A stretch of DNA of 64,000 nt, from assembly GCA_001798135.1 (NCBI GenBank), contig MGRJ01000015.1, positions 62,001 to 126,000 of the forward strand, in the 5' to 3' direction. The stretch is from Deltaproteobacteria bacterium RIFCSPHIGHO2_02_FULL_40_28. Its GTDB lineage: Bacteria > UBA10199 > 2-12-FULL-40-28. Both the position numbers and the translations under genes were made by a program. This document shows, one piece after another, positions 1 to 64,000 of the stretch. The notes under the pieces are model-generated. The model was not told the DNA's origin, made no database searches, and saw nothing but the letters and a program-made list of their open reading frames with translations. How positions within the stretch are numbered: position 1 is the stretch's first letter; each line of letters starts with the position of its first letter.

Positions 1-351
1 ATAATAATCAAGATTATGTTGGGGATGCAGCCCTCCTTGCATGAGAATTCTGGTTCCCCCAAGTTTTAAAGTTTCTTCAATTTTTTGATCGATGGCTTCA
101 AAAGAAAGATCATAACTTTCTTTATGTTTATGGGGTCTGTAAAAAGCACAAAAAGAACAGCGTGCTGCACAAACATTGGTGTAGTTGATATTGCGGTCGA
201 TTAAAAAAGCTATTTTTTTTCCGTTTTTTTGAATGGATTTTTCACGAGCCAAACGTCCCAGTTCATGAAAATCTCCTTGATGAGCCAACAGAAGAGCCTC
301 AGAGGTATTGATTCTCTCTCCATTTTCAATTTTTTGATAAAGAGTTTTCAT
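1..351 (-). CDS. mqnC: Cyclic dehypoxanthinyl futalosine synthase MqnC (N-terminal part, cut by the window edge)
   Basis: Reading leftward from ATG at 351, the first ~117 residues are a radical SAM enzyme N-terminus. Residues with the spacing Cys-x3-Cys-x2-Cys (CAARCSFC) follow INYTNV and precede AFYR, and a GGTRILMQGG stretch follows. This matches MqnC, which cyclises dehypoxanthine futalosine in the futalosine route to menaquinone. The related aminofutalosine synthase MqnE is the main alternative, but the cluster context and the QGG segment fit MqnC better. The ATG overlaps the mqnA stop in an ATGA arrangement, so the two are probably translationally coupled. The 3' part lies outside the window. 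Confidence 0.85.
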   Translation of the reverse strand, partial: MKTLYQKIENGERINTSEALLLAHQGDFHELGRLAREKSIQKNGKKIAFLIDRNINYTNVCAARCSFCAFYRPHKHKESYDLSFEAIDQKIEETLKLGGTRILMQGGLHPQHNLDYY

Positions 352-1070
352 AAGCGGATCAAACCCAATTCAAAACAGTATTTTTGAAAAAGGTTGATAG
401 CCTCAAGACTTGTTTCGACCATTTCGTACCTCATGCACTTTGTCAAGTAATGCAGAGCTTGTGCAGAAGGGAGTATTTTTTGCTCCCGACATAATAGATC
501 TAGGTTTTGCATTCCCTTTTTTCTCGCTTCAATAATTTTTTGGAGAATGTCTTTTGAGGGGGGGGTGCGTGCAACCCAGAAAGCATAGATAAAAGGCAAG
601 CCCGTCCATTCTGACCATACCTGTCCTAAATCAATCACAACCCTATCTTGACGAGGAAGATTAAAAGCCTTGTCTCCAATTTCTAGATAAGCAGCATGAG
701 GAGAATGGGTGAGTTGAAGTTCCTCCAAAGGCTGATCCCAATAAAATCTATAAATTACTTTAAATAATGCTATTGAAGTAATTGATTCTGAAGTAAATTT
801 TATTGATTTTATGTTTGATGGATGACCTAGTTTTTGAGGATAACTTACCATCACACTTTCAACTGGGCCCATCGATTGAATCAGGCCTAGCTCAAAAAGT
901 GGAATGAGATTTTTGTGTTTTAAATAACTTAAAGTTGGAAGAAGGGCTAAATCAATTTCTCCAGCAAAAATTTTTTTTTCTAATGTTGAAGGGGGTAAAA
1001 GAACAAAGGGTAGCTCCAAGTAAGCATGGAGGGGAAGTGCATTAAGATAGGGAACAAGTCCAAGCTTCAT
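348..1070 (-). CDS. mqnA: Chorismate dehydratase MqnA
   Basis: A 240-residue protein of the MqnA/MqnD periplasmic-binding-like fold. It makes 3-enolpyruvyl-benzoate from chorismate, the entry step of the futalosine menaquinone pathway. Family marks are the N-terminal VPYLNALPL, the DLALLPTLSYL segment near residue 40 and GPVESVMV near residue 68. It is somewhat shorter than many MqnA proteins, but both lobes appear to be present. It overlaps the unknown gene upstream (ATGA at 1067-1070) and mqnC downstream (348-351), so the set reads as one translationally coupled operon. MqnD is less likely because of the N-terminal motif and the mqnC partner. Confidence 0.85.
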   Translation of the reverse strand: MKLGLVPYLNALPLHAYLELPFVLLPPSTLEKKIFAGEIDLALLPTLSYLKHKNLIPLFELGLIQSMGPVESVMVSYPQKLGHPSNIKSIKFTSESITSIALFKVIYRFYWDQPLEELQLTHSPHAAYLEIGDKAFNLPRQDRVVIDLGQVWSEWTGLPFIYAFWVARTPPSKDILQKIIEARKKGMQNLDLLCREQKILPSAQALHYLTKCMRYEMVETSLEAINLFQKYCFELGLIRL

Positions 1071-1663
1071 CTTCGTGGCTCAACAGGCTGGCCATTAACG
1101 ATGGGAAGAAAGGCTTCCTCATTTTCGATGGTGCAGGTACCATAATTTTTTTGAGAATCATCCCTTTTAATATCCACCACGATTCCCCGGTCCCAAAGAA
1201 CAAAATAATCTCCAATCGTACATTTTTTTTTGGTGACTTTTCTGTGAATAGTAGGCCAATTGGTTTGAGGATCCATAATTTGGTTTTCTATTTTATTTTC
1301 CTGGATGTCTTCTCTGGTATAAAGCCATACCTGTTCATAATCAACAAATACAGGATGATGTTCGGTTCCATAAAAAGGATCACCTTTGGCTAATTTAGCC
1401 ATCCATTCATTAAAACCACGTTCTATGCGACCCGCCCGAATGGCCTCTTGTTGTTCTTTTGTCAGAGCTTCAAATTGTCTTTGGTCATCAGGTGAAAGGG
1501 AAGAGAGACGATAATTCGAACCACTTGAAGTATGAACCATCCCACTTGATGTGTTTTCTACGTCTTTATCTTTTTTTTTCTTCTTAGCCATTGCCATGGG
1601 AGAAGCAAGAATTAAGGTGAGAGAGGTAAGAAGAAAAAGCAAATACCAAGTTTTACTTTTCAT
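1067..1663 (-). CDS. Secreted protein of unknown function in the mqn operon
   Basis: 198 residues. A signal peptide is clear: Met-Lys-Ser-Lys, a hydrophobic stretch to about residue 24, then a likely cleavage after Ala-Met-Ala. A run of five lysines and a Ser/Thr-rich linker follow. The mature part (about 65-198) is a soluble mixed-charge domain with only two cysteines (in KKKCTIG and YGTCTIE). I recognise no family. It lies 9 bases after the Fe-S oxidoreductase gene and overlaps mqnA by four bases, so it is almost certainly co-transcribed with both. A periplasmic role linked to the quinone or respiratory enzymes would be an inference from position only. Confidence 0.7.
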   Translation of the reverse strand: MKSKTWYLLFLLTSLTLILASPMAMAKKKKKDKDVENTSSGMVHTSSGSNYRLSSLSPDDQRQFEALTKEQQEAIRAGRIERGFNEWMAKLAKGDPFYGTEHHPVFVDYEQVWLYTREDIQENKIENQIMDPQTNWPTIHRKVTKKKCTIGDYFVLWDRGIVVDIKRDDSQKNYGTCTIENEEAFLPIVNGQPVEPRR

Positions 1664-1672
1664 AAAAAGAGT

Positions 1673-3685
1673 TTACACACTTTCTGCTAAAATTTCAACG
1701 ATATCCTGGGAACGCATGGCATCAGATTTTGTATCGTTGATGGCATCGGTAATCATGATTTTACAGAAGGGGCAAGCGGTGGCTGCAACCGTTGCTTTGG
1801 TTTCTTTTAAATCAGCAAGGCGCATATGATTAACTCTTTTTCCTGTTTTTTCTTCCATCCACATTCGGCCTCCTCCTGCACCGCAACAACGTCCCATGGA
1901 TTTAGAAAGTTCTGCCTCAACTACTTCTACACCTGGAATTGATTTTAAAATTTCTCTTGGAGCATCATAAACCTCATTATAACGGCCCAAGTAACAGGAG
2001 TCATGATAAACAACTTTTTTAGATACACTTTTAGTGGGTTTAACTTTCTTTGTCGCAATCAACTGAGCTAAAAGTTCGGTGTGGTGCACAACCTCGTAGT
2101 TTCCACCAAATTGAGGAAATTCATTTTTAATGGAATTAAAACAATGAGGGCATGAGGTAATTACCTTTTTGATTTTATACTTATCAAAAGTAGCAATGTT
2201 TTCTTTCATGAGGCTTTGTGCCAAATATTCATTGCCAAGTCTTCGTGCCGAATCCCCTGTACATTTTTCTTCCATGCCTAAAATTCCAAAACTCACTCCC
2301 GCGTCTTTCAAAATTTTTGAGAGGGATAAGGCTACTTTTTTATTTCGATCGTCAAAATTAGCAGCGCATCCAGCAAAGTAGAGATATTCTACATTGGGGT
2401 TTTCGGCAAAAGTTGGGATACCTAAACCCTTGGCCCAACTGCCGCGTTCAGTATAACCAATGCCCCAGGGATTATAATTGCGCTCCATATTTACCATCAC
2501 GTTTTGAACTTCTGGAGCAAATTCTCCCTTCACCATCACTAAATTGCGACGCATATCCACAATTTCTTGCACATATTCGATAAATACAGGGCAGGCTTCT
2601 TCACAAGCCCTGCAAGTGGTACAAGACCAAAGAGTTTCATGAAGAATGTTATCTCCTAAAAGAGGGGTGTTATCAGCAATAAAGCCTAATTCATCAAGGA
2701 CGCCTTCTTTGCCTTGATAATGGGCTAAAAGTTTGGCTTGTTTACGATAGAGAAAATTACGGAGTGAAATGGTTAATTCTTTGGGGGAAAGAGGTTTATC
2801 ACTATTGTAGGCCGGGCAACTGTCTTGACAACGACCACATTCCGTGCAGCTAAACCAATCAAGATAATTTTTCCAACTAAATTGTTCAATACGATCATTT
2901 CCATAAGTAGTTAAATTTTGATCCTCAAAATTAAGCGCCGTTAATTGCCCATAAGGTTTTAAATTTTTAAAAAAAACATTGGGAATGCCCGTAATAATAT
3001 GAAAATGTTTTCCATAGGGGAGAAAATTAAGAAAACTAAGAATTAAAGCAATGTGGACTAAAAAGGAAATACCCTCTAAGCCTTTTAAGAGATAGGGGTT
3101 CCATCCCAGGAAAATAAGGTTTAAAAACTGGCCTACAAAAGCTCCCCTGGGAGTACTTGTATGGTGTAAGGCTGCATGGGCTCCTTCAAAGACAAAATCG
3201 GTGAGCATGAGTGAAATAATAATACAGAGAATAATAACGCCTTCGGTACTTTTGGTTATGCGTGTAATATTTCCGGAAAAACGTCTGTAAAGGGCGTAAC
3301 TGCAAGCAAGAGTAACTAAAAGAGAAAAAATATTAAGAGTGATGTTGTAGAGAATACCGGATAAACCTTGCAAAAAAGGAAGGGTAAAATTTTGAAAGAA
3401 ACCCATGCCAAAAAGGGTAATCGTACGAAGGGAAATAACTAAAAACCCCCAAAAAATAATGGCATGCATGATGCCAGCCTTAAGATCGATGGGTTTTTGT
3501 TCCTGACGTAAAAAACGTTTCTGACCAACAGCATAGAGAAGGGTGTCCTTGATGCGTTGGGGAATTTTATCAAGGCGAAAGGAGTATCCCTTGGTCATTA
3601 AAAGAAGGGCGCCACGAGTGAGCATTGAGTAAATAAAAATGGCGAGCCCTAAGAACAATAAAAAACCAGTAGCAAATGGATACAT
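1673..3685 (-). CDS. Membrane-bound heme/Fe-S oxidoreductase with CCG domains (ETF:menaquinone oxidoreductase-like)
   Basis: About 670 residues. The N-terminal ~230 residues hold several membrane spans with His residues near 74, 211, 227 and 229, as in NarI-like cytochrome b domains. Next come two ferredoxin-type clusters (Cys 280/283/286/290 and 355/358/361/365), then two CCG domains: FAGCAANF, SCPHCFN, DSCYLGRYN and RCCGAGGGR. This order is that of the HdrD/DUF224 membrane oxidoreductases, some of which move electrons from ETF to menaquinone. I chose ATG 3685 because the product then begins MYPFATGFLLF just before the first span. An in-frame TTG at 3763 would overlap the recN start. Downstream genes are a secreted unknown, mqnA and mqnC. 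The ETF role is inferred from architecture and from etfBA and acyl-CoA dehydrogenase elsewhere in the window. Confidence 0.85.
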   Translation of the reverse strand: MYPFATGFLLFLGLAIFIYSMLTRGALLLMTKGYSFRLDKIPQRIKDTLLYAVGQKRFLRQEQKPIDLKAGIMHAIIFWGFLVISLRTITLFGMGFFQNFTLPFLQGLSGILYNITLNIFSLLVTLACSYALYRRFSGNITRITKSTEGVIILCIIISLMLTDFVFEGAHAALHHTSTPRGAFVGQFLNLIFLGWNPYLLKGLEGISFLVHIALILSFLNFLPYGKHFHIITGIPNVFFKNLKPYGQLTALNFEDQNLTTYGNDRIEQFSWKNYLDWFSCTECGRCQDSCPAYNSDKPLSPKELTISLRNFLYRKQAKLLAHYQGKEGVLDELGFIADNTPLLGDNILHETLWSCTTCRACEEACPVFIEYVQEIVDMRRNLVMVKGEFAPEVQNVMVNMERNYNPWGIGYTERGSWAKGLGIPTFAENPNVEYLYFAGCAANFDDRNKKVALSLSKILKDAGVSFGILGMEEKCTGDSARRLGNEYLAQSLMKENIATFDKYKIKKVITSCPHCFNSIKNEFPQFGGNYEVVHHTELLAQLIATKKVKPTKSVSKKVVYHDSCYLGRYNEVYDAPREILKSIPGVEVVEAELSKSMGRCCGAGGGRMWMEEKTGKRVNHMRLADLKETKATVAATACPFCKIMITDAINDTKSDAMRSQDIVEILAESV

Positions 3686-3762
3686 TCTTTGTTTCCCATA
3701 TAGGATCTTCTCTAGAGATTCAATTGGAAATTTAACCCAAAGGATGTTAGAAAAACAATTCA

Positions 3763-5481
3763 ATGATTGAAGAAATGTATGTCAAAAATTTTGTCCTGAT
3801 CAAAGAAGCCAGAATAAGCTTAAAACCAGGAATGAATGTTTTTTCTGGCGAAACCGGAACTGGGAAATCTCTTTTAATTGGGGCTATTAGTCTCCTTGTA
3901 GGCAGGGCTGCTCAAACCCAATGGATTAGAGCAGGAGAAACTGAAGCTATTATAGAGGCCTCCCTTGATCTTTCTAAAAACTCTCAAGCGAGGCTGTGGC
4001 TTAAAAATAATGATTATCCCTTAGAAGGATCTGTCCTTATTTTAAGACGTATCTTAAATCAGGAAGGAAAAAATAAAGTTTACATTAATGGAATCCAATC
4101 AACCATCAAACAACTTGCTACACTCACCGATTTACTTTTTGATCTCACCGGACAATTTGAACAACAAAAATTACTCAAAGAGGGCATGGCAGGAGAAATT
4201 CTCGATTTAGCTGCTTCCCAATGGAAAATAAAAGCCAAGATGGATTTTAATGAAGCCCTCAGGCAATATCAGCAGGCCTATGGAAACTATAAGGAAATGC
4301 TTTTAAAAAAAGAAACCGCCCTAGAAAATCTAACACAAAAAGAAGAACGCGTTGATTTTTTAAGGTATCAGATCAGTGAAATTAAAAACGCCAAACTTGA
4401 AACTGACGATGAAGATATTGGGTTAGAAACAGAAAAATCGAGAGTAAAAAATGCTAGCCAACTTTTAGCTTGGTGTCAGACTTTCGAGGAGCTACTTTAT
4501 ACCCAGGATGCCTCTATTATTTCAAGTTTAGAATCGAGAGCTTTAAGTCTTGATCGGCTTGGGGCAGGCGATGCCAGTCTGCGTAACATTAAAAAAGAAA
4601 TAGAAGAAGCTCTTAACCATTTGCACGAAGTACATCAGTTAAGTTTTCAATTTGGTTCTTCCATCGATCTAGATCCTTCAAGGCTTGATCAAATTGAATC
4701 TCGCTTATTTGAACTTCAAAAAATAAAGAAAAAATATGGTGGAAGTTTGAGTGATGCAAAAAAGAAATTAATCCAATTAGAGGGGGAATTAAATCTTCTT
4801 TCCCATACCGAAATTCAGCTGCAAGAATTAGATAAAAATTTAGAAATTACTTTGCATGAAATAAAAATTTTAGGGGCAGAGTTGAGTCGGTTAAGAAATA
4901 TCACAGCTCGTTCTATGGAAGAAAAAATTAATAAACAATTAAAAGAATTAGCCATGGTTGGTGCGCGTTTTCGTGTAGTAATCGAATCTCTGGATGGAAA
5001 AGAGAGTTCACATTTTACTAAAAATGGGCTTGATGTAGTTTGTTTTCTTTTTTCGGCAAACCAGGGCATGAAAGAAGCCCAGCTTTCACGTGTGGCCTCA
5101 GGAGGAGAACTCTCCCGCATTCTTTTAGCTATTAAAACAGCCCTGCTTTTTGATGAAGAACCCCTCTCGTGTTTGTTTGATGAAATTGATACAGGTATTG
5201 GAGGTGGGGTTGCTGAAATTGTTGGAAGAAAATTAAAACAAATTTCTAGGATTCATCAAGTATTGTGTGTAACCCATAGTCCTCAAGTGGCAGCTTTGGC
5301 CGATCACCATTATGTTATTCATAAAACTCCAGATAAACACACAACCAAAACTCATATTTCTATTTTAGAGGGAATCAAAGCGAGAGAAGAAGAAATTGCC
5401 AGGATGCTTACAGGTATTGAAATTACCGATAAAGCAAAGGCTCATGCTCAAGAAATGCTTTCTTTTTCAGAAAACAAATGA
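3763..5481 (+). CDS. recN: DNA repair protein RecN
   Basis: A 572-residue SMC-like ATPase used in double-strand break repair. Walker A is GETGTGKS at residues 29-36. A long helical coiled-coil arm fills roughly 150-390. The ABC signature is SGGELSR near 446, and Walker B with its D-loop is LFDEIDTGIGGG near 470, followed by THSPQVAA. Length and order are those of full-size RecN. It is divergent from the Fe-S oxidoreductase; 77 bases separate the starts chosen here. No strong ribosome binding site lies directly upstream. The last four bases overlap the next gene (ATGA). Confidence 0.95.
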   Translation: MIEEMYVKNFVLIKEARISLKPGMNVFSGETGTGKSLLIGAISLLVGRAAQTQWIRAGETEAIIEASLDLSKNSQARLWLKNNDYPLEGSVLILRRILNQEGKNKVYINGIQSTIKQLATLTDLLFDLTGQFEQQKLLKEGMAGEILDLAASQWKIKAKMDFNEALRQYQQAYGNYKEMLLKKETALENLTQKEERVDFLRYQISEIKNAKLETDDEDIGLETEKSRVKNASQLLAWCQTFEELLYTQDASIISSLESRALSLDRLGAGDASLRNIKKEIEEALNHLHEVHQLSFQFGSSIDLDPSRLDQIESRLFELQKIKKKYGGSLSDAKKKLIQLEGELNLLSHTEIQLQELDKNLEITLHEIKILGAELSRLRNITARSMEEKINKQLKELAMVGARFRVVIESLDGKESSHFTKNGLDVVCFLFSANQGMKEAQLSRVASGGELSRILLAIKTALLFDEEPLSCLFDEIDTGIGGGVAEIVGRKLKQISRIHQVLCVTHSPQVAALADHHYVIHKTPDKHTTKTHISILEGIKAREEEIARMLTGIEITDKAKAHAQEMLSFSENK

Positions 5482-6803
5482 AAAAACACATTGATCTTTT
5501 GAGAACCCGTTTGCTCAAAAAGCAAATCAAAAAATATGAAATTTATCTCATGCGTCAAAGAGGGACTACTCTCGAGTTTGATTCTGGCAAGACTAAAACT
5601 CAAATGAAGGCTGATGAATATGGGTTTGCTTTAAGGCTTATTCATGCGGGACGATTGGGATTTTCATATTCCAGTGAATTTAATACTGCCTCCATAGATA
5701 AAACCATTGATCTTGCTTTGGAGGCGGCAGTTTATCGTCCTGTGCCTGCTTTTGATTTTGCTTCTTTTGCTCCCGCAACTTTTAATCCGGGCAGAGATGC
5801 ATCACTTCTTGAAATCCCTTTTCAAGAAAAAATTGAGCTTCTTTTTTCTTTGGAAACATTTGCAAAAAAATATGATCCTGCCATTCATTTAGTAAAGGAT
5901 TTAACGTATTCTGATTTTTTGTCCCAAGTTCAAATTTTAAACTCGAATGGGTTAGAAGTTTCTTTTGAAAATTCTTGTGCTTCTCTTGTTCTTTCGGCCC
6001 TTGCAAAAAAACATGGCAAAGAAGAAGTAGGCATGGCTTCACAGGAGACGGTTTTTTTTAAAGACTTAAATCCAGAAAATTTGGGAGAAGAAGCTGCCCG
6101 CCGTGCTTTATCATTTTTGGGATCAAAAGAAATATCCCCTTATCAGGGGCCTGTTATTTTTTCGTCTCTTGTTGTAGCCGAGATGCTGCAAATTCTTCTT
6201 CCTAGTTTTTTTGCCAGTAGTTTAGTGAAAGGAACCTCGATTTTAAAAAATAAAAAAGGAGAAAAAATTTTTTCATCTCAAATCAATCTTGTTGATGATG
6301 GCTTGGCTAAAAAAAGAGTAGGGGCCGCCCCCTACGATGCAGAAGGAGTTCCTAGAAAACGCACTCCTCTTGTTACCAAAGGGTATGTTACCCATTTTTT
6401 ATCTGATCTTTTTTGGGGAGAGAAGGCAGGATGTGAATCTACTGGTAATGCCATGCGAGAAAATTTAACTCTCCCACCAGAGATTGGCTTTGGTCCTGTA
6501 AGTTTAGAGCCTGGAGAAAAGAATAAGGAAGATCTCATCAAAGATTTAGGACGTGGTTTTATCATTGAAGAAACAATTGGGATGCATATGGCAGATGTTG
6601 TATCGGGGCAGTTTTCAGTTGGGGTTTCTGGGTTGTCGGTTGTAAATGGTAAAAAGGGGAAACCCTTCAGAGGAGGGGTTGTCACCAGTAATATCAAAGA
6701 AGTGTTTTCAAAAATCATTGAAGTGGGGAATGATCTTAAATGGGATTCGGGTATTTTAGCTCCAAGTATTTTAGTAAGCGAAATTGGGATAGTAGGTTCT
6801 TAA
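5478..6803 (+). CDS. pmbA: TldE/PmbA-type protein of the TldD/TldE protease family
   Basis: 441 residues. The C-terminal part carries family features: a GxxPYDxEGxP segment near residue 290, GNAMRENLT, and the end region GQFSVGVSGLSVVNG followed by VTSNIKEVF. The metalloprotease motif HExxxH of TldD is absent, which is normal for the TldE/PmbA partner. In E. coli TldD-TldE degrade unfolded peptides, including peptide-antibiotic precursors. No tldD lies in this window, so the partner must be elsewhere. It is translationally coupled to recN, an unusual neighbour. A short GC-rich palindrome at 6320-6337 encodes conserved residues and is not a repeat insertion. Confidence 0.85.
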   Translation: MKKHIDLLRTRLLKKQIKKYEIYLMRQRGTTLEFDSGKTKTQMKADEYGFALRLIHAGRLGFSYSSEFNTASIDKTIDLALEAAVYRPVPAFDFASFAPATFNPGRDASLLEIPFQEKIELLFSLETFAKKYDPAIHLVKDLTYSDFLSQVQILNSNGLEVSFENSCASLVLSALAKKHGKEEVGMASQETVFFKDLNPENLGEEAARRALSFLGSKEISPYQGPVIFSSLVVAEMLQILLPSFFASSLVKGTSILKNKKGEKIFSSQINLVDDGLAKKRVGAAPYDAEGVPRKRTPLVTKGYVTHFLSDLFWGEKAGCESTGNAMRENLTLPPEIGFGPVSLEPGEKNKEDLIKDLGRGFIIEETIGMHMADVVSGQFSVGVSGLSVVNGKKGKPFRGGVVTSNIKEVFSKIIEVGNDLKWDSGILAPSILVSEIGIVGS

Positions 6804-6819
6804 AATAAGCGGAATCTAG

Positions 6820-6848
6820 TTGACCCTCATTAGGGGATACTTTATAAA
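6820..6848 (+). promoter_or_regulatory. Sigma70-type promoter for the PP2C phosphatase gene
   Basis: TTGACC at 6820-6825 and TATAAA at 6843-6848 are separated by exactly 17 bases, each matching the consensus at five of six positions. The start codon at 6863 is 14 bases after the -10 box, so the 5' leader would be only about 8 bases. Confidence 0.7.
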
Positions 6849-6862
6849 TAAAACAGGTACTT

Positions 6863-7627
6863 ATGAAAATTTTTTCTCATGGACTCACAGATGTTGGTAA
6901 AAAAAGAACTCGGAACGAAGATAGTTTTTTAACCAATGACGATTTGAGACTCTACCTTGTAGCCGATGGTATGGGAGGGCATTCGGGTGGAGAGATGGCA
7001 AGCCAAATGGCTGTTGCAATAGTGGAAGAAGTGATTAAGGGCATGAGTTCTGATGCTGAAGCTACTGTTATTTCGGGGGTGAATACCGATGAATCTGACC
7101 ATGGGGATCGCTTAAAATATGCCATTCAAGTTGCTTCCAGCCGCATTCACGATAGAGCTCTTTTTGATCAAAACTTAAAAGGGATGGGCACGACAGCTGT
7201 GGCAGCTATCTTTGATGATGGGTATGTTTATATTGCCCATGTAGGAGATTCACGAGCTTATTTTTTTCACGCCAATAAAATGGAACAAGTAACTGTTGAT
7301 CATTCACTTGTTACTGAACAAATCAAGGCTGGTCTTATTTCAGAAAAAGACGCCAAGAAACATCGTTTAAAAAACATCATTACGCGTTCGGTAGGCTATC
7401 AAGAAGAAGTTGAAATTGATGTAAAAAAGATTCCTGTTCATATGGGAGATCGGCTTCTTCTCTGTTCTGATGGTTTGTCTAATTTGGTGGAGGATGAGCA
7501 AATTCAAGCCATCGTTAATCAATATTCTTTGAAAGAAGCCTGTGAACGTTTAATTTCCCATGCCAATGAGAATGGGGGAGACGATAACGTGTCGGTTATA
7601 CTTGCAGAAGTTAATGATTTACGTTAG
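6863..7627 (+). CDS. PP2C-family protein serine/threonine phosphatase (PrpC/Stp type)
   Basis: 254 residues, the usual size of bacterial PrpC/Stp phosphatases. Metal-binding motifs are all present: RNEDS near residue 19, VADGMGGHSGGE near 34-45, GMGTTAVAA near 111, GDSRAYF near 130, CSDGLSN near 198 and GGDDNVSVI near 240. It should be a soluble, Mn/Mg-dependent phosphatase acting on phospho-Ser/Thr proteins. Such genes often sit beside an Hanks-type kinase, but none is in this window. It has its own promoter and stands apart from pmbA. The next gene, an M23 peptidase, could belong to cell-wall control, but there is a 118-base gap. Confidence 0.93.
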   Translation: MKIFSHGLTDVGKKRTRNEDSFLTNDDLRLYLVADGMGGHSGGEMASQMAVAIVEEVIKGMSSDAEATVISGVNTDESDHGDRLKYAIQVASSRIHDRALFDQNLKGMGTTAVAAIFDDGYVYIAHVGDSRAYFFHANKMEQVTVDHSLVTEQIKAGLISEKDAKKHRLKNIITRSVGYQEEVEIDVKKIPVHMGDRLLLCSDGLSNLVEDEQIQAIVNQYSLKEACERLISHANENGGDDNVSVILAEVNDLR

Positions 7628-7745
7628 GATTTTTGTTAAAATAGGGGTAGTAAAATAGGCAACTTTATCAGAAAGTGGCCGATGATAAGAGTGAGTTGAT
7701 TAAAGCCGTGTTAAATTGTTAAGTGTTTGAAATTAGAGGAAATTA

Positions 7746-8693
7746 ATGAAATTAGGTGGTTATCATATTATTTTTGTTCCTCAGGATGCCTCTCAGACGA
7801 AACGTTTTCATTTGTCCAAGGTAACGGCTCGTTTGGTTGCTTTTGTGCTTTTCTTAATTGTTCCTCTCTTACTTATCGCTCTTTTTTCAGCCCTTCATTA
7901 CCAAAATGAGGTAGCAGCCCTTAATCAAAACATTGCTGAAGAACATCAAATTATAGCTCAAAAAGAGCTTCTCATGTCACGTGTTTCAAGACTGGAACGA
8001 TCACTCTCTCATACTGAAGAATCACTACATAAGTTAGAAAGTGCCCTCGATTTAGAGCTGGGCCAGATTAAAACTGGTTTGGGTCCTGTTGAGAAAGAAG
8101 CATTGTTTAAAAAGAAGGTCCAAGAATTACCTAAGGTCAATTCAGTTTTTGATAACCTTGTAGCCATGGAAGAACCTGATGAAGAAATTACCCTACGAGA
8201 TTTACAAGATCACTTAGATGGTCTTTCTGAAAAAATTGCTGGTCTGCAAAGCAATATTGATGAGGTTTATAACTTACACGAAGATAAAATTCGGTTTTTA
8301 GATGCAACCCCACAAAAACTTCCTGTTAATGGGTGGATAACATCCGACTTTGGCTTTAGACGTTCCCCTTATTCAGGCCGGTATAAAATGCACTATGGAC
8401 TGGATATTGCCGCTCCTCTAGGAACTGAAGTGCGTGTCCCAGCCTCTGGCCGTGTTTTGGTTGCAGATTATCAAGGTGGGTATGGCCGTAAGGTGGTGAT
8501 TGATCATGGTTATGGTGTTACAACTGTTTATGGGCATGCCGCGCAACTTTTTGTTAAGGATGGTGAAATGGTGAAAAAAGGGCAGGTGATTGCCTCCGTT
8601 GGATCTTCTGGTGCCTCTACTGGTCCTCATGTTCACTACGAAATCCATGTTGATGGTTTGCCAATTGATCCTTTTCTTTTCCTTTCCAAATAA
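7746..8693 (+). CDS. Membrane-anchored M23 (LytM-type) cell-wall peptidase
   Basis: 315 residues: a short cytoplasmic N-terminus, one membrane span at about 28-50, a coiled coil at about 51-105 and a C-terminal LytM domain at about 195-310. Zinc ligands and catalytic histidines are visible: His216 and Asp220 (HYGLD), His264 (YGH), and His295 and His297 (HVHYE). With the complete motif it should be an active peptidoglycan endopeptidase in the periplasm, unlike degenerate EnvC/NlpD-type activators. AGAGGA lies 6 bases ahead of ATG 7746 and supports this start. The SCP2-like gene follows after 9 bases. Confidence 0.92.
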   Translation: MKLGGYHIIFVPQDASQTKRFHLSKVTARLVAFVLFLIVPLLLIALFSALHYQNEVAALNQNIAEEHQIIAQKELLMSRVSRLERSLSHTEESLHKLESALDLELGQIKTGLGPVEKEALFKKKVQELPKVNSVFDNLVAMEEPDEEITLRDLQDHLDGLSEKIAGLQSNIDEVYNLHEDKIRFLDATPQKLPVNGWITSDFGFRRSPYSGRYKMHYGLDIAAPLGTEVRVPASGRVLVADYQGGYGRKVVIDHGYGVTTVYGHAAQLFVKDGEMVKKGQVIASVGSSGASTGPHVHYEIHVDGLPIDPFLFLSK

Positions 8694-8702
8694 AATAAAT
8701 AA

Positions 8703-9104
8703 ATGAGCTTTTTTAAAGATTCTGATGAATTAAAAAAAATACTGGGTGGATTTTTTAATGTTTTAGCCACAGATCCGGCTATTGGACCTAAACTGTTAAA
8801 CTCCAAACTCATTCTTAAATTTATTTATCGGGAACCCGACGCTTCGATTACCGTTGATTTATCTGGAGCAAGCGTGGTGATTACCTTTGATGACCAAATT
8901 AAAAAGCCTATCGTGGAAATGAATATGAAGGGTGATACAGCTCATCGTTTTTGGAAAGGAGAGGTTAATTTGGTGATTGCTCTGGCCAGACGTGAAATTA
9001 CAGCAAGAGGGCCTATCCCCCAAATTTTAAAACTACTCCCCCTGATCAAATCTGCTTATGGGCTTTATCCCCAATATCTTAAAGCACAGAGTATTCCCCA
9101 ATGA
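8703..9104 (+). CDS. SCP2-like (sterol carrier protein) domain protein
   Basis: 133 residues forming a single domain. The pattern of an N-terminal helix, then IYREPDASITVDL, FDDQIKKPIVEMNMKGDTAHRFWKGEVN and GPIPQILKLLPLI looks like the SCP2 lipid-binding fold. No signal peptide is present, so it is probably cytoplasmic. The gene lies 9 bases behind the M23 peptidase and overlaps the macroglobulin-like gene by four bases (ATGA), so it is probably co-expressed with an envelope protein. The ligand is unknown. The family call rests on pattern recognition and is moderately sure. Confidence 0.6.
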   Translation: MSFFKDSDELKKILGGFFNVLATDPAIGPKLLNSKLILKFIYREPDASITVDLSGASVVITFDDQIKKPIVEMNMKGDTAHRFWKGEVNLVIALARREITARGPIPQILKLLPLIKSAYGLYPQYLKAQSIPQ

Positions 9105-12100
9105 AAATTTTTTTTTGGCTTGGGCTGATCTTTTTTCTTAATTGCGGCGAAAGAATATATTTAGACCCTGACACCAAGGATTATTTAAATTCTTTAAAGG
9201 AAATTGGGGGGCCTTTAAGGGTTGTGTCTTATTATCCAAAAGAAATTCTTCAAAATAAAAGTCCCATTATTATTCGTTTTAACCAAGCCATGGTGGTGCC
9301 TAAGCCCACCCATATGTCACAATCTTATAACCCCTTAAGAATTTCACCCAAAATAAGCGGCAAAATAACTTGGTTAGGGCCCAAAACTCTACTTTTTAAT
9401 CCCGATAAACCTTATCCTCTCTCAACTCAATTTGTTGTAAGCCTGCCCAGAACCACACAATCTCTTCAAGGAAGAATCTTAGGAAGAGGATTTTCATGGA
9501 AGTTGAAGTCTCATGCGATTGAAATTATTTCTAGCTCCCCTCCAAACGGGGGTACTTTGTTAAACCAAAAAAATGGTGTTCTCGTTCAATTTAATCAAGG
9601 TATTTTAGCAGAGGAATTAAAAAAACAATGTCAGTTTCAAAATAGCAATGCTTCCAAAGCCATGAGTTGTATTGTTTCACCTGTAAAAACATCAGTGCAA
9701 AAAAAAGGATATTCTCAATTTTATCTCACTTCTGTATCTGCGCTAGAAGAAGGTGAACTGATACTGAAAATTCGTTCTGGTCTTAAACCTGCCGAAGGTG
9801 ATTTTGTTTTGGATAAAGATCTCATCTTTTATTTTCAATCTAAGAGAAAAATTACAGTTGAAATGGCCAGGTGCCTTGCACCCTGTAACCCAAAAACTGA
9901 CATTGAACTAACCCTTAGTACCGAAATTGATCCAGAATTTCTTAAAAAAAATTTAATAGTAGAACCTGGGCCTAAAAGATCTCCCCTGGTTGTGAAAGGC
10001 CAAAATCAAAGAAGTTATTTGCTAAGCATTCTTTCCGAACCCAATCAAGATTATCAGTTAAAACTCAAAGGTGATTTGAAAGACGAGAAAGAACGCGCCT
10101 TTGATGCCGAATGGATTTTTCATTACAAAACAGGAGAAATCAATCCCGAACTTGTAGGCCCGTCTTTTTATTGGATTAACCAATCCGAAGGGAATTTAAG
10201 TTATCCCGTACTTATTAATCAGGCTCAAAACTTAGAGGTGAGTGTTGCCGAATTAAATTTAAAAACTGTTTTGGCTCTTCTAAATCAAAAAGAAAATACT
10301 TTTCATGCAAGTGGTGGAGGTTCTAAAAAAGAATGGAGTTTAGATGTTTCGGGGTCTTTAGAAGGCGCTTTACATAAAAATATTTTACTTAATTCGATAG
10401 TAACACCCGGCTCTGATTTTATTTTAGTAGATCTTAAAGCCCAGGTTGGAAAAGATTTGCCTCAAAAAAAATCGGTGCATATCCAGTCCCTTGTGTTTTT
10501 ATCTTCCATGGTGGGATATGTTTTTAAAGATGAAAACAAAAATCGACTTCGTGTTTCTAAAGGGGATGCTAGTCCCTTGTCTGAAGCCAGGGTTGGGTTG
10601 CTTAATGCCATTGGGGCTTCTCTTTGGGAGGGAAAAACAGATTTAAAGGGAGAGCTCTCCATTCCAAATAAAGATGGAGAAACCTGGGTTTTAGTTAAAA
10701 CAGATTTGGATCAACTTTTAATTCCATTAAATAATAAACCAGTGGAAATTAAAGGTGATGAGAAAAAGCTTGAAATAGTTTATGCTCCAAAAAACATTCC
10801 AATTTCATTGCCCTTTAAGTCCTTAGAAACATCGATGCTCAATCTTTCCTTAGACTCTGAACACTATGCGCCTGGAGGAGAAATTTTAACCCGTCTCACA
10901 CAATTTAACGAAAATCGTTCTGTGTATGATTTACTTTTAGAAATCAGTAAGGAGCCCCCAGAAGAAATAAAAAGTTTTAACTCTTCTCTTCTTTTTCTTG
11001 CCTATGGGCAAACTTTGTCGATTTTAAAAGAGCAATCATCAAATGCCTTGCAATCTTTGATCCATTTTAGAATTTTGATGGATAAAGCCCAAATCAGTCC
11101 TATTTTGTACGCTCCTCCAATCCCTGGTTTTTATTATGTCACAGTTAAAAATGCAGTTAATGGAGATATTTTAGCTCCTCATATGACATTAGAAGTTGAT
11201 CCAGGAGTGGCTCTTAAAGCTTTTGTACCTCATCTTTTAAGACCAAGTGATAGGGTAAGAGTTAGGTTTGAGTTAGATAATCAAAAAGAAAATGAGGCTC
11301 GTCTTACAACAACATTAATGGGAGAAGGTTTTGAGATTATAGGCCTAAAAGAGCAACAGGTAGTGTTGAATTCAAAAGAAAAAAGAGATGTATATTTTGA
11401 TGTGAGAATAGGAAAAGAAAGTGCTGCTCACTTCCAGTTTATTGTTAAAGATCAACTGGCCCATCGTCAACTTGATTTGACAAAACCCGTTGTCAGCGGA
11501 ATTTTAAAAAAATCATCTATCTATCAAGCTGTGATTAAAGAGGATCTGATGCGCACTGTCACTAAACCCAGCTATGACCCGCAATTTGAAGCAGGTGTTA
11601 CTTTTTTAATTTCTCCTTATTATCAACTGCCTTTAACAAGTGAGATAGAACAAATTTTATTCCTTAACGATCATTCTTTTGAGAATAGACTTTTAAAAGT
11701 AGCCATCTATTATGAATTTTTAGGTAAAATAAAGAGGGAACTTTTTAGAAATTATGGGATCAACGAAAACTATCTTGATTCATTTAATAAAGATTTATCT
11801 GAAGCCACTCATTTTTCTTCGCAGCAATTGGCCATTTTAGCTGATTTAATTTCAGAAGGTAATTTAAAACTTCCAATGAAAGATTTGGGATTTCAATGTC
11901 AGGAAGCGGTGGTTGATTCTAAATATTCAGATGATGAAAAAATTGATTATTTAACCTGTCTTAATCAATTAAAAAAACTAAACAAAGGAGATTACCCCAT
12001 GGTTAATGAACTGTGGGATAGTCTTACCTTGCAGCAAAAAACGCGATTGGCTCCTGTTTTACATTCTATAACTCCCAATGACCCACGCCTTGGAGAATGG

Positions 12101-12916
12101 CTTAATGTTGTTCAGAATGGAATTTCTGGATCAGAGACGGATGTACAAGAACAAAGGGCGCATCTCTTACACAGTTTGGTTCTTATTTTTCCTGATCATC
12201 CTTTAGTTTCTCAATTAGCTTCACTGCTTTTAGATGAACGTTATCGTTTCCCCCTAGGGAGTACAACCCGCTATCTTTTAATTCGTTCCTTAGGAAGACT
12301 GATTGATAAAAAAGAAGGAATAGAATCCGTTGATTCAAAAGCCATGATCCAAAGAGGAAACCAAATTCTTTTCGAAGCTGATTTTTCACAAGAAGGAGCC
12401 GAAAGAGGGCAAGCCTTTTTGTCTTATGGGCAAATGGCAGGAAAAGAATCACTTTTAATCCGTAAGGAGGGTGAGCCTGTTTTTTATGTAGAAAAATCTT
12501 CCTTTGTTCCTAATCTTTCTGATTGGGTCTCTGAAGATTATGGGATGATTTTAGAAAAATCGATGGAGCCCCTTTATTATGGCAAAAAGATGATTGTAAA
12601 ACTTCGTATTGTTACTGATTATGATGAACCCATTCAAATTCAAGACCCACTTCCTTCAGGTGTTGTTTATTTAAATGATGAAGTTTCAAAGGAAGAAGGA
12701 TGTGATCTTAATTCCAAGGTAGCTTCTCAAACATTTGAAGAGGGTTATTTAGTGATTAAAACTTCTGGGATCGATAGAGGCTATCATGAATATTGTTACA
12801 ATGTAATGCCGTTTTTCCCAGGTGATTATTGGCAGGGACCAGTTCAAGTTTCTAGCATGACCCACCCTAATCATTCAGGGCTATCTATTGCAGGACGAAT
12901 TCAAATTAATCCCTAA
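9101..12916 (+). CDS. Alpha-2-macroglobulin-like envelope protein without thioester
   Basis: 1271 residues. It begins with a hydrophobic signal ending in FFLNCGE, a possible but imperfect lipobox with Asn at -1. Near residue 63 an Ig-like segment (SPIIIRFNQAMV) matches the N-terminal domain of bacterial alpha-2-macroglobulins. The C-terminal ~150 residues (YYGKKMIVKLRIV, IQDPLPSGVVYLND) match the last macroglobulin domain. The Cys-x-Glu-Gln thioester motif that traps proteases in YfhM/MagD is not there; the corresponding stretch appears to read YYQLPLTSEIEQ. It is also shorter than the usual 1500 or more residues. It probably traps or binds non-covalently, or has another envelope role. Its stop codon overlaps that of the convergent acyl-CoA dehydrogenase. 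Confidence 0.75.
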   Translation: MKIFFWLGLIFFLNCGERIYLDPDTKDYLNSLKEIGGPLRVVSYYPKEILQNKSPIIIRFNQAMVVPKPTHMSQSYNPLRISPKISGKITWLGPKTLLFNPDKPYPLSTQFVVSLPRTTQSLQGRILGRGFSWKLKSHAIEIISSSPPNGGTLLNQKNGVLVQFNQGILAEELKKQCQFQNSNASKAMSCIVSPVKTSVQKKGYSQFYLTSVSALEEGELILKIRSGLKPAEGDFVLDKDLIFYFQSKRKITVEMARCLAPCNPKTDIELTLSTEIDPEFLKKNLIVEPGPKRSPLVVKGQNQRSYLLSILSEPNQDYQLKLKGDLKDEKERAFDAEWIFHYKTGEINPELVGPSFYWINQSEGNLSYPVLINQAQNLEVSVAELNLKTVLALLNQKENTFHASGGGSKKEWSLDVSGSLEGALHKNILLNSIVTPGSDFILVDLKAQVGKDLPQKKSVHIQSLVFLSSMVGYVFKDENKNRLRVSKGDASPLSEARVGLLNAIGASLWEGKTDLKGELSIPNKDGETWVLVKTDLDQLLIPLNNKPVEIKGDEKKLEIVYAPKNIPISLPFKSLETSMLNLSLDSEHYAPGGEILTRLTQFNENRSVYDLLLEISKEPPEEIKSFNSSLLFLAYGQTLSILKEQSSNALQSLIHFRILMDKAQISPILYAPPIPGFYYVTVKNAVNGDILAPHMTLEVDPGVALKAFVPHLLRPSDRVRVRFELDNQKENEARLTTTLMGEGFEIIGLKEQQVVLNSKEKRDVYFDVRIGKESAAHFQFIVKDQLAHRQLDLTKPVVSGILKKSSIYQAVIKEDLMRTVTKPSYDPQFEAGVTFLISPYYQLPLTSEIEQILFLNDHSFENRLLKVAIYYEFLGKIKRELFRNYGINENYLDSFNKDLSEATHFSSQQLAILADLISEGNLKLPMKDLGFQCQEAVVDSKYSDDEKIDYLTCLNQLKKLNKGDYPMVNELWDSLTLQQKTRLAPVLHSITPNDPRLGEWLNVVQNGISGSETDVQEQRAHLLHSLVLIFPDHPLVSQLASLLLDERYRFPLGSTTRYLLIRSLGRLIDKKEGIESVDSKAMIQRGNQILFEADFSQEGAERGQAFLSYGQMAGKESLLIRKEGEPVFYVEKSSFVPNLSDWVSEDYGMILEKSMEPLYYGKKMIVKLRIVTDYDEPIQIQDPLPSGVVYLNDEVSKEEGCDLNSKVASQTFEEGYLVIKTSGIDRGYHEYCYNVMPFFPGDYWQGPVQVSSMTHPNHSGLSIAGRIQINP

Positions 12917-14061
12917 CATCCCAAGTAGCGAGAAATGACCAATCGTTGAATTTCGGAAGTGCCTTCCCCAATTTCTAAAAGTTTTTGATCACGGTAAAAT
13001 TTAGCTGCAGGATATTCTTCCATGAGACCATAGCCCCCATGAAGTTGAACACAATGATTAGCTACACGGTGAAAAACTTCTGAACAATAAAGTTTAGCCA
13101 TAGAAGCTTCTTTGCCAAAGGGCCTTTCTTCATCCTTTAGCCAGCAGGCCTTGTATAATAAACCGCGGGCAGCTTCAATTTCCATGGCGCAATCGGCTAG
13201 TTTAAAGGCATTAACCTGAAAAGAAGAAATAGGTTTGCCAAAGACTTTTCTTTCTTGAGCATAACTTAAAGCAGCTTCAAAAGCCCCTTGGGCTCCTCCT
13301 AGGCCCATGGCAGCAATACCAAGACGCCCTGAATCCAAGGTTGAAAGCATTTGTTTAAATCCAGTGCCCCTGGCCCCTAAAAGATTTTTTTCTGGCACAC
13401 GCACATCATCAAAATAAAGTTCTGCTGTATTACTCGAACGCCAAGTCATTTTGTTGTGCATGGTACGAGCTGTAAAACCCTTGGTGTTTGATTCCACAAT
13501 GATACAACTCATTTCTTTTTTATCATCTTTGACTCCTGTGATAGCTTGTACAGTAATGCCTGCTGTAATTTTTGTAGCTGCATTGGTAATAAAAATTTTA
13601 GAACCATTAATGATCCATGTTCCATTTTTAAGTTCAGCCTTTGTTTTAGAATTGCCAGCATCTGAACCTGCTTCAGGTTCTGTTAATCCAAAACCCCATA
13701 ATTTTTTACCACTACAAAGATCAGGAAGATATTTTCTTTTTTGTTCCTCGTTTCCGTAATGATAAAGGGGGCCAATGCCCAGCGAATTTTCGGCCGCAAC
13801 GGTTGCTGCCTGGCATCCATCAACTCGGGCTAGTTCTTCAACAGCAATACAGTAGGAAAGATAATCCATCCCTTGCCCGCCATACTCTTCTGAAATTGTC
13901 ATTCCAAACAAACCAAGTTTTCCCATTTTATCTACGAGTTCATAAGAAAATTCTTCCTTTTCATCTAATTTTTGTCGTATGGGTTTCACTTCTTTTTCAG
14001 CAAAATCACGAATTGTTTTACGAAGCATGTCTTGCTCGGGGTTTAAGTCATAATGAGGCAT
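12913..14061 (-). CDS. Acyl-CoA dehydrogenase
   Basis: 382 residues, the usual size. FAD and substrate motifs are LTEPEAGSDAG near 130, WRSSNTAELYFDDVRVP near 208, RKVFGKPISSFQ near 272 and LHGGYGLMEEYP near 340. The catalytic glutamate is in IGEGTSEIQ near 367, the position used by short- and medium-chain enzymes. It oxidises acyl-CoA to trans-enoyl-CoA and passes electrons to ETF; etfBA lies at 59.3-61.0 kb. Substrate length cannot be told from sequence. TAGGAG lies 7 bases before the ATG. It is convergent with the macroglobulin gene and divergent from the lipoprotein gene. Confidence 0.93.
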   Translation of the reverse strand: MPHYDLNPEQDMLRKTIRDFAEKEVKPIRQKLDEKEEFSYELVDKMGKLGLFGMTISEEYGGQGMDYLSYCIAVEELARVDGCQAATVAAENSLGIGPLYHYGNEEQKRKYLPDLCSGKKLWGFGLTEPEAGSDAGNSKTKAELKNGTWIINGSKIFITNAATKITAGITVQAITGVKDDKKEMSCIIVESNTKGFTARTMHNKMTWRSSNTAELYFDDVRVPEKNLLGARGTGFKQMLSTLDSGRLGIAAMGLGGAQGAFEAALSYAQERKVFGKPISSFQVNAFKLADCAMEIEAARGLLYKACWLKDEERPFGKEASMAKLYCSEVFHRVANHCVQLHGGYGLMEEYPAAKFYRDQKLLEIGEGTSEIQRLVISRYLGC

Positions 14062-14190
14062 TTTTTTCTCCTATAAGATGAATGATAACGAAGCCTTACC
14101 AGAAGGTCTTTCTTAACGCAATGCACAAATGGCATCGGTATGAATTGCTCGCAACTATTGGAAATTTTTGACGATAACTCTAAAGAGAGT

Positions 14191-15351
14191 ATGATAATCA
14201 AAACAAGAAATCTATTTTTCATTTTTTTAGCCATCTTCATGGCTGCTTGTTCAGGCAACGAGCAGTATTCTAAAAAAATAACTTCTAATCCTTTTGTGTC
14301 TGAGCTTTTTGGTGAAACCACAAAAACCATTGCCTTAAAAATTGATGAATCGGATCAAATTGTATGGATGGGTTTAGAGTGGTCTGCTGATTACAAATAT
14401 TTTGAAGTGACTGCGGTGAGCTATAATGGAAAAGATTTTGAGCCTGATGCTGAAGGTTCCCAGGCTCTTTATGAAAATATTTCATTAACAGAGAGTGGAG
14501 CTTCTACCAATTTATCAACCTCATCTGGTGTAAGCGTTGCCAATTATCTTTTGGCTACCATCAAATATTCTCCTTTAAATGCCATTGAGGCTGATAATTT
14601 ACCTCATAAAGGTTACTTGTTAATTGCCACAGAAAATCGCACAGGAATTATTAGAGTTGAATTACCCGGGTATACCCAAGGTATTTGTGATGCTGCAACC
14701 GAAGAATGTAATTCTGTAGATACAGGAAGTTTAACTGCAAAAACGTATACTTTAAATCAAGATGGAGATGGGGATGGCACTTCTGATTTTGCTCTTTATT
14801 TGTGCGATCCTCTCATTACTGAAGTAGGGCAGAACAATGACGAAGTAAACCATGCCAATGCAAATATAGCCTACGTTAATCTAGATGGAAATTTCACGTT
14901 CTATCTTAACTCAGATGCAACTGAAATTCATTTTGCAAAAGTAGAAGCCCAAAATTTAGAAGCTTCTATTCCAGAATTTGAAATTCCAGTTCCTCCTGGC
15001 AACTATGGTGAGAGTGCTGTGGTTCCCTCAAATTTCTCTTTGGATGCAATCATGGAAGATGGACAAGATGTTTCCTGTGCGGTGGAAGCAGGGATTTTTA
15101 ATTGTACTGGTTTAGAGCTTGAAGTGGGTGGGGGAATTATTGGTATTACTCCCTTGGAGGTTACTAATGGGAGTACAAACCCCACCAGTACTGATTGTAC
15201 TAGTTTTAGTGCTGGTATTTCAGGATCAGGTAGTCTAGATGAAGACACAATAAGCGTAGTTGCTTGGGGAGTGGTTAATAGCAGTAATAACGTTCCTGCA
15301 CTTCTCGATGCCTTGGTTGTAGCAGTGATTCCCTTAAAAGTGGTTGATTAA
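14191..15351 (+). CDS. Putative lipoprotein of unknown function
   Basis: 386 residues from ATG 14191. The start gives a classic lipoprotein signal: charged MIIKTR, a hydrophobic stretch and a lipobox FMAAC with Cys17. A longer reading from 14140 would put 17 polar residues ahead of the signal and is unlikely. The mature protein is acidic, rich in Asn, Ser, Thr and Gly, with an aspartate-rich stretch (DGDGDGTSD near residue 190) and several cysteine pairs, all typical of a secreted beta-rich protein. I recognise no family. It is monocistronic or nearly so. It is probably exposed on the outer membrane or in the periplasm. Confidence 0.75.
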   Translation: MIIKTRNLFFIFLAIFMAACSGNEQYSKKITSNPFVSELFGETTKTIALKIDESDQIVWMGLEWSADYKYFEVTAVSYNGKDFEPDAEGSQALYENISLTESGASTNLSTSSGVSVANYLLATIKYSPLNAIEADNLPHKGYLLIATENRTGIIRVELPGYTQGICDAATEECNSVDTGSLTAKTYTLNQDGDGDGTSDFALYLCDPLITEVGQNNDEVNHANANIAYVNLDGNFTFYLNSDATEIHFAKVEAQNLEASIPEFEIPVPPGNYGESAVVPSNFSLDAIMEDGQDVSCAVEAGIFNCTGLELEVGGGIIGITPLEVTNGSTNPTSTDCTSFSAGISGSGSLDEDTISVVAWGVVNSSNNVPALLDALVVAVIPLKVVD

Positions 15352-15398
15352 ATAAATAAAATTTATTATTAATAATTTGATTGCATATTTCATAAGAT

Positions 15399-15545
15399 AT
15401 GAGAAAAAGAAAAAAAATAACCCTAGTTGCCTTGTTTACCCTTTATTATTTGTTTATTCCCTTTTTGGTGATCTCTTTTTTCCCACATAAGCCACTTCAA
15501 ATTCCCAATAGAATCTTTGTTGCACAGAACACTTCTATCCGCTAA
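15399..15545 (+). CDS. Possible small single-span membrane protein
   Basis: A 48-codon reading frame from ATG 15399 to TAA 15545, starting MRKRKK, then about 20 hydrophobic residues (TLVALFTLYYLFIPFLVISF), then a short polar tail. The basic N-terminus followed by one span is what a real small membrane protein looks like. It ends 9 bases before mutL and could be co-transcribed with it. No convincing ribosome binding site is visible, and I know no family. It may be chance. Confidence 0.35.
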   Translation: MRKRKKITLVALFTLYYLFIPFLVISFFPHKPLQIPNRIFVAQNTSIR

Positions 15546-15554
15546 GTTTCTTTC

Positions 15555-17249
15555 ATGCGTCCCATTCAAGCCCTCTCTGAAGGGGTGATCAATAAGATCG
15601 CTGCAGGTGAAGTTATTGAGCGTCCCGTATCCGTTGTTAAAGAGCTTATTGAAAACTCTCTCGATGCCTTAGCTACAAACATTGAAATTGAAATTCAATC
15701 GGGAGGTAAAAAATCTATTTTGGTGAGAGATAATGGTTGCGGCATTCCTGCTCATGAAATGCCCCTAGCACTTAAACGTCACACCACGAGTAAAATTAGG
15801 AGTGACATTGATTTAGAAAATATAGCTACTTTTGGATTTCGAGGGGAGGCCCTGGCTTCCATCGGCTCTATTTCTCATTTAACCTTCATCTCTAAAACCC
15901 AAGATAATCCAGGGTATAAAATTATTTCTGAAGGAGAGAAAATAGTGGAAGAGGGTTTGTGTTCTCATCCGCAAGGGACAAGTGTTCAAGTGAAGTATCT
16001 TTTTCACCAAACGCCAGCCCGTCTTAAGTTTTTAAAATCAGACGAAACCGAATTGGCCCATATTCTTGATTATGTCAGTAAAATTGCTTTGATTCATCCA
16101 CATGTTTTTTTTCAATTAAGCCATCAGGGTAGAAAACTCTTATCGCTTCAAGAAGGCAATTCTTTCAAAAAAAGATTTTTAGATTTTTTACCTCAGGCTG
16201 ATGAATTGGTTTATGAAGTTTCAAATTCTTTTCAGGGTATAGAAATTACAGCCCTGCTGGCTCATCCCAATCTTTCTCGTCCTACGCATAAAGTGATGAA
16301 TTTTTTTGTGAATGGAAGGCCTGTGTCCGATCGCATTATTCATCATGCTGTGATGGAGGCTTATCGTAATTTTTTAATGAAGGGGAAGTATCCCTATTGT
16401 GCTGTTTTTTTAACACTTCCTGGGGCCATGGTTGATGTGAATGTGCATCCTACAAAGGCAGAAGTGCGATTTTCTAACTCCCAACTGATTCATCGGGCTG
16501 TTTATGAAACCCTGATTAATAAGTTAAGAGAAGAACCCTGGAAGCAGAGTGTTCATGAGGTTAATTTTCAAAGCCCAGAAATCTTACAACAAGAAACGAT
16601 GAGTTTATTTCAACCTCAAAATAAAATTGATGAAAATAAGAGTAAAACAATCAATGTTGGGAGTCATTTTTATCAAGATTTAAGAGTGGTGGGGCAAGTA
16701 CTAGGAACCTACATTGTTTGTGAAAGTGGAAATCGTTTAATTCTTATAGATCAACATGCGGCCCACGAAAGACTTCTTTTTGAACAATTAAAAGCAAAAG
16801 ATATCAAAAAAGATGTTCAATATTTTTTGGTTCCCAATCCCGTTGAGTTAAAGTCAGCAGAAACTTTGGCTTTAAAGGATAAACTTGTTGATTTAGCCAC
16901 TCTTGGTTTTGAAATTGAACATTTTGGCGGAAATACCTTCATGGTTAAATCTGTTCCTGTGTTGTTAAATGGTAGGATCAATTTAAATCAACTCCTTTTC
17001 GATTTAGCTCGTGATATTTTAGAGATGGGACAACTCACCTCATTTACAGATCATCTTCATAGTATTTTAGCTCGCATTTCTTGTCATGCAGCTGTAAGAG
17101 CCCACGATAAATTAGATGAAAAAGAAATGAATCATCTTCTTCAAAATTTAGATGGGAAACCTGGCACTACCTTTTGTCCCCATGGACGTCCTGTTTCTGT
17201 TGAAATTAAAGAAGAAGAACTTAAACGCTGGTTTAAACGTGTTGTATGA
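15555..17249 (+). CDS. mutL: DNA mismatch repair protein MutL
   Basis: 564 residues. The N-terminal GHKL ATPase shows KIAAGEVIERP, ELIENSLDA, RDNGCGIP and TFGFRGEAL. The C-terminal dimerisation domain carries the endonuclease motif DQHAAHERLLFE (the DQHAx2Ex4E pattern), plus SCHAAVRA and FCPHGRPV. MutL therefore probably nicks DNA itself, as in bacteria without MutH. It overlaps miaA by four bases (ATGA); the mutL-miaA order is widespread in bacteria. Confidence 0.96.
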   Translation: MRPIQALSEGVINKIAAGEVIERPVSVVKELIENSLDALATNIEIEIQSGGKKSILVRDNGCGIPAHEMPLALKRHTTSKIRSDIDLENIATFGFRGEALASIGSISHLTFISKTQDNPGYKIISEGEKIVEEGLCSHPQGTSVQVKYLFHQTPARLKFLKSDETELAHILDYVSKIALIHPHVFFQLSHQGRKLLSLQEGNSFKKRFLDFLPQADELVYEVSNSFQGIEITALLAHPNLSRPTHKVMNFFVNGRPVSDRIIHHAVMEAYRNFLMKGKYPYCAVFLTLPGAMVDVNVHPTKAEVRFSNSQLIHRAVYETLINKLREEPWKQSVHEVNFQSPEILQQETMSLFQPQNKIDENKSKTINVGSHFYQDLRVVGQVLGTYIVCESGNRLILIDQHAAHERLLFEQLKAKDIKKDVQYFLVPNPVELKSAETLALKDKLVDLATLGFEIEHFGGNTFMVKSVPVLLNGRINLNQLLFDLARDILEMGQLTSFTDHLHSILARISCHAAVRAHDKLDEKEMNHLLQNLDGKPGTTFCPHGRPVSVEIKEEELKRWFKRVV

Positions 17250-18151
17250 TTTCTATTTATATTTTAGCAGGCCCCACAGCTTCTGGGAAAAGTAAAACCG
17301 CATTAAAATTAGCTGAAAAATTTAATTGTGAAATTATTAATGCAGATTCAAAACAAGTTTATCGAGAGATAGATATTGGTACTTCTAAACCAAGTTTGGA
17401 AGAATACAAAAAAATTCCCCATCATCTTTTTAATATTTGTGATTTATCGCAACAATACACAGCTCTTGATTATCAAAGGGATGCCGAAAAAGTAATCTAT
17501 GAAATTCATCAGAGAGGGAAAATCCCTCTTGTTGTGGGAGGAACCGGCCTTTACTTAAAAGCTCTTCTTCATGGTTTTTTTGAAGGTCCCAAAGCCCAGC
17601 CTCAATTAAGAGTGGAAATTGAAGAAAAAATAAAAAATGAAGGACTTCTTTCCGTTTATCATTGGCTTTGTAAAGTTGATCCAGATTCGGCTCAAAAAAT
17701 TAAAGCAACAGATCCCGTACGTATCATTCGAGCTTTAGAGGTTTATCTTGTAAGTGGAAAACTAATGAGTGTGCTTCAAAAAGAACATGCATTCTTAAAA
17801 AATAATTATCAAGCCCTTCAAATGGGAATAGAGATTGATCGAGATGAGCTTTATAGACGCATTGATCAAAGAGTTTTAGATATGGTAAAACAAGGTTTAG
17901 AAGCTGAGGCGAAAATTCTTTTTGAAAAATGGCCTCACTCACCAATTTTACCTAAAGCCATAGGTTACAAAGAATGGATGCCTTATTGGAAAAATGAAAT
18001 AACCGAAGATGAAGTGATTGGTTTAATTCAAAAAAACACACGCAATTATGCTAAAAGACAACTCACTTGGTTTAGAAACCAAGAAAAAATAAATTGGGTT
18101 AAAAATTTTGATGAAGTGACTCTGTTAATTGAAAAATTCAGAAGCGGGTGA
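17246..18151 (+). CDS. miaA: tRNA dimethylallyltransferase MiaA
   Basis: 301 residues. It transfers a dimethylallyl group to A37 of tRNAs reading UNN codons. The P-loop is GPTASGKS near residue 9, followed by the substrate motifs INADSKQVY, IGTSKPS, PHHLFN and VVGGTGLYLKAL, and the later DRDELYRRID. Length is normal. The last codons and the TGA stop lie inside the 5' arm of a GC-rich inverted repeat, so the very C-terminus may have been set by that element. Confidence 0.96.
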   Translation: MISIYILAGPTASGKSKTALKLAEKFNCEIINADSKQVYREIDIGTSKPSLEEYKKIPHHLFNICDLSQQYTALDYQRDAEKVIYEIHQRGKIPLVVGGTGLYLKALLHGFFEGPKAQPQLRVEIEEKIKNEGLLSVYHWLCKVDPDSAQKIKATDPVRIIRALEVYLVSGKLMSVLQKEHAFLKNNYQALQMGIEIDRDELYRRIDQRVLDMVKQGLEAEAKILFEKWPHSPILPKAIGYKEWMPYWKNEITEDEVIGLIQKNTRNYAKRQLTWFRNQEKINWVKNFDEVTLLIEKFRSG

Positions 18152-18243
18152 CATCGGGAGGAGGGCTTCCGATGGCGCGCAGCCTGAGCTTGGGCGAAGG
18201 CGAGTACCAGCGGGAAACCTCCCGATGGCAGGACCCGCTCTTC
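18141..18243. repeat. GC-rich imperfect inverted repeat between miaA and the deacetylase gene
   Basis: The arms run from 18141 (GAAGCGGGT...ATCGGGAGG) and back from 18243 (CCTCCCGAT...ACCCGCTCTTC on the plus strand), with a ~55-base centre. In 18181-18240, 40 of 60 bases are G or C, against a clearly AT-rich background. The 5' arm can also pair with a nearer copy of CTTCCGAT at 18166-18173, and CCGATGGC occurs twice (18169-18176 and 18222-18229). It looks like a REP- or MITE-type insertion. No second copy is visible in the window. Confidence 0.65.
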
Positions 18244-18261
18244 AATGTTAGAAAGATTAAG

Positions 18262-19182
18262 ATGAAAACCGGCATTATTTGGGATCCACGTTATTTAAAA
18301 CATGATACAGGAGTCGGCCATCCTGAATCCCCAGCTCGTCTTTTAGCTATCGAAGAAATTATAAAACAAGATCACAGTCTCATCCGTTTAAATCCCAGAA
18401 TGGCCACTCCAAAAGAAGTGGCCTCTGTTCATGATATTCACTTGGTTGAACTTGTTTCTTCTATTTCCAGTTCAGGTTATTTTGATATGGATACTCCCTA
18501 CAGTGAGGGTTCTCAAGAAGCTGCATTTTTAGCTGCGGGCTCTGTTCTTACAGCCATTGATGAAATCTTATCTCAAAAAATTGATAATGCCTTTAATTTT
18601 GTAAGACCCCCAGGACATCATGCAGAAGCAAATCGGGCTATGGGTTTTTGTTTGTTTAATAACATTGCCATAGGGGCTCAGTACTTAATTGATCAGGGGC
18701 ATTCTAAGATCGCGATTGTTGATTTTGATGTTCATCATGGCAATGGAACCCAACATATTTTTTATGATCGCAAAGATGTTTTTTATATCAGTACTCATCA
18801 ATTTCCATTTTATCCCGGAACTGGAAGTGCATCAGAAAAGGGCAGGGGAGATGGCTTTGGCTATACCCTAAATATTCCCTTGCAAGCTGCTTCAGATGAT
18901 GATGATTTTAAAAAAAATTTTCAGGAAAAAATTATTCCTGCTCTTCTTGATTATTCTCCAAATTTTATCTTGGTTTCAGCTGGCTATGATGCTCATGTAA
19001 GAGATCCTCTAGGAGGTCTTAATTTAACAGCTAAAGGATTTTTACTGATATCCCGCGAACTTTGTGTCTTGGCTAAAAAAATATGCCAGGGGCGGATTTT
19101 ATTTGTACTTGAAGGTGGGTATGATAGACAAGGTCTTCAAGAAGGAGTAGAGGCCAGTTTAACTGCCCTTTGTGGATTATGA
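18262..19182 (+). CDS. Histone deacetylase-family hydrolase (acetoin utilisation/acetylpolyamine amidohydrolase type)
   Basis: 306 residues from ATG 18262. Zinc-deacetylase motifs: GHPESPARL near residue 18, [10 protein letters not shown] near 113, NNIAIGA near 133, [11 protein letters not shown] near 154, [13 protein letters not shown] near 175, SAGYDAH near 237 and LEGGYD near 280. Bacterial members deacetylate polyamines or other small amides, sometimes proteins. The frame stays open back to GTG 18148, but that part is encoded by the GC-rich repeat and has no family counterpart. The gene overlaps the cyclophilin gene by four bases. Confidence 0.92.
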
Positions 19183-19724
19183 CAAAATTAGCAACTGTTT
19201 TAGTTATTTTATTTTCTTTTTTACAGATCGGAGCAACACACATGAAAGTTTCGGAACCAAAAAAATCTACCCTCATTGCTGGGAAAAAATACACAGCCAT
19301 TATTAACACTTCAAAAGGAAGTATTACTTGTGAGCTATACTCCGAGGCACCACTTTCAGTAACTAATTTTCTACAACTGGCAGAAGCTAAATTTTATAAT
19401 AATTTAACCTTCCATCGTGTTGTTCCTAAGTTTGTTATTCAAGGAGGGGATCCAGAGGGCACAGGCAGCGGTGGTCCTGGATATACAATTCCTGCCGAAA
19501 TTGGTAAACCCCATAAAAAAGGAGCATTGGCTTGGGCCAGACTCTCTGATCAAGCAAATCCTCAAAAACGTTCAAGTGGTTCTCAATTTTACATTACTTT
19601 AGAACAAACTGATTTTTTAGATGGAGAATATACTGTTTTTGGACAAACCATCGCTGGCATGGATGTGGTTGAAAAAATTCAACAGGGAGATAAAATCCTA
19701 TCTGTTGAGATCAAAATAGAATAA
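19179..19724 (+). CDS. Exported cyclophilin-type peptidyl-prolyl isomerase
   Basis: 181 residues from ATG 19179, which overlaps the upstream stop (ATGA). A TTG at 19170 is possible but less likely. Residues 1-22 form a signal peptide, so the enzyme probably works in the periplasm. The cyclophilin core is complete: [15 protein letters not shown] with the catalytic Arg, [26 protein letters not shown]. It probably helps fold exported proteins. The gene ends one base before the nadB stop codon on the other strand, with no terminator between. Confidence 0.92.
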
Positions 19725-21320
19725 TCACTTTTTAATGATGGTATCGTGGCATTCTTCTATTTTTGACTGTGGATAGTCTACAGTGTAATGAAGCCCTCGT
19801 GATTCTTTTCTTTTAAGAGCACATTCAATAACTAAACTCGCACAAAGAGCCACGTTTCTTAACTCGATTAAATCTTTAGTTAAGCGATAATCCCAATAGT
19901 ATTGATTAATTTCTTCCAAAAAAAGCTGTATTCTTTTTTGGGCCAACAACAGTCTTTTGTTAGAGCGTACAATTCCCACATAGTTCCATAAAAGCCGTCT
20001 AATTTCATCCCAGTTTTGGCTGATCACAACAGCTTCTTGAAGGTCGCTTGCACCTCTTTCCTGCCACTCTGGAAAAAACGTTGCTTCTGGAAAAATATCC
20101 CACTTTTCTAAAATATCATGGGCTGCAAAATCAGCCATGGCCAAGGCTTCTAAGAGAGAATTAGAAGCCAGGCGATTTGCGCCATGTAAGCCTGTAGAAG
20201 CAGTTTCCCCAATAGCATAAAGCCCAGGGATTGAACTTTCTCCCATCACATTGCAAGCAATACCCCCACAAAAATAGTGGGCTGCAGGAACTACAGGAAT
20301 AGGAGAGCTTGTAATATTATAGCCAAACTTAAGACAAACCTCATAAATATGGGGAAATCTTTTTTTGATAAAATCGGGGTCACGATGAGTGATATCAAGC
20401 AGAACATAATCATCACCTGATTTTTTCATCTCACAATCGATGGCACGAGCAACAATATCTCTTGGGGCCAAATCTTTCATGGGATGATAATTTTGCATAA
20501 AGGGAGCTCCGCTTATCAGCTTTAAAATTCCACCTTCGCCACGCAGAGCTTCGGAAATAAGAAATATTTTTTGACTTGAGTCAGATGAAAGTTTTGTCCA
20601 TCCATGAGGGTTATAAAGGCTTGTAGGATGAAATTGAACAAATTCGAGGTTGGAAAGTTTAGCCCCAGCCCTGTAAGCCATGCCAATACCGTCTCCTGTG
20701 GCTACATCGGGATTTGTTGTGTATAGATAAATTTTTCCAGCTCCACCACTAGCTAAGATTAAAATTTTAGAAAAGTAGGAATGGATTTGAGAAGTTTTTG
20801 TATCCAACGCATAAATGCCATGGCAATGCCCTGTTTTGGAATCGAGGATTAAATCGATGCCCACATGATATTCTAAAACCTTGATTTTTGCATTTTTTAG
20901 AACCTGATCTAAAAGCACTTCTACAATGGCATTGCCTGTGGTATCTCCTGCATGAAGTACACGCCGATGCGAATGTCCTCCTTCACGGCCCAGATCAAAT
21001 TCTTTTTTTTGATTTTTAGAAAAAGTCACTCCTAGCGCAACTAGTTCTTTAATCAGGCGGGGACCTTGCCCTATGATTTTTTCAACGACTTCTTTTTTAC
21101 ATAAGCCCGCTCCAGCCTCTAGCGTATCTTTTACATGGGAAGAAAAATCATCTTCAATTGAAGTAACAGAGGCAATGCCCCCTTGGGCATATCGAGTATT
21201 AGCCTCTAACACTTCTTTTTTAGTGAGTATGAGAACATCCAGTTTTTGGGATAATTTGAGGGCAAGAGATAATCCCGCAATTCCACTCCCCACAATGATA
21301 GCATCTGTTTTAAAAACCAT
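19725..21320 (-). CDS. nadB: L-aspartate oxidase NadB
   Basis: 531 residues. It oxidises aspartate to iminoaspartate, the first step of de novo NAD synthesis. The dinucleotide fold is VGSGIAGLSLAL near residue 11, followed by NTRYAQGGIA, GREGGHSHRRVLHAGD, LASGGAGKIY, FVQFHPTSL, EALRGEGG and GLHGANRLASNSLLEAL, ending with the helical C-terminal domain (RGLHYTVDYP). These distinguish it from succinate dehydrogenase SdhA. nadA and nadC are not in the window. It is divergent from pgsA across 57 bases. Confidence 0.96.
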   Translation of the reverse strand: MVFKTDAIIVGSGIAGLSLALKLSQKLDVLILTKKEVLEANTRYAQGGIASVTSIEDDFSSHVKDTLEAGAGLCKKEVVEKIIGQGPRLIKELVALGVTFSKNQKKEFDLGREGGHSHRRVLHAGDTTGNAIVEVLLDQVLKNAKIKVLEYHVGIDLILDSKTGHCHGIYALDTKTSQIHSYFSKILILASGGAGKIYLYTTNPDVATGDGIGMAYRAGAKLSNLEFVQFHPTSLYNPHGWTKLSSDSSQKIFLISEALRGEGGILKLISGAPFMQNYHPMKDLAPRDIVARAIDCEMKKSGDDYVLLDITHRDPDFIKKRFPHIYEVCLKFGYNITSSPIPVVPAAHYFCGGIACNVMGESSIPGLYAIGETASTGLHGANRLASNSLLEALAMADFAAHDILEKWDIFPEATFFPEWQERGASDLQEAVVISQNWDEIRRLLWNYVGIVRSNKRLLLAQKRIQLFLEEINQYYWDYRLTKDLIELRNVALCASLVIECALKRKESRGLHYTVDYPQSKIEECHDTIIKK

Positions 21321-21377
21321 AGCAATTCCAAATTTTTATTGGACAATAGGGCTTTGGTTGACTAACGTCAAATACAA

Positions 21378-21977
21378 ATGAAAAGTCAATTCGATCGTTC
21401 TACTCTTTTAAGCATTCCTAATTTGTTAACTTATGGACGTATTGCTGTTATTCCCCTGATTATAGTTTTAATGCTTTTACAAAGCTCGGAGTACAGCTTT
21501 CGAGCTAATCGTCTTTTATGTATTTCTTCGGCCATTCTTTTTATTTTAGCTGCTATTTCAGACCTAGTTGATGGTTATTTTGCAAGACGATTAAAGCAGG
21601 TTAGTTTAATGGGAAAATTTTTTGATCCCATTGCCGATAAATTAGTTCACATGACAGCCATTGTCATGCTTATTCCCTTGGGGCGCATGCCCGCTTGGTT
21701 TGCTGTTATTTTGCTTTTTAGAGAGTTTTTAATTTCTGGGCTTCGAAGCGTTGCGGCTGGCGAAGGACTTATTATTGCAGCAGGAGGTTCAGGAAAAAAG
21801 AAAACAGTTTGGTTTAATGTGGGACTTTCAGGTTTATTACTTTATTATCCTACTTTTGGCGTTGATGTTTATAAAGGGGGTTGGATTTGTATTGGCATTG
21901 GACTTGCCTATAGTCTTTATTCAGCCGTTGAATATTTTATGCTTTTTGTACGTGAAGTAAGAAAGGGAGAAAAATGA
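21378..21977 (+). CDS. pgsA: CDP-diacylglycerol-glycerol-3-phosphate 3-phosphatidyltransferase
   Basis: 199-residue integral membrane protein with several spans. The CDP-alcohol phosphotransferase motif is present as [11 protein letters not shown] then [10 protein letters not shown] (DGx2ARx8Gx3Dx3D). N-terminal [11 protein letters not shown] and later [11 protein letters not shown] are typical of PgsA, which makes phosphatidylglycerol phosphate. It overlaps dut by four bases. Other CDP-alcohol transferases share the motif, but the overall pattern is PgsA. Confidence 0.9.
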
Positions 21978-22432
21978 AACTAAGTATTTTAGTTAAAAGA
22001 GTTAGAAATGATGCCAATGGTTCAAGCCCTCTACCACTTCCAAAATATCAGACTCCTTTTGCTAGCGGTGTAGATTTGATGGCCGACATAGAAGAAACTA
22101 TTATTTTAAAACCAGGCGAACGCAAATTAGTTCCCACAGGTTTATCCATTGAACTTCCTCCGTGTTATGAGGCTCAAATTCGTCCACGAAGTGGCTTGGC
22201 TATTAAACATGGTATTTCGATGGTGAATGCACCAGGAACTATCGATTCGGATTACCGGGGAGAAATTGGAATTATTCTCATCAATCATGGCAGCCAGCAT
22301 TTTACCATTCAAAGAGGAGATCGCATTGCTCAAATGGTTATTTCTCCTGTGATGCAAGCCACTTTTATAGAATCAGAAAATCTAACAGAAACTTTGAGGG
22401 CACAAGGTGGATTTGGCAGTACTGGCCATTAG
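21974..22432 (+). CDS. dut: dUTP diphosphatase
   Basis: 152 residues, the normal size of a trimeric dUTPase. The five motifs can be followed: [37 protein letters not shown] and the C-terminal GGFGSTG. It hydrolyses dUTP to dUMP, keeping uracil out of DNA. It is translationally coupled to pgsA by an ATGA overlap. purD follows after 19 bases, so a pgsA-dut-purD-purE-tsaC transcript is likely. Confidence 0.96.
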
Positions 22433-22451
22433 GCGCTTGGAAGGAAAATAG

Positions 22452-23729
22452 ATGAAAGTCTTAGTGATTGGATCTGGCGGAAGAGAACATGCTCTTGTTT
22501 GGAAATTAAGCCAGAGCCCTCTTGTAAAAGAAATTTTTTGTGCCCCTGGGAATGCAGGAATTGGTGCAATAGCCAAACTTGTTCCTATTGCAGTTGATCA
22601 AATTTTTTCCCTTCTTCAATTTGCTCAAAAAGAAAAAATAGATTGGACTGTTGTTGGCCCAGAACTTCCCTTAAGTTTAGGAATTGTTGATCAATTTCAA
22701 AAAGAAGGTCTTAAAATTTTTGGGCCCTCTCAAAAGGCTGCCATTGTTGAATCCTCCAAAATTTTTACCAAACAATTTTGCAAAAGACACCATATTCCCA
22801 CTGCAGATTTTGAAATTTTTGATTCTTATGAAAAAGCAAAAACTTTTTTATTTCACAGAGAAAAATTTCCTGTGGTGATTAAAGCCGATGGTTTAGCCCA
22901 AGGAAAGGGAGTGGTTGTTGCTGCAACAAAAAAAGAGAGTTTAGATGCTTTGGAAGATATGATGCAAAATCAAAAATTAGGAAGTGCGGGGCGGCAGGTT
23001 GTTATTGAGGATTTTTTAGAAGGAGAGGAAGCTACTTATATGATCGTTACTGACTCGCAAAATTATGTCGCCTTCGATTCTTCACAAGATCATAAAAGAA
23101 TAGGGGATTTTGACACTGGCCCTAATACTGGAGGAATGGGAGCTTATAGCCCTGCACCCATCGTAGATTCTCTCATGAGAGAAAAAATCCACAAAAAAAT
23201 TATCGAACCTACCCTTAAAGGGCTTGCGCAAGAAGAAAGAGCCTATCAGGGCGTGCTGTATGCAGGCTTGATGATTTATCAGGGTGAACCTTCTTTAATT
23301 GAATTTAACTGTCGTTTTGGAGATCCCGAATGTCAGGCCCTCCTTTTCCGCTTAAAAACAGATCTGATGGAAATTATTCAAAGTGTAGATCAAAAAAAAA
23401 TAAATCAAATTAAAATCAACTTTGATTCTAAATCTTCTGTGTGTGTTGTTATGGCAAGTTTTGGATATCCAGGTGAGTATTCTACGGGTCATGAAATTCG
23501 TGGATTAAATCTCGTTAATTCTCAGGATGTTTTTATTTTTCATGCGGGCACCGATAAAAAAGGTGCACAGATTGTAACTCATGGGGGTCGGGTTTTAGGA
23601 GTTACTGCTTTGGGAGAAAACCTTCAAATGGCTATCAAAAAAGCCTATGAAGGAATTTCTTACATTACTTGGAACAATGCTTATTTTAGAAAAGATATTG
23701 GAAGCAAGGGTTTAAAAGATGAATCTTAA
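22452..23729 (+). CDS. purD: Phosphoribosylamine-glycine ligase PurD
   Basis: 425 residues. An ATP-grasp enzyme joining glycine to phosphoribosylamine in purine synthesis. Motifs: VIGSGGREHAL at the N-terminus, CAPGNAG, VGPELPLSLGI, FGPSQKAA, IKADGLAQGKGV, DFLEGEE, TGGMGAYSP, and EFNCRFGDPECQ near residue 280. Its stop codon lies inside the ribosome binding site of purE (AAAGGAG at 23728-23734). The purDE pair fits a purine block; the rest of the pathway is elsewhere. Confidence 0.97.
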   Translation: MKVLVIGSGGREHALVWKLSQSPLVKEIFCAPGNAGIGAIAKLVPIAVDQIFSLLQFAQKEKIDWTVVGPELPLSLGIVDQFQKEGLKIFGPSQKAAIVESSKIFTKQFCKRHHIPTADFEIFDSYEKAKTFLFHREKFPVVIKADGLAQGKGVVVAATKKESLDALEDMMQNQKLGSAGRQVVIEDFLEGEEATYMIVTDSQNYVAFDSSQDHKRIGDFDTGPNTGGMGAYSPAPIVDSLMREKIHKKIIEPTLKGLAQEERAYQGVLYAGLMIYQGEPSLIEFNCRFGDPECQALLFRLKTDLMEIIQSVDQKKINQIKINFDSKSSVCVVMASFGYPGEYSTGHEIRGLNLVNSQDVFIFHAGTDKKGAQIVTHGGRVLGVTALGENLQMAIKKAYEGISYITWNNAYFRKDIGSKGLKDES

Positions 23730-23739
23730 AGGAGAGTCT

Positions 23740-24228
23740 ATGAAAAACATACTCGTAGGAATTGTGATGGGAAGCGAATCTGATTTAACAACCATGATTG
23801 ATTCTCAAAAAATTCTGCAAGAATTCGGAGTAGAAAGTGAAATCAAGATTCTCTCAGCTCACAGAACCCCGGATTTAGCAGCAGACTATGCCAAAAGTGC
23901 GAAGGAAAAAGGGTTAAAAGTTCTTATTGCAGGGGCTGGAATGGCTAATCATTTAGCTGGGGCTATGGCTGCACATACAATTTTGCCAGTGATAGGAGTT
24001 CCCTTGGATGCCTCACCCCTTTCGGGTCTTGATGCTCTTTTATCTACAGTACAAATGCCCCCTGGTATTCCTGTTGCGTGTGTGGCTGTAGGGAAAGCGG
24101 GTAGTAAAAATGCGGCCTACTTGGCTCTTCATATTTTAGCTCTTGGAAATGCTAGTATCGAAAAAAAGCTAGAGGATTTTCGAAAAAAAAATCGTGAAAA
24201 AGTAATCAAAAAAAATGAAGAACTCTAG
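23740..24228 (+). CDS. purE: 5-(carboxyamino)imidazole ribonucleotide mutase PurE
   Basis: 162 residues from ATG 23740, preceded by a strong AAAGGAGAG at 23728-23736. The frame is open a little further upstream (23719), but that would overlap purD without need. Motifs: [26 protein letters not shown] and [21 protein letters not shown], as in class I PurE. It converts N5-CAIR to CAIR; no purK is in the window. It overlaps the next gene by 14 bases. Confidence 0.95.
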
Positions 24229-24829
24229 GGCGACACTTGATGAAGCAGAAGCTAAAACCTGGCTTCAGAAAAAGGAATTGGTTATTTATCCCACAGAATC
24301 TTTTTTTGCCCTAGGTTGCGATCCCAGGGACATTACAGCGTTAAAAAAAATTTTTCAGGTTAAAGGCCGCGATTTGCAAAAACCTATTCCTCTTATTTTA
24401 GCTTCAAGTAAATATTTGGATGATTGGATTGCTGATATTAATCCTCTGGCTCAAAAATTAATTTCTCTTTTTTGGCCAGGTCCTTTAACTCTTGTTATGA
24501 AAGCAAAAAAAGAAGTGTCAAAAATTTTAACTGCAGGAGGAGATACGCTTGGGGTGAGAGTTTCTTCTCATCCAGTGGCAGAAAGCTTGGCCATGAGTTT
24601 GGGCGGGGCTATTACCTCTACAAGTGCCAATATTTCTTATGAAGAGCCGCCTTTTACTTGCGATCAATTATCGGATGAAATGATGAAACAGGTGAAGGGC
24701 TTTGTTCCCGGCTTGCCACATCATTCAAAACCTTTTCCTTCAACCATCATTGATTTGACTAGAAATAAACCCGTTCTTTTGAGAAAAGGACAAAACTGGG
24801 AAGCTATTCTTTCTGCAATTAAGGAGTAA
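24215..24829 (+). CDS. L-threonylcarbamoyladenylate synthase (TsaC/Sua5/YrdC family)
   Basis: 204 residues, the length of the short TsaC form without a Sua5 C-terminal domain. Motifs: YPTESFFALGCD near residue 23, KGRDLQKPIPLI near 49, FWPGPLTLVM near 87, LGVRVSSHP and STSANISYEEPP near 135. It makes threonylcarbamoyl-AMP from threonine, bicarbonate and ATP for the t6A37 tRNA modification. It overlaps purE by 14 bases and is 2 bases from the DUF1015 gene. Confidence 0.92.
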   Translation: MKNSRATLDEAEAKTWLQKKELVIYPTESFFALGCDPRDITALKKIFQVKGRDLQKPIPLILASSKYLDDWIADINPLAQKLISLFWPGPLTLVMKAKKEVSKILTAGGDTLGVRVSSHPVAESLAMSLGGAITSTSANISYEEPPFTCDQLSDEMMKQVKGFVPGLPHHSKPFPSTIIDLTRNKPVLLRKGQNWEAILSAIKE

Positions 24830-24831
24830 AA

Positions 24832-26130
24832 ATGAAAACAAAGCCATTTCGTGCGCAATATTATAATCTTAAAAAAATTTCTCATCTAGAAACCGTTGTG
24901 ACGCCTCCCTATGATGTGATTAACAAAGACATGCAAGACGATTTTTATAAGCGGAGTGATTATAATTTTGTTCGTATTGATTTAACTAAGGAAGAAGGAG
25001 ATGCTCGTTACATTGCAGCTCAAAAAGTTTATGAAAATTGGATCAAAGAAAATATTTTAGTGCGAGATGAAACCCCAGCCTTTTATTTTCATCATCAAAG
25101 TTTTGTACTGCCCGATGGTAAAAGTATTACACGTAAAGGGTTTTTTGGGACAAGAAAAATTGAAGACTTTTCTGAGGGGGGTATTAAACCCCACGAAAAA
25201 ACCTTGGATGGCCCTAAAACAGATCGTCTTAAATTAACCAGGGCAGTTCGTGCCAATCTTTCTCCTATTTTTTCTCTTTATTCAGATCCCCAAAAAAAGA
25301 TTGATCGTTTAGTTGAAAAAATTAAGGCAACAAAACCCATGTTTGATTTTAAAACTATTGAAGGGGAAAGGCATGAAGTATGGAAAGTAGTTGATGCACA
25401 TATTTGTCAGGAAATTTCGACAGTCATTGATGACCAGCCTCTTTTTATTGCTGATGGTCATCACCGCTATGAAACCGCACTTAATTATCGAAATGAAATG
25501 AGAGCTACACAAGCCAATGTAGAAGGAGAAGCTCTTTTTGAAGATGTGATGATGTATTTTTCGAATCGAAATGATGATGGTTTGATTATTCTTCCCATTC
25601 ACAGGGCTCTTCATCACTTGTCTCACTTTTCTATCCAAACTCTCCTTAAAAAATTGGAAGGCACTTTTCACATTAAACCCTATGGAGCTTTGTCTCCCAA
25701 AGACATGACAGCGCTTCTTGCTAAAGCAGGTAAGGGCACTCATGCTTATCTTTTGATTACTAAAGATGCGGATAAAAATTATCTGATTTCTATTTCTCAT
25801 GAAAATTGGTTAAATCATCCTGTAACAAAAGTAATTTCTAGATCCTTGGTTGGCTTGGACGTAACAGTTTTGCACCGTTTTGTTTTTGAAGAACTTTTGG
25901 GTATTTCACAGGAAGCCCAGGCCAAACAAGAAAATATTATTTATTGGAAAGACACAGGAAGGGCAGTTACCGAAACACGAAAAGGGGAATGCGATGTTAC
26001 TTTTCTTTTAAATCCCACTCATGTTAAAGACATGGAAATGGTGGCGATGGCTGGTGAAAAAATGCCTCAAAAATCAACTTACTTTTATCCTAAAATTTTA
26101 TCTGGTTTAGTTATTTATCCCTTGGATTAA
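24832..26130 (+). CDS. DUF1015 family protein
   Basis: 432 residues. Family marks are the N-terminal KPFRAQYYN, VVTPPYDVIN near residue 24 and the strongly conserved IADGHHRYETAL near 205. The molecular function of this widespread cytoplasmic family is not established; the His-rich motif suggests a metal or nucleotide site. Members often lie next to serine biosynthesis genes, but here the neighbours are tsaC and an iron alcohol dehydrogenase, so context gives no clear hint. Spacing on both sides is 2 bases, indicating one transcript. Confidence 0.9.
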   Translation: MKTKPFRAQYYNLKKISHLETVVTPPYDVINKDMQDDFYKRSDYNFVRIDLTKEEGDARYIAAQKVYENWIKENILVRDETPAFYFHHQSFVLPDGKSITRKGFFGTRKIEDFSEGGIKPHEKTLDGPKTDRLKLTRAVRANLSPIFSLYSDPQKKIDRLVEKIKATKPMFDFKTIEGERHEVWKVVDAHICQEISTVIDDQPLFIADGHHRYETALNYRNEMRATQANVEGEALFEDVMMYFSNRNDDGLIILPIHRALHHLSHFSIQTLLKKLEGTFHIKPYGALSPKDMTALLAKAGKGTHAYLLITKDADKNYLISISHENWLNHPVTKVISRSLVGLDVTVLHRFVFEELLGISQEAQAKQENIIYWKDTGRAVTETRKGECDVTFLLNPTHVKDMEMVAMAGEKMPQKSTYFYPKILSGLVIYPLD

Positions 26131-26132
26131 TT

Positions 26133-27308
26133 ATGGACTTTTTTCAATTTAGTGTGCCTACCAAAATAATTTTTGCGCAAGGAATCTCCAAAGATTTTTC
26201 GGCAGAATTAGAGCACTTTTCTGCCCGCCGTTATCTTGTTGTGACAGATCAATTTTTAAATCAATCGGGGTTGGTTGCTCCCATCATTGAAGGAATGAAA
26301 AGTGCAGGATTTGAGATTGTGGGAGTGTTTGATGAGGTTCCTCCTGATTCGGGAGTTGGAATTATTGAAAAGGGTGCTGCCTTTGCTAAAAAAAATAGTG
26401 CTGATGGTATTGTGGCCATTGGAGGGGGAAGTGTTTTAGATACAGCCAAGGGAGTTAATCTTTTAGCTACCCTTGGTGGAGATTTGGTCAACGATTATTC
26501 GGGAACTCAAACCATCAACTCACCCTTAAATACCTTGATTGCCATTCCTACAACAGCAGGAACGGGTAGTGAAGTAACTGAGGCCATGGTTATTTTAGAT
26601 GAAAAAACACAAACAAAACTTTCTTTTGTCGATTCTCATCTGCTTCCTTCCTTGGCCATTCTGGACCCAGAGCTCACTTTGGGGCTACCTGCAAAGCTCA
26701 CGGCTGCAACAGCCATGGATGCTTTAACTCATGCTATTGAAGCGACCTTAAGTGTGCAAAAAAGTCCGGTTGCAGATGCCTTAGCCTATCAGGCCATTGC
26801 TCTCATTATGGAGGCTCTCATTCCTACAGTTTCTCATGGTCAAGATAGAGAAGGGCGAGGGAAGCTCTTGGTAGCCTCAAATTTGGCCGGTATGGCCTTT
26901 AATCATGCCATGGTGGGGGTTGTCCATGCTCTAGCTCATACTGTTGGCGCTGTGGCCCATGTACATCACGGAATGGCTAATTCAATTTTGCTTCCCTATG
27001 GACTGGAATATAATCTTCCCCAGAGAACAGCAGAAATTGCTGCCTTGGCTCTTGTGTTGGGGGTGGCCGAACAAGGCTCTTCTCTCAAAACAGCCTTAGC
27101 TTGTATTAAAAAAATAAGAGATTTGAGACAAAAATTAAAAGAACTTTGTGGCTTAAGTTGTTCTTTAAGTGAAGCAGGATTAAAGGAAAATCAAATTTCC
27201 CTTATTGCCGAAAAGGCCCCTGATGATGGGGCTAGTTTTTACAATCCAAGGCCTTTAACTTCAGAAGAATTACTGCCCTTTATCCAAAGAGCTTTTTCTA
27301 ACCTTTAA
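26133..27308 (+). CDS. Iron-containing alcohol dehydrogenase
   Basis: 391 residues of the group III alcohol dehydrogenase family. NAD-binding GGGSVLDTAKG near residue 95, PTTAGTGSEVT near 138, then the metal ligands in the helical domain: AMDALTHAIEA near 195, and HALAHTVGAVAHVHHG near 265. The substrate could be a primary alcohol, a butanol-type aldehyde or a diol; sequence alone does not settle it. It is the last gene of its run. The TAA stop sits at the edge of the long inverted repeat that follows. Confidence 0.92.
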   Translation: MDFFQFSVPTKIIFAQGISKDFSAELEHFSARRYLVVTDQFLNQSGLVAPIIEGMKSAGFEIVGVFDEVPPDSGVGIIEKGAAFAKKNSADGIVAIGGGSVLDTAKGVNLLATLGGDLVNDYSGTQTINSPLNTLIAIPTTAGTGSEVTEAMVILDEKTQTKLSFVDSHLLPSLAILDPELTLGLPAKLTAATAMDALTHAIEATLSVQKSPVADALAYQAIALIMEALIPTVSHGQDREGRGKLLVASNLAGMAFNHAMVGVVHALAHTVGAVAHVHHGMANSILLPYGLEYNLPQRTAEIAALALVLGVAEQGSSLKTALACIKKIRDLRQKLKELCGLSCSLSEAGLKENQISLIAEKAPDDGASFYNPRPLTSEELLPFIQRAFSNL

Positions 27309-27440
27309 GACACTTCTAAAAAAAGCCATATACAAGGCGGATGAAAAATTAAGGAGGGAAGCGTACTTTAATGTACGTTGACCGACTTAATTTTTTATCC
27401 AACGCCGTAGATGGGTTCTTTTTAGAAGTGTCTTTTAAGA
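27304..27440. repeat. Long near-perfect inverted repeat between convergent adh and trxA
   Basis: About 60-base arms are nearly identical in reverse complement. The outer ends share GACACTTCTAAAAA, the inner part shares GAT(G/A)AAAAATTAAG, and the centre is GTAC-TTTAAT-GTAC at 27363-27376. One arm begins at the adh stop codon (27306-27308) and the other at the trxA stop (27435-27437). It could work as a bidirectional terminator. The length and structure also suit a MITE-like insertion. Confidence 0.8.
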
Positions 27441-27770
27441 TTTGACATGTCGGTCAATCAATTTTTGAAGGTCTATTTTAGAGGTTACCCCAACAAATTG
27501 CTCAACAACCTGACCATTTTTGAAAATAAGAAGAGTGGGAATTCCTCGAATTCCATATTGAGCTGCAATATTGGGATGATCATCCACATTAAGCTTGAAA
27601 ACATTGAGTTTGCCAGAATTATCCGTTGCTAATTCATCGATAATGGGGGCCAGGGCACGACAGGGTCCGCACCAAACAGCCCAAAAATCAACAAGAGCTA
27701 GGGTTTGAGCATCGAGAACTTCTGTTTTAAAATTATCTGCTGTTGCAGTTTTCACATTTTGACCAGCCAT
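27435..27770 (-). CDS. trxA: Thioredoxin
   Basis: 111 residues with the redox site WCGPC near residue 34, preceded by LVDFWAVW, and the cis-proline segment GIRGIPTLLIF near 75. It is a typical cytoplasmic thioredoxin that reduces protein disulfides. It has no signal peptide. An AGGAGATG run directly precedes the start. It is convergent with the alcohol dehydrogenase gene, with the long inverted repeat between them. Confidence 0.96.
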   Translation of the reverse strand: MAGQNVKTATADNFKTEVLDAQTLALVDFWAVWCGPCRALAPIIDELATDNSGKLNVFKLNVDDHPNIAAQYGIRGIPTLLIFKNGQVVEQFVGVTSKIDLQKLIDRHVKS

Positions 27771-27841
27771 AACATCTCCTTTAAATTAACTTTTAAGCAT
27801 GAATGAAGTAAAAATCAAGCCCCGAAAGGATGTTATACTAA

Positions 27842-28309
27842 TTGGAAAACACGCCTGCGATTTTTGAAGTGGCTGAAAACTCCAACGCCGATGGTTCGGA
27901 GCCTATACTTGAGTGGCATAATCAATCACAGGTCGATGAATATGATGATCTGATTGTAAAAGAAGCCAAGGCTCAAAACGTGGATCCCGATTTAGTGCGC
28001 GCCATCATGTATATGGAGACAAGTCACGGATACTATCCAGACATAAAAACTTTACGTCCCATGAATGTTCATGCCACATTTTGGAAAGACTTAGGGTATT
28101 CAAGAGAGGATCTGAAAAATCCAGAGTTGAATATTCGTGCTGGGGTGACGCTTCTTAAAAGAATCGGTGACAGAGTAAAAGATCCGACTATCGAGAAAAT
28201 CGCAACGCTTTATAATTCATTGGCAAAAGAACAAGTCAGTGATTATGGTGCCAGAGTCGGTAAAATCTATTGTGAAAAATTATGGCAGCAGAGCAAAAAC
28301 AACAGCTAA
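27842..28309 (+). CDS. Small lytic transglycosylase-like (SLT) domain protein
   Basis: 155 residues if started at TTG 27842, directly after an in-frame TAA. GTG 27869 is an alternative, and there is no in-frame ATG before the core. The domain resembles SLT transglycosylases: ARAQ-like helix, DPDLVRAIMYMETSHGYY with the catalytic Glu (about residue 59), a run of NIRAGVTLLKRI, and IATLYNSL...YGARVGKIY. No signal peptide is visible, so export would need a partner. The downstream membrane-protein gene overlaps it by 28 bases. Such pairs occur scattered in many genomes. The role is unknown; lysis, toxin or cell-wall remodelling are possible. Confidence 0.7.
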   Translation: MENTPAIFEVAENSNADGSEPILEWHNQSQVDEYDDLIVKEAKAQNVDPDLVRAIMYMETSHGYYPDIKTLRPMNVHATFWKDLGYSREDLKNPELNIRAGVTLLKRIGDRVKDPTIEKIATLYNSLAKEQVSDYGARVGKIYCEKLWQQSKNNS

Positions 28310-28566
28310 AAATTTCATCATTTAAAATTGTAATGTTAGTGGCCACAATCATTGGTGTCGCTATCGCCGGTTACATGATGTGGGTCGCCCTTGAACACAA
28401 TCCGCAGGGGGAATATTGCGCATACATCGACAGCAACAATTGCAAACTCCAGTGGTTGAGTTTATTCCGAGTTGGTTTGTTTAGTTTTGCGCCAACTTTT
28501 TTGGTGATAACGGTTCTTGGTTTTGTACTGACCAAAGTGATTGGGTTCTTTTATTCTCAGAAATGA
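28282..28566 (+). CDS. Small two-span membrane protein paired with the SLT protein
   Basis: 94 residues. Two hydrophobic spans are visible, at about 15-35 and 65-90. Between them is a short loop with two cysteines (EYCAYIDSNNCKLQW), which would be periplasmic if the Lys-rich N-terminus stays inside. The loop cysteines could form a disulfide. The gene overlaps the 3' end of the SLT gene by 28 bases, so it is translated from the same message. Size and topology recall holins or toxin-immunity membrane proteins, but I cannot assign a family. Confidence 0.6.
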   Translation: MAAEQKQQLKISSFKIVMLVATIIGVAIAGYMMWVALEHNPQGEYCAYIDSNNCKLQWLSLFRVGLFSFAPTFLVITVLGFVLTKVIGFFYSQK

Positions 28567-28589
28567 GAAATTCAGTTTCCCTTTGTAAG

Positions 28590-28619
28590 TAATAGTATCC
28601 GCGCAAGGGGGTATTATTA
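28590..28619 (+). terminator. Hairpin downstream of the SLT/membrane-protein pair
   Basis: TAATAGTATCC (28590-28600) pairs with GGGTATTATTA (28609-28619) as an 11-bp RNA stem with two G-U pairs and an 8-base loop. It lies 24 bases after the last stop codon. No T-run follows, so intrinsic termination is uncertain; it may instead stabilise the 3' end. Confidence 0.4.
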
Positions 28620-28632
28620 TGAGAACAACAAA

Positions 28633-28646
28633 AGTCTGCGCAGACT
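28633..28646. promoter_or_regulatory. Perfect 14-bp palindrome, possible operator
   Basis: AGTCTGCGCAGACT is its own reverse complement and stands out in AT-rich non-coding DNA. It lies between the hairpin at 28590-28619 and the hemX promoter. It is also inside a nine-codon frame (28620-28649) that is probably meaningless. Confidence 0.4.
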
Positions 28647-28720
28647 AAGTAATAATCCTGGTTATTTATTTTCGATGACTGGGTTTAATCATATTACTCT
28701 ATGTAACGCAAATTAGTATT

Positions 28721-28749
28721 AATCCTTGATTGATATCCTTTCAAGGATT
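28721..28749. promoter_or_regulatory. Inverted repeat touching the hemX -35 box, likely operator
   Basis: AATCCTTGA (28721-28729) and TCAAGGATT (28741-28749) are perfect 9-base arms with an 11-base spacer. The right arm overlaps the first two bases of the TTGACA box at 28748, a position where a bound dimeric regulator would block or recruit RNA polymerase. Confidence 0.55.
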
Positions 28750-28776
28750 GACATTCCTTGTTCCACTCAATAAAAG
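28748..28776 (+). promoter_or_regulatory. Sigma70-type promoter for hemX-hemA
   Basis: TTGACA (consensus -35) at 28748-28753, a 17-base spacer and TAAAAG at 28771-28776. The ATG at 28782 is only 5 bases further, so the transcript would begin at or next to the start codon. Confidence 0.6.
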
Positions 28777-28781
28777 AAGGC

Positions 28782-29588
28782 ATGTCTGAAAATATCCCCG
28801 TGATGAGTCATTTTGTGGTTATTTTCGGGTGTTATTTAGTAGCCTTTTTTCTTTTTTGTTTAAGGCTGATCACAGGACATTCAAGTTTAAGTTTAATTGC
28901 TTTGCGTTGGACTTTGATTAGTTTTTTTGGGCATCTTTTTCTTTTAAGTTTTTATTTCCAAGGGAAAGGATATCCTTTTCTTTCAAACTCCTTTGATTTT
29001 CTGCAGGTGATGAGTCTTACTATTGTTTTGGTTTATCTCGTTTTTAGCCATTTTTATCGTTTTTATGCTGCAGGTCTTTTTTTGCTTCCTTTAACTCTTG
29101 TTTTTTCAAGTATGAGTTTAACCAAAATTATTGCATCCACTACCCCTGGGCATTTTTTTGAAAACCCATGGGCCTTTATTCATTTGCTTTTTGTTTCCAT
29201 TGGTATTGCTATTTTTATAGTGAGTTTTATTACCGGGCTTCTTTTTATTTTTCAAGAGATACGAATCAAGAAAAATATTTTTGGGGGTTTTCTTGATCGG
29301 CTTCCCTCACTGGAAAGTTTAGATCAAATTTACTACAAATCACTTTACTTGGGCTTTGTTCTTTTTACAGTTGGTATTATTACAGGTGGGGGATGGTCTA
29401 AGAGTGAGACGGGCCATTATCTTCAAATAACTTTAAAGCCCATGTTGGCTCTGGGTATTTGGATTTTTTTTGCTATTTTTTTAAACCTGAGAAAACCTTT
29501 GGGATTAAAAGGGGCTAGAGGCATTTTGCTTTCAGCCATTGGTTTTTTGGGAGCCATCTTATTAGCCTCCATCAGTAATGGTTTATAA
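28782..29588 (+). CDS. CcsA/HemX-type cytochrome c assembly family membrane protein
   Basis: 268 residues from ATG 28782, with about eight hydrophobic spans. The family pattern is seen in its C-terminal half, but the tryptophan-rich heme motif of true CcsA is degenerate, reading GGGWSKSETGHY instead of the usual WGxYWxWD. This and its position 3 bases before hemA make it a HemX-like protein. In Bacillus, HemX lowers the amount of glutamyl-tRNA reductase. The frame is open back to TTG 28758, but the promoter found here overlaps that part. ATG 28803 is a further alternative start. Confidence 0.82.
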   Translation: MSENIPVMSHFVVIFGCYLVAFFLFCLRLITGHSSLSLIALRWTLISFFGHLFLLSFYFQGKGYPFLSNSFDFLQVMSLTIVLVYLVFSHFYRFYAAGLFLLPLTLVFSSMSLTKIIASTTPGHFFENPWAFIHLLFVSIGIAIFIVSFITGLLFIFQEIRIKKNIFGGFLDRLPSLESLDQIYYKSLYLGFVLFTVGIITGGGWSKSETGHYLQITLKPMLALGIWIFFAIFLNLRKPLGLKGARGILLSAIGFLGAILLASISNGL

Positions 29589-29591
29589 TTT

Positions 29592-30851
29592 ATGGGATAC
29601 TTTCTTATTGGTGCCAATTATAAAACAACTCCCATCCATTTAAGGGAGAAATTTGCCTTATCTCATGATGACTCTATTCGTTTTTTAAATATTTTACTTC
29701 GAGATGGAGCCGCAGAAGAAGGCATGCTTCTTTCTACTTGTAACCGTTTTGAGGTGTATACAATCACCCAGCATGTTCAAGAAGTAACACATAAAATTAA
29801 AAACTATTTTAGCCCTCTGATGTCTGAAGATGAATTCGATTGGAATAAAATGATTTACTCCTATCAAGACGACAAAGCCATTCTTCATGCTTTTCGTGTT
29901 GTTTCAAGTTTAGATTCCCTTGTTATCGGTGAAAATCAAATACTCTCACAATTTAAACAGGCTTATGAGTTTGCATTAGCTCACAAGATGAGTGGGAATA
30001 AACTAAATCACTTGGCCACCAGAGCTCTTTATGTAGGGAAAAAAATAAGAACGGAAACAGATATTTCAAAAAAACCTGTTTCTATTGGATCCATCGCTCT
30101 TGAATTGGCCGGACGCATTTTTGAAAATTTAAATCAAAAAGAAGTGGCATTGATAGGTGGTGGCAAGGTGAGTGAACTTGTATTACATTCTTTAAAAAAT
30201 AAGGGAGTTGATCATCTTACATGGGTAAATCGAAGCCTCAATAAGGCTAGTAAGCTTTTTGTTGACCTAAAAATGGATTATAAAACTTATGCATTAGATC
30301 AACTTGTTTCTGTCCTTCAAAAATCTGACCTTCTTATCTTTTCGCTATCGGTTGATCATCCTCTTTTAACTTACGATGTAGTTTCAAAAATAATGGATCA
30401 AAGAAAAAACAGCCCCTTAATTCTTATTGATTTAGGTATTCCAAGAAATGTGGAAGAATCTGTTGGTACTTTGTCTCATGTGTATCTTTATAATATTGAT
30501 CATTTAGATGGGATTGCAAAACAAAATGGAAAAGAAAGGGGAGAATGGGCTAAAAAGGCTGAAACTTTGGTTTCTCAACTAGCCCTGGAATACATGCAGG
30601 AGATGGGTAAGGGAAGAGATACCATCCAGGCTCTTCATCTCAAATTAGAAAACTTAAGAAAAAAAGAAGTAGAAAAAACTTTAAAAAAACTCCCCCAACT
30701 GGATAAAGAAACTCAAAGCGCCTTAGAAAAATGTACTCAATCGCTGGTACAAAAAATTTTACACGAGCCTATCTTGATGTTAAAAAAAGAACAAAATCGT
30801 TTGGAACATACTGATATTTTAAGAAAATTTTTTAAACTAGACGAAGAATAA
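29592..30851 (+). CDS. hemA: Glutamyl-tRNA reductase
   Basis: 419 residues. The first committed enzyme of tetrapyrrole synthesis by the C5 route, making glutamate-1-semialdehyde. The active-site cysteine is in LLSTCNRFEVY near residue 50; SSLDSLVIGENQILSQFKQAY near 110 and the NADPH-binding ALIGGGKVSELV near 183 follow. The C-terminal dimerisation helices are intact. It is co-transcribed with the HemX-like gene. Heme supply fits the b-type heme respiratory protein at 1.7-3.7 kb. Confidence 0.96.
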   Translation: MGYFLIGANYKTTPIHLREKFALSHDDSIRFLNILLRDGAAEEGMLLSTCNRFEVYTITQHVQEVTHKIKNYFSPLMSEDEFDWNKMIYSYQDDKAILHAFRVVSSLDSLVIGENQILSQFKQAYEFALAHKMSGNKLNHLATRALYVGKKIRTETDISKKPVSIGSIALELAGRIFENLNQKEVALIGGGKVSELVLHSLKNKGVDHLTWVNRSLNKASKLFVDLKMDYKTYALDQLVSVLQKSDLLIFSLSVDHPLLTYDVVSKIMDQRKNSPLILIDLGIPRNVEESVGTLSHVYLYNIDHLDGIAKQNGKERGEWAKKAETLVSQLALEYMQEMGKGRDTIQALHLKLENLRKKEVEKTLKKLPQLDKETQSALEKCTQSLVQKILHEPILMLKKEQNRLEHTDILRKFFKLDEE

Positions 30852-30889
30852 TTATTGTTTTTTAGGTTATTTATGCTTAAAGAGCATGG

Positions 30890-31537
30890 ATGGGTGTTAA
30901 AACCAAAACGGATTTTGATTTCTGGATCGAAAAATTATCCTTCTTTTTTATTTCATTTACCAAATTTATTTTAAAGTATCGGGTCTTTTTGTTTCTTATT
31001 CTTGGCCTCATCATTGTTGGTTTTATTGTGATAGCCGTTAAAGACAATCGAGATGAAAGCCTTATTAATTCATTTAATGCTGAACTAGTGGGTTTTTTAA
31101 AAAAGTCTCCCGGTACAGAGCAATCTGACAATCTAGAAAATTTGAAAAAATCTCCAGGGATTATTTTAGATGTGGTTGCGGCGATAGAAATAGAAAATGC
31201 CCTCACTCAAAACGATTTATCTTTGGCATACCTGGCGGCTATGAACCATATCGAAGAAGCAAGCTTCCTTAAAATTCCTCGTCTTTTAAGTGCCATAGAA
31301 TTAAAAAGACAAGAAGGAAAAAACGAGGAGGCCATTCAGTATTTAGATAGTCAAAGTACAAATGAGACTTTTAACGATTCTCATTTGCTTTTACTTAAGG
31401 CAGATCTTTTGGCTGAGAAAGGAAACTGGACAGAAGCTCTTAAAATTTATGAAAAGCTTTCCATGGCTGATAACGAAAATGATTTAGTAAGGAGCATGGC
31501 TGTAGAAAGAATTATTTTGGGTCTTTCCAAGCCATAA
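30890..31537 (+). CDS. YfgM-like membrane-anchored TPR protein
   Basis: 215 residues: a cytoplasmic N-terminus of about 30 residues, one span at about 31-54 and a periplasmic C-terminal domain with TPR-like helices (for example LKADLLAEKGNWTEALKIYEKL near 180). It lies one base before the BamB-like gene, the same order as yfgM-bamB in gammaproteobacteria, where YfgM works with periplasmic chaperones and the Sec translocon. The match is by topology and context; sequence similarity is weak. Confidence 0.6.
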   Translation: MGVKTKTDFDFWIEKLSFFFISFTKFILKYRVFLFLILGLIIVGFIVIAVKDNRDESLINSFNAELVGFLKKSPGTEQSDNLENLKKSPGIILDVVAAIEIENALTQNDLSLAYLAAMNHIEEASFLKIPRLLSAIELKRQEGKNEEAIQYLDSQSTNETFNDSHLLLLKADLLAEKGNWTEALKIYEKLSMADNENDLVRSMAVERIILGLSKP

Positions 31538-31538
31538 T

Positions 31539-32642
31539 ATGAAACTATTATTTTTTTTATTTTTTTCTGTTCTTATTTTTTCAACAGCTTTTGCTTCGGA
31601 TAAACCTGTTAAAAGCAAGGGACAAAAAATATTTAAAATTCTTTGGTCAGAAGGACTTAAACCGGGTCCTTCCAAAAAAAGATATTTTCCAGAAATATCT
31701 TCTCCCATTTCAGATGGTGTTCATACTTTTGTAGGAACTCATTCGGGATATTTCTATGCCGTCAATAAAAATGGGGCGATTGATTGGAAATTCAATAGTA
31801 ATGGTCCCATTGCCTCTGGGCCTCATGCTGATGGCAATTCTGTTTTTTTTGGTAATAATAAGGGTTTTTTGTATGCTTTGGATGGAGCTTCTGGCAAACA
31901 AGCTTGGTCAAATTATGTAGGGGCTGAAATTTTAGCTGCACCTATTTCTGATGGTAGCAGTTTGTATGTTGTTACCTCAAGTCGTGAAGTTTATTCCTTT
32001 GATAAAGATACGGGGAAACAAAAATGGGTGGCTTATGTAAAAGGCTTTGATTCTAAGATTACGATGAGAGGTCATGCGGGTTTGTCTTTAGATGGCTCAA
32101 GACTTTATGCTGCTTTTTCTGATGGCCAAATAGCTTCTATTTCATTGGAAGGTGATCTTATTTGGAGCAAACAATATGACCAAGGAAATTCCCAATTTCG
32201 GGATATTGACGGCGATTTACTTGTAGACGATCGCTTTATTTATGCTTCTGGTTATTTTGGAGAAGTGGCACAAATTGCCAAATCAACAGGCCACACTGTA
32301 TGGAAAAAATCTTATTCTACTGGTGCAACCATGGGATTTGATGAAGACAGTTTGTATTTAACCACAACTGATGGAAAGGTGATTGCACTTTCTCGTTCTA
32401 CGGGTTTAAGAAAGTGGGAGTTAAACCTTCATGCCGGAACCCTTTCTTCTCCCTTAGTTTTCAACGATTATGTCTTGGTTGCTACTGAATTAGGCCGCCT
32501 TTACGTGATGGATCGCAGCAAAGGTGAAATTTTGCAAGATATTGGTTTATCGGGAGGCGCCATTGGAAATTTAACTATGAATGGCCCGGACATTTATCTT
32601 TTAACAGCCTCAGCCAGGCTTTATGCTATAAGAGCGAATTAA
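31539..32642 (+). CDS. BamB-like PQQ-type beta-propeller protein
   Basis: 367 residues. A signal peptide ends near residue 19 (STAFA/SD). The rest is built of repeated propeller blades with the tell-tale [30 protein letters not shown] and [15 protein letters not shown] segments. No lipobox is present, unlike E. coli BamB, so it would be soluble in the periplasm. Position behind a YfgM-like gene supports a role in outer-membrane protein assembly. Other PQQ-like propeller proteins look similar, so the name is not certain. Confidence 0.7.
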
Positions 32643-32695
32643 TCATAAAAGGCTTGCTTCCTTCCCCCATTTCCTCTATGAATCCAGAGAACTCT

Positions 32696-34153
32696 ATGAA
32701 GAAAGAGTTCCAAGAAGCCCTTACTTTTGATGATGTTCTCTTAGTCCCTGCAAAGAGTCGCGTCCTCCCTCAAGATGCCAATACAAATTCCAAGATAACC
32801 AGAAAAATTACTTTGGCTATTCCACTGATTTCAGCAGCCATGGATACAGTAACAGAAGGCACAACAGCCATTACTATGGCCAGGCACGGAGGCTTGGGAA
32901 TCATTCATAAAAACATGTCGATTGAAAATCAGGTAAAGGAAGTACATCGTGTTAAAAAATCAGAATCGGGCATGGTGGTTGATCCTTTAACCATCCCTCC
33001 AGATATTACTGTAGGTAAAGCTGTAGAGATTATGAAAAAAAATCATATCTCCGGCTTGCCTGTAACCCAAGATGGAAAATTGGTAGGAATTTTAACCAAC
33101 AGAGATTTGCGTTTTCAAAAAAATTTAGACCAAAAAGTTTCTCTCATGATGACAAAAGATCACTTGGTCACCGTTCCCGAAAAAGTAACACTCGATCAGG
33201 CTAAAAGTCTTTTACATAAACACCGTATTGAAAAACTTTTGGTGGTTGATAAAAAAAATAAATTAATCGGGCTGATTACAGTAAAAGATATTGAAAAGGC
33301 TGAACAGTTTCCCCATGCTGTTAAAGACGCATTAGGCAGATTGCGTGTAGGAGCAGCTGTTTCCGTTGGTATAAGTGGCTTTCAAAGGGCAGAGGCTCTT
33401 TTTAAAGCAGGGGTTGATTTAATTGTAGTTGATACTGCACATGGACATTCTGAAATGGTTTTAGAAACCGTTAAAGAAATTAAGAAAAATTTTCCAAAAT
33501 TAGACCTTGTGGCCGGCAATATTGCCACAGCAGAGGCTGCCAAAGATTTAATCGAATGCGGAGTGGATGGATTAAAAGTAGGGGTTGGTCCTGGTTCTAT
33601 TTGCACCACTCGTATTGTCACGGGCGTAGGCATGCCTCAAATTACAGCCATTAGGGAATGTGTTTCTATTGCAGCAGCAGCAGGTATCCCTGTTACTGCT
33701 GATGGAGGCATCAAATATTCTGGAGATGTTGTAAAGGCACTTTCTGTTGGGGCGAGTTGTGTGATGATTGGTTCTCTTTTTGCAGGAACCGATGAATCTC
33801 CAGGCGAGATTGTTCTCTATCAAGGCAGAAGTTACAAAGTGTACCGTGGCATGGGATCGATGGAGGCCATGAAACAAGGTAGTTCTGATCGTTATTTTCA
33901 AATGGGAATAAACGAATCTAAATTTGTTCCCGAAGGCATTGAAGGCAGAGTTCCTTATAAAGGATCGTTGGCCAGTAGCCTGTATCAAATTGTAGGTGGT
34001 ATCCGCTCAGGCATGGGTTACTTAGGCTGCAAAACCATAGAAGAAGTGCATAAAAAAGCCCGCTTCGTTAGAATTACTTCTGCAGGCTTGAAAGAATCAC
34101 ATGTGCACGATGTTATTATTACTAAAGAGGCTCCCAATTATCATTTCGATTAG
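32696..34153 (+). CDS. guaB: Inosine-5'-monophosphate dehydrogenase
   Basis: 485 residues from ATG 32696. Starts at 32654 (TTG) and 32678 (ATG) are possible, but the family begins close to [14 protein letters not shown]. Two CBS domains occupy about 90-205. The catalytic loop is [15 protein letters not shown] near 300 and the flap has [10 protein letters not shown] near 382. It oxidises IMP to XMP. The stop codon is followed within two bases by guaA, giving a guaBA operon for GMP synthesis. Confidence 0.96.
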
Positions 34154-34155
34154 TG

Positions 34156-35694
34156 ATGCATCAAAAAGTTCTCATCCTTGATTTTGGTTCTCAATACACC
34201 CAGCTGATTGCCAGACGGATCCGCGAGATGGGTGTTTATTCTGAAATCTGGCCTTGTCATATCCCTTTTGAAAAAATTAAAACCTTTCATCCACAAGCCA
34301 TTATCCTTTCCGGAGGCCCCGCTAGTGTTTTAAAAAAAGGTGCTCCCAAGGTGGATAAAAAGATATGGCAGATGGGCATTCCTCTTTTAGGCATTTGTTA
34401 TGGAATGCAACTGATGGCTCATACCCTTGGTGGAAAGGTAGTGCCTTCAAAATTTCGAGAGTATGGTTTGGCTAAAATTAAAATCTTTAATCCCCATTCG
34501 CCACTTTTAAGTTTTATTCCTGAAAACAATGGGGTGTGGATGAGCCATGGTGATTCAATCCATGAAATTCCACCCGGGTTTTCCATTATGGCTAAAACAG
34601 AAAATGGCATCATTGCCGGCATGGGCTGTTTCCAAAAACAAATCTATGCCCTGCAATTTCATCCTGAAGTTTTACATACTCAAAATGGAACCCAAATTTT
34701 AAAGAATTTTGTCTTCGAAATTGCCCACATCACTCCCGATTGGACTATGAGTTCTTTTATTAAAGAAAAACTTAAAGAAATTAAATATAATATATTGAAA
34801 AATAAAGTAATTTTAGGTTTATCTGGAGGAGTAGATTCTTCAGTTGCTGCTGTTTTAATCCATCAGGCCATTAAAGATCAACTCAAATGCATTTTTATTG
34901 ATAATGGAGTTTTAAGAGAGGGGGAGGCTAGACAAGTTAAAAAAACTTTTCAGGATCATTACAAGATCTCACTTACTTGTATTGATGCCTCCAAAGAATT
35001 TTTAAAAGCTTTGAAGGGAATTGTTGATCCCGAAGAAAAAAGAAAAATTATTGGTAAAGTTTTTATTCGAGTATTTGAACGAGAAGCTAAAAAAATTAAG
35101 GGAGTTTCCTTTTTAGGACAGGGGACTCTTTATCCTGATGTGATTGAGAGTGTTTCTTTTAAGGGGCCCTCTGCTGTTATTAAAAGTCACCATAATGTAG
35201 GGGGGCTTCCCAAAAAGATGGGTTTAAAGCTTTTAGAACCATTTCGTGAACTTTTTAAGGATGAAGTGAGAAAAATTGGGCGAGAGCTTGGTTTGCCAGA
35301 AGAAATGATTGGCCGCCATCCCTTTCCTGGTCCAGGGCTTGCTATTCGTATTATTGGAGAAATAACAAGGGAACGTCTGCGAATTCTAAGACAGGCTGAC
35401 ACTATTGTTACCTCTGAAATAAAAAAGTCTGGATTCTATCCCAAATTATGGCAAGCTTTTGCTGTGCTCTTACCAGTAAAATCGGTAGGCGTGATGGGGG
35501 ATGAAAGAACCTACGAAAATGTCTGTGCTCTTCGTATGGTGGAATCAACCGATGGGATGACAGCAGATTGGGCTGAGCTTCCTAAATCTGTACTAGGGCG
35601 TATTTCAAACCGCATCATCAATGAAGTAAAAGGTATTAATCGTGTGGTTTATGATGTTTCCTCCAAGCCACCAGCAACCATTGAATGGGAATAA
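34156..35694 (+). CDS. guaA: GMP synthase (glutamine-hydrolysing)
   Basis: 512 residues from ATG 34156; GTG 34153 overlaps the guaB stop and adds one residue. The glutamine amidotransferase domain has LSGGPASV, the nucleophile in [11 protein letters not shown] near residue 82 and ALQFHPEV near 170. The ATP pyrophosphatase domain has the PP-loop [11 protein letters not shown] near 223, followed by [11 protein letters not shown] and the C-terminal dimerisation domain with [12 protein letters not shown]. It converts XMP to GMP. Confidence 0.97.
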
Positions 35695-35705
35695 GCTTTG
35701 GTACT

Positions 35706-38700
35706 ATGACTTTTGCCCATCTCCATAATCATTCCGACTACAGCCTGCTTCAAGGCGCTATTCGCATTAAAGATCTAGTAGGAAGGGCCAAGGCTTATGG
35801 CATGCCTGCTGTTGCCCTCACTGATTATGGCAATATTTTTGGTGCCATTGAATTTTATACAGAATGCAAAGCCCAAGGCATTAAACCCATTATTGGAGCA
35901 GTTTTATATCATCCTTCGAACAATCAAAGAAAACTTAAGACTCATCGCAGAGGAATTGATTATCTCTTTGAGTTGTTGGTTTTAATTACCAATAAAAAAG
36001 GATATCTCAATCTTTGTGAAATTATCACACAAAGTTACCTGGATGGTTTTTATTACAAACCACGTATTGATACCGAGCTTTTAACAGGAAGAACAGAAGG
36101 GCTTATTGCTTTTTCAGGAGGTTGGGATGGAGCTATTTCCCGTTACTTGTCTATGGGAGAAGAAGCCCAAGCCCGGGAGGTAACTCACACTTATCACAAT
36201 CTTTTTCAAAACAAATTTTACATGGAACTTCATGAAAATGGCATTGAAGGACAACATGAAATTAATCAAAAACTGGTCCAGTTAGCCAAACAAGAAAATA
36301 TTCCGCTTGTAGCCACTAATAATTGCCACTACTTAAATCAAGATGATGCAGAGGCTTTTGAAACTCTTCTATGTATTCAAACAGGAGCCACCTTGCATGG
36401 CGGCGCAGATCACCTTAAATATTCAACCAATGGTTATTATTTTAAAACCGTTGAAGAAATGAATGAGGCTTTTGCCTATGTACCAGAAGCCCTAGAAAAT
36501 ATCCCTCAAATTATTGAACAAATTGATTTTTCTTTTGATTTAAAAAATTATTATTTTCCTAAATTTGAACCCCCGGTTAAAAAAAGTTTAGATGATTATT
36601 TAGAAGATCAGGCCAAAGAGGGTTTAGAAAAAAGATGGCCTTCTCTGATTAAGAAAGAGGATGAAGCAAGCCTTAAGATTAAATATTTGAAAAGACTTGA
36701 AGTTGAATTGAACATGATTAAAAAAATGGGTTTTTCAAGCTACTTTTTAATCGTTTCAGATTTTATTCGTTATGCCAAATCTAAAGGAATCCCTGTGGGG
36801 CCAGGACGTGGATCATCTGCTGGTTCATTAGTGGCCTTCTGTATAGAAATTACCGATATCGATCCGCTTCCTTACAAACTTCTGTTTGAGCGTTTTTTAA
36901 ATCCAGAGCGTGTGACTATGCCAGATGTTGATATCGATTTTTGTATGAATCGAAGAAATGAAGTCCTTGATTATGTAAATCAAAAATATGGCAATGTTTC
37001 ACAGATTATTACTTTTGGAAAAATGAAAGCAAAAGCTGTTATTCGTGACGTAGGACGTGTGTTAGAAATCCCCTATGCTGAGGTAGATCGCATTGCCAAA
37101 TTAGTTCCCAATGCTTTAAATATTACTCTCGACCAAGCCTTAAAAGAAGAACCTCGTTTTAAAGAAATCTCGGATCAAAATCCCCAGGTAGAAAGACTTT
37201 TAGAAATTGCTCATAAGCTAGAAGGACTTAATCGTCATGCTTCAACCCACGCAGCAGGTGTTGTTATTTCAGATCGAAAATTAACTGAATTTTTACCTCT
37301 TTATAAGGGAAGTAATAACGATATTGTAACCCAGTTTGATATGAAGGCTGTTGAAAAAGTTGGATTAATCAAATTTGATTTTTTGGGTCTTAAAACTTTA
37401 ACTGTCATCCAAGACGCTATTAAAATTATCCGTAGAACCCAGGGACGTGAACTTCATATTTTGGACATCGATGTTTCAGATCAAAAAGTTTACGAGCTGT
37501 TATCACATGGAGATACTCCTGGTATTTTCCAACTTGAAAGTTCGGGCATGAAAGATTTGTTAACACGATTAAAACCAAATTGTTTTGAAGATTTAATTGC
37601 TGTACTTGCTCTTTATCGTCCTGGTCCTTTGGGAAGTGGAATGGTGGATGATTTCATCAACCGAAAACAAGGAAAGGTTCCCATTATCTATGATGTACCC
37701 CAATTAAAGGGCATTTTGGAAGAAACCTATGGGGTTATTGTTTACCAAGAACAGGTTATGCAAATTGCTTCAGTACTTGCTGGATATTCTCTAGGAGAGG
37801 CTGATCTTTTACGTCGTGCCATGGGAAAGAAAAAGCCAGAAGAAATGGCGGCTCAGAGAATTCGATTTTTGCAAGGCTGTGAAAAAAATAAAATCCATAA
37901 AGAAAGGGCCGAAAAAATCTTTGATCTCATGGCTAAATTTGCTGAATATGGATTTAACAAATCTCATAGCGCCGCTTACGCGCTGGTTACTTACCAAACA
38001 GCCTATCTTAAAAATTATTACCCAGTCGAATACATGGCTGCAATCCTCAGTTCTGAAATGCAAGATACAGATAAAATTCAATACTATATTCACGATTGCC
38101 AAAGCCATGGTATCAACGTTGAAAAACCTCATATTAATGAAAGTTTTTTTGGTTTTTCAGTTATCGACAATAAAACAATTCATTATGGTTTAGGCGCCTT
38201 AAAAAATGTGGGTGAAGGAGCCATTGAGGCTATCATCGAATCTCGAAAAAAGGATGGCCCTTTTAAATCATTTTTTGATTTTTGTATTTGTATCGACCAT
38301 CGCAAAGTTAATAAGCGTGTTATCGAATCTTTAATTAAAAGTGGTTCTTTTGATACAATAGAAAAAACAAGATCGGGTATTTTTAATTCATTAGAGCTAG
38401 CTATTGATACAGCATTAAAACTTCAAAAAGAAAAAAGTATAGGGCAATCAAATCTTTTTGAATTTATAGCTGCCAAAAATCATGAAACGCCTCACTTAAA
38501 ATATCCAGATATTCCTGACTGGATGGAAAATGAAAAATTAACTTATGAAAAAGAATCAATTGGTTTTTATTTTTCGGGACATCCTCTCAAAGTTTTTGAA
38601 AATGAAGTGAGAAAAATTTCAACTTCAAACTCCACGCTTTTGCCCCATCTTGCAAATCAAACCGAGGTTACTCTGGTTGGGATAACAACCAAAGTTAAAA

Positions 38701-39161
38701 TTATCACGACTAAAAAAGGCAGCCGGATGGCCTTTGTAACCTTAGAAGACCTTTCTGGTTTAGTCGAAATTATCGTTTTTTCAGATCTCTTTCAAAAAAA
38801 TCCAGATTTATTTTCTCAAGAATATCCAATAGTTATAAAAGGAGTACTTGACCGATCCACAGAAGGGGTTAAAATAATAGCTAAGGAGGCAAATTTACTT
38901 ACGGCAATCCTCCAAACAAAAACACGAAGTATTCATTTTACGATTCCATTGCAGCATTTAACCAATGATCGCTTGCAACATTTTCATCAAATTTTAGGTG
39001 AATATCCAGGGCCATTTAAAAGTTATGTTCACGTTATTGACGAAGGGTGTTCTGAAACTGTCATGGAATTACCTGTGGGCCTTAGTTTGTCTGAAAGAGA
39101 AGCGTTATTTACTAAAGTAAACCGTATTTTTCAAAAGGAGGTTTCTTCTTTAAAGTTTTAA
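35706..39161 (+). CDS. dnaE: DNA polymerase III subunit alpha
   Basis: 1151 residues from ATG 35706, 11 bases after guaA. The N-terminal PHP domain starts FAHLHNHSDYSLL with its metal-binding histidines. The palm has GPGRGSSAGSL near 362 and the catalytic aspartates PDVDIDF near 404. Later come RHASTHAAGVVIS, ALYRPGPLGSGM, GFNKSHSAAYALV and a C-terminal OB fold (LVGITTKVKI). It is the replicative polymerase, of the DnaE1 type by length and order. Confidence 0.97.
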   Translation: MTFAHLHNHSDYSLLQGAIRIKDLVGRAKAYGMPAVALTDYGNIFGAIEFYTECKAQGIKPIIGAVLYHPSNNQRKLKTHRRGIDYLFELLVLITNKKGYLNLCEIITQSYLDGFYYKPRIDTELLTGRTEGLIAFSGGWDGAISRYLSMGEEAQAREVTHTYHNLFQNKFYMELHENGIEGQHEINQKLVQLAKQENIPLVATNNCHYLNQDDAEAFETLLCIQTGATLHGGADHLKYSTNGYYFKTVEEMNEAFAYVPEALENIPQIIEQIDFSFDLKNYYFPKFEPPVKKSLDDYLEDQAKEGLEKRWPSLIKKEDEASLKIKYLKRLEVELNMIKKMGFSSYFLIVSDFIRYAKSKGIPVGPGRGSSAGSLVAFCIEITDIDPLPYKLLFERFLNPERVTMPDVDIDFCMNRRNEVLDYVNQKYGNVSQIITFGKMKAKAVIRDVGRVLEIPYAEVDRIAKLVPNALNITLDQALKEEPRFKEISDQNPQVERLLEIAHKLEGLNRHASTHAAGVVISDRKLTEFLPLYKGSNNDIVTQFDMKAVEKVGLIKFDFLGLKTLTVIQDAIKIIRRTQGRELHILDIDVSDQKVYELLSHGDTPGIFQLESSGMKDLLTRLKPNCFEDLIAVLALYRPGPLGSGMVDDFINRKQGKVPIIYDVPQLKGILEETYGVIVYQEQVMQIASVLAGYSLGEADLLRRAMGKKKPEEMAAQRIRFLQGCEKNKIHKERAEKIFDLMAKFAEYGFNKSHSAAYALVTYQTAYLKNYYPVEYMAAILSSEMQDTDKIQYYIHDCQSHGINVEKPHINESFFGFSVIDNKTIHYGLGALKNVGEGAIEAIIESRKKDGPFKSFFDFCICIDHRKVNKRVIESLIKSGSFDTIEKTRSGIFNSLELAIDTALKLQKEKSIGQSNLFEFIAAKNHETPHLKYPDIPDWMENEKLTYEKESIGFYFSGHPLKVFENEVRKISTSNSTLLPHLANQTEVTLVGITTKVKIITTKKGSRMAFVTLEDLSGLVEIIVFSDLFQKNPDLFSQEYPIVIKGVLDRSTEGVKIIAKEANLLTAILQTKTRSIHFTIPLQHLTNDRLQHFHQILGEYPGPFKSYVHVIDEGCSETVMELPVGLSLSEREALFTKVNRIFQKEVSSLKF

Positions 39162-39184
39162 GATTTTTAAAGAGAGGATAATCA

Positions 39185-40426
39185 TTGAGAGAACAAGAAA
39201 CAACATTCCTTGTTGGTTATTATGATTCCATCAAAAGAAAAAAATGGGATGGAATTGATGCTTTAAATGAACTTAAATCTTTAGTTAAAACCTCGGATTT
39301 AATTGAAGTAGGCGCAACCCTGTGTGAAGTAAGAGCCATTAATCCTGCCACCTACCTGGGAAGTGGAAAAGTTTTAAGCCTTGCAGAAGAAATCCAAAAA
39401 TTAAATGCCCAAGTTGTTATTTTTGATGGCAACTTAAGTCCCACGCAAAATAGAAACTTGGAAGAACTATGGAAAGTAAAAGTTTTAGATCGCACCAGTC
39501 TTATTTTGGATATTTTTGCTCTGCATGCCAAATCCAGAGAAGGAAAAATGCAGGTTGAATTAGCTCAGTACGAATATCTTTTGCCCAGGTTGGTTGGAGC
39601 TTGGACCCACTTGTCAAAACAGAGAGGTGGTGGAGTTGGTTTACGTGGCCCAGGTGAAACCCAGTTGGAAGTTGATAGACGAAGAGTAAAAGAAAAAATA
39701 TCTCGGATTCGTGAAGAAATTAAAAAAATGTCCTGTGCCAGGGAAATTCAAAGACGTCAAAGAGAATCGGTTCCTATGCCTACTATTACTTTAGTGGGAT
39801 ATACCAATGCTGGAAAATCAACTTTGTTTAATAAAGTAGCAGAAGGGGCTCAGGTTGTAGAAGATAAACTTTTTGCAACCTTGGATCCTAAATCAAAAAA
39901 AATGGAATTACCCTCTGGGCAAGAAATTATTTTAACTGATACAGTGGGTTTTATTCGTGATTTACCACACGAGTTAGTGCAAGCCTTCCACTCCACTTTT
40001 GAACAAGTAAGCCTTTCGAGTATTTTGGTGCATGTGGTAGATGTAAGCCATCCCCAATATAGGCATCGAATTGAAATTGTAAATAATGTTTTACATGATC
40101 TTCATCTTGATGCTATTCCTGTGATTGTTGTTGCCAATAAAATTGATCAAATTTCTGCAGATAATGAAAGTTCATCCCATCTGATTCAACTTTCTGCCTT
40201 GGATGGAAAAGGAATAGAAGTGCTTTTAAACAGGATTGATTGCGTTTTATCCCAGAAGCAGAAATCTATGAGACTCTTTTTTCCTCATCCCTATGGTGCT
40301 CTGCTCTCTAATCTTTATCATTATGGGTGTGTTCTTCTCTCGAAGAATACACATAAGGGAGTGGAGGTTCACGTAAGTCTTCCCGAAAAGTGGCAAAGGA
40401 TTTATGCTGCCTATGCCATCTCTTAA
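39185..40426 (+). CDS. hflX: Ribosome-associated GTPase HflX
   Basis: 413 residues. The start is TTG 39185, supported by GAGAGGA at 39172-39178 and by the lack of a nearby ATG. The N-terminal HflX domain has NPATYLGSGK, VVIFDGNLSPTQNRNLE and a GGGVGLRGPGETQLE linker. The G domain has the P-loop GYTNAGKSTLFN near 202, DTVGFIRDLP near 250 and NKID near 318. HflX splits stalled ribosomes under stress. Its last 23 bases overlap the next gene. Confidence 0.95.
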   Translation: MREQETTFLVGYYDSIKRKKWDGIDALNELKSLVKTSDLIEVGATLCEVRAINPATYLGSGKVLSLAEEIQKLNAQVVIFDGNLSPTQNRNLEELWKVKVLDRTSLILDIFALHAKSREGKMQVELAQYEYLLPRLVGAWTHLSKQRGGGVGLRGPGETQLEVDRRRVKEKISRIREEIKKMSCAREIQRRQRESVPMPTITLVGYTNAGKSTLFNKVAEGAQVVEDKLFATLDPKSKKMELPSGQEIILTDTVGFIRDLPHELVQAFHSTFEQVSLSSILVHVVDVSHPQYRHRIEIVNNVLHDLHLDAIPVIVVANKIDQISADNESSSHLIQLSALDGKGIEVLLNRIDCVLSQKQKSMRLFFPHPYGALLSNLYHYGCVLLSKNTHKGVEVHVSLPEKWQRIYAAYAIS

Positions 40427-41087
40427 TTTTGTGAAACCCAACAATCATCTCCCTTTTAAAATTATTTATCAGGATCACGACTATCTTTTTATTGATAAGC
40501 CCCATGGCTTTCATAGTATTGCCTTAAATGAAAAAGATGAAACCACTGTTGTTAACTGGCTTCATGCAAAGATTCCTCAAAATTTATCTTGGGCATCTCC
40601 ATTAGAAATGGGTCTTTTAAACCGGCTTGATTTTGAAACTTCAGGTCTTCTTTTATGTGCTCTTTCTCCACAGGCTTATCAATTAGCACGCGATTTGTTT
40701 AAAAAGAGACTGGTTCAAAAGGAATATTTATGCCTCACAGAAAAATCTCCTCCTCTTGATTTGCACCGTGCTTATGCTGTTGGGCGATACAGGGGCTCTA
40801 AAAAAGTAAGTTTTTTCTCAAAAGAAAAAAGAAACACAAAAGAAGTTTTAACTGAGATTATTGATTTTCAAAAAACACAGGAAGGTTTTTTGGTTGCAAT
40901 CCGTTTAATCACTGGTTTTAGGCATCAAATCCGGGCTCATTTAAGTTTTTTAGGTTGTCCTATCAAAGGGGATGGGCTCTACGGAGGAGCGCCTTACAAA
41001 CGTTTGATGCTGCAAAGTCAAAAGTTAGCTTTCCAACTTCCTTCCTCTCGTTTATACTCTCATGAGTCTGGACTTATTTTCCCATGA
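40404..41087 (+). CDS. RluA-family RNA pseudouridine synthase
   Basis: 227 residues (ATG 40404, or ATG 40413 three codons later). The catalytic segment is LLNRLDFETSGLLL near residue 70, with the active Asp in RLD. The usual HRLD reads NRLD here, a slight departure. The C-terminal TGFRHQIRAHL near 171 is typical. No S4 domain is present, so it resembles the short RluA/TruC-like forms. The RNA target cannot be told. It overlaps hflX by 23 bases and the TPR gene by four. Confidence 0.87.
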   Translation: MLPMPSLNFVKPNNHLPFKIIYQDHDYLFIDKPHGFHSIALNEKDETTVVNWLHAKIPQNLSWASPLEMGLLNRLDFETSGLLLCALSPQAYQLARDLFKKRLVQKEYLCLTEKSPPLDLHRAYAVGRYRGSKKVSFFSKEKRNTKEVLTEIIDFQKTQEGFLVAIRLITGFRHQIRAHLSFLGCPIKGDGLYGGAPYKRLMLQSQKLAFQLPSSRLYSHESGLIFP

Positions 41088-41785
41088 AGAAAAGATTTTT
41101 ATTTTTACTTTTTTTAGGTGTTTTTCAGAGTACCATTGCTTATGCCCTTTCTATGCGTTTGGTTGGTATTGAAGCCTATATGGATCATCAATACTCTGAG
41201 GCCATTCCTTATTTTGTTAAAGCCATCTCACTAGATCCTCATGATGAAACTTCTCGCTACTTGCTTGCCGCTTCTTACTGCAAAACTGGAAAAATTTCCC
41301 AAAGTTTAAGCGAGATAACCCCCCTTGTACAAAAAGATGCTGCTTATTATTTTTATAAAATTGAAATGGATTCTGATTTTCAGGTATTAAAAGGCCGGTC
41401 TGATTACTTGAGTTTAAAATCCCAATATCCTCCTTCCTATCTATCGGAAGATAAAACAACAAACGAAAAAATTTATGTTAATCAGGAAGGGCTTCATTGG
41501 CTAAATAGAGGAATGAATACTCTCGTAAGCCAAATGCCCGGGGCTATTTTTCAAGCTGCTTTTATTAATCCCCATTATTTTTATTATACTTGGTCTAGTG
41601 TGAGGGGAGAGGGGTCTTCTTTTTATGGAATTTCTATTTGTTCAAGAGAGAATAAAAAAATTGAAGAACTTTATCAGGGAGTGGAACCTGTTTTTAATGT
41701 ACGGGTTAATTCTTTAGAAAACAAAAAATCCACTTTGACTTATCAAATTAAAAATCAAATGAATACTCGCGAATTACCAAGGTAA
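41084..41785 (+). CDS. Exported TPR-containing protein of unknown function
   Basis: 233 residues. A signal peptide of about 21 residues (basic start, hydrophobic core, cleavage near AYA) is followed by a short tetratricopeptide region at about 25-100 (EAYMDHQYSEAIPYF, SRYLLAASYCKTGKI). The C-terminal half is mixed and unrecognised. It is probably periplasmic. Translation is coupled to the pseudouridine synthase by ATGA. Its 3' end overlaps the convergent glycosyltransferase gene by 12 bases. Confidence 0.7.
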   Translation: MKKRFLFLLFLGVFQSTIAYALSMRLVGIEAYMDHQYSEAIPYFVKAISLDPHDETSRYLLAASYCKTGKISQSLSEITPLVQKDAAYYFYKIEMDSDFQVLKGRSDYLSLKSQYPPSYLSEDKTTNEKIYVNQEGLHWLNRGMNTLVSQMPGAIFQAAFINPHYFYYTWSSVRGEGSSFYGISICSRENKKIEELYQGVEPVFNVRVNSLENKKSTLTYQIKNQMNTRELPR

Positions 41786-42712
41786 TTTTTTTTCTTTTAT
41801 CTTCTGATAAATTTTTTGAATTAATTGAGGCAATGGGATCAAAAGAAACAAATATTGTCCAAGATTTAAAAAATAAAAATTGAGTTTTAGGGCCTTCCGT
41901 GCTGATTCTTTGGCCTCTTTTATTTTTCCTTCCACTCCCAAGTAAAAAGTTTCCATAAAGTAGGTGTGGGACATCTTGTTTGAAAAAACTTTCCCTAATT
42001 TGTTTTTAAAATCTGGATGTTTATTGCAAAGATTTGTGAGGTTGTTTCTCATCTGTTCATAAACTTGACGGGGGTCATAATTAAGGGAAGTGCTTTTTTG
42101 ATGACGACGCCAAAATCCTAAAACTTCGTCTGTGCCATAGATAGGATGGAAATAAGCAATTTCAATCCATTTTAAATAATCACAGAGAGGACCATATCCA
42201 TCAAAAGGTCCAAGTTGATCAAAAACTGATTTTCGTAGAGTGACTGTAATCATGGGGATAAAACAATATTTGCCAAAGAGCATGATATCGGGATTTTTTT
42301 GATAGGTCTTATAAACATCATGAAAATAACCTAAAATCTTATTATTTTCATCAATGATGGCTGCATTAGAATAAACAAGGGCTAATTTGTCTTGTTTCTC
42401 TAAAAGAGCAACTTGCTTTTCAAAACGATCGAGGGCAAGCACATCATCACTATCAACAAAGGCAATATATTTCCCTTGGGCCATTTTTAAACCCAGGTTT
42501 CGAGCATGCACAACCCCCTTATTTTCCTGAAAGATTATTTTGAACCTAGACTCATATTTTTTAATGAGAGAAACAGAGTGGTCGGTGCTCCCATCATCAA
42601 TCACAATAATTTCTATGGGTTGATAAGATTGATTTAAAACACTTTCTAGGGCGTTCGTGATGTAAGAGGCATGATTGTAAGAAGTAATCACAACGGTTAG
42701 TAATGGATTCAT
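41774..42712 (-). CDS. Family 2 glycosyltransferase
   Basis: 312 residues. The GT-A fold opens with VVITSYNHASYI, then IIVIDDGSTDHS near residue 36, NKGVVHARNLGL near 65 and the DXD-like AFVDSDDVLALDRF near 88. It should transfer a sugar from a nucleotide donor at the inner membrane face. The donor and acceptor are unknown. The C-terminal hydrophobic patch (YFLNLGQYLFLLIPLP) may touch the membrane. It is divergent from the family 4 enzyme and begins the surface-glycan block. Confidence 0.9.
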   Translation of the reverse strand: MNPLLTVVITSYNHASYITNALESVLNQSYQPIEIIVIDDGSTDHSVSLIKKYESRFKIIFQENKGVVHARNLGLKMAQGKYIAFVDSDDVLALDRFEKQVALLEKQDKLALVYSNAAIIDENNKILGYFHDVYKTYQKNPDIMLFGKYCFIPMITVTLRKSVFDQLGPFDGYGPLCDYLKWIEIAYFHPIYGTDEVLGFWRRHQKSTSLNYDPRQVYEQMRNNLTNLCNKHPDFKNKLGKVFSNKMSHTYFMETFYLGVEGKIKEAKESARKALKLNFYFLNLGQYLFLLIPLPQLIQKIYQKIKEKKLPW

Positions 42713-42741
42713 GGGAAAAGATTAGTGGAAACTTAAAAGCG

Positions 42742-42779
42742 AATCAAACCGATAAGTCATATAGATTTCATTTGATTCA
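42742..42779. promoter_or_regulatory. Inverted repeat between divergent glycosyltransferase genes
   Basis: GAATCAAA (42742-42749) and TTTGATTC (42772-42779) are perfect 8-base arms 22 bases apart. The right arm contains TTGATT, which with TAAAAG at 42795-42800 (16-base spacer) could form the promoter of the gene starting at 42813. A shared regulator for both directions is possible. Confidence 0.4.
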
Positions 42780-42812
42780 TTTTTCTTAATGATTTAAAAG
42801 GGTTACCTTATT

Positions 42813-43997
42813 ATGGATAAAACTATCCATCACAAAATTCTTCTTCTTAATTATGAATTTCCTCCTTTAGGAGGGGGTGGGGGTAGGGCTTTAGCCCAAA
42901 TTGCCAAGGAGATGGCAGCCAGTGGCCATAGCATTACGGTTATGACCTCCCATTTTAAAGGTTTAGCCAGGGTAGAAAAAATAGATGGTTATGAAGTGAT
43001 CAGGATCCCTTCTCTTCGAGCATACCAGGAAAAATGTCGTATTCATGAAATGATTGCTTTTCTTTTTTCCTCTCTTTTTTTTGGACTTTTTTGGGCCTAT
43101 AAACACAGGCCTAAGACTGTTATTGCCTTTTTTACCATTCCTTCTGCTCCTGCAGCCCTAGCTATTAAAAAGTTTTTGGGTATTCCTTTTATTGTTTCCC
43201 TTCGTGGTGGTGATGTTCCTGGATTTATGCATCAGCAAATTGGCATTTATCATACTTTAACAAAACCTCTGACGAGATATATTTGGTCACAAGCCTCATC
43301 CATTGTAGCTAATAGTGAGGGATTAAAAAATTTAGCACTCCAAACCAAAAAAAATGCCCAAATTAAAATTATTCCCAATGGAGTAGATTTAAATTTTTTT
43401 GCTGGTGAAAAAAATCTCAGTTTTTTTGAGATTGAATCTCGCATTCAAAAAGAAGTCTCTGAAGGCTCTTTTAAAATTTTGACTGTTGGACGATTTTCTA
43501 AACAAAAAGATGTAGCCACTCTTATTCAAGCTTTTCATTTGATTAAAAAAACTGTTTCTTTTCCAATTGAACTCTGGCTTGTAGGAGATGGGCCTGAAAA
43601 GAAAAATTTAGAAAGTTTAGTGTCTCATTTGGGGCTTAATCAGGATGTTATTTTTTTTGGATGGCTTAATCCCCAACAAATTAAACGCGTTTATAGGCAA
43701 GCTCATCTTTTTGTACTTTCTTCTCTCTGTGAGGGTATGCCCAATGTTCTCTTAGAGGCCATGGCTTCAGGTTTACCTGTTATTGCAAGTCGTGTAACAG
43801 GAAATACTGATCTGATAGAAGACAAGGTTAATGGTTATCTTTTTACTCCTGAAAATCCGGAAGAACTAGCACAGGTTATTTTTTCTATGATGAATAATGA
43901 AAAAACAAGAGAAAAGATAGCCCAAGATGGTCTCAAAAAAGTTCATCTTTTATCTTGGGATAAAGTGGCAAGAGATTATTTAAGTCTTTGCGCCTAA
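42813..43997 (+). CDS. Family 4 glycosyltransferase
   Basis: 394 residues, GT-B fold. The N-terminal EFPPLGGGGGRALAQIAKEM is the glycine-rich acceptor-side loop. The C-terminal half has TVGRFSKQKDVATLIQAF near 218, LVGDGPEKKNLE and the donor-binding LSSLCEGMPNVLLEAMASGLPVI near 308, with the EX7E glutamates. It is a retaining enzyme, probably for lipopolysaccharide, capsule or another lipid-linked glycan. Its 3' end lies 5 bases from the next chosen start. Confidence 0.93.
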   Translation: MDKTIHHKILLLNYEFPPLGGGGGRALAQIAKEMAASGHSITVMTSHFKGLARVEKIDGYEVIRIPSLRAYQEKCRIHEMIAFLFSSLFFGLFWAYKHRPKTVIAFFTIPSAPAALAIKKFLGIPFIVSLRGGDVPGFMHQQIGIYHTLTKPLTRYIWSQASSIVANSEGLKNLALQTKKNAQIKIIPNGVDLNFFAGEKNLSFFEIESRIQKEVSEGSFKILTVGRFSKQKDVATLIQAFHLIKKTVSFPIELWLVGDGPEKKNLESLVSHLGLNQDVIFFGWLNPQQIKRVYRQAHLFVLSSLCEGMPNVLLEAMASGLPVIASRVTGNTDLIEDKVNGYLFTPENPEELAQVIFSMMNNEKTREKIAQDGLKKVHLLSWDKVARDYLSLCA

Positions 43998-44002
43998 CAA
44001 CC

Positions 44003-45667
44003 ATGAAAAAATTCATTAGAAGCCCTTATTTTTTATTTTTATGTTCTTTCCTCATAAGAACACCTACTTTTAATTTTCATTTTCTTAATATTGATGAGCT
44101 TACCAATGGCATCTTTGCTAGTTTTATTTTGGATCACCAGTTAAATCTCAAAGATTTCTTAGGAAATACTTATCTTTTAACCCATTACCTCTATGTACTT
44201 GTTTATTTTATTTTTGGAAAAAATAACCTTTTAGCGATTCATGTGATGAACGCCTTATGGAATGCTTCTACTTCATTAGTCCTTTATTTTTGTGGTAAAA
44301 AATTAACCAACTCTCATAGGGGAGGGCTTTTTGCCGGATACTATCATGCTTTTTTCTCTATTGCTTTTTTTGCCAAGGATTTTCAATCTGCTTTATCAGA
44401 AGGATTTTCCCTGCTTCCAGCCTCATTAGCTTTTTTGTTTTTTTTAGGATTTATCAAAAATAAAAGTTCCAAATCTTTATTTTTTTCTGGGCTTTTCATT
44501 GGTGTTTCTTGTCTTTTCAAATCCCCATCGGGCATCATTATTGTGCCACTCATACTTGCTATTATTTTTTATTCGGAAAAGCCCTTGGGACATTCTCTTA
44601 TTGCCTTATTAGGCTTAATTCTCACTCTCTCTGTCCCTTATTTGATTCAAGGTGATTTTTATCATTCTATAAAAGATGGCTTTTATCAAATCCGTGGGAT
44701 TAACAAAGGGTATATTCAAGCTTATAGTGAAATCCCTTTTACCTATTGGTTAATTAAATATTTGATTCGCACCCTGCTTATTTTTATGGCTATGCTGCCT
44801 GTTACTTACTTGGCTTTTCGTTCGGTAAAAATTTATTTTAAAGATAGAATTTCCATTCCTAATTATGAATCCATAGCGCATATCTATTTGTTTTTGTGGC
44901 TTTTAAGTATGTGGTTTGTGGTTACATTAGGTAAGAGAATTTTTTATCATTATTTTATTTTCATAATTCCTCCGCTTTGTTTAATGGCTGCCATCACCAT
45001 AGGAGCTAAAAAAATAAGTGTTAAAAATATTTTGAAATCAAAAACTCTTTTTTTAGTTCATCTGGTTGGACTGGCCTCAATTATTGCTTTTTTTTCAGAT
45101 GGAGTATTAAGATGGAGTGTCTCTCATCAAACTTTTCCAGCTGCAATTAATTATATTAAAACGTATTCAAAACCCCATCAGCCTATTTTTGTGTGGGGAC
45201 TCTTACCTCAGATTTATTATCTTTCGAGTCGGAAACCAGCAAGCACAATGATATGGGCAGATTCTTTAGCTGGATTTTCACCAGGCACTCCAGCAATGGA
45301 ATACATGAGAATAACAGGTAAAAAACTCACCATTCCTGAAGAAGTACTTAAAGATTTAGCCCCTTATAAAGAAAATATATCTAAAAACGATCCTATCACA
45401 AAAAATAGGATATCTTTTTTAAATGAAAATGAACTTTTAACCATTAATGAAGTTCTATCCCGAATTGATAATCCTCTTTGGCAAAAACTTTTCTCTGATT
45501 TTTTTAAAACGCCACCTGTTATTTTTATTGATACTTCAACTCATGGTGCCAGAGGTTTTTCTAGCTATCCTCTTGCTCACTATGAATTACTTAAAAAATT
45601 TATTATCGATAACTATCATTTTATTGGAATTTATGATGGATTATCTTTTTATCAACTCAACTCATGA
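44003..45667 (+). CDS. Family 39-type (GT-C) membrane glycosyltransferase
   Basis: 554 residues from ATG 44003; TTG 43988 is a weaker option. About ten membrane spans are visible, and the first periplasmic loop holds the acidic pair in NIDELTNG near residue 28, as in ArnT/PMT enzymes. These use polyprenyl-phosphate sugars on the periplasmic side. The large C-terminal domain (about 380-554) is soluble. It lies between the family 4 enzyme and a flippase-like gene with ATGA overlap. The sugar and acceptor are unknown. Confidence 0.82.
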   Translation: MKKFIRSPYFLFLCSFLIRTPTFNFHFLNIDELTNGIFASFILDHQLNLKDFLGNTYLLTHYLYVLVYFIFGKNNLLAIHVMNALWNASTSLVLYFCGKKLTNSHRGGLFAGYYHAFFSIAFFAKDFQSALSEGFSLLPASLAFLFFLGFIKNKSSKSLFFSGLFIGVSCLFKSPSGIIIVPLILAIIFYSEKPLGHSLIALLGLILTLSVPYLIQGDFYHSIKDGFYQIRGINKGYIQAYSEIPFTYWLIKYLIRTLLIFMAMLPVTYLAFRSVKIYFKDRISIPNYESIAHIYLFLWLLSMWFVVTLGKRIFYHYFIFIIPPLCLMAAITIGAKKISVKNILKSKTLFLVHLVGLASIIAFFSDGVLRWSVSHQTFPAAINYIKTYSKPHQPIFVWGLLPQIYYLSSRKPASTMIWADSLAGFSPGTPAMEYMRITGKKLTIPEEVLKDLAPYKENISKNDPITKNRISFLNENELLTINEVLSRIDNPLWQKLFSDFFKTPPVIFIDTSTHGARGFSSYPLAHYELLKKFIIDNYHFIGIYDGLSFYQLNS

Positions 45668-46542
45668 CATCTTCTCTTAAAATTATTTTTAAACTTGTTT
45701 GTACCATTGCTTTAATTGTTCTTATTATTTTTTGGATCAAATGGGACAATGTTTGGTTTTCTATAAAACAAAGCAATGCTTTGATTATCATTTTTCCAAC
45801 AATGGTATGGATAGTTTCACTTTTGCTAGGAGCTTTAAGATGGTTTTTTCTTTTGCGAGAAAAAGAACATCCCATCAGTTATAAAAAAATAGCAGTGCTT
45901 TATTGGCAATCTCTTTTTTTCATCAACTATTTACCTGCGGGCCTGGGAGGTGATGTTTTCCGGTTTAAAAAACTAAGAGATTTAAAACTTCATTCTAAAA
46001 CAAACATTAATATTCTCATTATAGATCGTGCCAGTGGATTTTTTGGCATTCTTTTGCTTATTCTTCTTTTAGGTTTCAGTGTAAAGGATTTGATCCGGGC
46101 TCACACTGATTTACAGGCTATTTATCTCTTGTCTGCAGTGGGCATGGGTTTAATGATGCTTGCCTGTATTTTAAAACCAAAATTTCTCAAACATATTCTT
46201 AATTTCAAAACTGAAATTTTATTAAAGATTATTTTGATTTCCACTTTTTTTCAATTTTTAAGCTCTCTATCCCTTTATTCCATTTTCCATTTTCTCCATA
46301 TTGGTCTTCCTTTTTACCAAGGCTTATGGCTTGCCACTTCTACCACTTTAAGTGAGCTTATTCCCATCACCATTAATTCCATTGGAGTAAAAGAATTGAG
46401 TGGTGTGTATTTATTTGACTATCTCAACTCTTCCAAAGAAGAAATTATTTCTGTTTTTATTGTTGCGAGATCGTTGCAACTTATTCTTTCTTTATCAGGA
46501 GGCATGCTTTACTTGTTTTTTAATTTTAAAAAGGCTAGATAG
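45664..46542 (+). CDS. Flippase-like integral membrane protein (UPF0104/LPG synthase TM family)
   Basis: 292 residues with about eight spans. The family core YLPAGLGGDVFRFKKL near residue 90 and the later DRASGFFGI and TINSIGVKELSGVYLF segments are those of the UPF0104 family, which includes the membrane half of lysyl-phosphatidylglycerol synthase and AglD2-like proteins. Here, coupled to a GT-C enzyme, a role in moving or presenting a lipid-linked sugar is the likely reading. A second, divergent member is at 57295-58269. Confidence 0.82.
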   Translation: MTSSLKIIFKLVCTIALIVLIIFWIKWDNVWFSIKQSNALIIIFPTMVWIVSLLLGALRWFFLLREKEHPISYKKIAVLYWQSLFFINYLPAGLGGDVFRFKKLRDLKLHSKTNINILIIDRASGFFGILLLILLLGFSVKDLIRAHTDLQAIYLLSAVGMGLMMLACILKPKFLKHILNFKTEILLKIILISTFFQFLSSLSLYSIFHFLHIGLPFYQGLWLATSTTLSELIPITINSIGVKELSGVYLFDYLNSSKEEIISVFIVARSLQLILSLSGGMLYLFFNFKKAR

Positions 46543-46555
46543 GCTGGATAAAAAA

Positions 46556-47827
46556 ATGTTTTCATTCTTTGGTAAAAAAAATAAAAACTATGATTATGAA
46601 AAAATTTTTACTCTTCTTTTGGATCAAGTAACTAATTTTGAGGATTCTTCTGAAAATATTGAAGCCTTACTTAAGATTATTTTTGGAATCGTTGGGGCAG
46701 AAGGGGGATCGTTTTTTTTATTCCAGAAAGAAAAAAACCTTTTTGTTTTAAGCAAATGGATCAATCACAAACCGCTTAATCTTTCAATTTCCGGGGATTA
46801 CGAGTTTTTACATTATCTGAAACAAGTCAAGAATGTGGTTTTTAAAGACGACCTTGTAAAGGAAAATCGCTTTGTAGACATTCGTCAATCCGGCATCAAC
46901 TTTTTTACTCAACTTTCTTGTTGTGCCGTTGTGAGTCTTTTCATTAAAAATCAATTTGTAGGTTTACTTAATTTTGGTCGTAGTGCCGGTTCGGAACCCT
47001 ATGGCATTGAGGATAAAACCATTATGCTGATGATGGGTTATTGGTTGGCCCACACTGTTTCTAATACAGAACTGCTGGGTCAAGTTGTTAATCAAAATAA
47101 AAAATTAGCTGAATTAAGCCAGCTTAAAAACCAAATGATCGGGAATGTAAGCCATGAGCTTAGAACTCCTCTTAATGGAATACTGGGCCTCACTGATTTA
47201 ATTCTGGAAGGAGCTGATGGTTACATTAATGATGATCAAAAAAGGCATCTAGAAATGATTAAAGCCTCTGGAGAATCTCTTTTAGAAATTGTTAATAATA
47301 TCCTCTCGCTGGTTAAGGCCGAGTCTTCTAAAGGAGATATGTTGGTTAAAAAGATTAATTTAGGGCCCATGATTAAAGAGGTTATTGCTCTTTTTGAGGG
47401 AATATTGGCAACTGCTGAAAATCAAGTAGAACTTGTTCTGTTAGATGATGTCATTGTTTTTGGGGATGAAGATCAGGTACGCACCATTTTGATGAACTTG
47501 ATTGGAAATGCCATTAAATTTACCCGGAAAGGACAAATTAAAATCACCATCTCTAAAAGTGGCGAGATGATTAAAGTGTGTGTTTCAGATACAGGCATTG
47601 GGATTTCTGAGGAAGATCAAGAAAAAATCTTTGATGAGTTTTGGCAAGCAAGTCCAGGACCTACAAGAAGTTTTAATGGTACAGGCCTTGGATTATCCAT
47701 TGCCAAGAAAATCATTGCGCGGCATGGAGGACGTCTTTGGGTAGAATCCAGACTTAATCAGGGATCTCATTTCTTTTTTACTCTTCCTTCAAGACCAGCC
47801 AGAATAGCACTAGAAGAAAGTCGATAA
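46556..47827 (+). CDS. GAF-domain sensor histidine kinase
   Basis: 423 residues from ATG 46556. The frame runs open back to 46400, inside the preceding gene, and that extension is not real. Domains: GAF-like sensor at about 25-170, coiled linker, HisKA with the phospho-acceptor in GNVSHELRTPLNGILG near 200, and HATPase_c with NLIGNAIKFT, VSDTGIGIS and GTGLGLSIAKKI. No membrane span is present, so it senses a cytoplasmic signal. No response regulator is adjacent. The NtrC-type one at 54.5 kb could be a partner, but nothing shows it. The 3' end overlaps mqnP. Confidence 0.92.
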   Translation: MFSFFGKKNKNYDYEKIFTLLLDQVTNFEDSSENIEALLKIIFGIVGAEGGSFFLFQKEKNLFVLSKWINHKPLNLSISGDYEFLHYLKQVKNVVFKDDLVKENRFVDIRQSGINFFTQLSCCAVVSLFIKNQFVGLLNFGRSAGSEPYGIEDKTIMLMMGYWLAHTVSNTELLGQVVNQNKKLAELSQLKNQMIGNVSHELRTPLNGILGLTDLILEGADGYINDDQKRHLEMIKASGESLLEIVNNILSLVKAESSKGDMLVKKINLGPMIKEVIALFEGILATAENQVELVLLDDVIVFGDEDQVRTILMNLIGNAIKFTRKGQIKITISKSGEMIKVCVSDTGIGISEEDQEKIFDEFWQASPGPTRSFNGTGLGLSIAKKIIARHGGRLWVESRLNQGSHFFFTLPSRPARIALEESR

Positions 47828-48667
47828 AACTCCCAAGAAAAAGATAAAAGAAATAAAACCATTGGCTGTAAAAAAAGCCTGGTTAATTTTAGAAAGATTG
47901 GTGGGTTTTAAAATGGCATGTTCCCATAGTAAAATAAATCCTATGAGTAACACAGCAATAAAGTAGACGGCTTTAAGCTGCATCACAAAACCAAAAATAA
48001 AAAAAAGAATAAGAGAAAAGAAATGAAAGAGAGAGCTCATCTGCAGTGTTTTTGGAATTCCCCATTTGACCACAAGAGATTTTAATCCCTGATCTTGATC
48101 AAAATGATAATCTTGGATGGCATAAAGCAGATCAAAACCACAAACCCATAATAAAACAGCCATGCTTAAAAAAAGAATTTTAGGTTCGATTTTTCCTGTA
48201 ACAGCAATCCAGGAGGCCAGAGGAGATAACCCTAAAGCGGCCCCGAGATAAAAATGTGTCCAATAGGTGAATCTTTTAAGATAAGAATAAGCACAAAGAA
48301 AAAGAAGGGTGGGGATGGCAAGAATGAAAACCAGAGAATTAAGCTGAAAAGTGAAAAAAACAAAAAAAAGTGCATTAATAAAAATAAATACAAGGGCAAA
48401 CCCGGATGAAATTTGGCCTTGAGGAATATGTCTTGAATTTGTTCGTGGATTAAGAGCATCAAAATGAGCATCTGCTAATCGATTAAAAGCCATGGCTACA
48501 TTTCTAGCGGTAACCATACAAAGAATAATCAAAATTAAGATTTTAAGGTTAAAATTACCCCTTGAAGCTAAAAAAAAAGAAGCTAGGGCAAAGGGCATGG
48601 CAAAGAGGGTATGAGAAAATTTAACAAAATCTAGAGTTGTTCTTAATTTGTAAAAAAAGGCCTTCAT
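47810..48667 (-). CDS. mqnP: UbiA-family prenyltransferase, probably MqnP of the futalosine route
   Basis: 285 residues from ATG 48667, which overlaps the upstream stop (ATGA). A GTG at 48676 is possible but unneeded. An integral membrane protein with about eight spans and both aspartate-rich motifs: NRLADAHFDALNPRT near residue 65 and YAIQDYHFDQDQG near 180. It attaches a polyprenyl chain to the aromatic head group. Together with mqnA, mqnC and the UbiX/UbiD-type neighbours it is best read as MqnP; 4-hydroxybenzoate transferase UbiA of ubiquinone synthesis is the alternative. Confidence 0.83.
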   Translation of the reverse strand: MKAFFYKLRTTLDFVKFSHTLFAMPFALASFFLASRGNFNLKILILIILCMVTARNVAMAFNRLADAHFDALNPRTNSRHIPQGQISSGFALVFIFINALFFVFFTFQLNSLVFILAIPTLLFLCAYSYLKRFTYWTHFYLGAALGLSPLASWIAVTGKIEPKILFLSMAVLLWVCGFDLLYAIQDYHFDQDQGLKSLVVKWGIPKTLQMSSLFHFFSLILFFIFGFVMQLKAVYFIAVLLIGFILLWEHAILKPTNLSKINQAFFTANGFISFIFFLGVLSTFF

Positions 48668-49209
48668 TCTTTCCACCGTTTCATCATTGCGTTATCAATT
48701 CCCATATGATCCAAAATACGAGAGGTAACAGTTGCTGCTACTTGTTCAATATTTTGTGGGCTCGAATAAAAAGAAGGAATAGCTGGTATCAGAGTAACAC
48801 CAGCAAGAGCAAGTAATCTTAAATTCTCAATGTGAATAAGGGAGAAGGGAGTATCTCTAGGCACTAGAATTAATTTCCTTTTTTCTTTCAAAAAAACATC
48901 GGCCGTACGAGTAAGAATATCATTTGAAATTCCATGAGCAATACGGGCAAGGGATCCCATACTACAAGGGACAATGGTCATTACATCATACTTTGCTGAT
49001 CCAGAAGCAAAAGGAACATCAAAGTTGTTGGGTTCAAAATGAGGATATCCCATTTCAGATAATTCTAATCCTGTTTCTTCACGAAAAACTCTTTTGCCAT
49101 TATGAGAAGAAAGCAGTGCAACCTCATGATTTGTTTTTTTTAAACACTCAATTACTTGTCTGGCATAAATGGCACCACTGGCCCCTGTAACTCCAATAAT
49201 AATTTTCAT
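48664..49209 (-). CDS. mqnM: UbiX-type flavin prenyltransferase (MqnM)
   Basis: 181 residues from ATG 49209. The family opening IIIGVTGASGAIYA is at the N-terminus, with VPCSMGSLARIAHGISNDILTR near 85-105 and LILVPRDTPFSLIHIENL near 115. It makes the prenylated FMN cofactor for the UbiD-type decarboxylase encoded two genes upstream in the same operon. The gene name ubiX would fit as well. It overlaps menG and mqnP by four bases on each side. Confidence 0.9.
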   Translation of the reverse strand: MKIIIGVTGASGAIYARQVIECLKKTNHEVALLSSHNGKRVFREETGLELSEMGYPHFEPNNFDVPFASGSAKYDVMTIVPCSMGSLARIAHGISNDILTRTADVFLKEKRKLILVPRDTPFSLIHIENLRLLALAGVTLIPAIPSFYSSPQNIEQVAATVTSRILDHMGIDNAMMKRWKE

Positions 49210-49904
49210 AAAACCTTTCGTGCACACATAAGACTTGAAATACCGAAAAAGAAATCATGTGAATGATAAAAAGAAAAACCTTCTTTTGAGAAAAGATTTT
49301 TAGCTTCATCCAAAGTAAAAAAATTATCAATGGATCGATTAAGATAATGATAGGCTTCCCCATTTCCAGAAATAAGACCTCCTATCCAAGGCATGATATA
49401 ACGCCCATAAGTGGCATAAAAGAGACGGGAGAAAAACCTTTGGGGTTTAAAAAAATCCAAAAGAAGAACAATGCCTCCTGGTTTTAAAAGTCTTTTTATC
49501 TCCAGAATAGCATTTTGAGGATGGTCGAGATTTCTGAAACCATAACCACAAAGGATGGCATCGAAGGTTTCATCTGAAAAAGGGGTGTTTAATGCATCTC
49601 CACGTACAAGGCTTACACGATTTAAAAATGCAGGTGGAATTTTGTCTTTCCCTTGGTCTAACATTTTTTTCGAAAAATCAAGAGCCGAAACACGAGAAAG
49701 AGGTAAAAAATTTAATGTCTCGAGAGTTAAATCCAGGGTTCCTGCACACAAGTCGAGAATAACAGAATTTTTATCTTTTAGTGACGCTAATTGACAAACA
49801 GCTTTTTCTCTCCAGGCAAGGTCGCGCCCAAAACTTAAAAGACGATTAGTTACATCGTAGCTTGATGATATCGAATCAAAATAATTTTTAACAAGCTCAC
49901 TCAT
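49206..49904 (-). CDS. menG: Demethylmenaquinone methyltransferase (UbiE/MenG)
   Basis: 232 residues. An SAM-dependent methyltransferase with the UbiE signature: YDVTNRLLSFGRDLAWR near residue 15, the SAM loop LDLCAGTLDLTL near 50 and GYGFRNLDHPQNAI near 115. It methylates demethylmenaquinone in the last step. The operon of mqnL, menG, mqnM and mqnP makes menaquinone rather than ubiquinone the probable product. One base separates it from mqnL upstream. Confidence 0.93.
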   Translation of the reverse strand: MSELVKNYFDSISSSYDVTNRLLSFGRDLAWREKAVCQLASLKDKNSVILDLCAGTLDLTLETLNFLPLSRVSALDFSKKMLDQGKDKIPPAFLNRVSLVRGDALNTPFSDETFDAILCGYGFRNLDHPQNAILEIKRLLKPGGIVLLLDFFKPQRFFSRLFYATYGRYIMPWIGGLISGNGEAYHYLNRSIDNFFTLDEAKNLFSKEGFSFYHSHDFFFGISSLMCARKVL

Positions 49905-49905
49905 T

Positions 49906-51381
49906 TTAAGCGTTCCTTATTTTTGACCAAAAAATATCCATTTTCTTTTTTATTTCATTTTCCATAACAATTGTTTTTGGCCATTCTCGTTGATAACCTT
50001 CTTCCCTCCACTTTGTAGTGGCATCAATACCCATTTTAGAACCAATGCCAAAATAAGGAGCTGCATGATCTAATGCATCTACAGGCCCATCTGTAAAAAT
50101 AATATCCCTTTGGGCATCGATATTATTAGAGACCCTCCAGGTTACCTCTGCTAAATTTTGTACATTCACATCTTCATCAACAACAATAATACATTTTGAA
50201 AACATGAGTTGTCCCATTCCCCAAAGGCTACTCATGATTTTTTTGGCATGGGCTGGGTAAGATTTTTTAATAGAAAGGATTACCAAATTATGAAAGCAGG
50301 CTTCTACTGGTAAATTCATATCGATAATTTCCGGGAAGGTGAGTTGAATGAGAGGAAGAAAAATACGTTCGATCGCTTTCCCCATAAAACCATCCTCCAT
50401 AGGGGGAACCCCAACAATGGTTGTTGGATAAATCATATTTTTCCGATGTGTAATGGCTGTTACATGGAGGGCAGGGTAGAGATCAATGGGGGTGTAATAA
50501 CCTGTATGATCTCCAAAAGGGCCTTCTGGAATTAATGGCAGATTGGGATCAACATAACCTTCTATAATCATTTCACTACTAGCCGGAACTTCTAAATCAT
50601 TTGTTTTGCACTTCACTAATTCCACACTCTTTTTTCTCAAGAAACCTGCAAATAAAAATTCATCAAAATTATCCGGAAGAGGGCAGGCTGCAGAAAAAGT
50701 AATAGCAGGATCTCCTCCCAAAAAGATGGCCACGGGAATTTTTTGTCCCAATTCTTGATAGCGTTGAAAATGCCGAGAACCGTGTTTGTGAATTTGCCAA
50801 TGCATCGCTGCCTTATTTTTATCCTTAATTTGCACACGATACATCCCTACATTACGAATGCCTGTATCTGGGTCCTTTGAAATGGTTCCGCCAAAGGTGA
50901 TAAAAGATCCACCATCCTTGGGCCAACATTTTAGAATGGGAAAATCATTGAGATTAATGGCATCACCTTGTATCACTATTTCCTGACAACTCCCTTCTGA
51001 AACTTTTTTTGGTGCAAAAGAAGCAATTTGCACCAAGGTAGGAAGCATCTTAATTTTTTCAAGAAAAGTTGTGGGTGGTTGTTGTTTGATAAGGGCCCTA
51101 ATCTCGTCTGCCACTTCATCAATTTTTTCCACATGAAGTGCCAAATTCATTCTTCGTTTTGAACCAAGAGCATTAATTAAAACAGGCTGGGATGATTTTT
51201 TTTGATTGTTATGATTGTAGACATTTTCAAACAGAAGAGCCAATCCACCATCTTTACTTTTACTCATGCGATCACAAATTTCAGTAATTTCTAAACAAGT
51301 AGAAATGGTGTCCTGAATACGGATCAATTCCCCTTCATGTTCTAAAACCTCTATAAAATGATGTAAATTTTTATAAGCCAT
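49906..51381 (-). CDS. mqnL: UbiD-family decarboxylase, probably MqnL
   Basis: 491 residues, full UbiD length. Conserved segments: GGLALLFENV near residue 44, FGGTISKDPDTGIRNVGMYR near 165, HKHGSRHFQRY, IFLGGDPAITFSAACPLP, EGPFGDHTGYYTP near 290 (with the catalytic Glu and prFMN-binding residues) and HNLVILSIKKSYPAHAKK. It should decarboxylate the bicyclic naphthoate-type head group using prenyl-FMN from MqnM. First gene of the four-gene operon. AGAGG lies two bases before ATG. Confidence 0.88.
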   Translation of the reverse strand: MAYKNLHHFIEVLEHEGELIRIQDTISTCLEITEICDRMSKSKDGGLALLFENVYNHNNQKKSSQPVLINALGSKRRMNLALHVEKIDEVADEIRALIKQQPPTTFLEKIKMLPTLVQIASFAPKKVSEGSCQEIVIQGDAINLNDFPILKCWPKDGGSFITFGGTISKDPDTGIRNVGMYRVQIKDKNKAAMHWQIHKHGSRHFQRYQELGQKIPVAIFLGGDPAITFSAACPLPDNFDEFLFAGFLRKKSVELVKCKTNDLEVPASSEMIIEGYVDPNLPLIPEGPFGDHTGYYTPIDLYPALHVTAITHRKNMIYPTTIVGVPPMEDGFMGKAIERIFLPLIQLTFPEIIDMNLPVEACFHNLVILSIKKSYPAHAKKIMSSLWGMGQLMFSKCIIVVDEDVNVQNLAEVTWRVSNNIDAQRDIIFTDGPVDALDHAAPYFGIGSKMGIDATTKWREEGYQREWPKTIVMENEIKKKMDIFWSKIRNA

Positions 51382-51401
51382 AACCTCTAGTCACGTTATA
51401 C

Positions 51402-51431
51402 TTGCATAGAGACCCTGTTCGGCCCTATAAC
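51402..51431 (+). promoter_or_regulatory. Promoter-like site ahead of the small unknown gene
   Basis: TTGCAT at 51402-51407 and TATAAC at 51426-51431 with an 18-base spacer. The -35 box is weak and the -10 box is good. ATG 51439 is 7 bases beyond the -10 box, and no ribosome binding site is visible, so the message is probably leaderless. Confidence 0.45.
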
Positions 51432-51438
51432 ATTAAAC

Positions 51439-51759
51439 ATGAATAATAAAGAGAAAATCAGGAATAAATACTTAGAACTATCCCGAATGGACAAGGAAAT
51501 TGTAGGGACTGCCTTGGTTAAGGTAAACCTGGGAGTAGGGATGCCAGGGGATTTAAGAATGATTGCTGATTTCTTGAGAGGAAGCCCTTATATTGCCAAA
51601 AAGGGCACATTAGATGCTCTTATTCATTATCTCCATGCCGACCATACCGACACCAAAACGGACCCACCTGCCAATTTACCTCCTGATCGTTTAACCGAGC
51701 TTAATGTGTTTGATGAAGATCATGAGATTACCGCCAAAGAAAAAATTCCAAAGAGGTAG
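51439..51759 (+). CDS. Small protein of unknown function
   Basis: 106 residues, soluble, no signal peptide. The first ~75 residues look like a helical domain (NKEKIRNKYLELSRMDKEIV, LRMIADFLRG). The tail is proline-rich (TDPPANLPPDRL) and acidic. I recognise no family. It is divergent from the mqnL operon. Its TAG stop codon is formed by the first bases of the 59-bp palindromic element, so the original C-terminus may have been different before that element arrived. Confidence 0.6.
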   Translation: MNNKEKIRNKYLELSRMDKEIVGTALVKVNLGVGMPGDLRMIADFLRGSPYIAKKGTLDALIHYLHADHTDTKTDPPANLPPDRLTELNVFDEDHEITAKEKIPKR

Positions 51760-51814
51760 GGGCAACCCCCCGTGGTTGCCCTTTTCATGGGCGGCCACAG
51801 GGGGCCGCCCCTAC
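51756..51814. repeat. 59-bp double-hairpin palindromic element
   Basis: Outer ends are exact inverted copies: GTAGGGGC at 51756-51763 and GCCCCTAC at 51807-51814. Inside are two hairpins, GGGCAACC/GGTTGCCC and GGGCGGCC/GGCCGCCC. It is strikingly GC-rich against its surroundings. The TAG in each end is the stop codon of the flanking gene (51757-51759 on plus, 51813-51811 on minus). It resembles REP-type intergenic repeats found in many copies in some uncultured bacteria, and may also terminate transcription from both sides. Confidence 0.8.
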
Positions 51815-54372
51815 GTTTCAGGGCAAACAATAGAAGTAATACATTTTTTGAAATTTAAGTATTTTTTTGAAACTCTGGAAATATCTGCCAAAGTTACTGC
51901 TGCAATTTTTTGCGCATAATGGAGATAAGCATCAAAACCCAAACCATATAGTTCTGAATAAACAAGACTCGCAGCAATGCTAGATCCTTTTTGAAGATCC
52001 AAATCATAATTGCCAATGATATAATTTTTAGAGCGATCTAATTCGCTGTCAGAAATAGATTCTCCACAAATTTTGTTTAATTGGGCCACCATGGCATTTT
52101 GAGCTTCTTCTAATTTGGAAGGATCCGAAGCAATATAGGTGGCAAAATATCCACCAGACAAGCCAAAGGATGTCATAGACGTTACTGTATAAGCCAGCGA
52201 GCGGCGATCCCTCAATTCGAGAAACAATCTTCCCCCTTGACCAGAAAGAACATTACTTAAAACTTCGAGAGCATAACGATCGGGATGTTTTAGTCCCGGA
52301 GTTCCAAATCCGATCACTAAATGAGACTGCATTTTATCCTTGTGTACGATGGTTGTGATGGATTTTGCAGGAAGAGGAACAGAGGCACAAGCTTGTTTTC
52401 TAAATGAAGATTTCAAATGCATAAGCTCTGCTTCAAAAAATGAAATTATTTCTTCTGGATTAAAATCACCAACGACAGAAAAAACAAAAGGAGATTTTTG
52501 ACATTTTTTGTTCAAGGCTTTAAGGGCCTCCGCATCTATTTTTTGAACAGTATTTTTTGTACCAATTGCTGGCATGCCATAAGAATGATTTGGAAAAAGG
52601 GTTTTAGCAAAACCTTTGAAGGCTAATTGTGCGGGGTGATCATTTTCTTGACGAATAGCTTCTAGGGTAAGATCTTTTTCTTTTTTAACCTCTACTCGCT
52701 CAAAAGTAGGATTTAAAAAAACATCCAAAAAGAGATCCAAGCCCAACTGCTTTTTATCCGAGAGAAAATCTGCCGACAAACCCCAGCTATCTCTTCCTGA
52801 AACCCCATTGATTGATCCGCCAATTTCTTCACAAATTTCAGAAATTTGGAGGGCATTTTTTTTTGTAGTTCCTTTGTCCAGCAGGGAAGTCATCAGTTGA
52901 TAAATTCCATTTGTATTTTTATTCTCATAACCAAGTCCCCCCATCGATGCCATTTTAACTGAAATCAAAGGAAGCCTGTGTGATGGTTTAAGTAGAAGAG
53001 TGATGCTATTAGCAAAAACAATTTTGGTTAAATCTTTTCTTTGTTCTTGTTTGTATTTTTTTTGAATTCTATTTTTTTTCTTGGCCAAGGAAATGAGAAT
53101 GTCTTTTGTGAGTTTGATTTTTTCCTTATGAGGATGAAGAATATTAATCCCTGCCTTACTCCAATTAAGATAAGTGTTTGCAACATGTTGTATATCATGG
53201 GGCTTTACTTGATCTAATCTTTCTAAATATTCCTTTTCAAAATTAAGACTCCCGGCTGTTGTTTCATACATCATCCATTTTCTGACACAGCCTTCACAAG
53301 TTTCCTTAGTATAGTAAAGTGAGCTTTTAAGATCAGATCGCATTCTCTCTAAAACCATTGGGTCACAGAGATTTTTTTGAACTGTTTCGATTTCAATACC
53401 AATGGCTTTAATGAGTTCCTTTGTTTTTCCTGAAAAATGATTAGTTGAAATAAAGAAAAGTCCTGCCTCTTTTGGGGTATAGGCATAAGAATAAATTGAA
53501 AAAGCTAATTCTTTTTTCTTTCTTACATTTTGTTCTAGAAGTGAGGTTTCACCCTCACCTAAAAAACGGGAAAGTAAATCAAGAGTAGGAACATGAGGAT
53601 GTTTAATATCAGGAATAGGAAAAGCAATATTCATAAAACTAGATTCAAAAGGAGAACCATGAAGTGAAAAAGAAGAGGGAGGATTAATGCTTTGAAAAGG
53701 AACATAAACCGGGGATTTATGAATGGGTTTATGAGAAAAAATATTTTTTACGGTTTCAAGAGCTTCATCCACGCTTACATCACCACAGATACCAAGAACC
53801 ATATTGGCGGGATGATACCATCTTTGATAGTAATCCTTAACAATTCCTGGAGTAAAACTTTTGATAGTATTTTCATACCCAATGATGGGACGACCATAGT
53901 TATGGTGGGGAAAGGCTTTTGAAAAAGTATGCTCAGATAAAACAGAGCGGGGATTATCTTTCGAACGTTTCAATTCTTCTAAGATAACTTCCAACTCATG
54001 TGAAAGTTCAACCGGATCAATGATGGCATCAAACATCATTTCTTTTAAAAGCCTTAAAGCAAGGATCCAATTTTTTTTGGGCAAGTTGATATAATAAACT
54101 GTTTGATCAAAAGCAGTGTAAGCATTGAGTTCGCCTCCGTTAGCTTCAACAAGGGAGGCAATTTCTCCTGGCTTATAAGAAGTGGTCCCTTTAAAAACCA
54201 TGTGTTCTAACACATGACTCAAACCAGCTTCTTCATTTTTTTCCATCACAGAACCAACTTTAATGCCTATTTGGAGTGAAACAACGGGAGCATGGTGGTT
54301 TGATTCAATGAGTATTTTTAAGCCGTTATCTAAATAATGAACTTGGACACAATCTAAGGAAGTTGTCTGCAT
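51811..54372 (-). CDS. M16 family zinc metallopeptidase (two-domain)
   Basis: 853 residues holding two M16 units. The first is active: inverted zinc motif HVLEH (His53, Glu56, His57) and Glu133 in VILEELKRS. The second (from about 440) has the M16 C-terminal features RDRRSLAYTVTSM and a glycine-rich segment but no zinc motif. The layout is that of single-chain pitrilysin-like or fused PqqF/PqqL-type proteins. No signal peptide is seen, so it may be cytoplasmic. The TAG stop is supplied by the palindromic element. It is divergent from the NtrC-type gene. Confidence 0.9.
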   Translation of the reverse strand: MQTTSLDCVQVHYLDNGLKILIESNHHAPVVSLQIGIKVGSVMEKNEEAGLSHVLEHMVFKGTTSYKPGEIASLVEANGGELNAYTAFDQTVYYINLPKKNWILALRLLKEMMFDAIIDPVELSHELEVILEELKRSKDNPRSVLSEHTFSKAFPHHNYGRPIIGYENTIKSFTPGIVKDYYQRWYHPANMVLGICGDVSVDEALETVKNIFSHKPIHKSPVYVPFQSINPPSSFSLHGSPFESSFMNIAFPIPDIKHPHVPTLDLLSRFLGEGETSLLEQNVRKKKELAFSIYSYAYTPKEAGLFFISTNHFSGKTKELIKAIGIEIETVQKNLCDPMVLERMRSDLKSSLYYTKETCEGCVRKWMMYETTAGSLNFEKEYLERLDQVKPHDIQHVANTYLNWSKAGINILHPHKEKIKLTKDILISLAKKKNRIQKKYKQEQRKDLTKIVFANSITLLLKPSHRLPLISVKMASMGGLGYENKNTNGIYQLMTSLLDKGTTKKNALQISEICEEIGGSINGVSGRDSWGLSADFLSDKKQLGLDLFLDVFLNPTFERVEVKKEKDLTLEAIRQENDHPAQLAFKGFAKTLFPNHSYGMPAIGTKNTVQKIDAEALKALNKKCQKSPFVFSVVGDFNPEEIISFFEAELMHLKSSFRKQACASVPLPAKSITTIVHKDKMQSHLVIGFGTPGLKHPDRYALEVLSNVLSGQGGRLFLELRDRRSLAYTVTSMTSFGLSGGYFATYIASDPSKLEEAQNAMVAQLNKICGESISDSELDRSKNYIIGNYDLDLQKGSSIAASLVYSELYGLGFDAYLHYAQKIAAVTLADISRVSKKYLNFKKCITSIVCPET

Positions 54373-54453
54373 TAATTACCCCTTTTTTCTACCTTTACGC
54401 ATTTGTAAAACTAATGTAAAATATTTGATATCACTCAATAAAGCGCCAAAAAA

Positions 54454-55851
54454 ATGACAGAAAAAAACATAACTCTAGTTGAAGATGATGGCACACTGCG
54501 TCTAGCTATTCGTAGCTTTCTAGAACGCTTAGACTATTCTGTCCAAGCTTTTGAATCAGTAGAAGAAGCTACAAAGCATATAAACCCTTCAACTGATCTC
54601 ATCCTGTCCGATATCATGATGGCAGGTTTAAGCGGCTTTGACCTGCTTAAGTTTACCATCAAAAAATACCCCCATATTCCGGTTATTCTCATGACAGCCT
54701 TTGGTTCTATTGAAAAAGCCGTCGAAGCAATGAAAGTGGGGGCTTATGACTTTTTAGTCAAACCTTTTTCTCTTTCAGTTTTAGAAACCTCCATTAACGC
54801 AGCCTTTCTCGATCGCAAACCACCCTTTAGTAAAGATTTAGAAAATCCATCACAAGAAGCCCATGTTGCTTCTCATATCAGAATATCCGAACGTTTTCTT
54901 ACCAATAATCCACGCATGTTAGAAATGATTGAAAATACCAAAAAAATCGCCACAAGCAAAGCCACAGTATTAATTCAGGGCGAATCGGGAACAGGAAAAG
55001 AATTTGTAGCCCATATGATTCATGAATTTAGTCCACGAAAAGACAGAATTTTTGTTGCGATTAATTGCGCAGCCATGCCTGACACTCTTTTAGAATCAGA
55101 ACTTTTTGGTCATGAAAAAGGGGCCTTTACAGGAGCCGTGGCAAGACAAGTAGGTAAGTTTGAGCTGTCAAATAATGGGACCATTCTTTTAGATGAAATT
55201 AGCGAGATGAGTCTTGCCATGCAAACCAAGCTTTTAAGAGTGCTTCAAGAATGTGAAATATATCGTGTAGGAGGTATAAAACCCATTCCCCTCAATTTAA
55301 GAGTTATTGCTACTACCAATAGAGATCTCTATGAATACATGAAGACAGGACATTTTAGGGAAGATTTATTTTATCGATTGAATGTGATTCCGATTATTGT
55401 ACCCCCATTAAGAGAGAGGGGAGAAGATACCCTATTTTTATCCCAAAAATTTTTAGACGAATTTGCCACTCTTCATGCTCGTAAAAATTTAAAAATTGAT
55501 GAGAACATCAAAAAGAAAATTAGCTCTTATGCCTGGCCAGGCAATGTGCGTGAGCTTAGAAATACGATGGAAAGAGCCATTCTAGTGGGAGATTTTAATG
55601 TGATTGATGAAAACCAAGCTCTATCCAATAATATTCAAGAAGCATCTTCTCAAAAATCAACTTTTCCTTTTACAAATATGACCCTGGGCGCCATTGAAAA
55701 GATAGTTATCATCCAAACATTACAAGAATGTAATGGAAACAAAACAAAAACTGCAAGCAAGCTTGGGATTTCACTACGTACCCTTCGAAACAAACTGAAA
55801 AGTTATGACTCCGCTTCTCCTTATTTAGATGCTGAAACTGATGGTCTTTAA
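54454..55851 (+). CDS. Sigma54-dependent response regulator (NtrC family)
   Basis: 465 residues. Receiver domain 1-120 with the phospho-acceptor Asp53 (LSDIMM) and acidic pair EDD near 10. AAA+ domain with Walker A GESGTGKE near 177, the sigma54-contact loop GAFTGA near 223, LLDEISEMS, and arginine fingers. The C-terminal Fis-type helix-turn-helix is NGNKTKTASKLGISLRTLRNKL near 430. It activates transcription at -24/-12 promoters after phosphorylation. The cognate kinase is unknown. Confidence 0.95.
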   Translation: MTEKNITLVEDDGTLRLAIRSFLERLDYSVQAFESVEEATKHINPSTDLILSDIMMAGLSGFDLLKFTIKKYPHIPVILMTAFGSIEKAVEAMKVGAYDFLVKPFSLSVLETSINAAFLDRKPPFSKDLENPSQEAHVASHIRISERFLTNNPRMLEMIENTKKIATSKATVLIQGESGTGKEFVAHMIHEFSPRKDRIFVAINCAAMPDTLLESELFGHEKGAFTGAVARQVGKFELSNNGTILLDEISEMSLAMQTKLLRVLQECEIYRVGGIKPIPLNLRVIATTNRDLYEYMKTGHFREDLFYRLNVIPIIVPPLRERGEDTLFLSQKFLDEFATLHARKNLKIDENIKKKISSYAWPGNVRELRNTMERAILVGDFNVIDENQALSNNIQEASSQKSTFPFTNMTLGAIEKIVIIQTLQECNGNKTKTASKLGISLRTLRNKLKSYDSASPYLDAETDGL

Positions 55852-55854
55852 AGC

Positions 55855-55884
55855 TTGACCCCGTAAGGCCAAAGGGCATATCAT
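55855..55884 (+). promoter_or_regulatory. Sigma70-type promoter for the HAD/cytidylyltransferase/flippase genes
   Basis: TTGACC at 55855-55860 and TATCAT at 55879-55884 with an 18-base spacer; each matches the consensus at five of six positions. ATG 55893 is 8 bases beyond the -10 box, so the message would start at or just before the start codon. Confidence 0.6.
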
Positions 55885-55892
55885 CCGCCTTT

Positions 55893-56567
55893 ATGGCAGA
55901 AAAACCTGTTCTCATTTTTGATTTTGATGGTACTCTCGTTAACTCGATGGGCTCTTTTGCCTCTCTTGCTGCTCATTTGATGGGTGATTATTATGGTACA
56001 AAGCTAGAGTGGGCCAAAAAACAATATCAACTTACCTCAGGGCTTCCCTTTTGTGAACAATTAGAAAGAATTTTTCCCAAACATCCTCTTAATTTCTTGA
56101 TTTCCCTGATTTTTGAAGAATATAAAAAAGCTTTTTACAAAACCTATCCTTTTTTTCCGGATGTGCAAGAAGCTTTGGAAAATCTCAAAAAAAATGGCTA
56201 CCGCCTGGTTGTATCTTCTAACAATAAAGAAAGTCTTATTCGTCAAAAATTGGTAAACCATCTCTCATTTTTTGATCTCATTTTAGGATATCGGACAGGC
56301 TTTTCAAAGGGGCCACAACATTTTAATCATATTCAAAACCAACTTGCTTGTAACACAAACGAAATGATTTTTATTGGCGATTCCTTACATGATGGAGCCA
56401 TGGCTAAAAAATGCAATATTCCTTTTATTGCTAGAATAGGGACCTTTTCTAGTTCTACTTTTAAAAAACAAGGGATTGCTTTGGCCCATATTGATAGCCT
56501 CAATAAATTAATTCCAATTTTTGAAAATAAAACTTTAGACTCCCAAAATTTATTTCTTGAAACCTAA
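55893..56567 (+). CDS. HAD-superfamily phosphatase
   Basis: 224 residues. HAD motif I DFDGTLVNS near residue 9, motif II VVSSNN near 109, motif III Lys near 135 and motif IV FIGDSLHDGAMA near 161. A helical cap lies between motifs I and II, as in phosphoglycolate-phosphatase-like enzymes (subfamily IA). It is a soluble small-molecule phosphatase of unknown substrate. Its stop and the next start share one base, and that neighbour suggests a sugar- or polyol-phosphate pathway. Confidence 0.85.
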   Translation: MAEKPVLIFDFDGTLVNSMGSFASLAAHLMGDYYGTKLEWAKKQYQLTSGLPFCEQLERIFPKHPLNFLISLIFEEYKKAFYKTYPFFPDVQEALENLKKNGYRLVVSSNNKESLIRQKLVNHLSFFDLILGYRTGFSKGPQHFNHIQNQLACNTNEMIFIGDSLHDGAMAKKCNIPFIARIGTFSSSTFKKQGIALAHIDSLNKLIPIFENKTLDSQNLFLET

Positions 56568-57298
56568 TGGATATCTTACTGCTTGCTGCAGGTAAAGGCA
56601 CGCGCCTCAAAGAAGCTACACAAAAAATTCCCAAATGTCTTGTTTCTATTGCTGGGAAACCTCTTATTGATCTTATTTTAAATCAACTCCATAAGCTTAC
56701 TGCTCATCAAAAAATTTGGATTGTAGGTGGTTATGGTTTTGAAGAATTACAGAAGCATCTTTCCTCATTCTCCTCATTGAAACTTTTAGAAAATAAAGAT
56801 TATCAAAAGGGAAGCATTCTCACGCTTGCTACAGTTCTCCCGTATTTAAAAGATTCGCTTATGCTTCTCAATACAGATCATATTTTTTCTGATGTGATCA
56901 TGAACAAGGTTTTGGAAAAGGTAAGGAGTTTTCCAAATTCTCATTCTTTCATTCATATTGTTACAGATACAGATCGCACTTTGATTGAAGATGATATGAA
57001 AGTGAAAAAAAAGCAAGATGGCTCTCTTGAAACCATGTCTAAAACACTTGATCATTATGAAGAAGGTTATATTGGCATCAGTCTTATTCCTAAAACAAAA
57101 CTCCCCATCTACAAGGCCTGTATTGAAAAACTTATTCAAACTGATCAAACCCATCTGCATGTAGAGGCTGTTCTCAATCAACTAGTCAGTGAAGGAGAAA
57201 TAATCCACAGTCTTAATGTAAGTGGTTCATGGTGGCTTGAAGTAGATACTCCCCAAGATAAAGAAAAAGCTGAAAAATTTTTTACTAAATTACCATGA
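56567..57298 (+). CDS. Nucleotidyltransferase resembling CTP:inositol-1-phosphate or phosphocholine cytidylyltransferases
   Basis: 243 residues, a single GT-A-like nucleotidyltransferase domain. N-terminal LLLAAGKGTRL with the pyrophosphorylase loop, KIPKCLVSIAGKPLID, LLNTDHIFSD near 103 as the metal-binding aspartate, then DTDRTLIEDDMKV, and a C-terminal WWLEVDTPQDKEKAEKFF. The last two recall inositol-1-phosphate cytidylyltransferases. It would activate a phosphorylated alcohol or sugar. The exact substrate is inferred and unproven. Translation is coupled to the flippase-like gene (ATGA). Confidence 0.78.
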   Translation: MDILLLAAGKGTRLKEATQKIPKCLVSIAGKPLIDLILNQLHKLTAHQKIWIVGGYGFEELQKHLSSFSSLKLLENKDYQKGSILTLATVLPYLKDSLMLLNTDHIFSDVIMNKVLEKVRSFPNSHSFIHIVTDTDRTLIEDDMKVKKKQDGSLETMSKTLDHYEEGYIGISLIPKTKLPIYKACIEKLIQTDQTHLHVEAVLNQLVSEGEIIHSLNVSGSWWLEVDTPQDKEKAEKFFTKLP

Positions 57299-58269
57299 GT
57301 AAAAAAATAATTAAAATTACTTTTTTTCTCTTGGGTGGTGCTCTTCTTATTTTTTGGATTACCCAATTAGGTCTTAAAAATATTTTTCATACCCTGGGTG
57401 GACTTGGGTTATGGACCCTGGCTCTCTTGGGCATTTCTTTGCTGTGGAATTTATTTTATAGCATGGGCTGGTCCTTATTAATCAAAAACAATAAGGGATT
57501 TTTTCGATTATTAAAAATAAAAATCATGAGCGAGGCAGTGGCCCTTATGACTCCCTTTAATTTTGCCCTGGGAGATCCGGTTCGCTATTTTTTGATTAAA
57601 TCAGATAAAAATGAGACCCATGGAAGCGCCATTGTTGCAGATCGGTTTATTCATACCCTAGCTTCATTATTTCATGTCTTGATTGGTCTCATTGCCCTTT
57701 TTATTTTTCATTATGGAATTCCACATTTTATTTCCGCGGTGTTGGTTAGTATTTATTTTTTACTTTTTCTCTTCATTGCAAAAGCTTGTCATCTCGCTTT
57801 TCAAGGAGAAGACATTTTGTTGAAAAGAATTTTAGAATGGAGCCTTTTAAACCGCTTTATTTTTTTTCAAAGGTTAAAAATCAAGTTTTTAGAGAGCATT
57901 TCTGGACTAAAAGAGATTGGATTTTCCTATCCTGCTTTTTTACTTCATTGGCTGGGCCGATTTTTGGGTACCATCGAAATTGGCTGCATTTTTTGGTATC
58001 TTTATGGTTCTCCCCATTGGCTTATTTCCCTGGTTCTTTCTTCTTTAACTTCTGTAGTCCACCTTTTTTTCAGCTTTATTCCTGGGGCCCTGGGCCTTGT
58101 AGAAGGGCTTTATGCCGCCTTTTTTATGTTAAATGGGCTTAATGCCCAAACTGGCCTGGCTATGCAAATGATTCGCCGTTCTCGTTTTCTTTTTTGGGTT
58201 TTAATTGGTTATCTGCTTTTTTATTTGGAGGTCAAACCCCATCCTTTAAGACAACACAAAAAGACTTGA
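57295..58269 (+). CDS. Flippase-like integral membrane protein (UPF0104 family), second copy
   Basis: 324 residues with about eight spans. The family core reads LMTPFNFALGDPVRYFLIK near 85, followed by VADRFIHTLASLF and, near 265, FIPGALGLVEGLYAAFF. The C-terminal tail is basic. It is clearly divergent from the copy at 45.7 kb. Linked to a cytidylyltransferase-like and a phosphatase gene, it may export or attach a head group on a lipid; this is inference from context. Confidence 0.8.
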   Translation: MSKKIIKITFFLLGGALLIFWITQLGLKNIFHTLGGLGLWTLALLGISLLWNLFYSMGWSLLIKNNKGFFRLLKIKIMSEAVALMTPFNFALGDPVRYFLIKSDKNETHGSAIVADRFIHTLASLFHVLIGLIALFIFHYGIPHFISAVLVSIYFLLFLFIAKACHLAFQGEDILLKRILEWSLLNRFIFFQRLKIKFLESISGLKEIGFSYPAFLLHWLGRFLGTIEIGCIFWYLYGSPHWLISLVLSSLTSVVHLFFSFIPGALGLVEGLYAAFFMLNGLNAQTGLAMQMIRRSRFLFWVLIGYLLFYLEVKPHPLRQHKKT

Positions 58270-58323
58270 TCTTTTTATCTAGATTTCTATAGTGCCAAGC
58301 CCATATAAGAAAAAGGATAATTT

Positions 58324-58662
58324 ATGTCACTTAAAGGCTTATCCGATGAAGAAATCATCGAATCCCTGTATGAATCCTTAGAAGATGATAGTCGTGTTAC
58401 AACTGACTACATCAAAATTGAATGTAGTGATCGTTTACCAACCATTTCGGGGCGTATTAAAAGTGATGAGGAGCTTCAAATTTTAGAAGATATTTTAAAT
58501 GACCTCATTGACCTGCCTGAATTTGAAAATAATGTATGGGTAGATGATACCTTGGCTTTTGCTGATCATCAAGAACAAGAAGATGATGATGGGGTTGAAT
58601 TTGATAAAAACACAGACGAAATGGACTCTGGAGATGATTTTGGTAATGACGAGGAAGTATAA
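58324..58662 (+). CDS. BON-like domain protein with acidic tail
   Basis: 112 residues. The first ~75 look like a BON domain: a helix (SDEEIIESLYESLEDDSRV), IKIECSDRLPTISGRI, then a helix and NNVWVDDTL. The C-terminal 35 residues are almost all Asp, Glu and Asn. No signal peptide is present, whereas most BON proteins are exported. GGAT lies ahead of ATG 58324. It ends two bases before the TetR-family gene, whose ribosome binding site lies in its last codons. Confidence 0.55.
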   Translation: MSLKGLSDEEIIESLYESLEDDSRVTTDYIKIECSDRLPTISGRIKSDEELQILEDILNDLIDLPEFENNVWVDDTLAFADHQEQEDDDGVEFDKNTDEMDSGDDFGNDEEV

Positions 58663-58664
58663 AA

Positions 58665-59246
58665 GTGAAGGTAGTTTCAGAAAAAAGAGAACGTATCATC
58701 CAGGCTGCTACAATTATTTTTGCCCGTCAGGGTTTTTATAATAGCACGGTAGCTGATGTTGCTAAAGAAGCTAGTGTTGCAGACGGCACCATTTATCTTT
58801 ACTTTAAAAATAAGGATGATCTTTTAATCTCTATTTTTGAGAGAAGTATGGATATGTTTATCCAGGCTGCAGAAGAGGAAATAAACAAAGAAAAATCAGC
58901 TGAAAACCAATTAAAACGCTTCATTGATCTTCACTTAAGACTGGTTCATAAACATCAAGAGCTGGCCCAGGTGATTCAAATTGAACTGAGGCAAAGTTCA
59001 AAATTTATCAAGGAATATGCCAACGAAAAATTTTTTTCCTATCTCAATATTGTAGAAAAAATTATTCAGAGGGGAAAAGAACAAAAAATATTTAATGTGG
59101 ATATTAATGCAGGCATTTTAAAAAGAGCTATTTTTGGTGCTATTGACGAAATTGCTCTCGAGTGGGTGTTGATGAAAAAAAAACGTTATTCCATTGAAGA
59201 AGCAAGTTATGAGCTATGCCAGATGTTTGTTAAAGGTTTAAAATGA
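58665..59246 (+). CDS. TetR-family regulator (FadR-like)
   Basis: 193 residues starting at GTG 58665, with GAGGAAG at 58651-58657 as ribosome binding site. The helix-turn-helix spans about residues 8-55 (IIQAATIIFARQGFYNSTVADVA, VADGTIYLYFKNKDDLL). The rest is the usual all-helical ligand domain. The order TetR-etfB-etfA matches that around B. subtilis FadR, which senses long-chain acyl-CoA. It probably represses the ETF genes 13 bases downstream, and perhaps other acyl-CoA genes. Confidence 0.85.
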   Translation: MKVVSEKRERIIQAATIIFARQGFYNSTVADVAKEASVADGTIYLYFKNKDDLLISIFERSMDMFIQAAEEEINKEKSAENQLKRFIDLHLRLVHKHQELAQVIQIELRQSSKFIKEYANEKFFSYLNIVEKIIQRGKEQKIFNVDINAGILKRAIFGAIDEIALEWVLMKKKRYSIEEASYELCQMFVKGLK

Positions 59247-59259
59247 GAAAGGAAGTATA

Positions 59260-60036
59260 ATGAATATTGCCGTATTGATTAAACAAGTTCCTGATACAGA
59301 AACAAAAATTAAAATTAAACCAGATCAATCTGGAATTGAAGAAGGGGATATTAAATTTATTGTGAACCCCTATGATGAATTTGCCATAGAAGAAGCCATT
59401 AAAACAAAAGAAAAAATTCCAGGAGCCACTACTTTTGTAGTGAGTATAGGGCCAGAACGAGCTGGTGAAGCCATTCGTACAGCCCTTGCTATGGGAATTG
59501 ATAAAGGCATTCACATTGTAAATAACGAACCAGCTTTGGATAGCTATCTCACAGCAAAGGTACTTCATGGAGTGTTGAAGGAAAGAAATATCTCGGTTAT
59601 TTTTTCTGGTAAGCAGGCAATCGATTTTGACCATGGGCAGCTTACTCAAATGTTAGCTGACATGTTAGATTGGCCTTGCGTAATGATTACTGAGAGCTTT
59701 CAATTAAAAGAAGATAAATCAGGGGCAAAATTAGTAAGACGATTGGGCGGAGGAGCTAAAGAAATTTATGAGATTGCCTTTCCATTTTTGGTTGGGTGTG
59801 AAAAGGGCCTTAATACTCCTCGCTACGCCTCGCTGCCTGGCATTATGAAAGCTAAAACCAAGCCTGTAGAAAAACTTCTTGTGAGTAACTACCTAGAAGG
59901 TCAATCTGCCTTTGTTAGCTACAAAAACTATGAGCTTCCACCAGAAAGAATGGCTGGAAAAAAGTTAGAAGGCGAACCCCAAATTCAAGCCCAATCGTTA
60001 GTTAAATTATTACGTGAAGAATCTAAAGTTATATAA
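59260..60036 (+). CDS. etfB: Electron transfer flavoprotein beta subunit
   Basis: 258 residues. It opens NIAVLIKQVPDTETKIKI, the family N-terminus. VNPYDEFAIEEAIK near 35, IFSGKQAIDFDHGQ near 113 and the AMP-binding stretch are present, with a C-terminal arm that wraps the partner. AAAGGAAG precedes the ATG. With EtfA it carries electrons from acyl-CoA dehydrogenases. The sequence is of the canonical type; bifurcating ETF would need a finer comparison. Confidence 0.96.
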   Translation: MNIAVLIKQVPDTETKIKIKPDQSGIEEGDIKFIVNPYDEFAIEEAIKTKEKIPGATTFVVSIGPERAGEAIRTALAMGIDKGIHIVNNEPALDSYLTAKVLHGVLKERNISVIFSGKQAIDFDHGQLTQMLADMLDWPCVMITESFQLKEDKSGAKLVRRLGGGAKEIYEIAFPFLVGCEKGLNTPRYASLPGIMKAKTKPVEKLLVSNYLEGQSAFVSYKNYELPPERMAGKKLEGEPQIQAQSLVKLLREESKVI

Positions 60037-60056
60037 TTGATTTATAAGGAGTTTTT

Positions 60057-61037
60057 ATGTATAATATTTTGGTCTTAGCAGAGCATGTAGAAGGAAAAAT
60101 TAAAAAAACAACCTTAGAGTTGGTGGGTAAGGCTTCCCTTTTAGCAAAAGAACTAGGTGGAAGTATAAACGTGTGTCTTATTGGTTCTAAAACAGAAAGT
60201 GAAGTTCATGCTTTGGCTGCTTATGGTGCTCAAAAAGTTTTTTTAGTTAATCAGGACCAACTTGAAAAATATAATACCATCGCTTACACCCAAGTTTTAG
60301 CCCAAGTTGTCTCAGAATCAAAACCTACAATTCTTTTGGCCACTGCATCCCCGATGGGTAAAGATCTTTTTCCTCGCCTAGCAGCTAGGTTAAAAGCAGG
60401 TTTGGTTACAGATTGTATCGAGCTTAAAATCAATCAAGGTAAACTCATTGCTAAAAAACCTGTTTATTCTGGGAAAGCTTTTGCCACAGGCCATTTTAAT
60501 ACTCCTATTCAAATGGCAACAACGCGTCCCAATTCTTTTCCCATGATAGTAGCAGATCCCAATGCCAAAGCAGAAATAAGCTCTGTTACTTTTGATCCTG
60601 GAACTCTTTGTGCAGAAATTAAAGAAGTGGTTCAAGGTTTGGTTGGAAAAACAGATCTCACCGAGGCTGAAATTATTGTTTCAGGCGGGAGGGCTATGGG
60701 TAAAAGTGAAAACTTTCAAGTCCTACAGGCATTGGCCGATGTGATAGGAGCAACCGTTGGAGCCAGTAGGGCAGCAGTTGATTCGGGTTATGCACCCCAC
60801 GATATGCAAGTAGGACAAACTGGAAAAGTTGTGAACCCAAAGCTCTATATTGCTTGTGGTATTTCTGGAGCCATTCAACACTTAGCTGGTATGAGAACTT
60901 CTAAAGTGATTGTAGCCATCAACAAAGATCCAGAAGCTCCTATTTTTTCTAAAGCCGACTATGGCATTGTAGGAGACCTGTTCACCATTGTTCCTCTTTT
61001 AACAGAAGAATTTAGAAAATTACTAAGCGAATCATAA
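60057..61037 (+). CDS. etfA: Electron transfer flavoprotein alpha subunit
   Basis: 326 residues. The C-terminal FAD domain is clear: VSGGRAMGKSENFQVL near 203, ASRAAVDSGYAPHDMQVGQTGKVV near 233-258, YIACGISGAIQHLAGM near 267 and INKDPEAPIFSKADYGIVGD near 292. It holds FAD and docks with dehydrogenases and the quinone oxidoreductase. It follows etfB after 20 bases. The candidate quinone-side partner in this window is the Fe-S oxidoreductase at 1673-3685. Confidence 0.97.
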   Translation: MYNILVLAEHVEGKIKKTTLELVGKASLLAKELGGSINVCLIGSKTESEVHALAAYGAQKVFLVNQDQLEKYNTIAYTQVLAQVVSESKPTILLATASPMGKDLFPRLAARLKAGLVTDCIELKINQGKLIAKKPVYSGKAFATGHFNTPIQMATTRPNSFPMIVADPNAKAEISSVTFDPGTLCAEIKEVVQGLVGKTDLTEAEIIVSGGRAMGKSENFQVLQALADVIGATVGASRAAVDSGYAPHDMQVGQTGKVVNPKLYIACGISGAIQHLAGMRTSKVIVAINKDPEAPIFSKADYGIVGDLFTIVPLLTEEFRKLLSES

Positions 61038-61045
61038 TATTACCA

Positions 61046-61072
61046 TTGACCTGAATAAATGCTTCGTATAAT
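61046..61072 (+). promoter_or_regulatory. Promoter with consensus -10 box ahead of xerC
   Basis: TTGACC at 61046-61051 and a perfect TATAAT at 61067-61072. The spacer of 15 bases is short (16 if ATTGAC is used). It overlaps the possible upstream starts at 61059 and 61071, which favours ATG 61092 for translation. Confidence 0.5.
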
Positions 61073-61091
61073 GTCAGCTCCGGACTTGGAG

Positions 61092-62003
61092 ATGGCACAA
61101 GATAAGACAATCACTGAATTTTCTGACTATTTAACCCACGAAAAGGGCGCTTCGTTCCATACTGTTAAAAATTACCTTCATGATCTAGCTGAGTTTTATC
61201 AATATTTACTTCAATTTCAGACTGTACTTCTTACAGGAGAAGGACAAATTAAATTAGATCGATTAAATCCCCTGGTTCTCCGAAGTTATTTAAGTCTTAT
61301 TGCTCAAAAAAATAGTCCATCTTCGGTAGCGAGAAAACTTTCCTGTCTTAAAAGTTTTTTAAAATTTTGCATCAAAAAAGGGAAAATGACTCAAAACCCA
61401 GCCCATACGATTCATTCTCCTAAAGTACCTAAAAGAATTCCTAAATTTTTGAACGTAGATGAAATTTTTTCACTCCTCGATGCTCCTCATACCCAAGATT
61501 TTAAAGGATATCGCGATAAAGCTGTATTAGAATCTCTGTATTCAAGTGGTTTACGTGTAAGTGAACTTGTGGGACTTAATCTAGAAGATATCGATTTAAA
61601 TACTCGATTAGTTAAGGTGAAAGGAAAAGGAAACAAGGAGCGCATTGTTCCCATTGGGAAAAAAGCGATTTCATGCATTGAAACTTATTTAGAATTAAGG
61701 CCCAGCGTTTCAAAAAAAGAAGAATCCCAAGCCGTATTTCTCAATGCCAGAGGAGGAAGACTCACCGTACGAAGTATTCAACGTATTGTAGATTGTGCCA
61801 TCACCCAATGTGGGCTTTCTAAAGAAGTAACACCCCATGTATTAAGGCATACTTTTGCAACTCATTTATTAAACTCTGGTGCCGATTTGCGATCTATTCA
61901 AGAGCTTTTGGGTCATACCAGTCTCTCAACAACCCAAAAGTATACCCATTTAAATCTCGATCAACTCACCAAGGTATATGATCAATCTCATCCAAAGGCA
62001 TAA
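61092..62003 (+). CDS. xerC: Tyrosine recombinase XerC
   Basis: 303 residues from ATG 61092. The frame is open to 61059, but a consensus -10 box lies in that extension. The N-terminal core-binding domain starts EFSDYLTHEKGASFHTVKNY. The catalytic residues are seen in SSGLRVSELVGL (Arg), KGKGNKER (Lys), HVLRHTFATHLL (His, Arg), LLGHTSLSTTQKYTHL (His, Tyr). It resolves chromosome dimers. The order xerC-hslV-hslU is also found in Firmicutes and many Deltaproteobacteria. Confidence 0.94.
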   Translation: MAQDKTITEFSDYLTHEKGASFHTVKNYLHDLAEFYQYLLQFQTVLLTGEGQIKLDRLNPLVLRSYLSLIAQKNSPSSVARKLSCLKSFLKFCIKKGKMTQNPAHTIHSPKVPKRIPKFLNVDEIFSLLDAPHTQDFKGYRDKAVLESLYSSGLRVSELVGLNLEDIDLNTRLVKVKGKGNKERIVPIGKKAISCIETYLELRPSVSKKEESQAVFLNARGGRLTVRSIQRIVDCAITQCGLSKEVTPHVLRHTFATHLLNSGADLRSIQELLGHTSLSTTQKYTHLNLDQLTKVYDQSHPKA

Positions 62004-62006
62004 ACT

Positions 62007-62549
62007 ATGGAACAGAAAGTTCGATCAACAACCATTTTAGCAGTTAAAAAAGAAAATGAAGTAGCCCTGGGCGGCGATGGACAAGTTTCTTTTAACAATA
62101 CCGTTTTGAAATCAAAGGCTCTCAAAATCAGAACCTTATTAAATGGCAAGGTTGTGGCCGGATTTGCTGGATCTACAGCCGATGCCCTTACCTTGTTTAA
62201 TAAATTTGAAACTAAATTACAGGAATCTTCAGGAAATTTGGTACGAGCCGCTGTAGAGCTGGCTAAAGATTGGAGAAGTGATCGTGTTTTGAGACGGCTT
62301 GAGGCCATGATGATTATAGCCGATCGGGATCATATCTTTACACTCTCAGGCAATGGAGATGTGATTGAACCTGATGATGGAATTGCTTCTATTGGATCAG
62401 GAGGAGCCTATGCCCTGGCTTCTGCTAGAGCCTTACTGCTTAATACAAAATTATCTGCAAAAGAAATTGTGGAAAAATCGATGAACATTGCTGCCACTAT
62501 TTGTGTGTTTACCAATCATCATATCACGGTTGAGGTTATCCCATCATGA
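62007..62549 (+). CDS. hslV: ATP-dependent protease subunit HslV
   Basis: 180 residues. A proteasome-like peptidase with a short propeptide: the catalytic Thr should be the first of TTILAV after [17 protein letters not shown] near 25, [15 protein letters not shown] near 48 and [15 protein letters not shown] near 125 follow the family. It assembles as two hexamers capped by HslU, encoded next, with which it overlaps by four bases. Confidence 0.97.
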
Positions 62550-63913
62550 CATCCACCATTAAAAACTTTACACCCAGAGAAATTGTCTCTGAGTTAGATC
62601 GCTACATCATTGGCCAAAATGAGGCTAAAAAGGCCGTTGCTATTGCAATGAGAAACCGTTGGCGAAGACAGCAAGTAACGGGTGATTTAAAAGACGAAAT
62701 CACACCTAAAAATATCATCATGATTGGACCAACAGGTGTAGGTAAAACTGAAATCGCCAGAAGACTGGCCAAACTTGCAAATGCGCCCTTTATTAAAGTT
62801 GAAGCCTCTAAGTTTACTGAAGTGGGGTACGTAGGAAAAGATGTAGAATCCATGATTCGTGAGCTTACTGATATTGCTGTAAACATTGTGCGTACTGAAG
62901 AAGCAGAAAGAGTTAAGGTGAAGGCAGAAGAATTAGCTGAAGAAAAAATACTTGATCTTTTGATCCCTCCACGAAAAAAAGAAAACTCTTCTGAAGAAGG
63001 TGCAGAAATAACCGAAGATCAATCCCGAGAAAAAATGAGGCAAATGTTAAGATCTGGCAAGCTTAATGAACGATCCATCGAGCTTGCCCCAAATCATGGC
63101 AAACCAACTCATTTTCCTGCTATCGAAGTAGTAACCTCTGGAGCCAATCTAGAAGATTTAAATAAAAATTTACGGGACATGTTTTCTCAGATGTTTCCCA
63201 AACAACACAGACGAAAAAAAGTAAAAGTCTCTGAGGCCTTAGAGCTTCTTAAGATTGAGGAAGCCCAAAAATTGATTGAAATGGAAGATGTAATTAAAAA
63301 AGCCATTGAAAGAGTAGAAAACACTGGAATTGTTTTTATCGATGAAATTGATAAAATTGCTTCTTCCGATAAACAAAACGCACACGGACCTGATATCTCC
63401 AGAGAAGGGGTGCAAAGAGATATTCTTCCCATTGTAGAAGGATCTTCGGTTTCAACCAAGTATGGCATGGTACAAACTGAACACATTCTTTTTATTGCTG
63501 CAGGAGCTTTTCATGTTTCTAAACCATCGGATCTCATTCCAGAACTTCAAGGGCGTTTTCCTATTCGAGTAGAACTTAATTCACTCACAGAAGAAGATTT
63601 TTTAAGAATTCTTACAGAACCAGCCAATGCTTTGATTAGACAATACGTTGCCCTCATTCAAACTGAGAAGGTAAATTTAAATTTTACAGAAGATTCTTTA
63701 AAAGAAATTGCTCGTTTTGCAGCTCTTGTTAACCTAGAAATGGAAAATATTGGTGCCAGGCGGCTTCATACTATTTTAGAGAGAGTTTTAGATGAGATTT
63801 CTTTTACGGCATCAGAAAAAACAGGAGAAAAATTCAACATCGATGCTACTTATGTAAAAAAACAACTTGAAAATATCGTCAAAGACCAGGATTTAAGTCG
63901 TTATATTTTGTGA
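62546..63913 (+). CDS. hslU: ATP-dependent protease ATPase subunit HslU
   Basis: 455 residues. An AAA+ unfoldase starting with [17 protein letters not shown]. Walker [10 protein letters not shown] near 60, the pore loop GYVGKDVE near 93, intermediate domain at about 110-240, Walker [10 protein letters not shown] near 260 and [11 protein letters not shown] near 335. It pairs with HslV. The stop is followed by argB after 7 bases, so the transcript continues. Confidence 0.97.
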
Positions 63914-63920
63914 GGAAACT

Positions 63921-64000
63921 ATGGAAAATCTAATTAACAAAGCCAAAGTTTTAATGGAAGCCCTTCCTTACCTGCAAAAGTTTAAGGGAAAACGCTTTAT
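63921..64000 (+). CDS. argB: Acetylglutamate kinase ArgB (N-terminal part, cut by the window edge)
   Basis: The 26 codons present read MENLINKAKVLMEALPYLQ then KFKGKRF, the typical opening of ArgB (KAxVLxEALPY, KFxGK). GAGGA at 63912-63916 precedes ATG 63921. It would phosphorylate N-acetylglutamate in arginine synthesis. The nucleotide-binding part lies outside the window. Confidence 0.8.
   Translation, partial: MENLINKAKVLMEALPYLQKFKGKRF

Follow-up and report, generated by a model that had tools for sequence, protein, structure and literature searches.

GTAG REPs have been divided into 24 families, and it was already reported in 2013 by Di Nocera, De Gregorio and Rocco that the termini of such repeats can supply TAG stop codons (PMC3733652). 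The REP dimers described there are characterized by an outside GTAG at both ends, compensatory changes in their stems and an association with REP-associated tyrosine transposases (RAYTs). Such dimers occur between convergent ORFs, with less than 20 bp separating them from either 3′ end; their termini can give TAG stops, and intragenic REPs are found in repair genes (PMC3733652). The TnpA-REP transposase works on single-stranded REP hairpins, and GTAG has been proposed to guide its cleavage site; mutated GTAG impairs or abolishes cleavage (PMC8266576). REPtrons of TnpA-REP subclass 2.4 combine the transposase motifs NH[IFV]H, WQ and YIxNNP with long REPs that have a G-C stem foot, "double-foot" REPs, and REPs inserted in frame into the transposase gene in the region from HuH to Tyr (Quentin et al. 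2018, PMC6006769). In the REPINs of Pseudomonas fluorescens, an inverted REP doublet with a spacer forms the mobile unit (PMC3116915). Finally, the Rickettsia palindromic elements (RPE) are palindromes that lie in frame within protein genes.

Here we describe an element that we compare with these systems. It lies in a 64,000-nucleotide stretch (the window) of the genome of Deltaproteobacteria bacterium RIFCSPHIGHO2_02_FULL_40_28, between two convergent genes. The features of the locus, in window coordinates, are as follows.

51439..51759, plus strand: gene of 106 amino acids, matching no Pfam or NCBIfam family, with orthologues in six of seven genomes of the same order
51757..51759, plus strand: TAG of the left GTAG, stop codon of the 106-amino-acid gene
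51756..51814, no strand: head-to-head REP dimer of 59 bp with GTAG outside (sequence, copy pattern and folding; nomenclature of PMC3733652)
51756..51781, plus strand: left REP arm, GTAG and hairpin GGGCAACC-CCCCGT-GGTTGCCC (exact-copy search)
51782..51788, no strand: 7-bp spacer TTTTCAT (sequence)
51789..51814, minus strand: right REP arm, GTAG and hairpin GGGCGGCC-CCCTGT-GGCCGCCC (sequence and single-arm search)
51811..51813, minus strand: TAG of the right GTAG, at which the M16 peptidase gene stops
51811..54372, minus strand: M16 peptidase of 853 amino acids with Pfam domains Peptidase_M16 and M16_C
51817..51819, minus strand: GAA codon at the position of the native stop in four M16 orthologues (alignment and relatives' DNA)

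The dimer reads GTAGGGGCAACCCCCCGTGGTTGCCC-TTTTCAT-GGGCGGCCACAGGGGGCCGCCCCTAC in a layout of 26, 7 and 26 bp, and its ends (GTAGGGGC and GCCCCTAC) are exact reverse complements. Each arm consists of GTAG followed by an 8-bp stem with a 6-nt loop, which forms its own hairpin, and is thus a palindromic unit in the 20- to 40-bp range with an unpaired 5′ GTAG. Alternatively, the whole 59 bp can fold into one long hairpin. The DNA folding energy of the dimer was −22.6 kcal/mol (z −4.7) and that of the RNA −48.2 (z −6.8), with none of 200 shuffled sequences being equally stable in either case. Sequence and folding therefore agree with the original prediction of a 59-bp palindrome with inverse, TAG-bearing ends and two inner hairpins, and the ORF coordinates bear out its statement that both flanking genes stop at the outward TAGs. 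An Rfam search of the window returned no family match. An integron attC site, the classical "59-base element," was considered and rejected, as the RYYYAAC and GTTRRRY cores were absent by eye and the ends are GTAGGGGC and GCCCCTAC instead.

If the 59 bp were deleted exactly, the sequence predicts that the plus-strand gene would extend by a handful of codons and the minus-strand gene by under a dozen codons. As the next stops are close by on both strands, the element serves as a stop but is dispensable in this role. The great stability of the dimer hairpin could indicate that it acts chiefly in terminating transcription in both directions or in stabilizing the mRNA 3′ ends of the convergent pair, and roles of REPs in transcription termination and mRNA stabilization have been proposed (PMC3733652). 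However, the plus strand carries no canonical terminator at the element, and the one pattern match on the minus strand covers the dimer and the adjoining gene only in part. Furthermore, relatives keep the gene pair without the element, and many REP copies lie inside genes. We therefore regard a primary role in termination or stabilization as unlikely.

The element is one of many in this genome (2.16 Mb in 31 contigs). The pattern GTAGGGGC-N25..55-GCCCCTAC occurred in 30 places, while the reversed control gave none, so the dimer pattern is present more often than expected by chance. Single arms gave 154 matches, compared with 35 in the reversed control. The left arm was found in 14 exact copies in the host, whereas 59 other genomes contained none; dimers of the GTAGGGGC type, with differing stems, were nevertheless detected in 20 of the 60 genomes searched, the host included. 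The prediction that the element belongs to a dispersed palindromic repeat thus held, and the repeat is genome specific. Besides dimers, the host contains 28-bp copies of GTAGGGGCACGGCGCGCCGTGCCCCTAC, which correspond to long and double-foot REPs. Among 21 distinct arms, 97.6% of stem cells were paired, and two-sided (double-change) stem cells numbered 39, versus a mean of 12 in shuffled sets and at most 14 in slid controls. The covariation score of these arms exceeded 500 of 500 shuffles and every slid version. This strong pairing and covariation across arms indicate that the stems vary by compensatory change. GTAG-GGGC was invariant among the 21 arms, a set that had been collected with that motif.

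Five near-identical dimers (L014, L020, L022, L023 and L024) have a common flank over 8 to 65 bp on one side and 30 to 48 bp on the other, apparently derived from a TCATCCC...GGATCC palindromic repeat. Contig C22 starts 8 bp ahead of one of these five dimers.

The stem/loop set of the host, GGGCNNNN-CCCYGT-NNNNGCCC, is compared here with the GTAG REPs of PMC3733652 as a whole. The anatomy of the dimer, its compensatory stem changes, its position at less than 20 bp from two convergent 3′ ends and its TAG stops all agree with the dimers described there. The inverted doublet with its spacer also resembles the REPINs of P. fluorescens, although stem sequence and RAYT are different (PMC3116915). 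Likewise, the in-frame copies of the host recall the RPE; however, RPE-4 and RPE-6 correspond to CGTC repeats, which have no known transposase (PMC3733652).

The two stop codons were compared with those of relatives from the same order that belong to other families. A scan of named genomes with the M16 protein yielded two distant relatives and no congener. The convergent pair is kept in three of them (G006, G003 and G002) with intergenic gaps of 24, 4 and 7 bp, respectively, and GTAGGGG is absent between the two genes in all three. The comparison proposed in the original prediction thus yielded the same gene pair with an empty site. According to the alignment and the relatives' DNA, all four M16 orthologues end right after one invariant Pro, with a native TAA or TGA stop directly after it, two codons before the position of the REP TAG. 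In the window, this Pro is instead followed by GAA and ACG (Glu-Thr) and then by the REP TAG, which gives an extension of two residues. The 106-amino-acid orthologues differ by no more than a few residues in where they end, and neither flanking protein is truncated in the window; both stops now belong to the element. From these sequences, the native stop of the M16 gene appears to have been lost, the REP TAG now being the real terminator. The insertion probably came first and the native stop was lost later, and the change of stop may well have been neutral.

Transposases related to those of the IS200/IS605 group insert beside a fixed tetranucleotide. GTAG could in principle be such a target, in which case both stops would be older than the element and the insertion would have retained native TAGs. 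The TAA or TGA codons directly after the Pro in the M16 orthologues, two codons before the REP TAG, argue against this order of events, as does the lack of a common target sequence in the flanks of the 30 dimers (by eye). We consider it very improbable that the stops predate the element.

To place the double stop in context, gene ends and reading frames were recorded in stretches around the copies, based on a single-arm listing that reached contig C23 and mainly on dimers on later contigs. The ORF calls were mechanical, and copies were counted as inside an ORF when it had at least 90 amino acids. In the sampled stretches, a REP is faced by 36 gene 3′ ends, 7 of which stop exactly in GTAG, and the remaining ends lie 4, 6, 7, 9, 17 bp and so on from the REP. 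Other copies thus also supply stops, as had been anticipated. Besides the window pair, five genes are stopped by GTAG, four of which have Pfam domains. Among the seven are a CDP-alcohol phosphatidyltransferase, a response regulator, a thioredoxin-like [2Fe-2S] ferredoxin subunit and a phosphopantetheinyl transferase. The last of these (L030; C31:91978-92551) also carries an internal REP and a palindromic insert (RHSREGGDP) in addition to its REP-supplied stop. Stops at both ends in identified genes were found only for the window element, 1 of 30 dimers. A second candidate at C10:26287 was rejected, as its left ORF of 80 amino acids overlaps an opposite-strand gene of 658 amino acids and is probably spurious.

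In contrast to SBW25, whose REPs are primarily extragenic (PMC3116915), the host has many in-frame copies. Of 70 sampled REP clusters, 36 are contained in frame in ORFs with a length of 90 amino acids or more, although some of the short or N-terminal ones may reflect spurious ORFs or wrongly placed starts. A coding strand that enters via GTAG avoids the TAG frame and reads Val-Gly or Arg-Gly in one of the two open frames. In-frame REPs were observed within UvrD, Mfd, MnmE, NadC and ROK-family genes (L037, L054, L053, L051 and L063), the UvrD copy being located between the C-terminal helicase and tudor domains; this is comparable to the intragenic copies in repair genes mentioned above. On contig C4 (3500-19612; L032:1-16113), a single frame of at least 5371 codons contains about a dozen in-frame REP clusters. 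The window itself also holds an 18-bp mini palindrome, GTAGGGGCCGCCCCCTAC, at 6318-6335, which reads VGAAPY in frame inside a 456-codon frame that may be TldD/PmbA-like.

The exact coincidence of 7 of 36 facing gene ends with GTAG could be explained by selection, if outward stops make the dimer harmless and TAG ends favored at gene borders let the family spread. However, a coding sequence is bound to end wherever it meets a REP in the TAG frame, and an insertion entered in this third frame survives only near gene ends, so the pile-up of GTAG stops requires no selection on the motif. Furthermore, TnpA-REP has its own need for GTAG (PMC8266576), and 36 of 70 clusters are in frame inside ORFs, several of them well inside known genes. 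Selection for harmless stops is accordingly an improbable explanation. With both ends used in 1 of 30 dimers and about half of the clusters read through in frame, the earlier suggestion that outward stops are the means of spread was not upheld; stops at gene ends are one tolerated outcome and not the driver of spread.

The search for a RAYT gene, which had also been proposed, was successful. Matches to Y1_Tnp in the host comprised two genes on contig C5, both above the cut-off, and one on C17. The C5 genes are RAYT-type Y1 transposase genes with matching arms. Against REP_Tyr_transpos, the C5 proteins scored an E value of 4e-16 and 59 bits, below the curated cut-off of 80, and the gene is damaged. 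Both C5 genes hold an in-frame 59-bp dimer, one arm of which is identical to the left arm in the window, and their N termini are interrupted or replaced by other palindromic repeats. Two further RAYT fragments are located at contig ends (C5:1 and C29:3). No intact RAYT was seen in the host genome, each copy observed being either damaged or truncated where its contig ends. The C17 gene (218 amino acids) was rejected as the cognate enzyme, as it is more distant (NF047646, 34.6 bits) and 1.5 kb of surrounding sequence contained no GTAGGGGC. RAYT loci with an internal element are located as follows.

L033:7241-7873, 8369-8920: the two host genes on contig C5, with the element in the linker after the HuH motif
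L079-L105: RAYT loci of relatives, with the element in the linker after the HuH motif

The motifs NH[IFVL]H and WQRNY were present in 22 of 22 RAYT loci from relatives and other phyla, and Y...NP in 21 of 22, mostly as YI.NNP or YI.DNP. An in-frame GTAGGGGC...GCCCCTAC-type element lies between HuH and WQRNY in 21 of these 22 loci and is never in the TAG frame. Several of the internal arms recur among the REPs dispersed in their own genome, as judged by eye and without a control in genomes with listed dimers. By motifs and the internal-REP habit, the host RAYT would thus match TnpA-REP subclass 2.4, whose long and double-foot REPs are also seen here; unlike the described REPtrons (PMC6006769), the host's own transposase copies are N-terminally damaged. 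The window element was presumably mobilized by this RAYT.

Taken together, the element is very likely a REP dimer of the REPIN/BIME type in the GTAG superfamily that was presumably mobilized by a subclass 2.4-like RAYT and lies between two convergent genes, both of which it ends. Such a small nonautonomous element would be copied via single-stranded hairpins by a cognate transposase similar to those of TnpA-REP subclass 2.4, and the dimer would have landed in the few base pairs separating the two genes. GTAG would serve as the recognition tetranucleotide, with TAG in one of its three frames being incidental. As GTAG is a proposed cleavage guide whose mutation impairs or abolishes cleavage (PMC8266576), the simplest view is that TAG arises as a by-product of the motif recognized by the transposase. 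Both genes would enter the element in the TAG frame and stop inside it, and the subsequent loss of the original M16 stop would have let the element's TAG take over.

Both the supply of stop codons by REPs and the presence of REPs inside transposase genes have been published before (PMC3733652 and PMC6006769). What this locus provides is a clear worked example in which a REP took over the stops of two convergent genes, with element-free orthologues for comparison, and it places another lineage on the RAYT/REP map. That the native M16 stop was lost hints at a way in which repeats of this kind come to be fixed. Tentatively, a backup TAG supplied by a REP may let the host stop decay, with the nearly universal transposase-internal REP of subclass 2.4 as a possible master copy for the dispersed repeats and a ratchet acting at gene borders. 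If true, a neutral selfish repeat would become part of a gene, and REPs would be fixed at gene borders.
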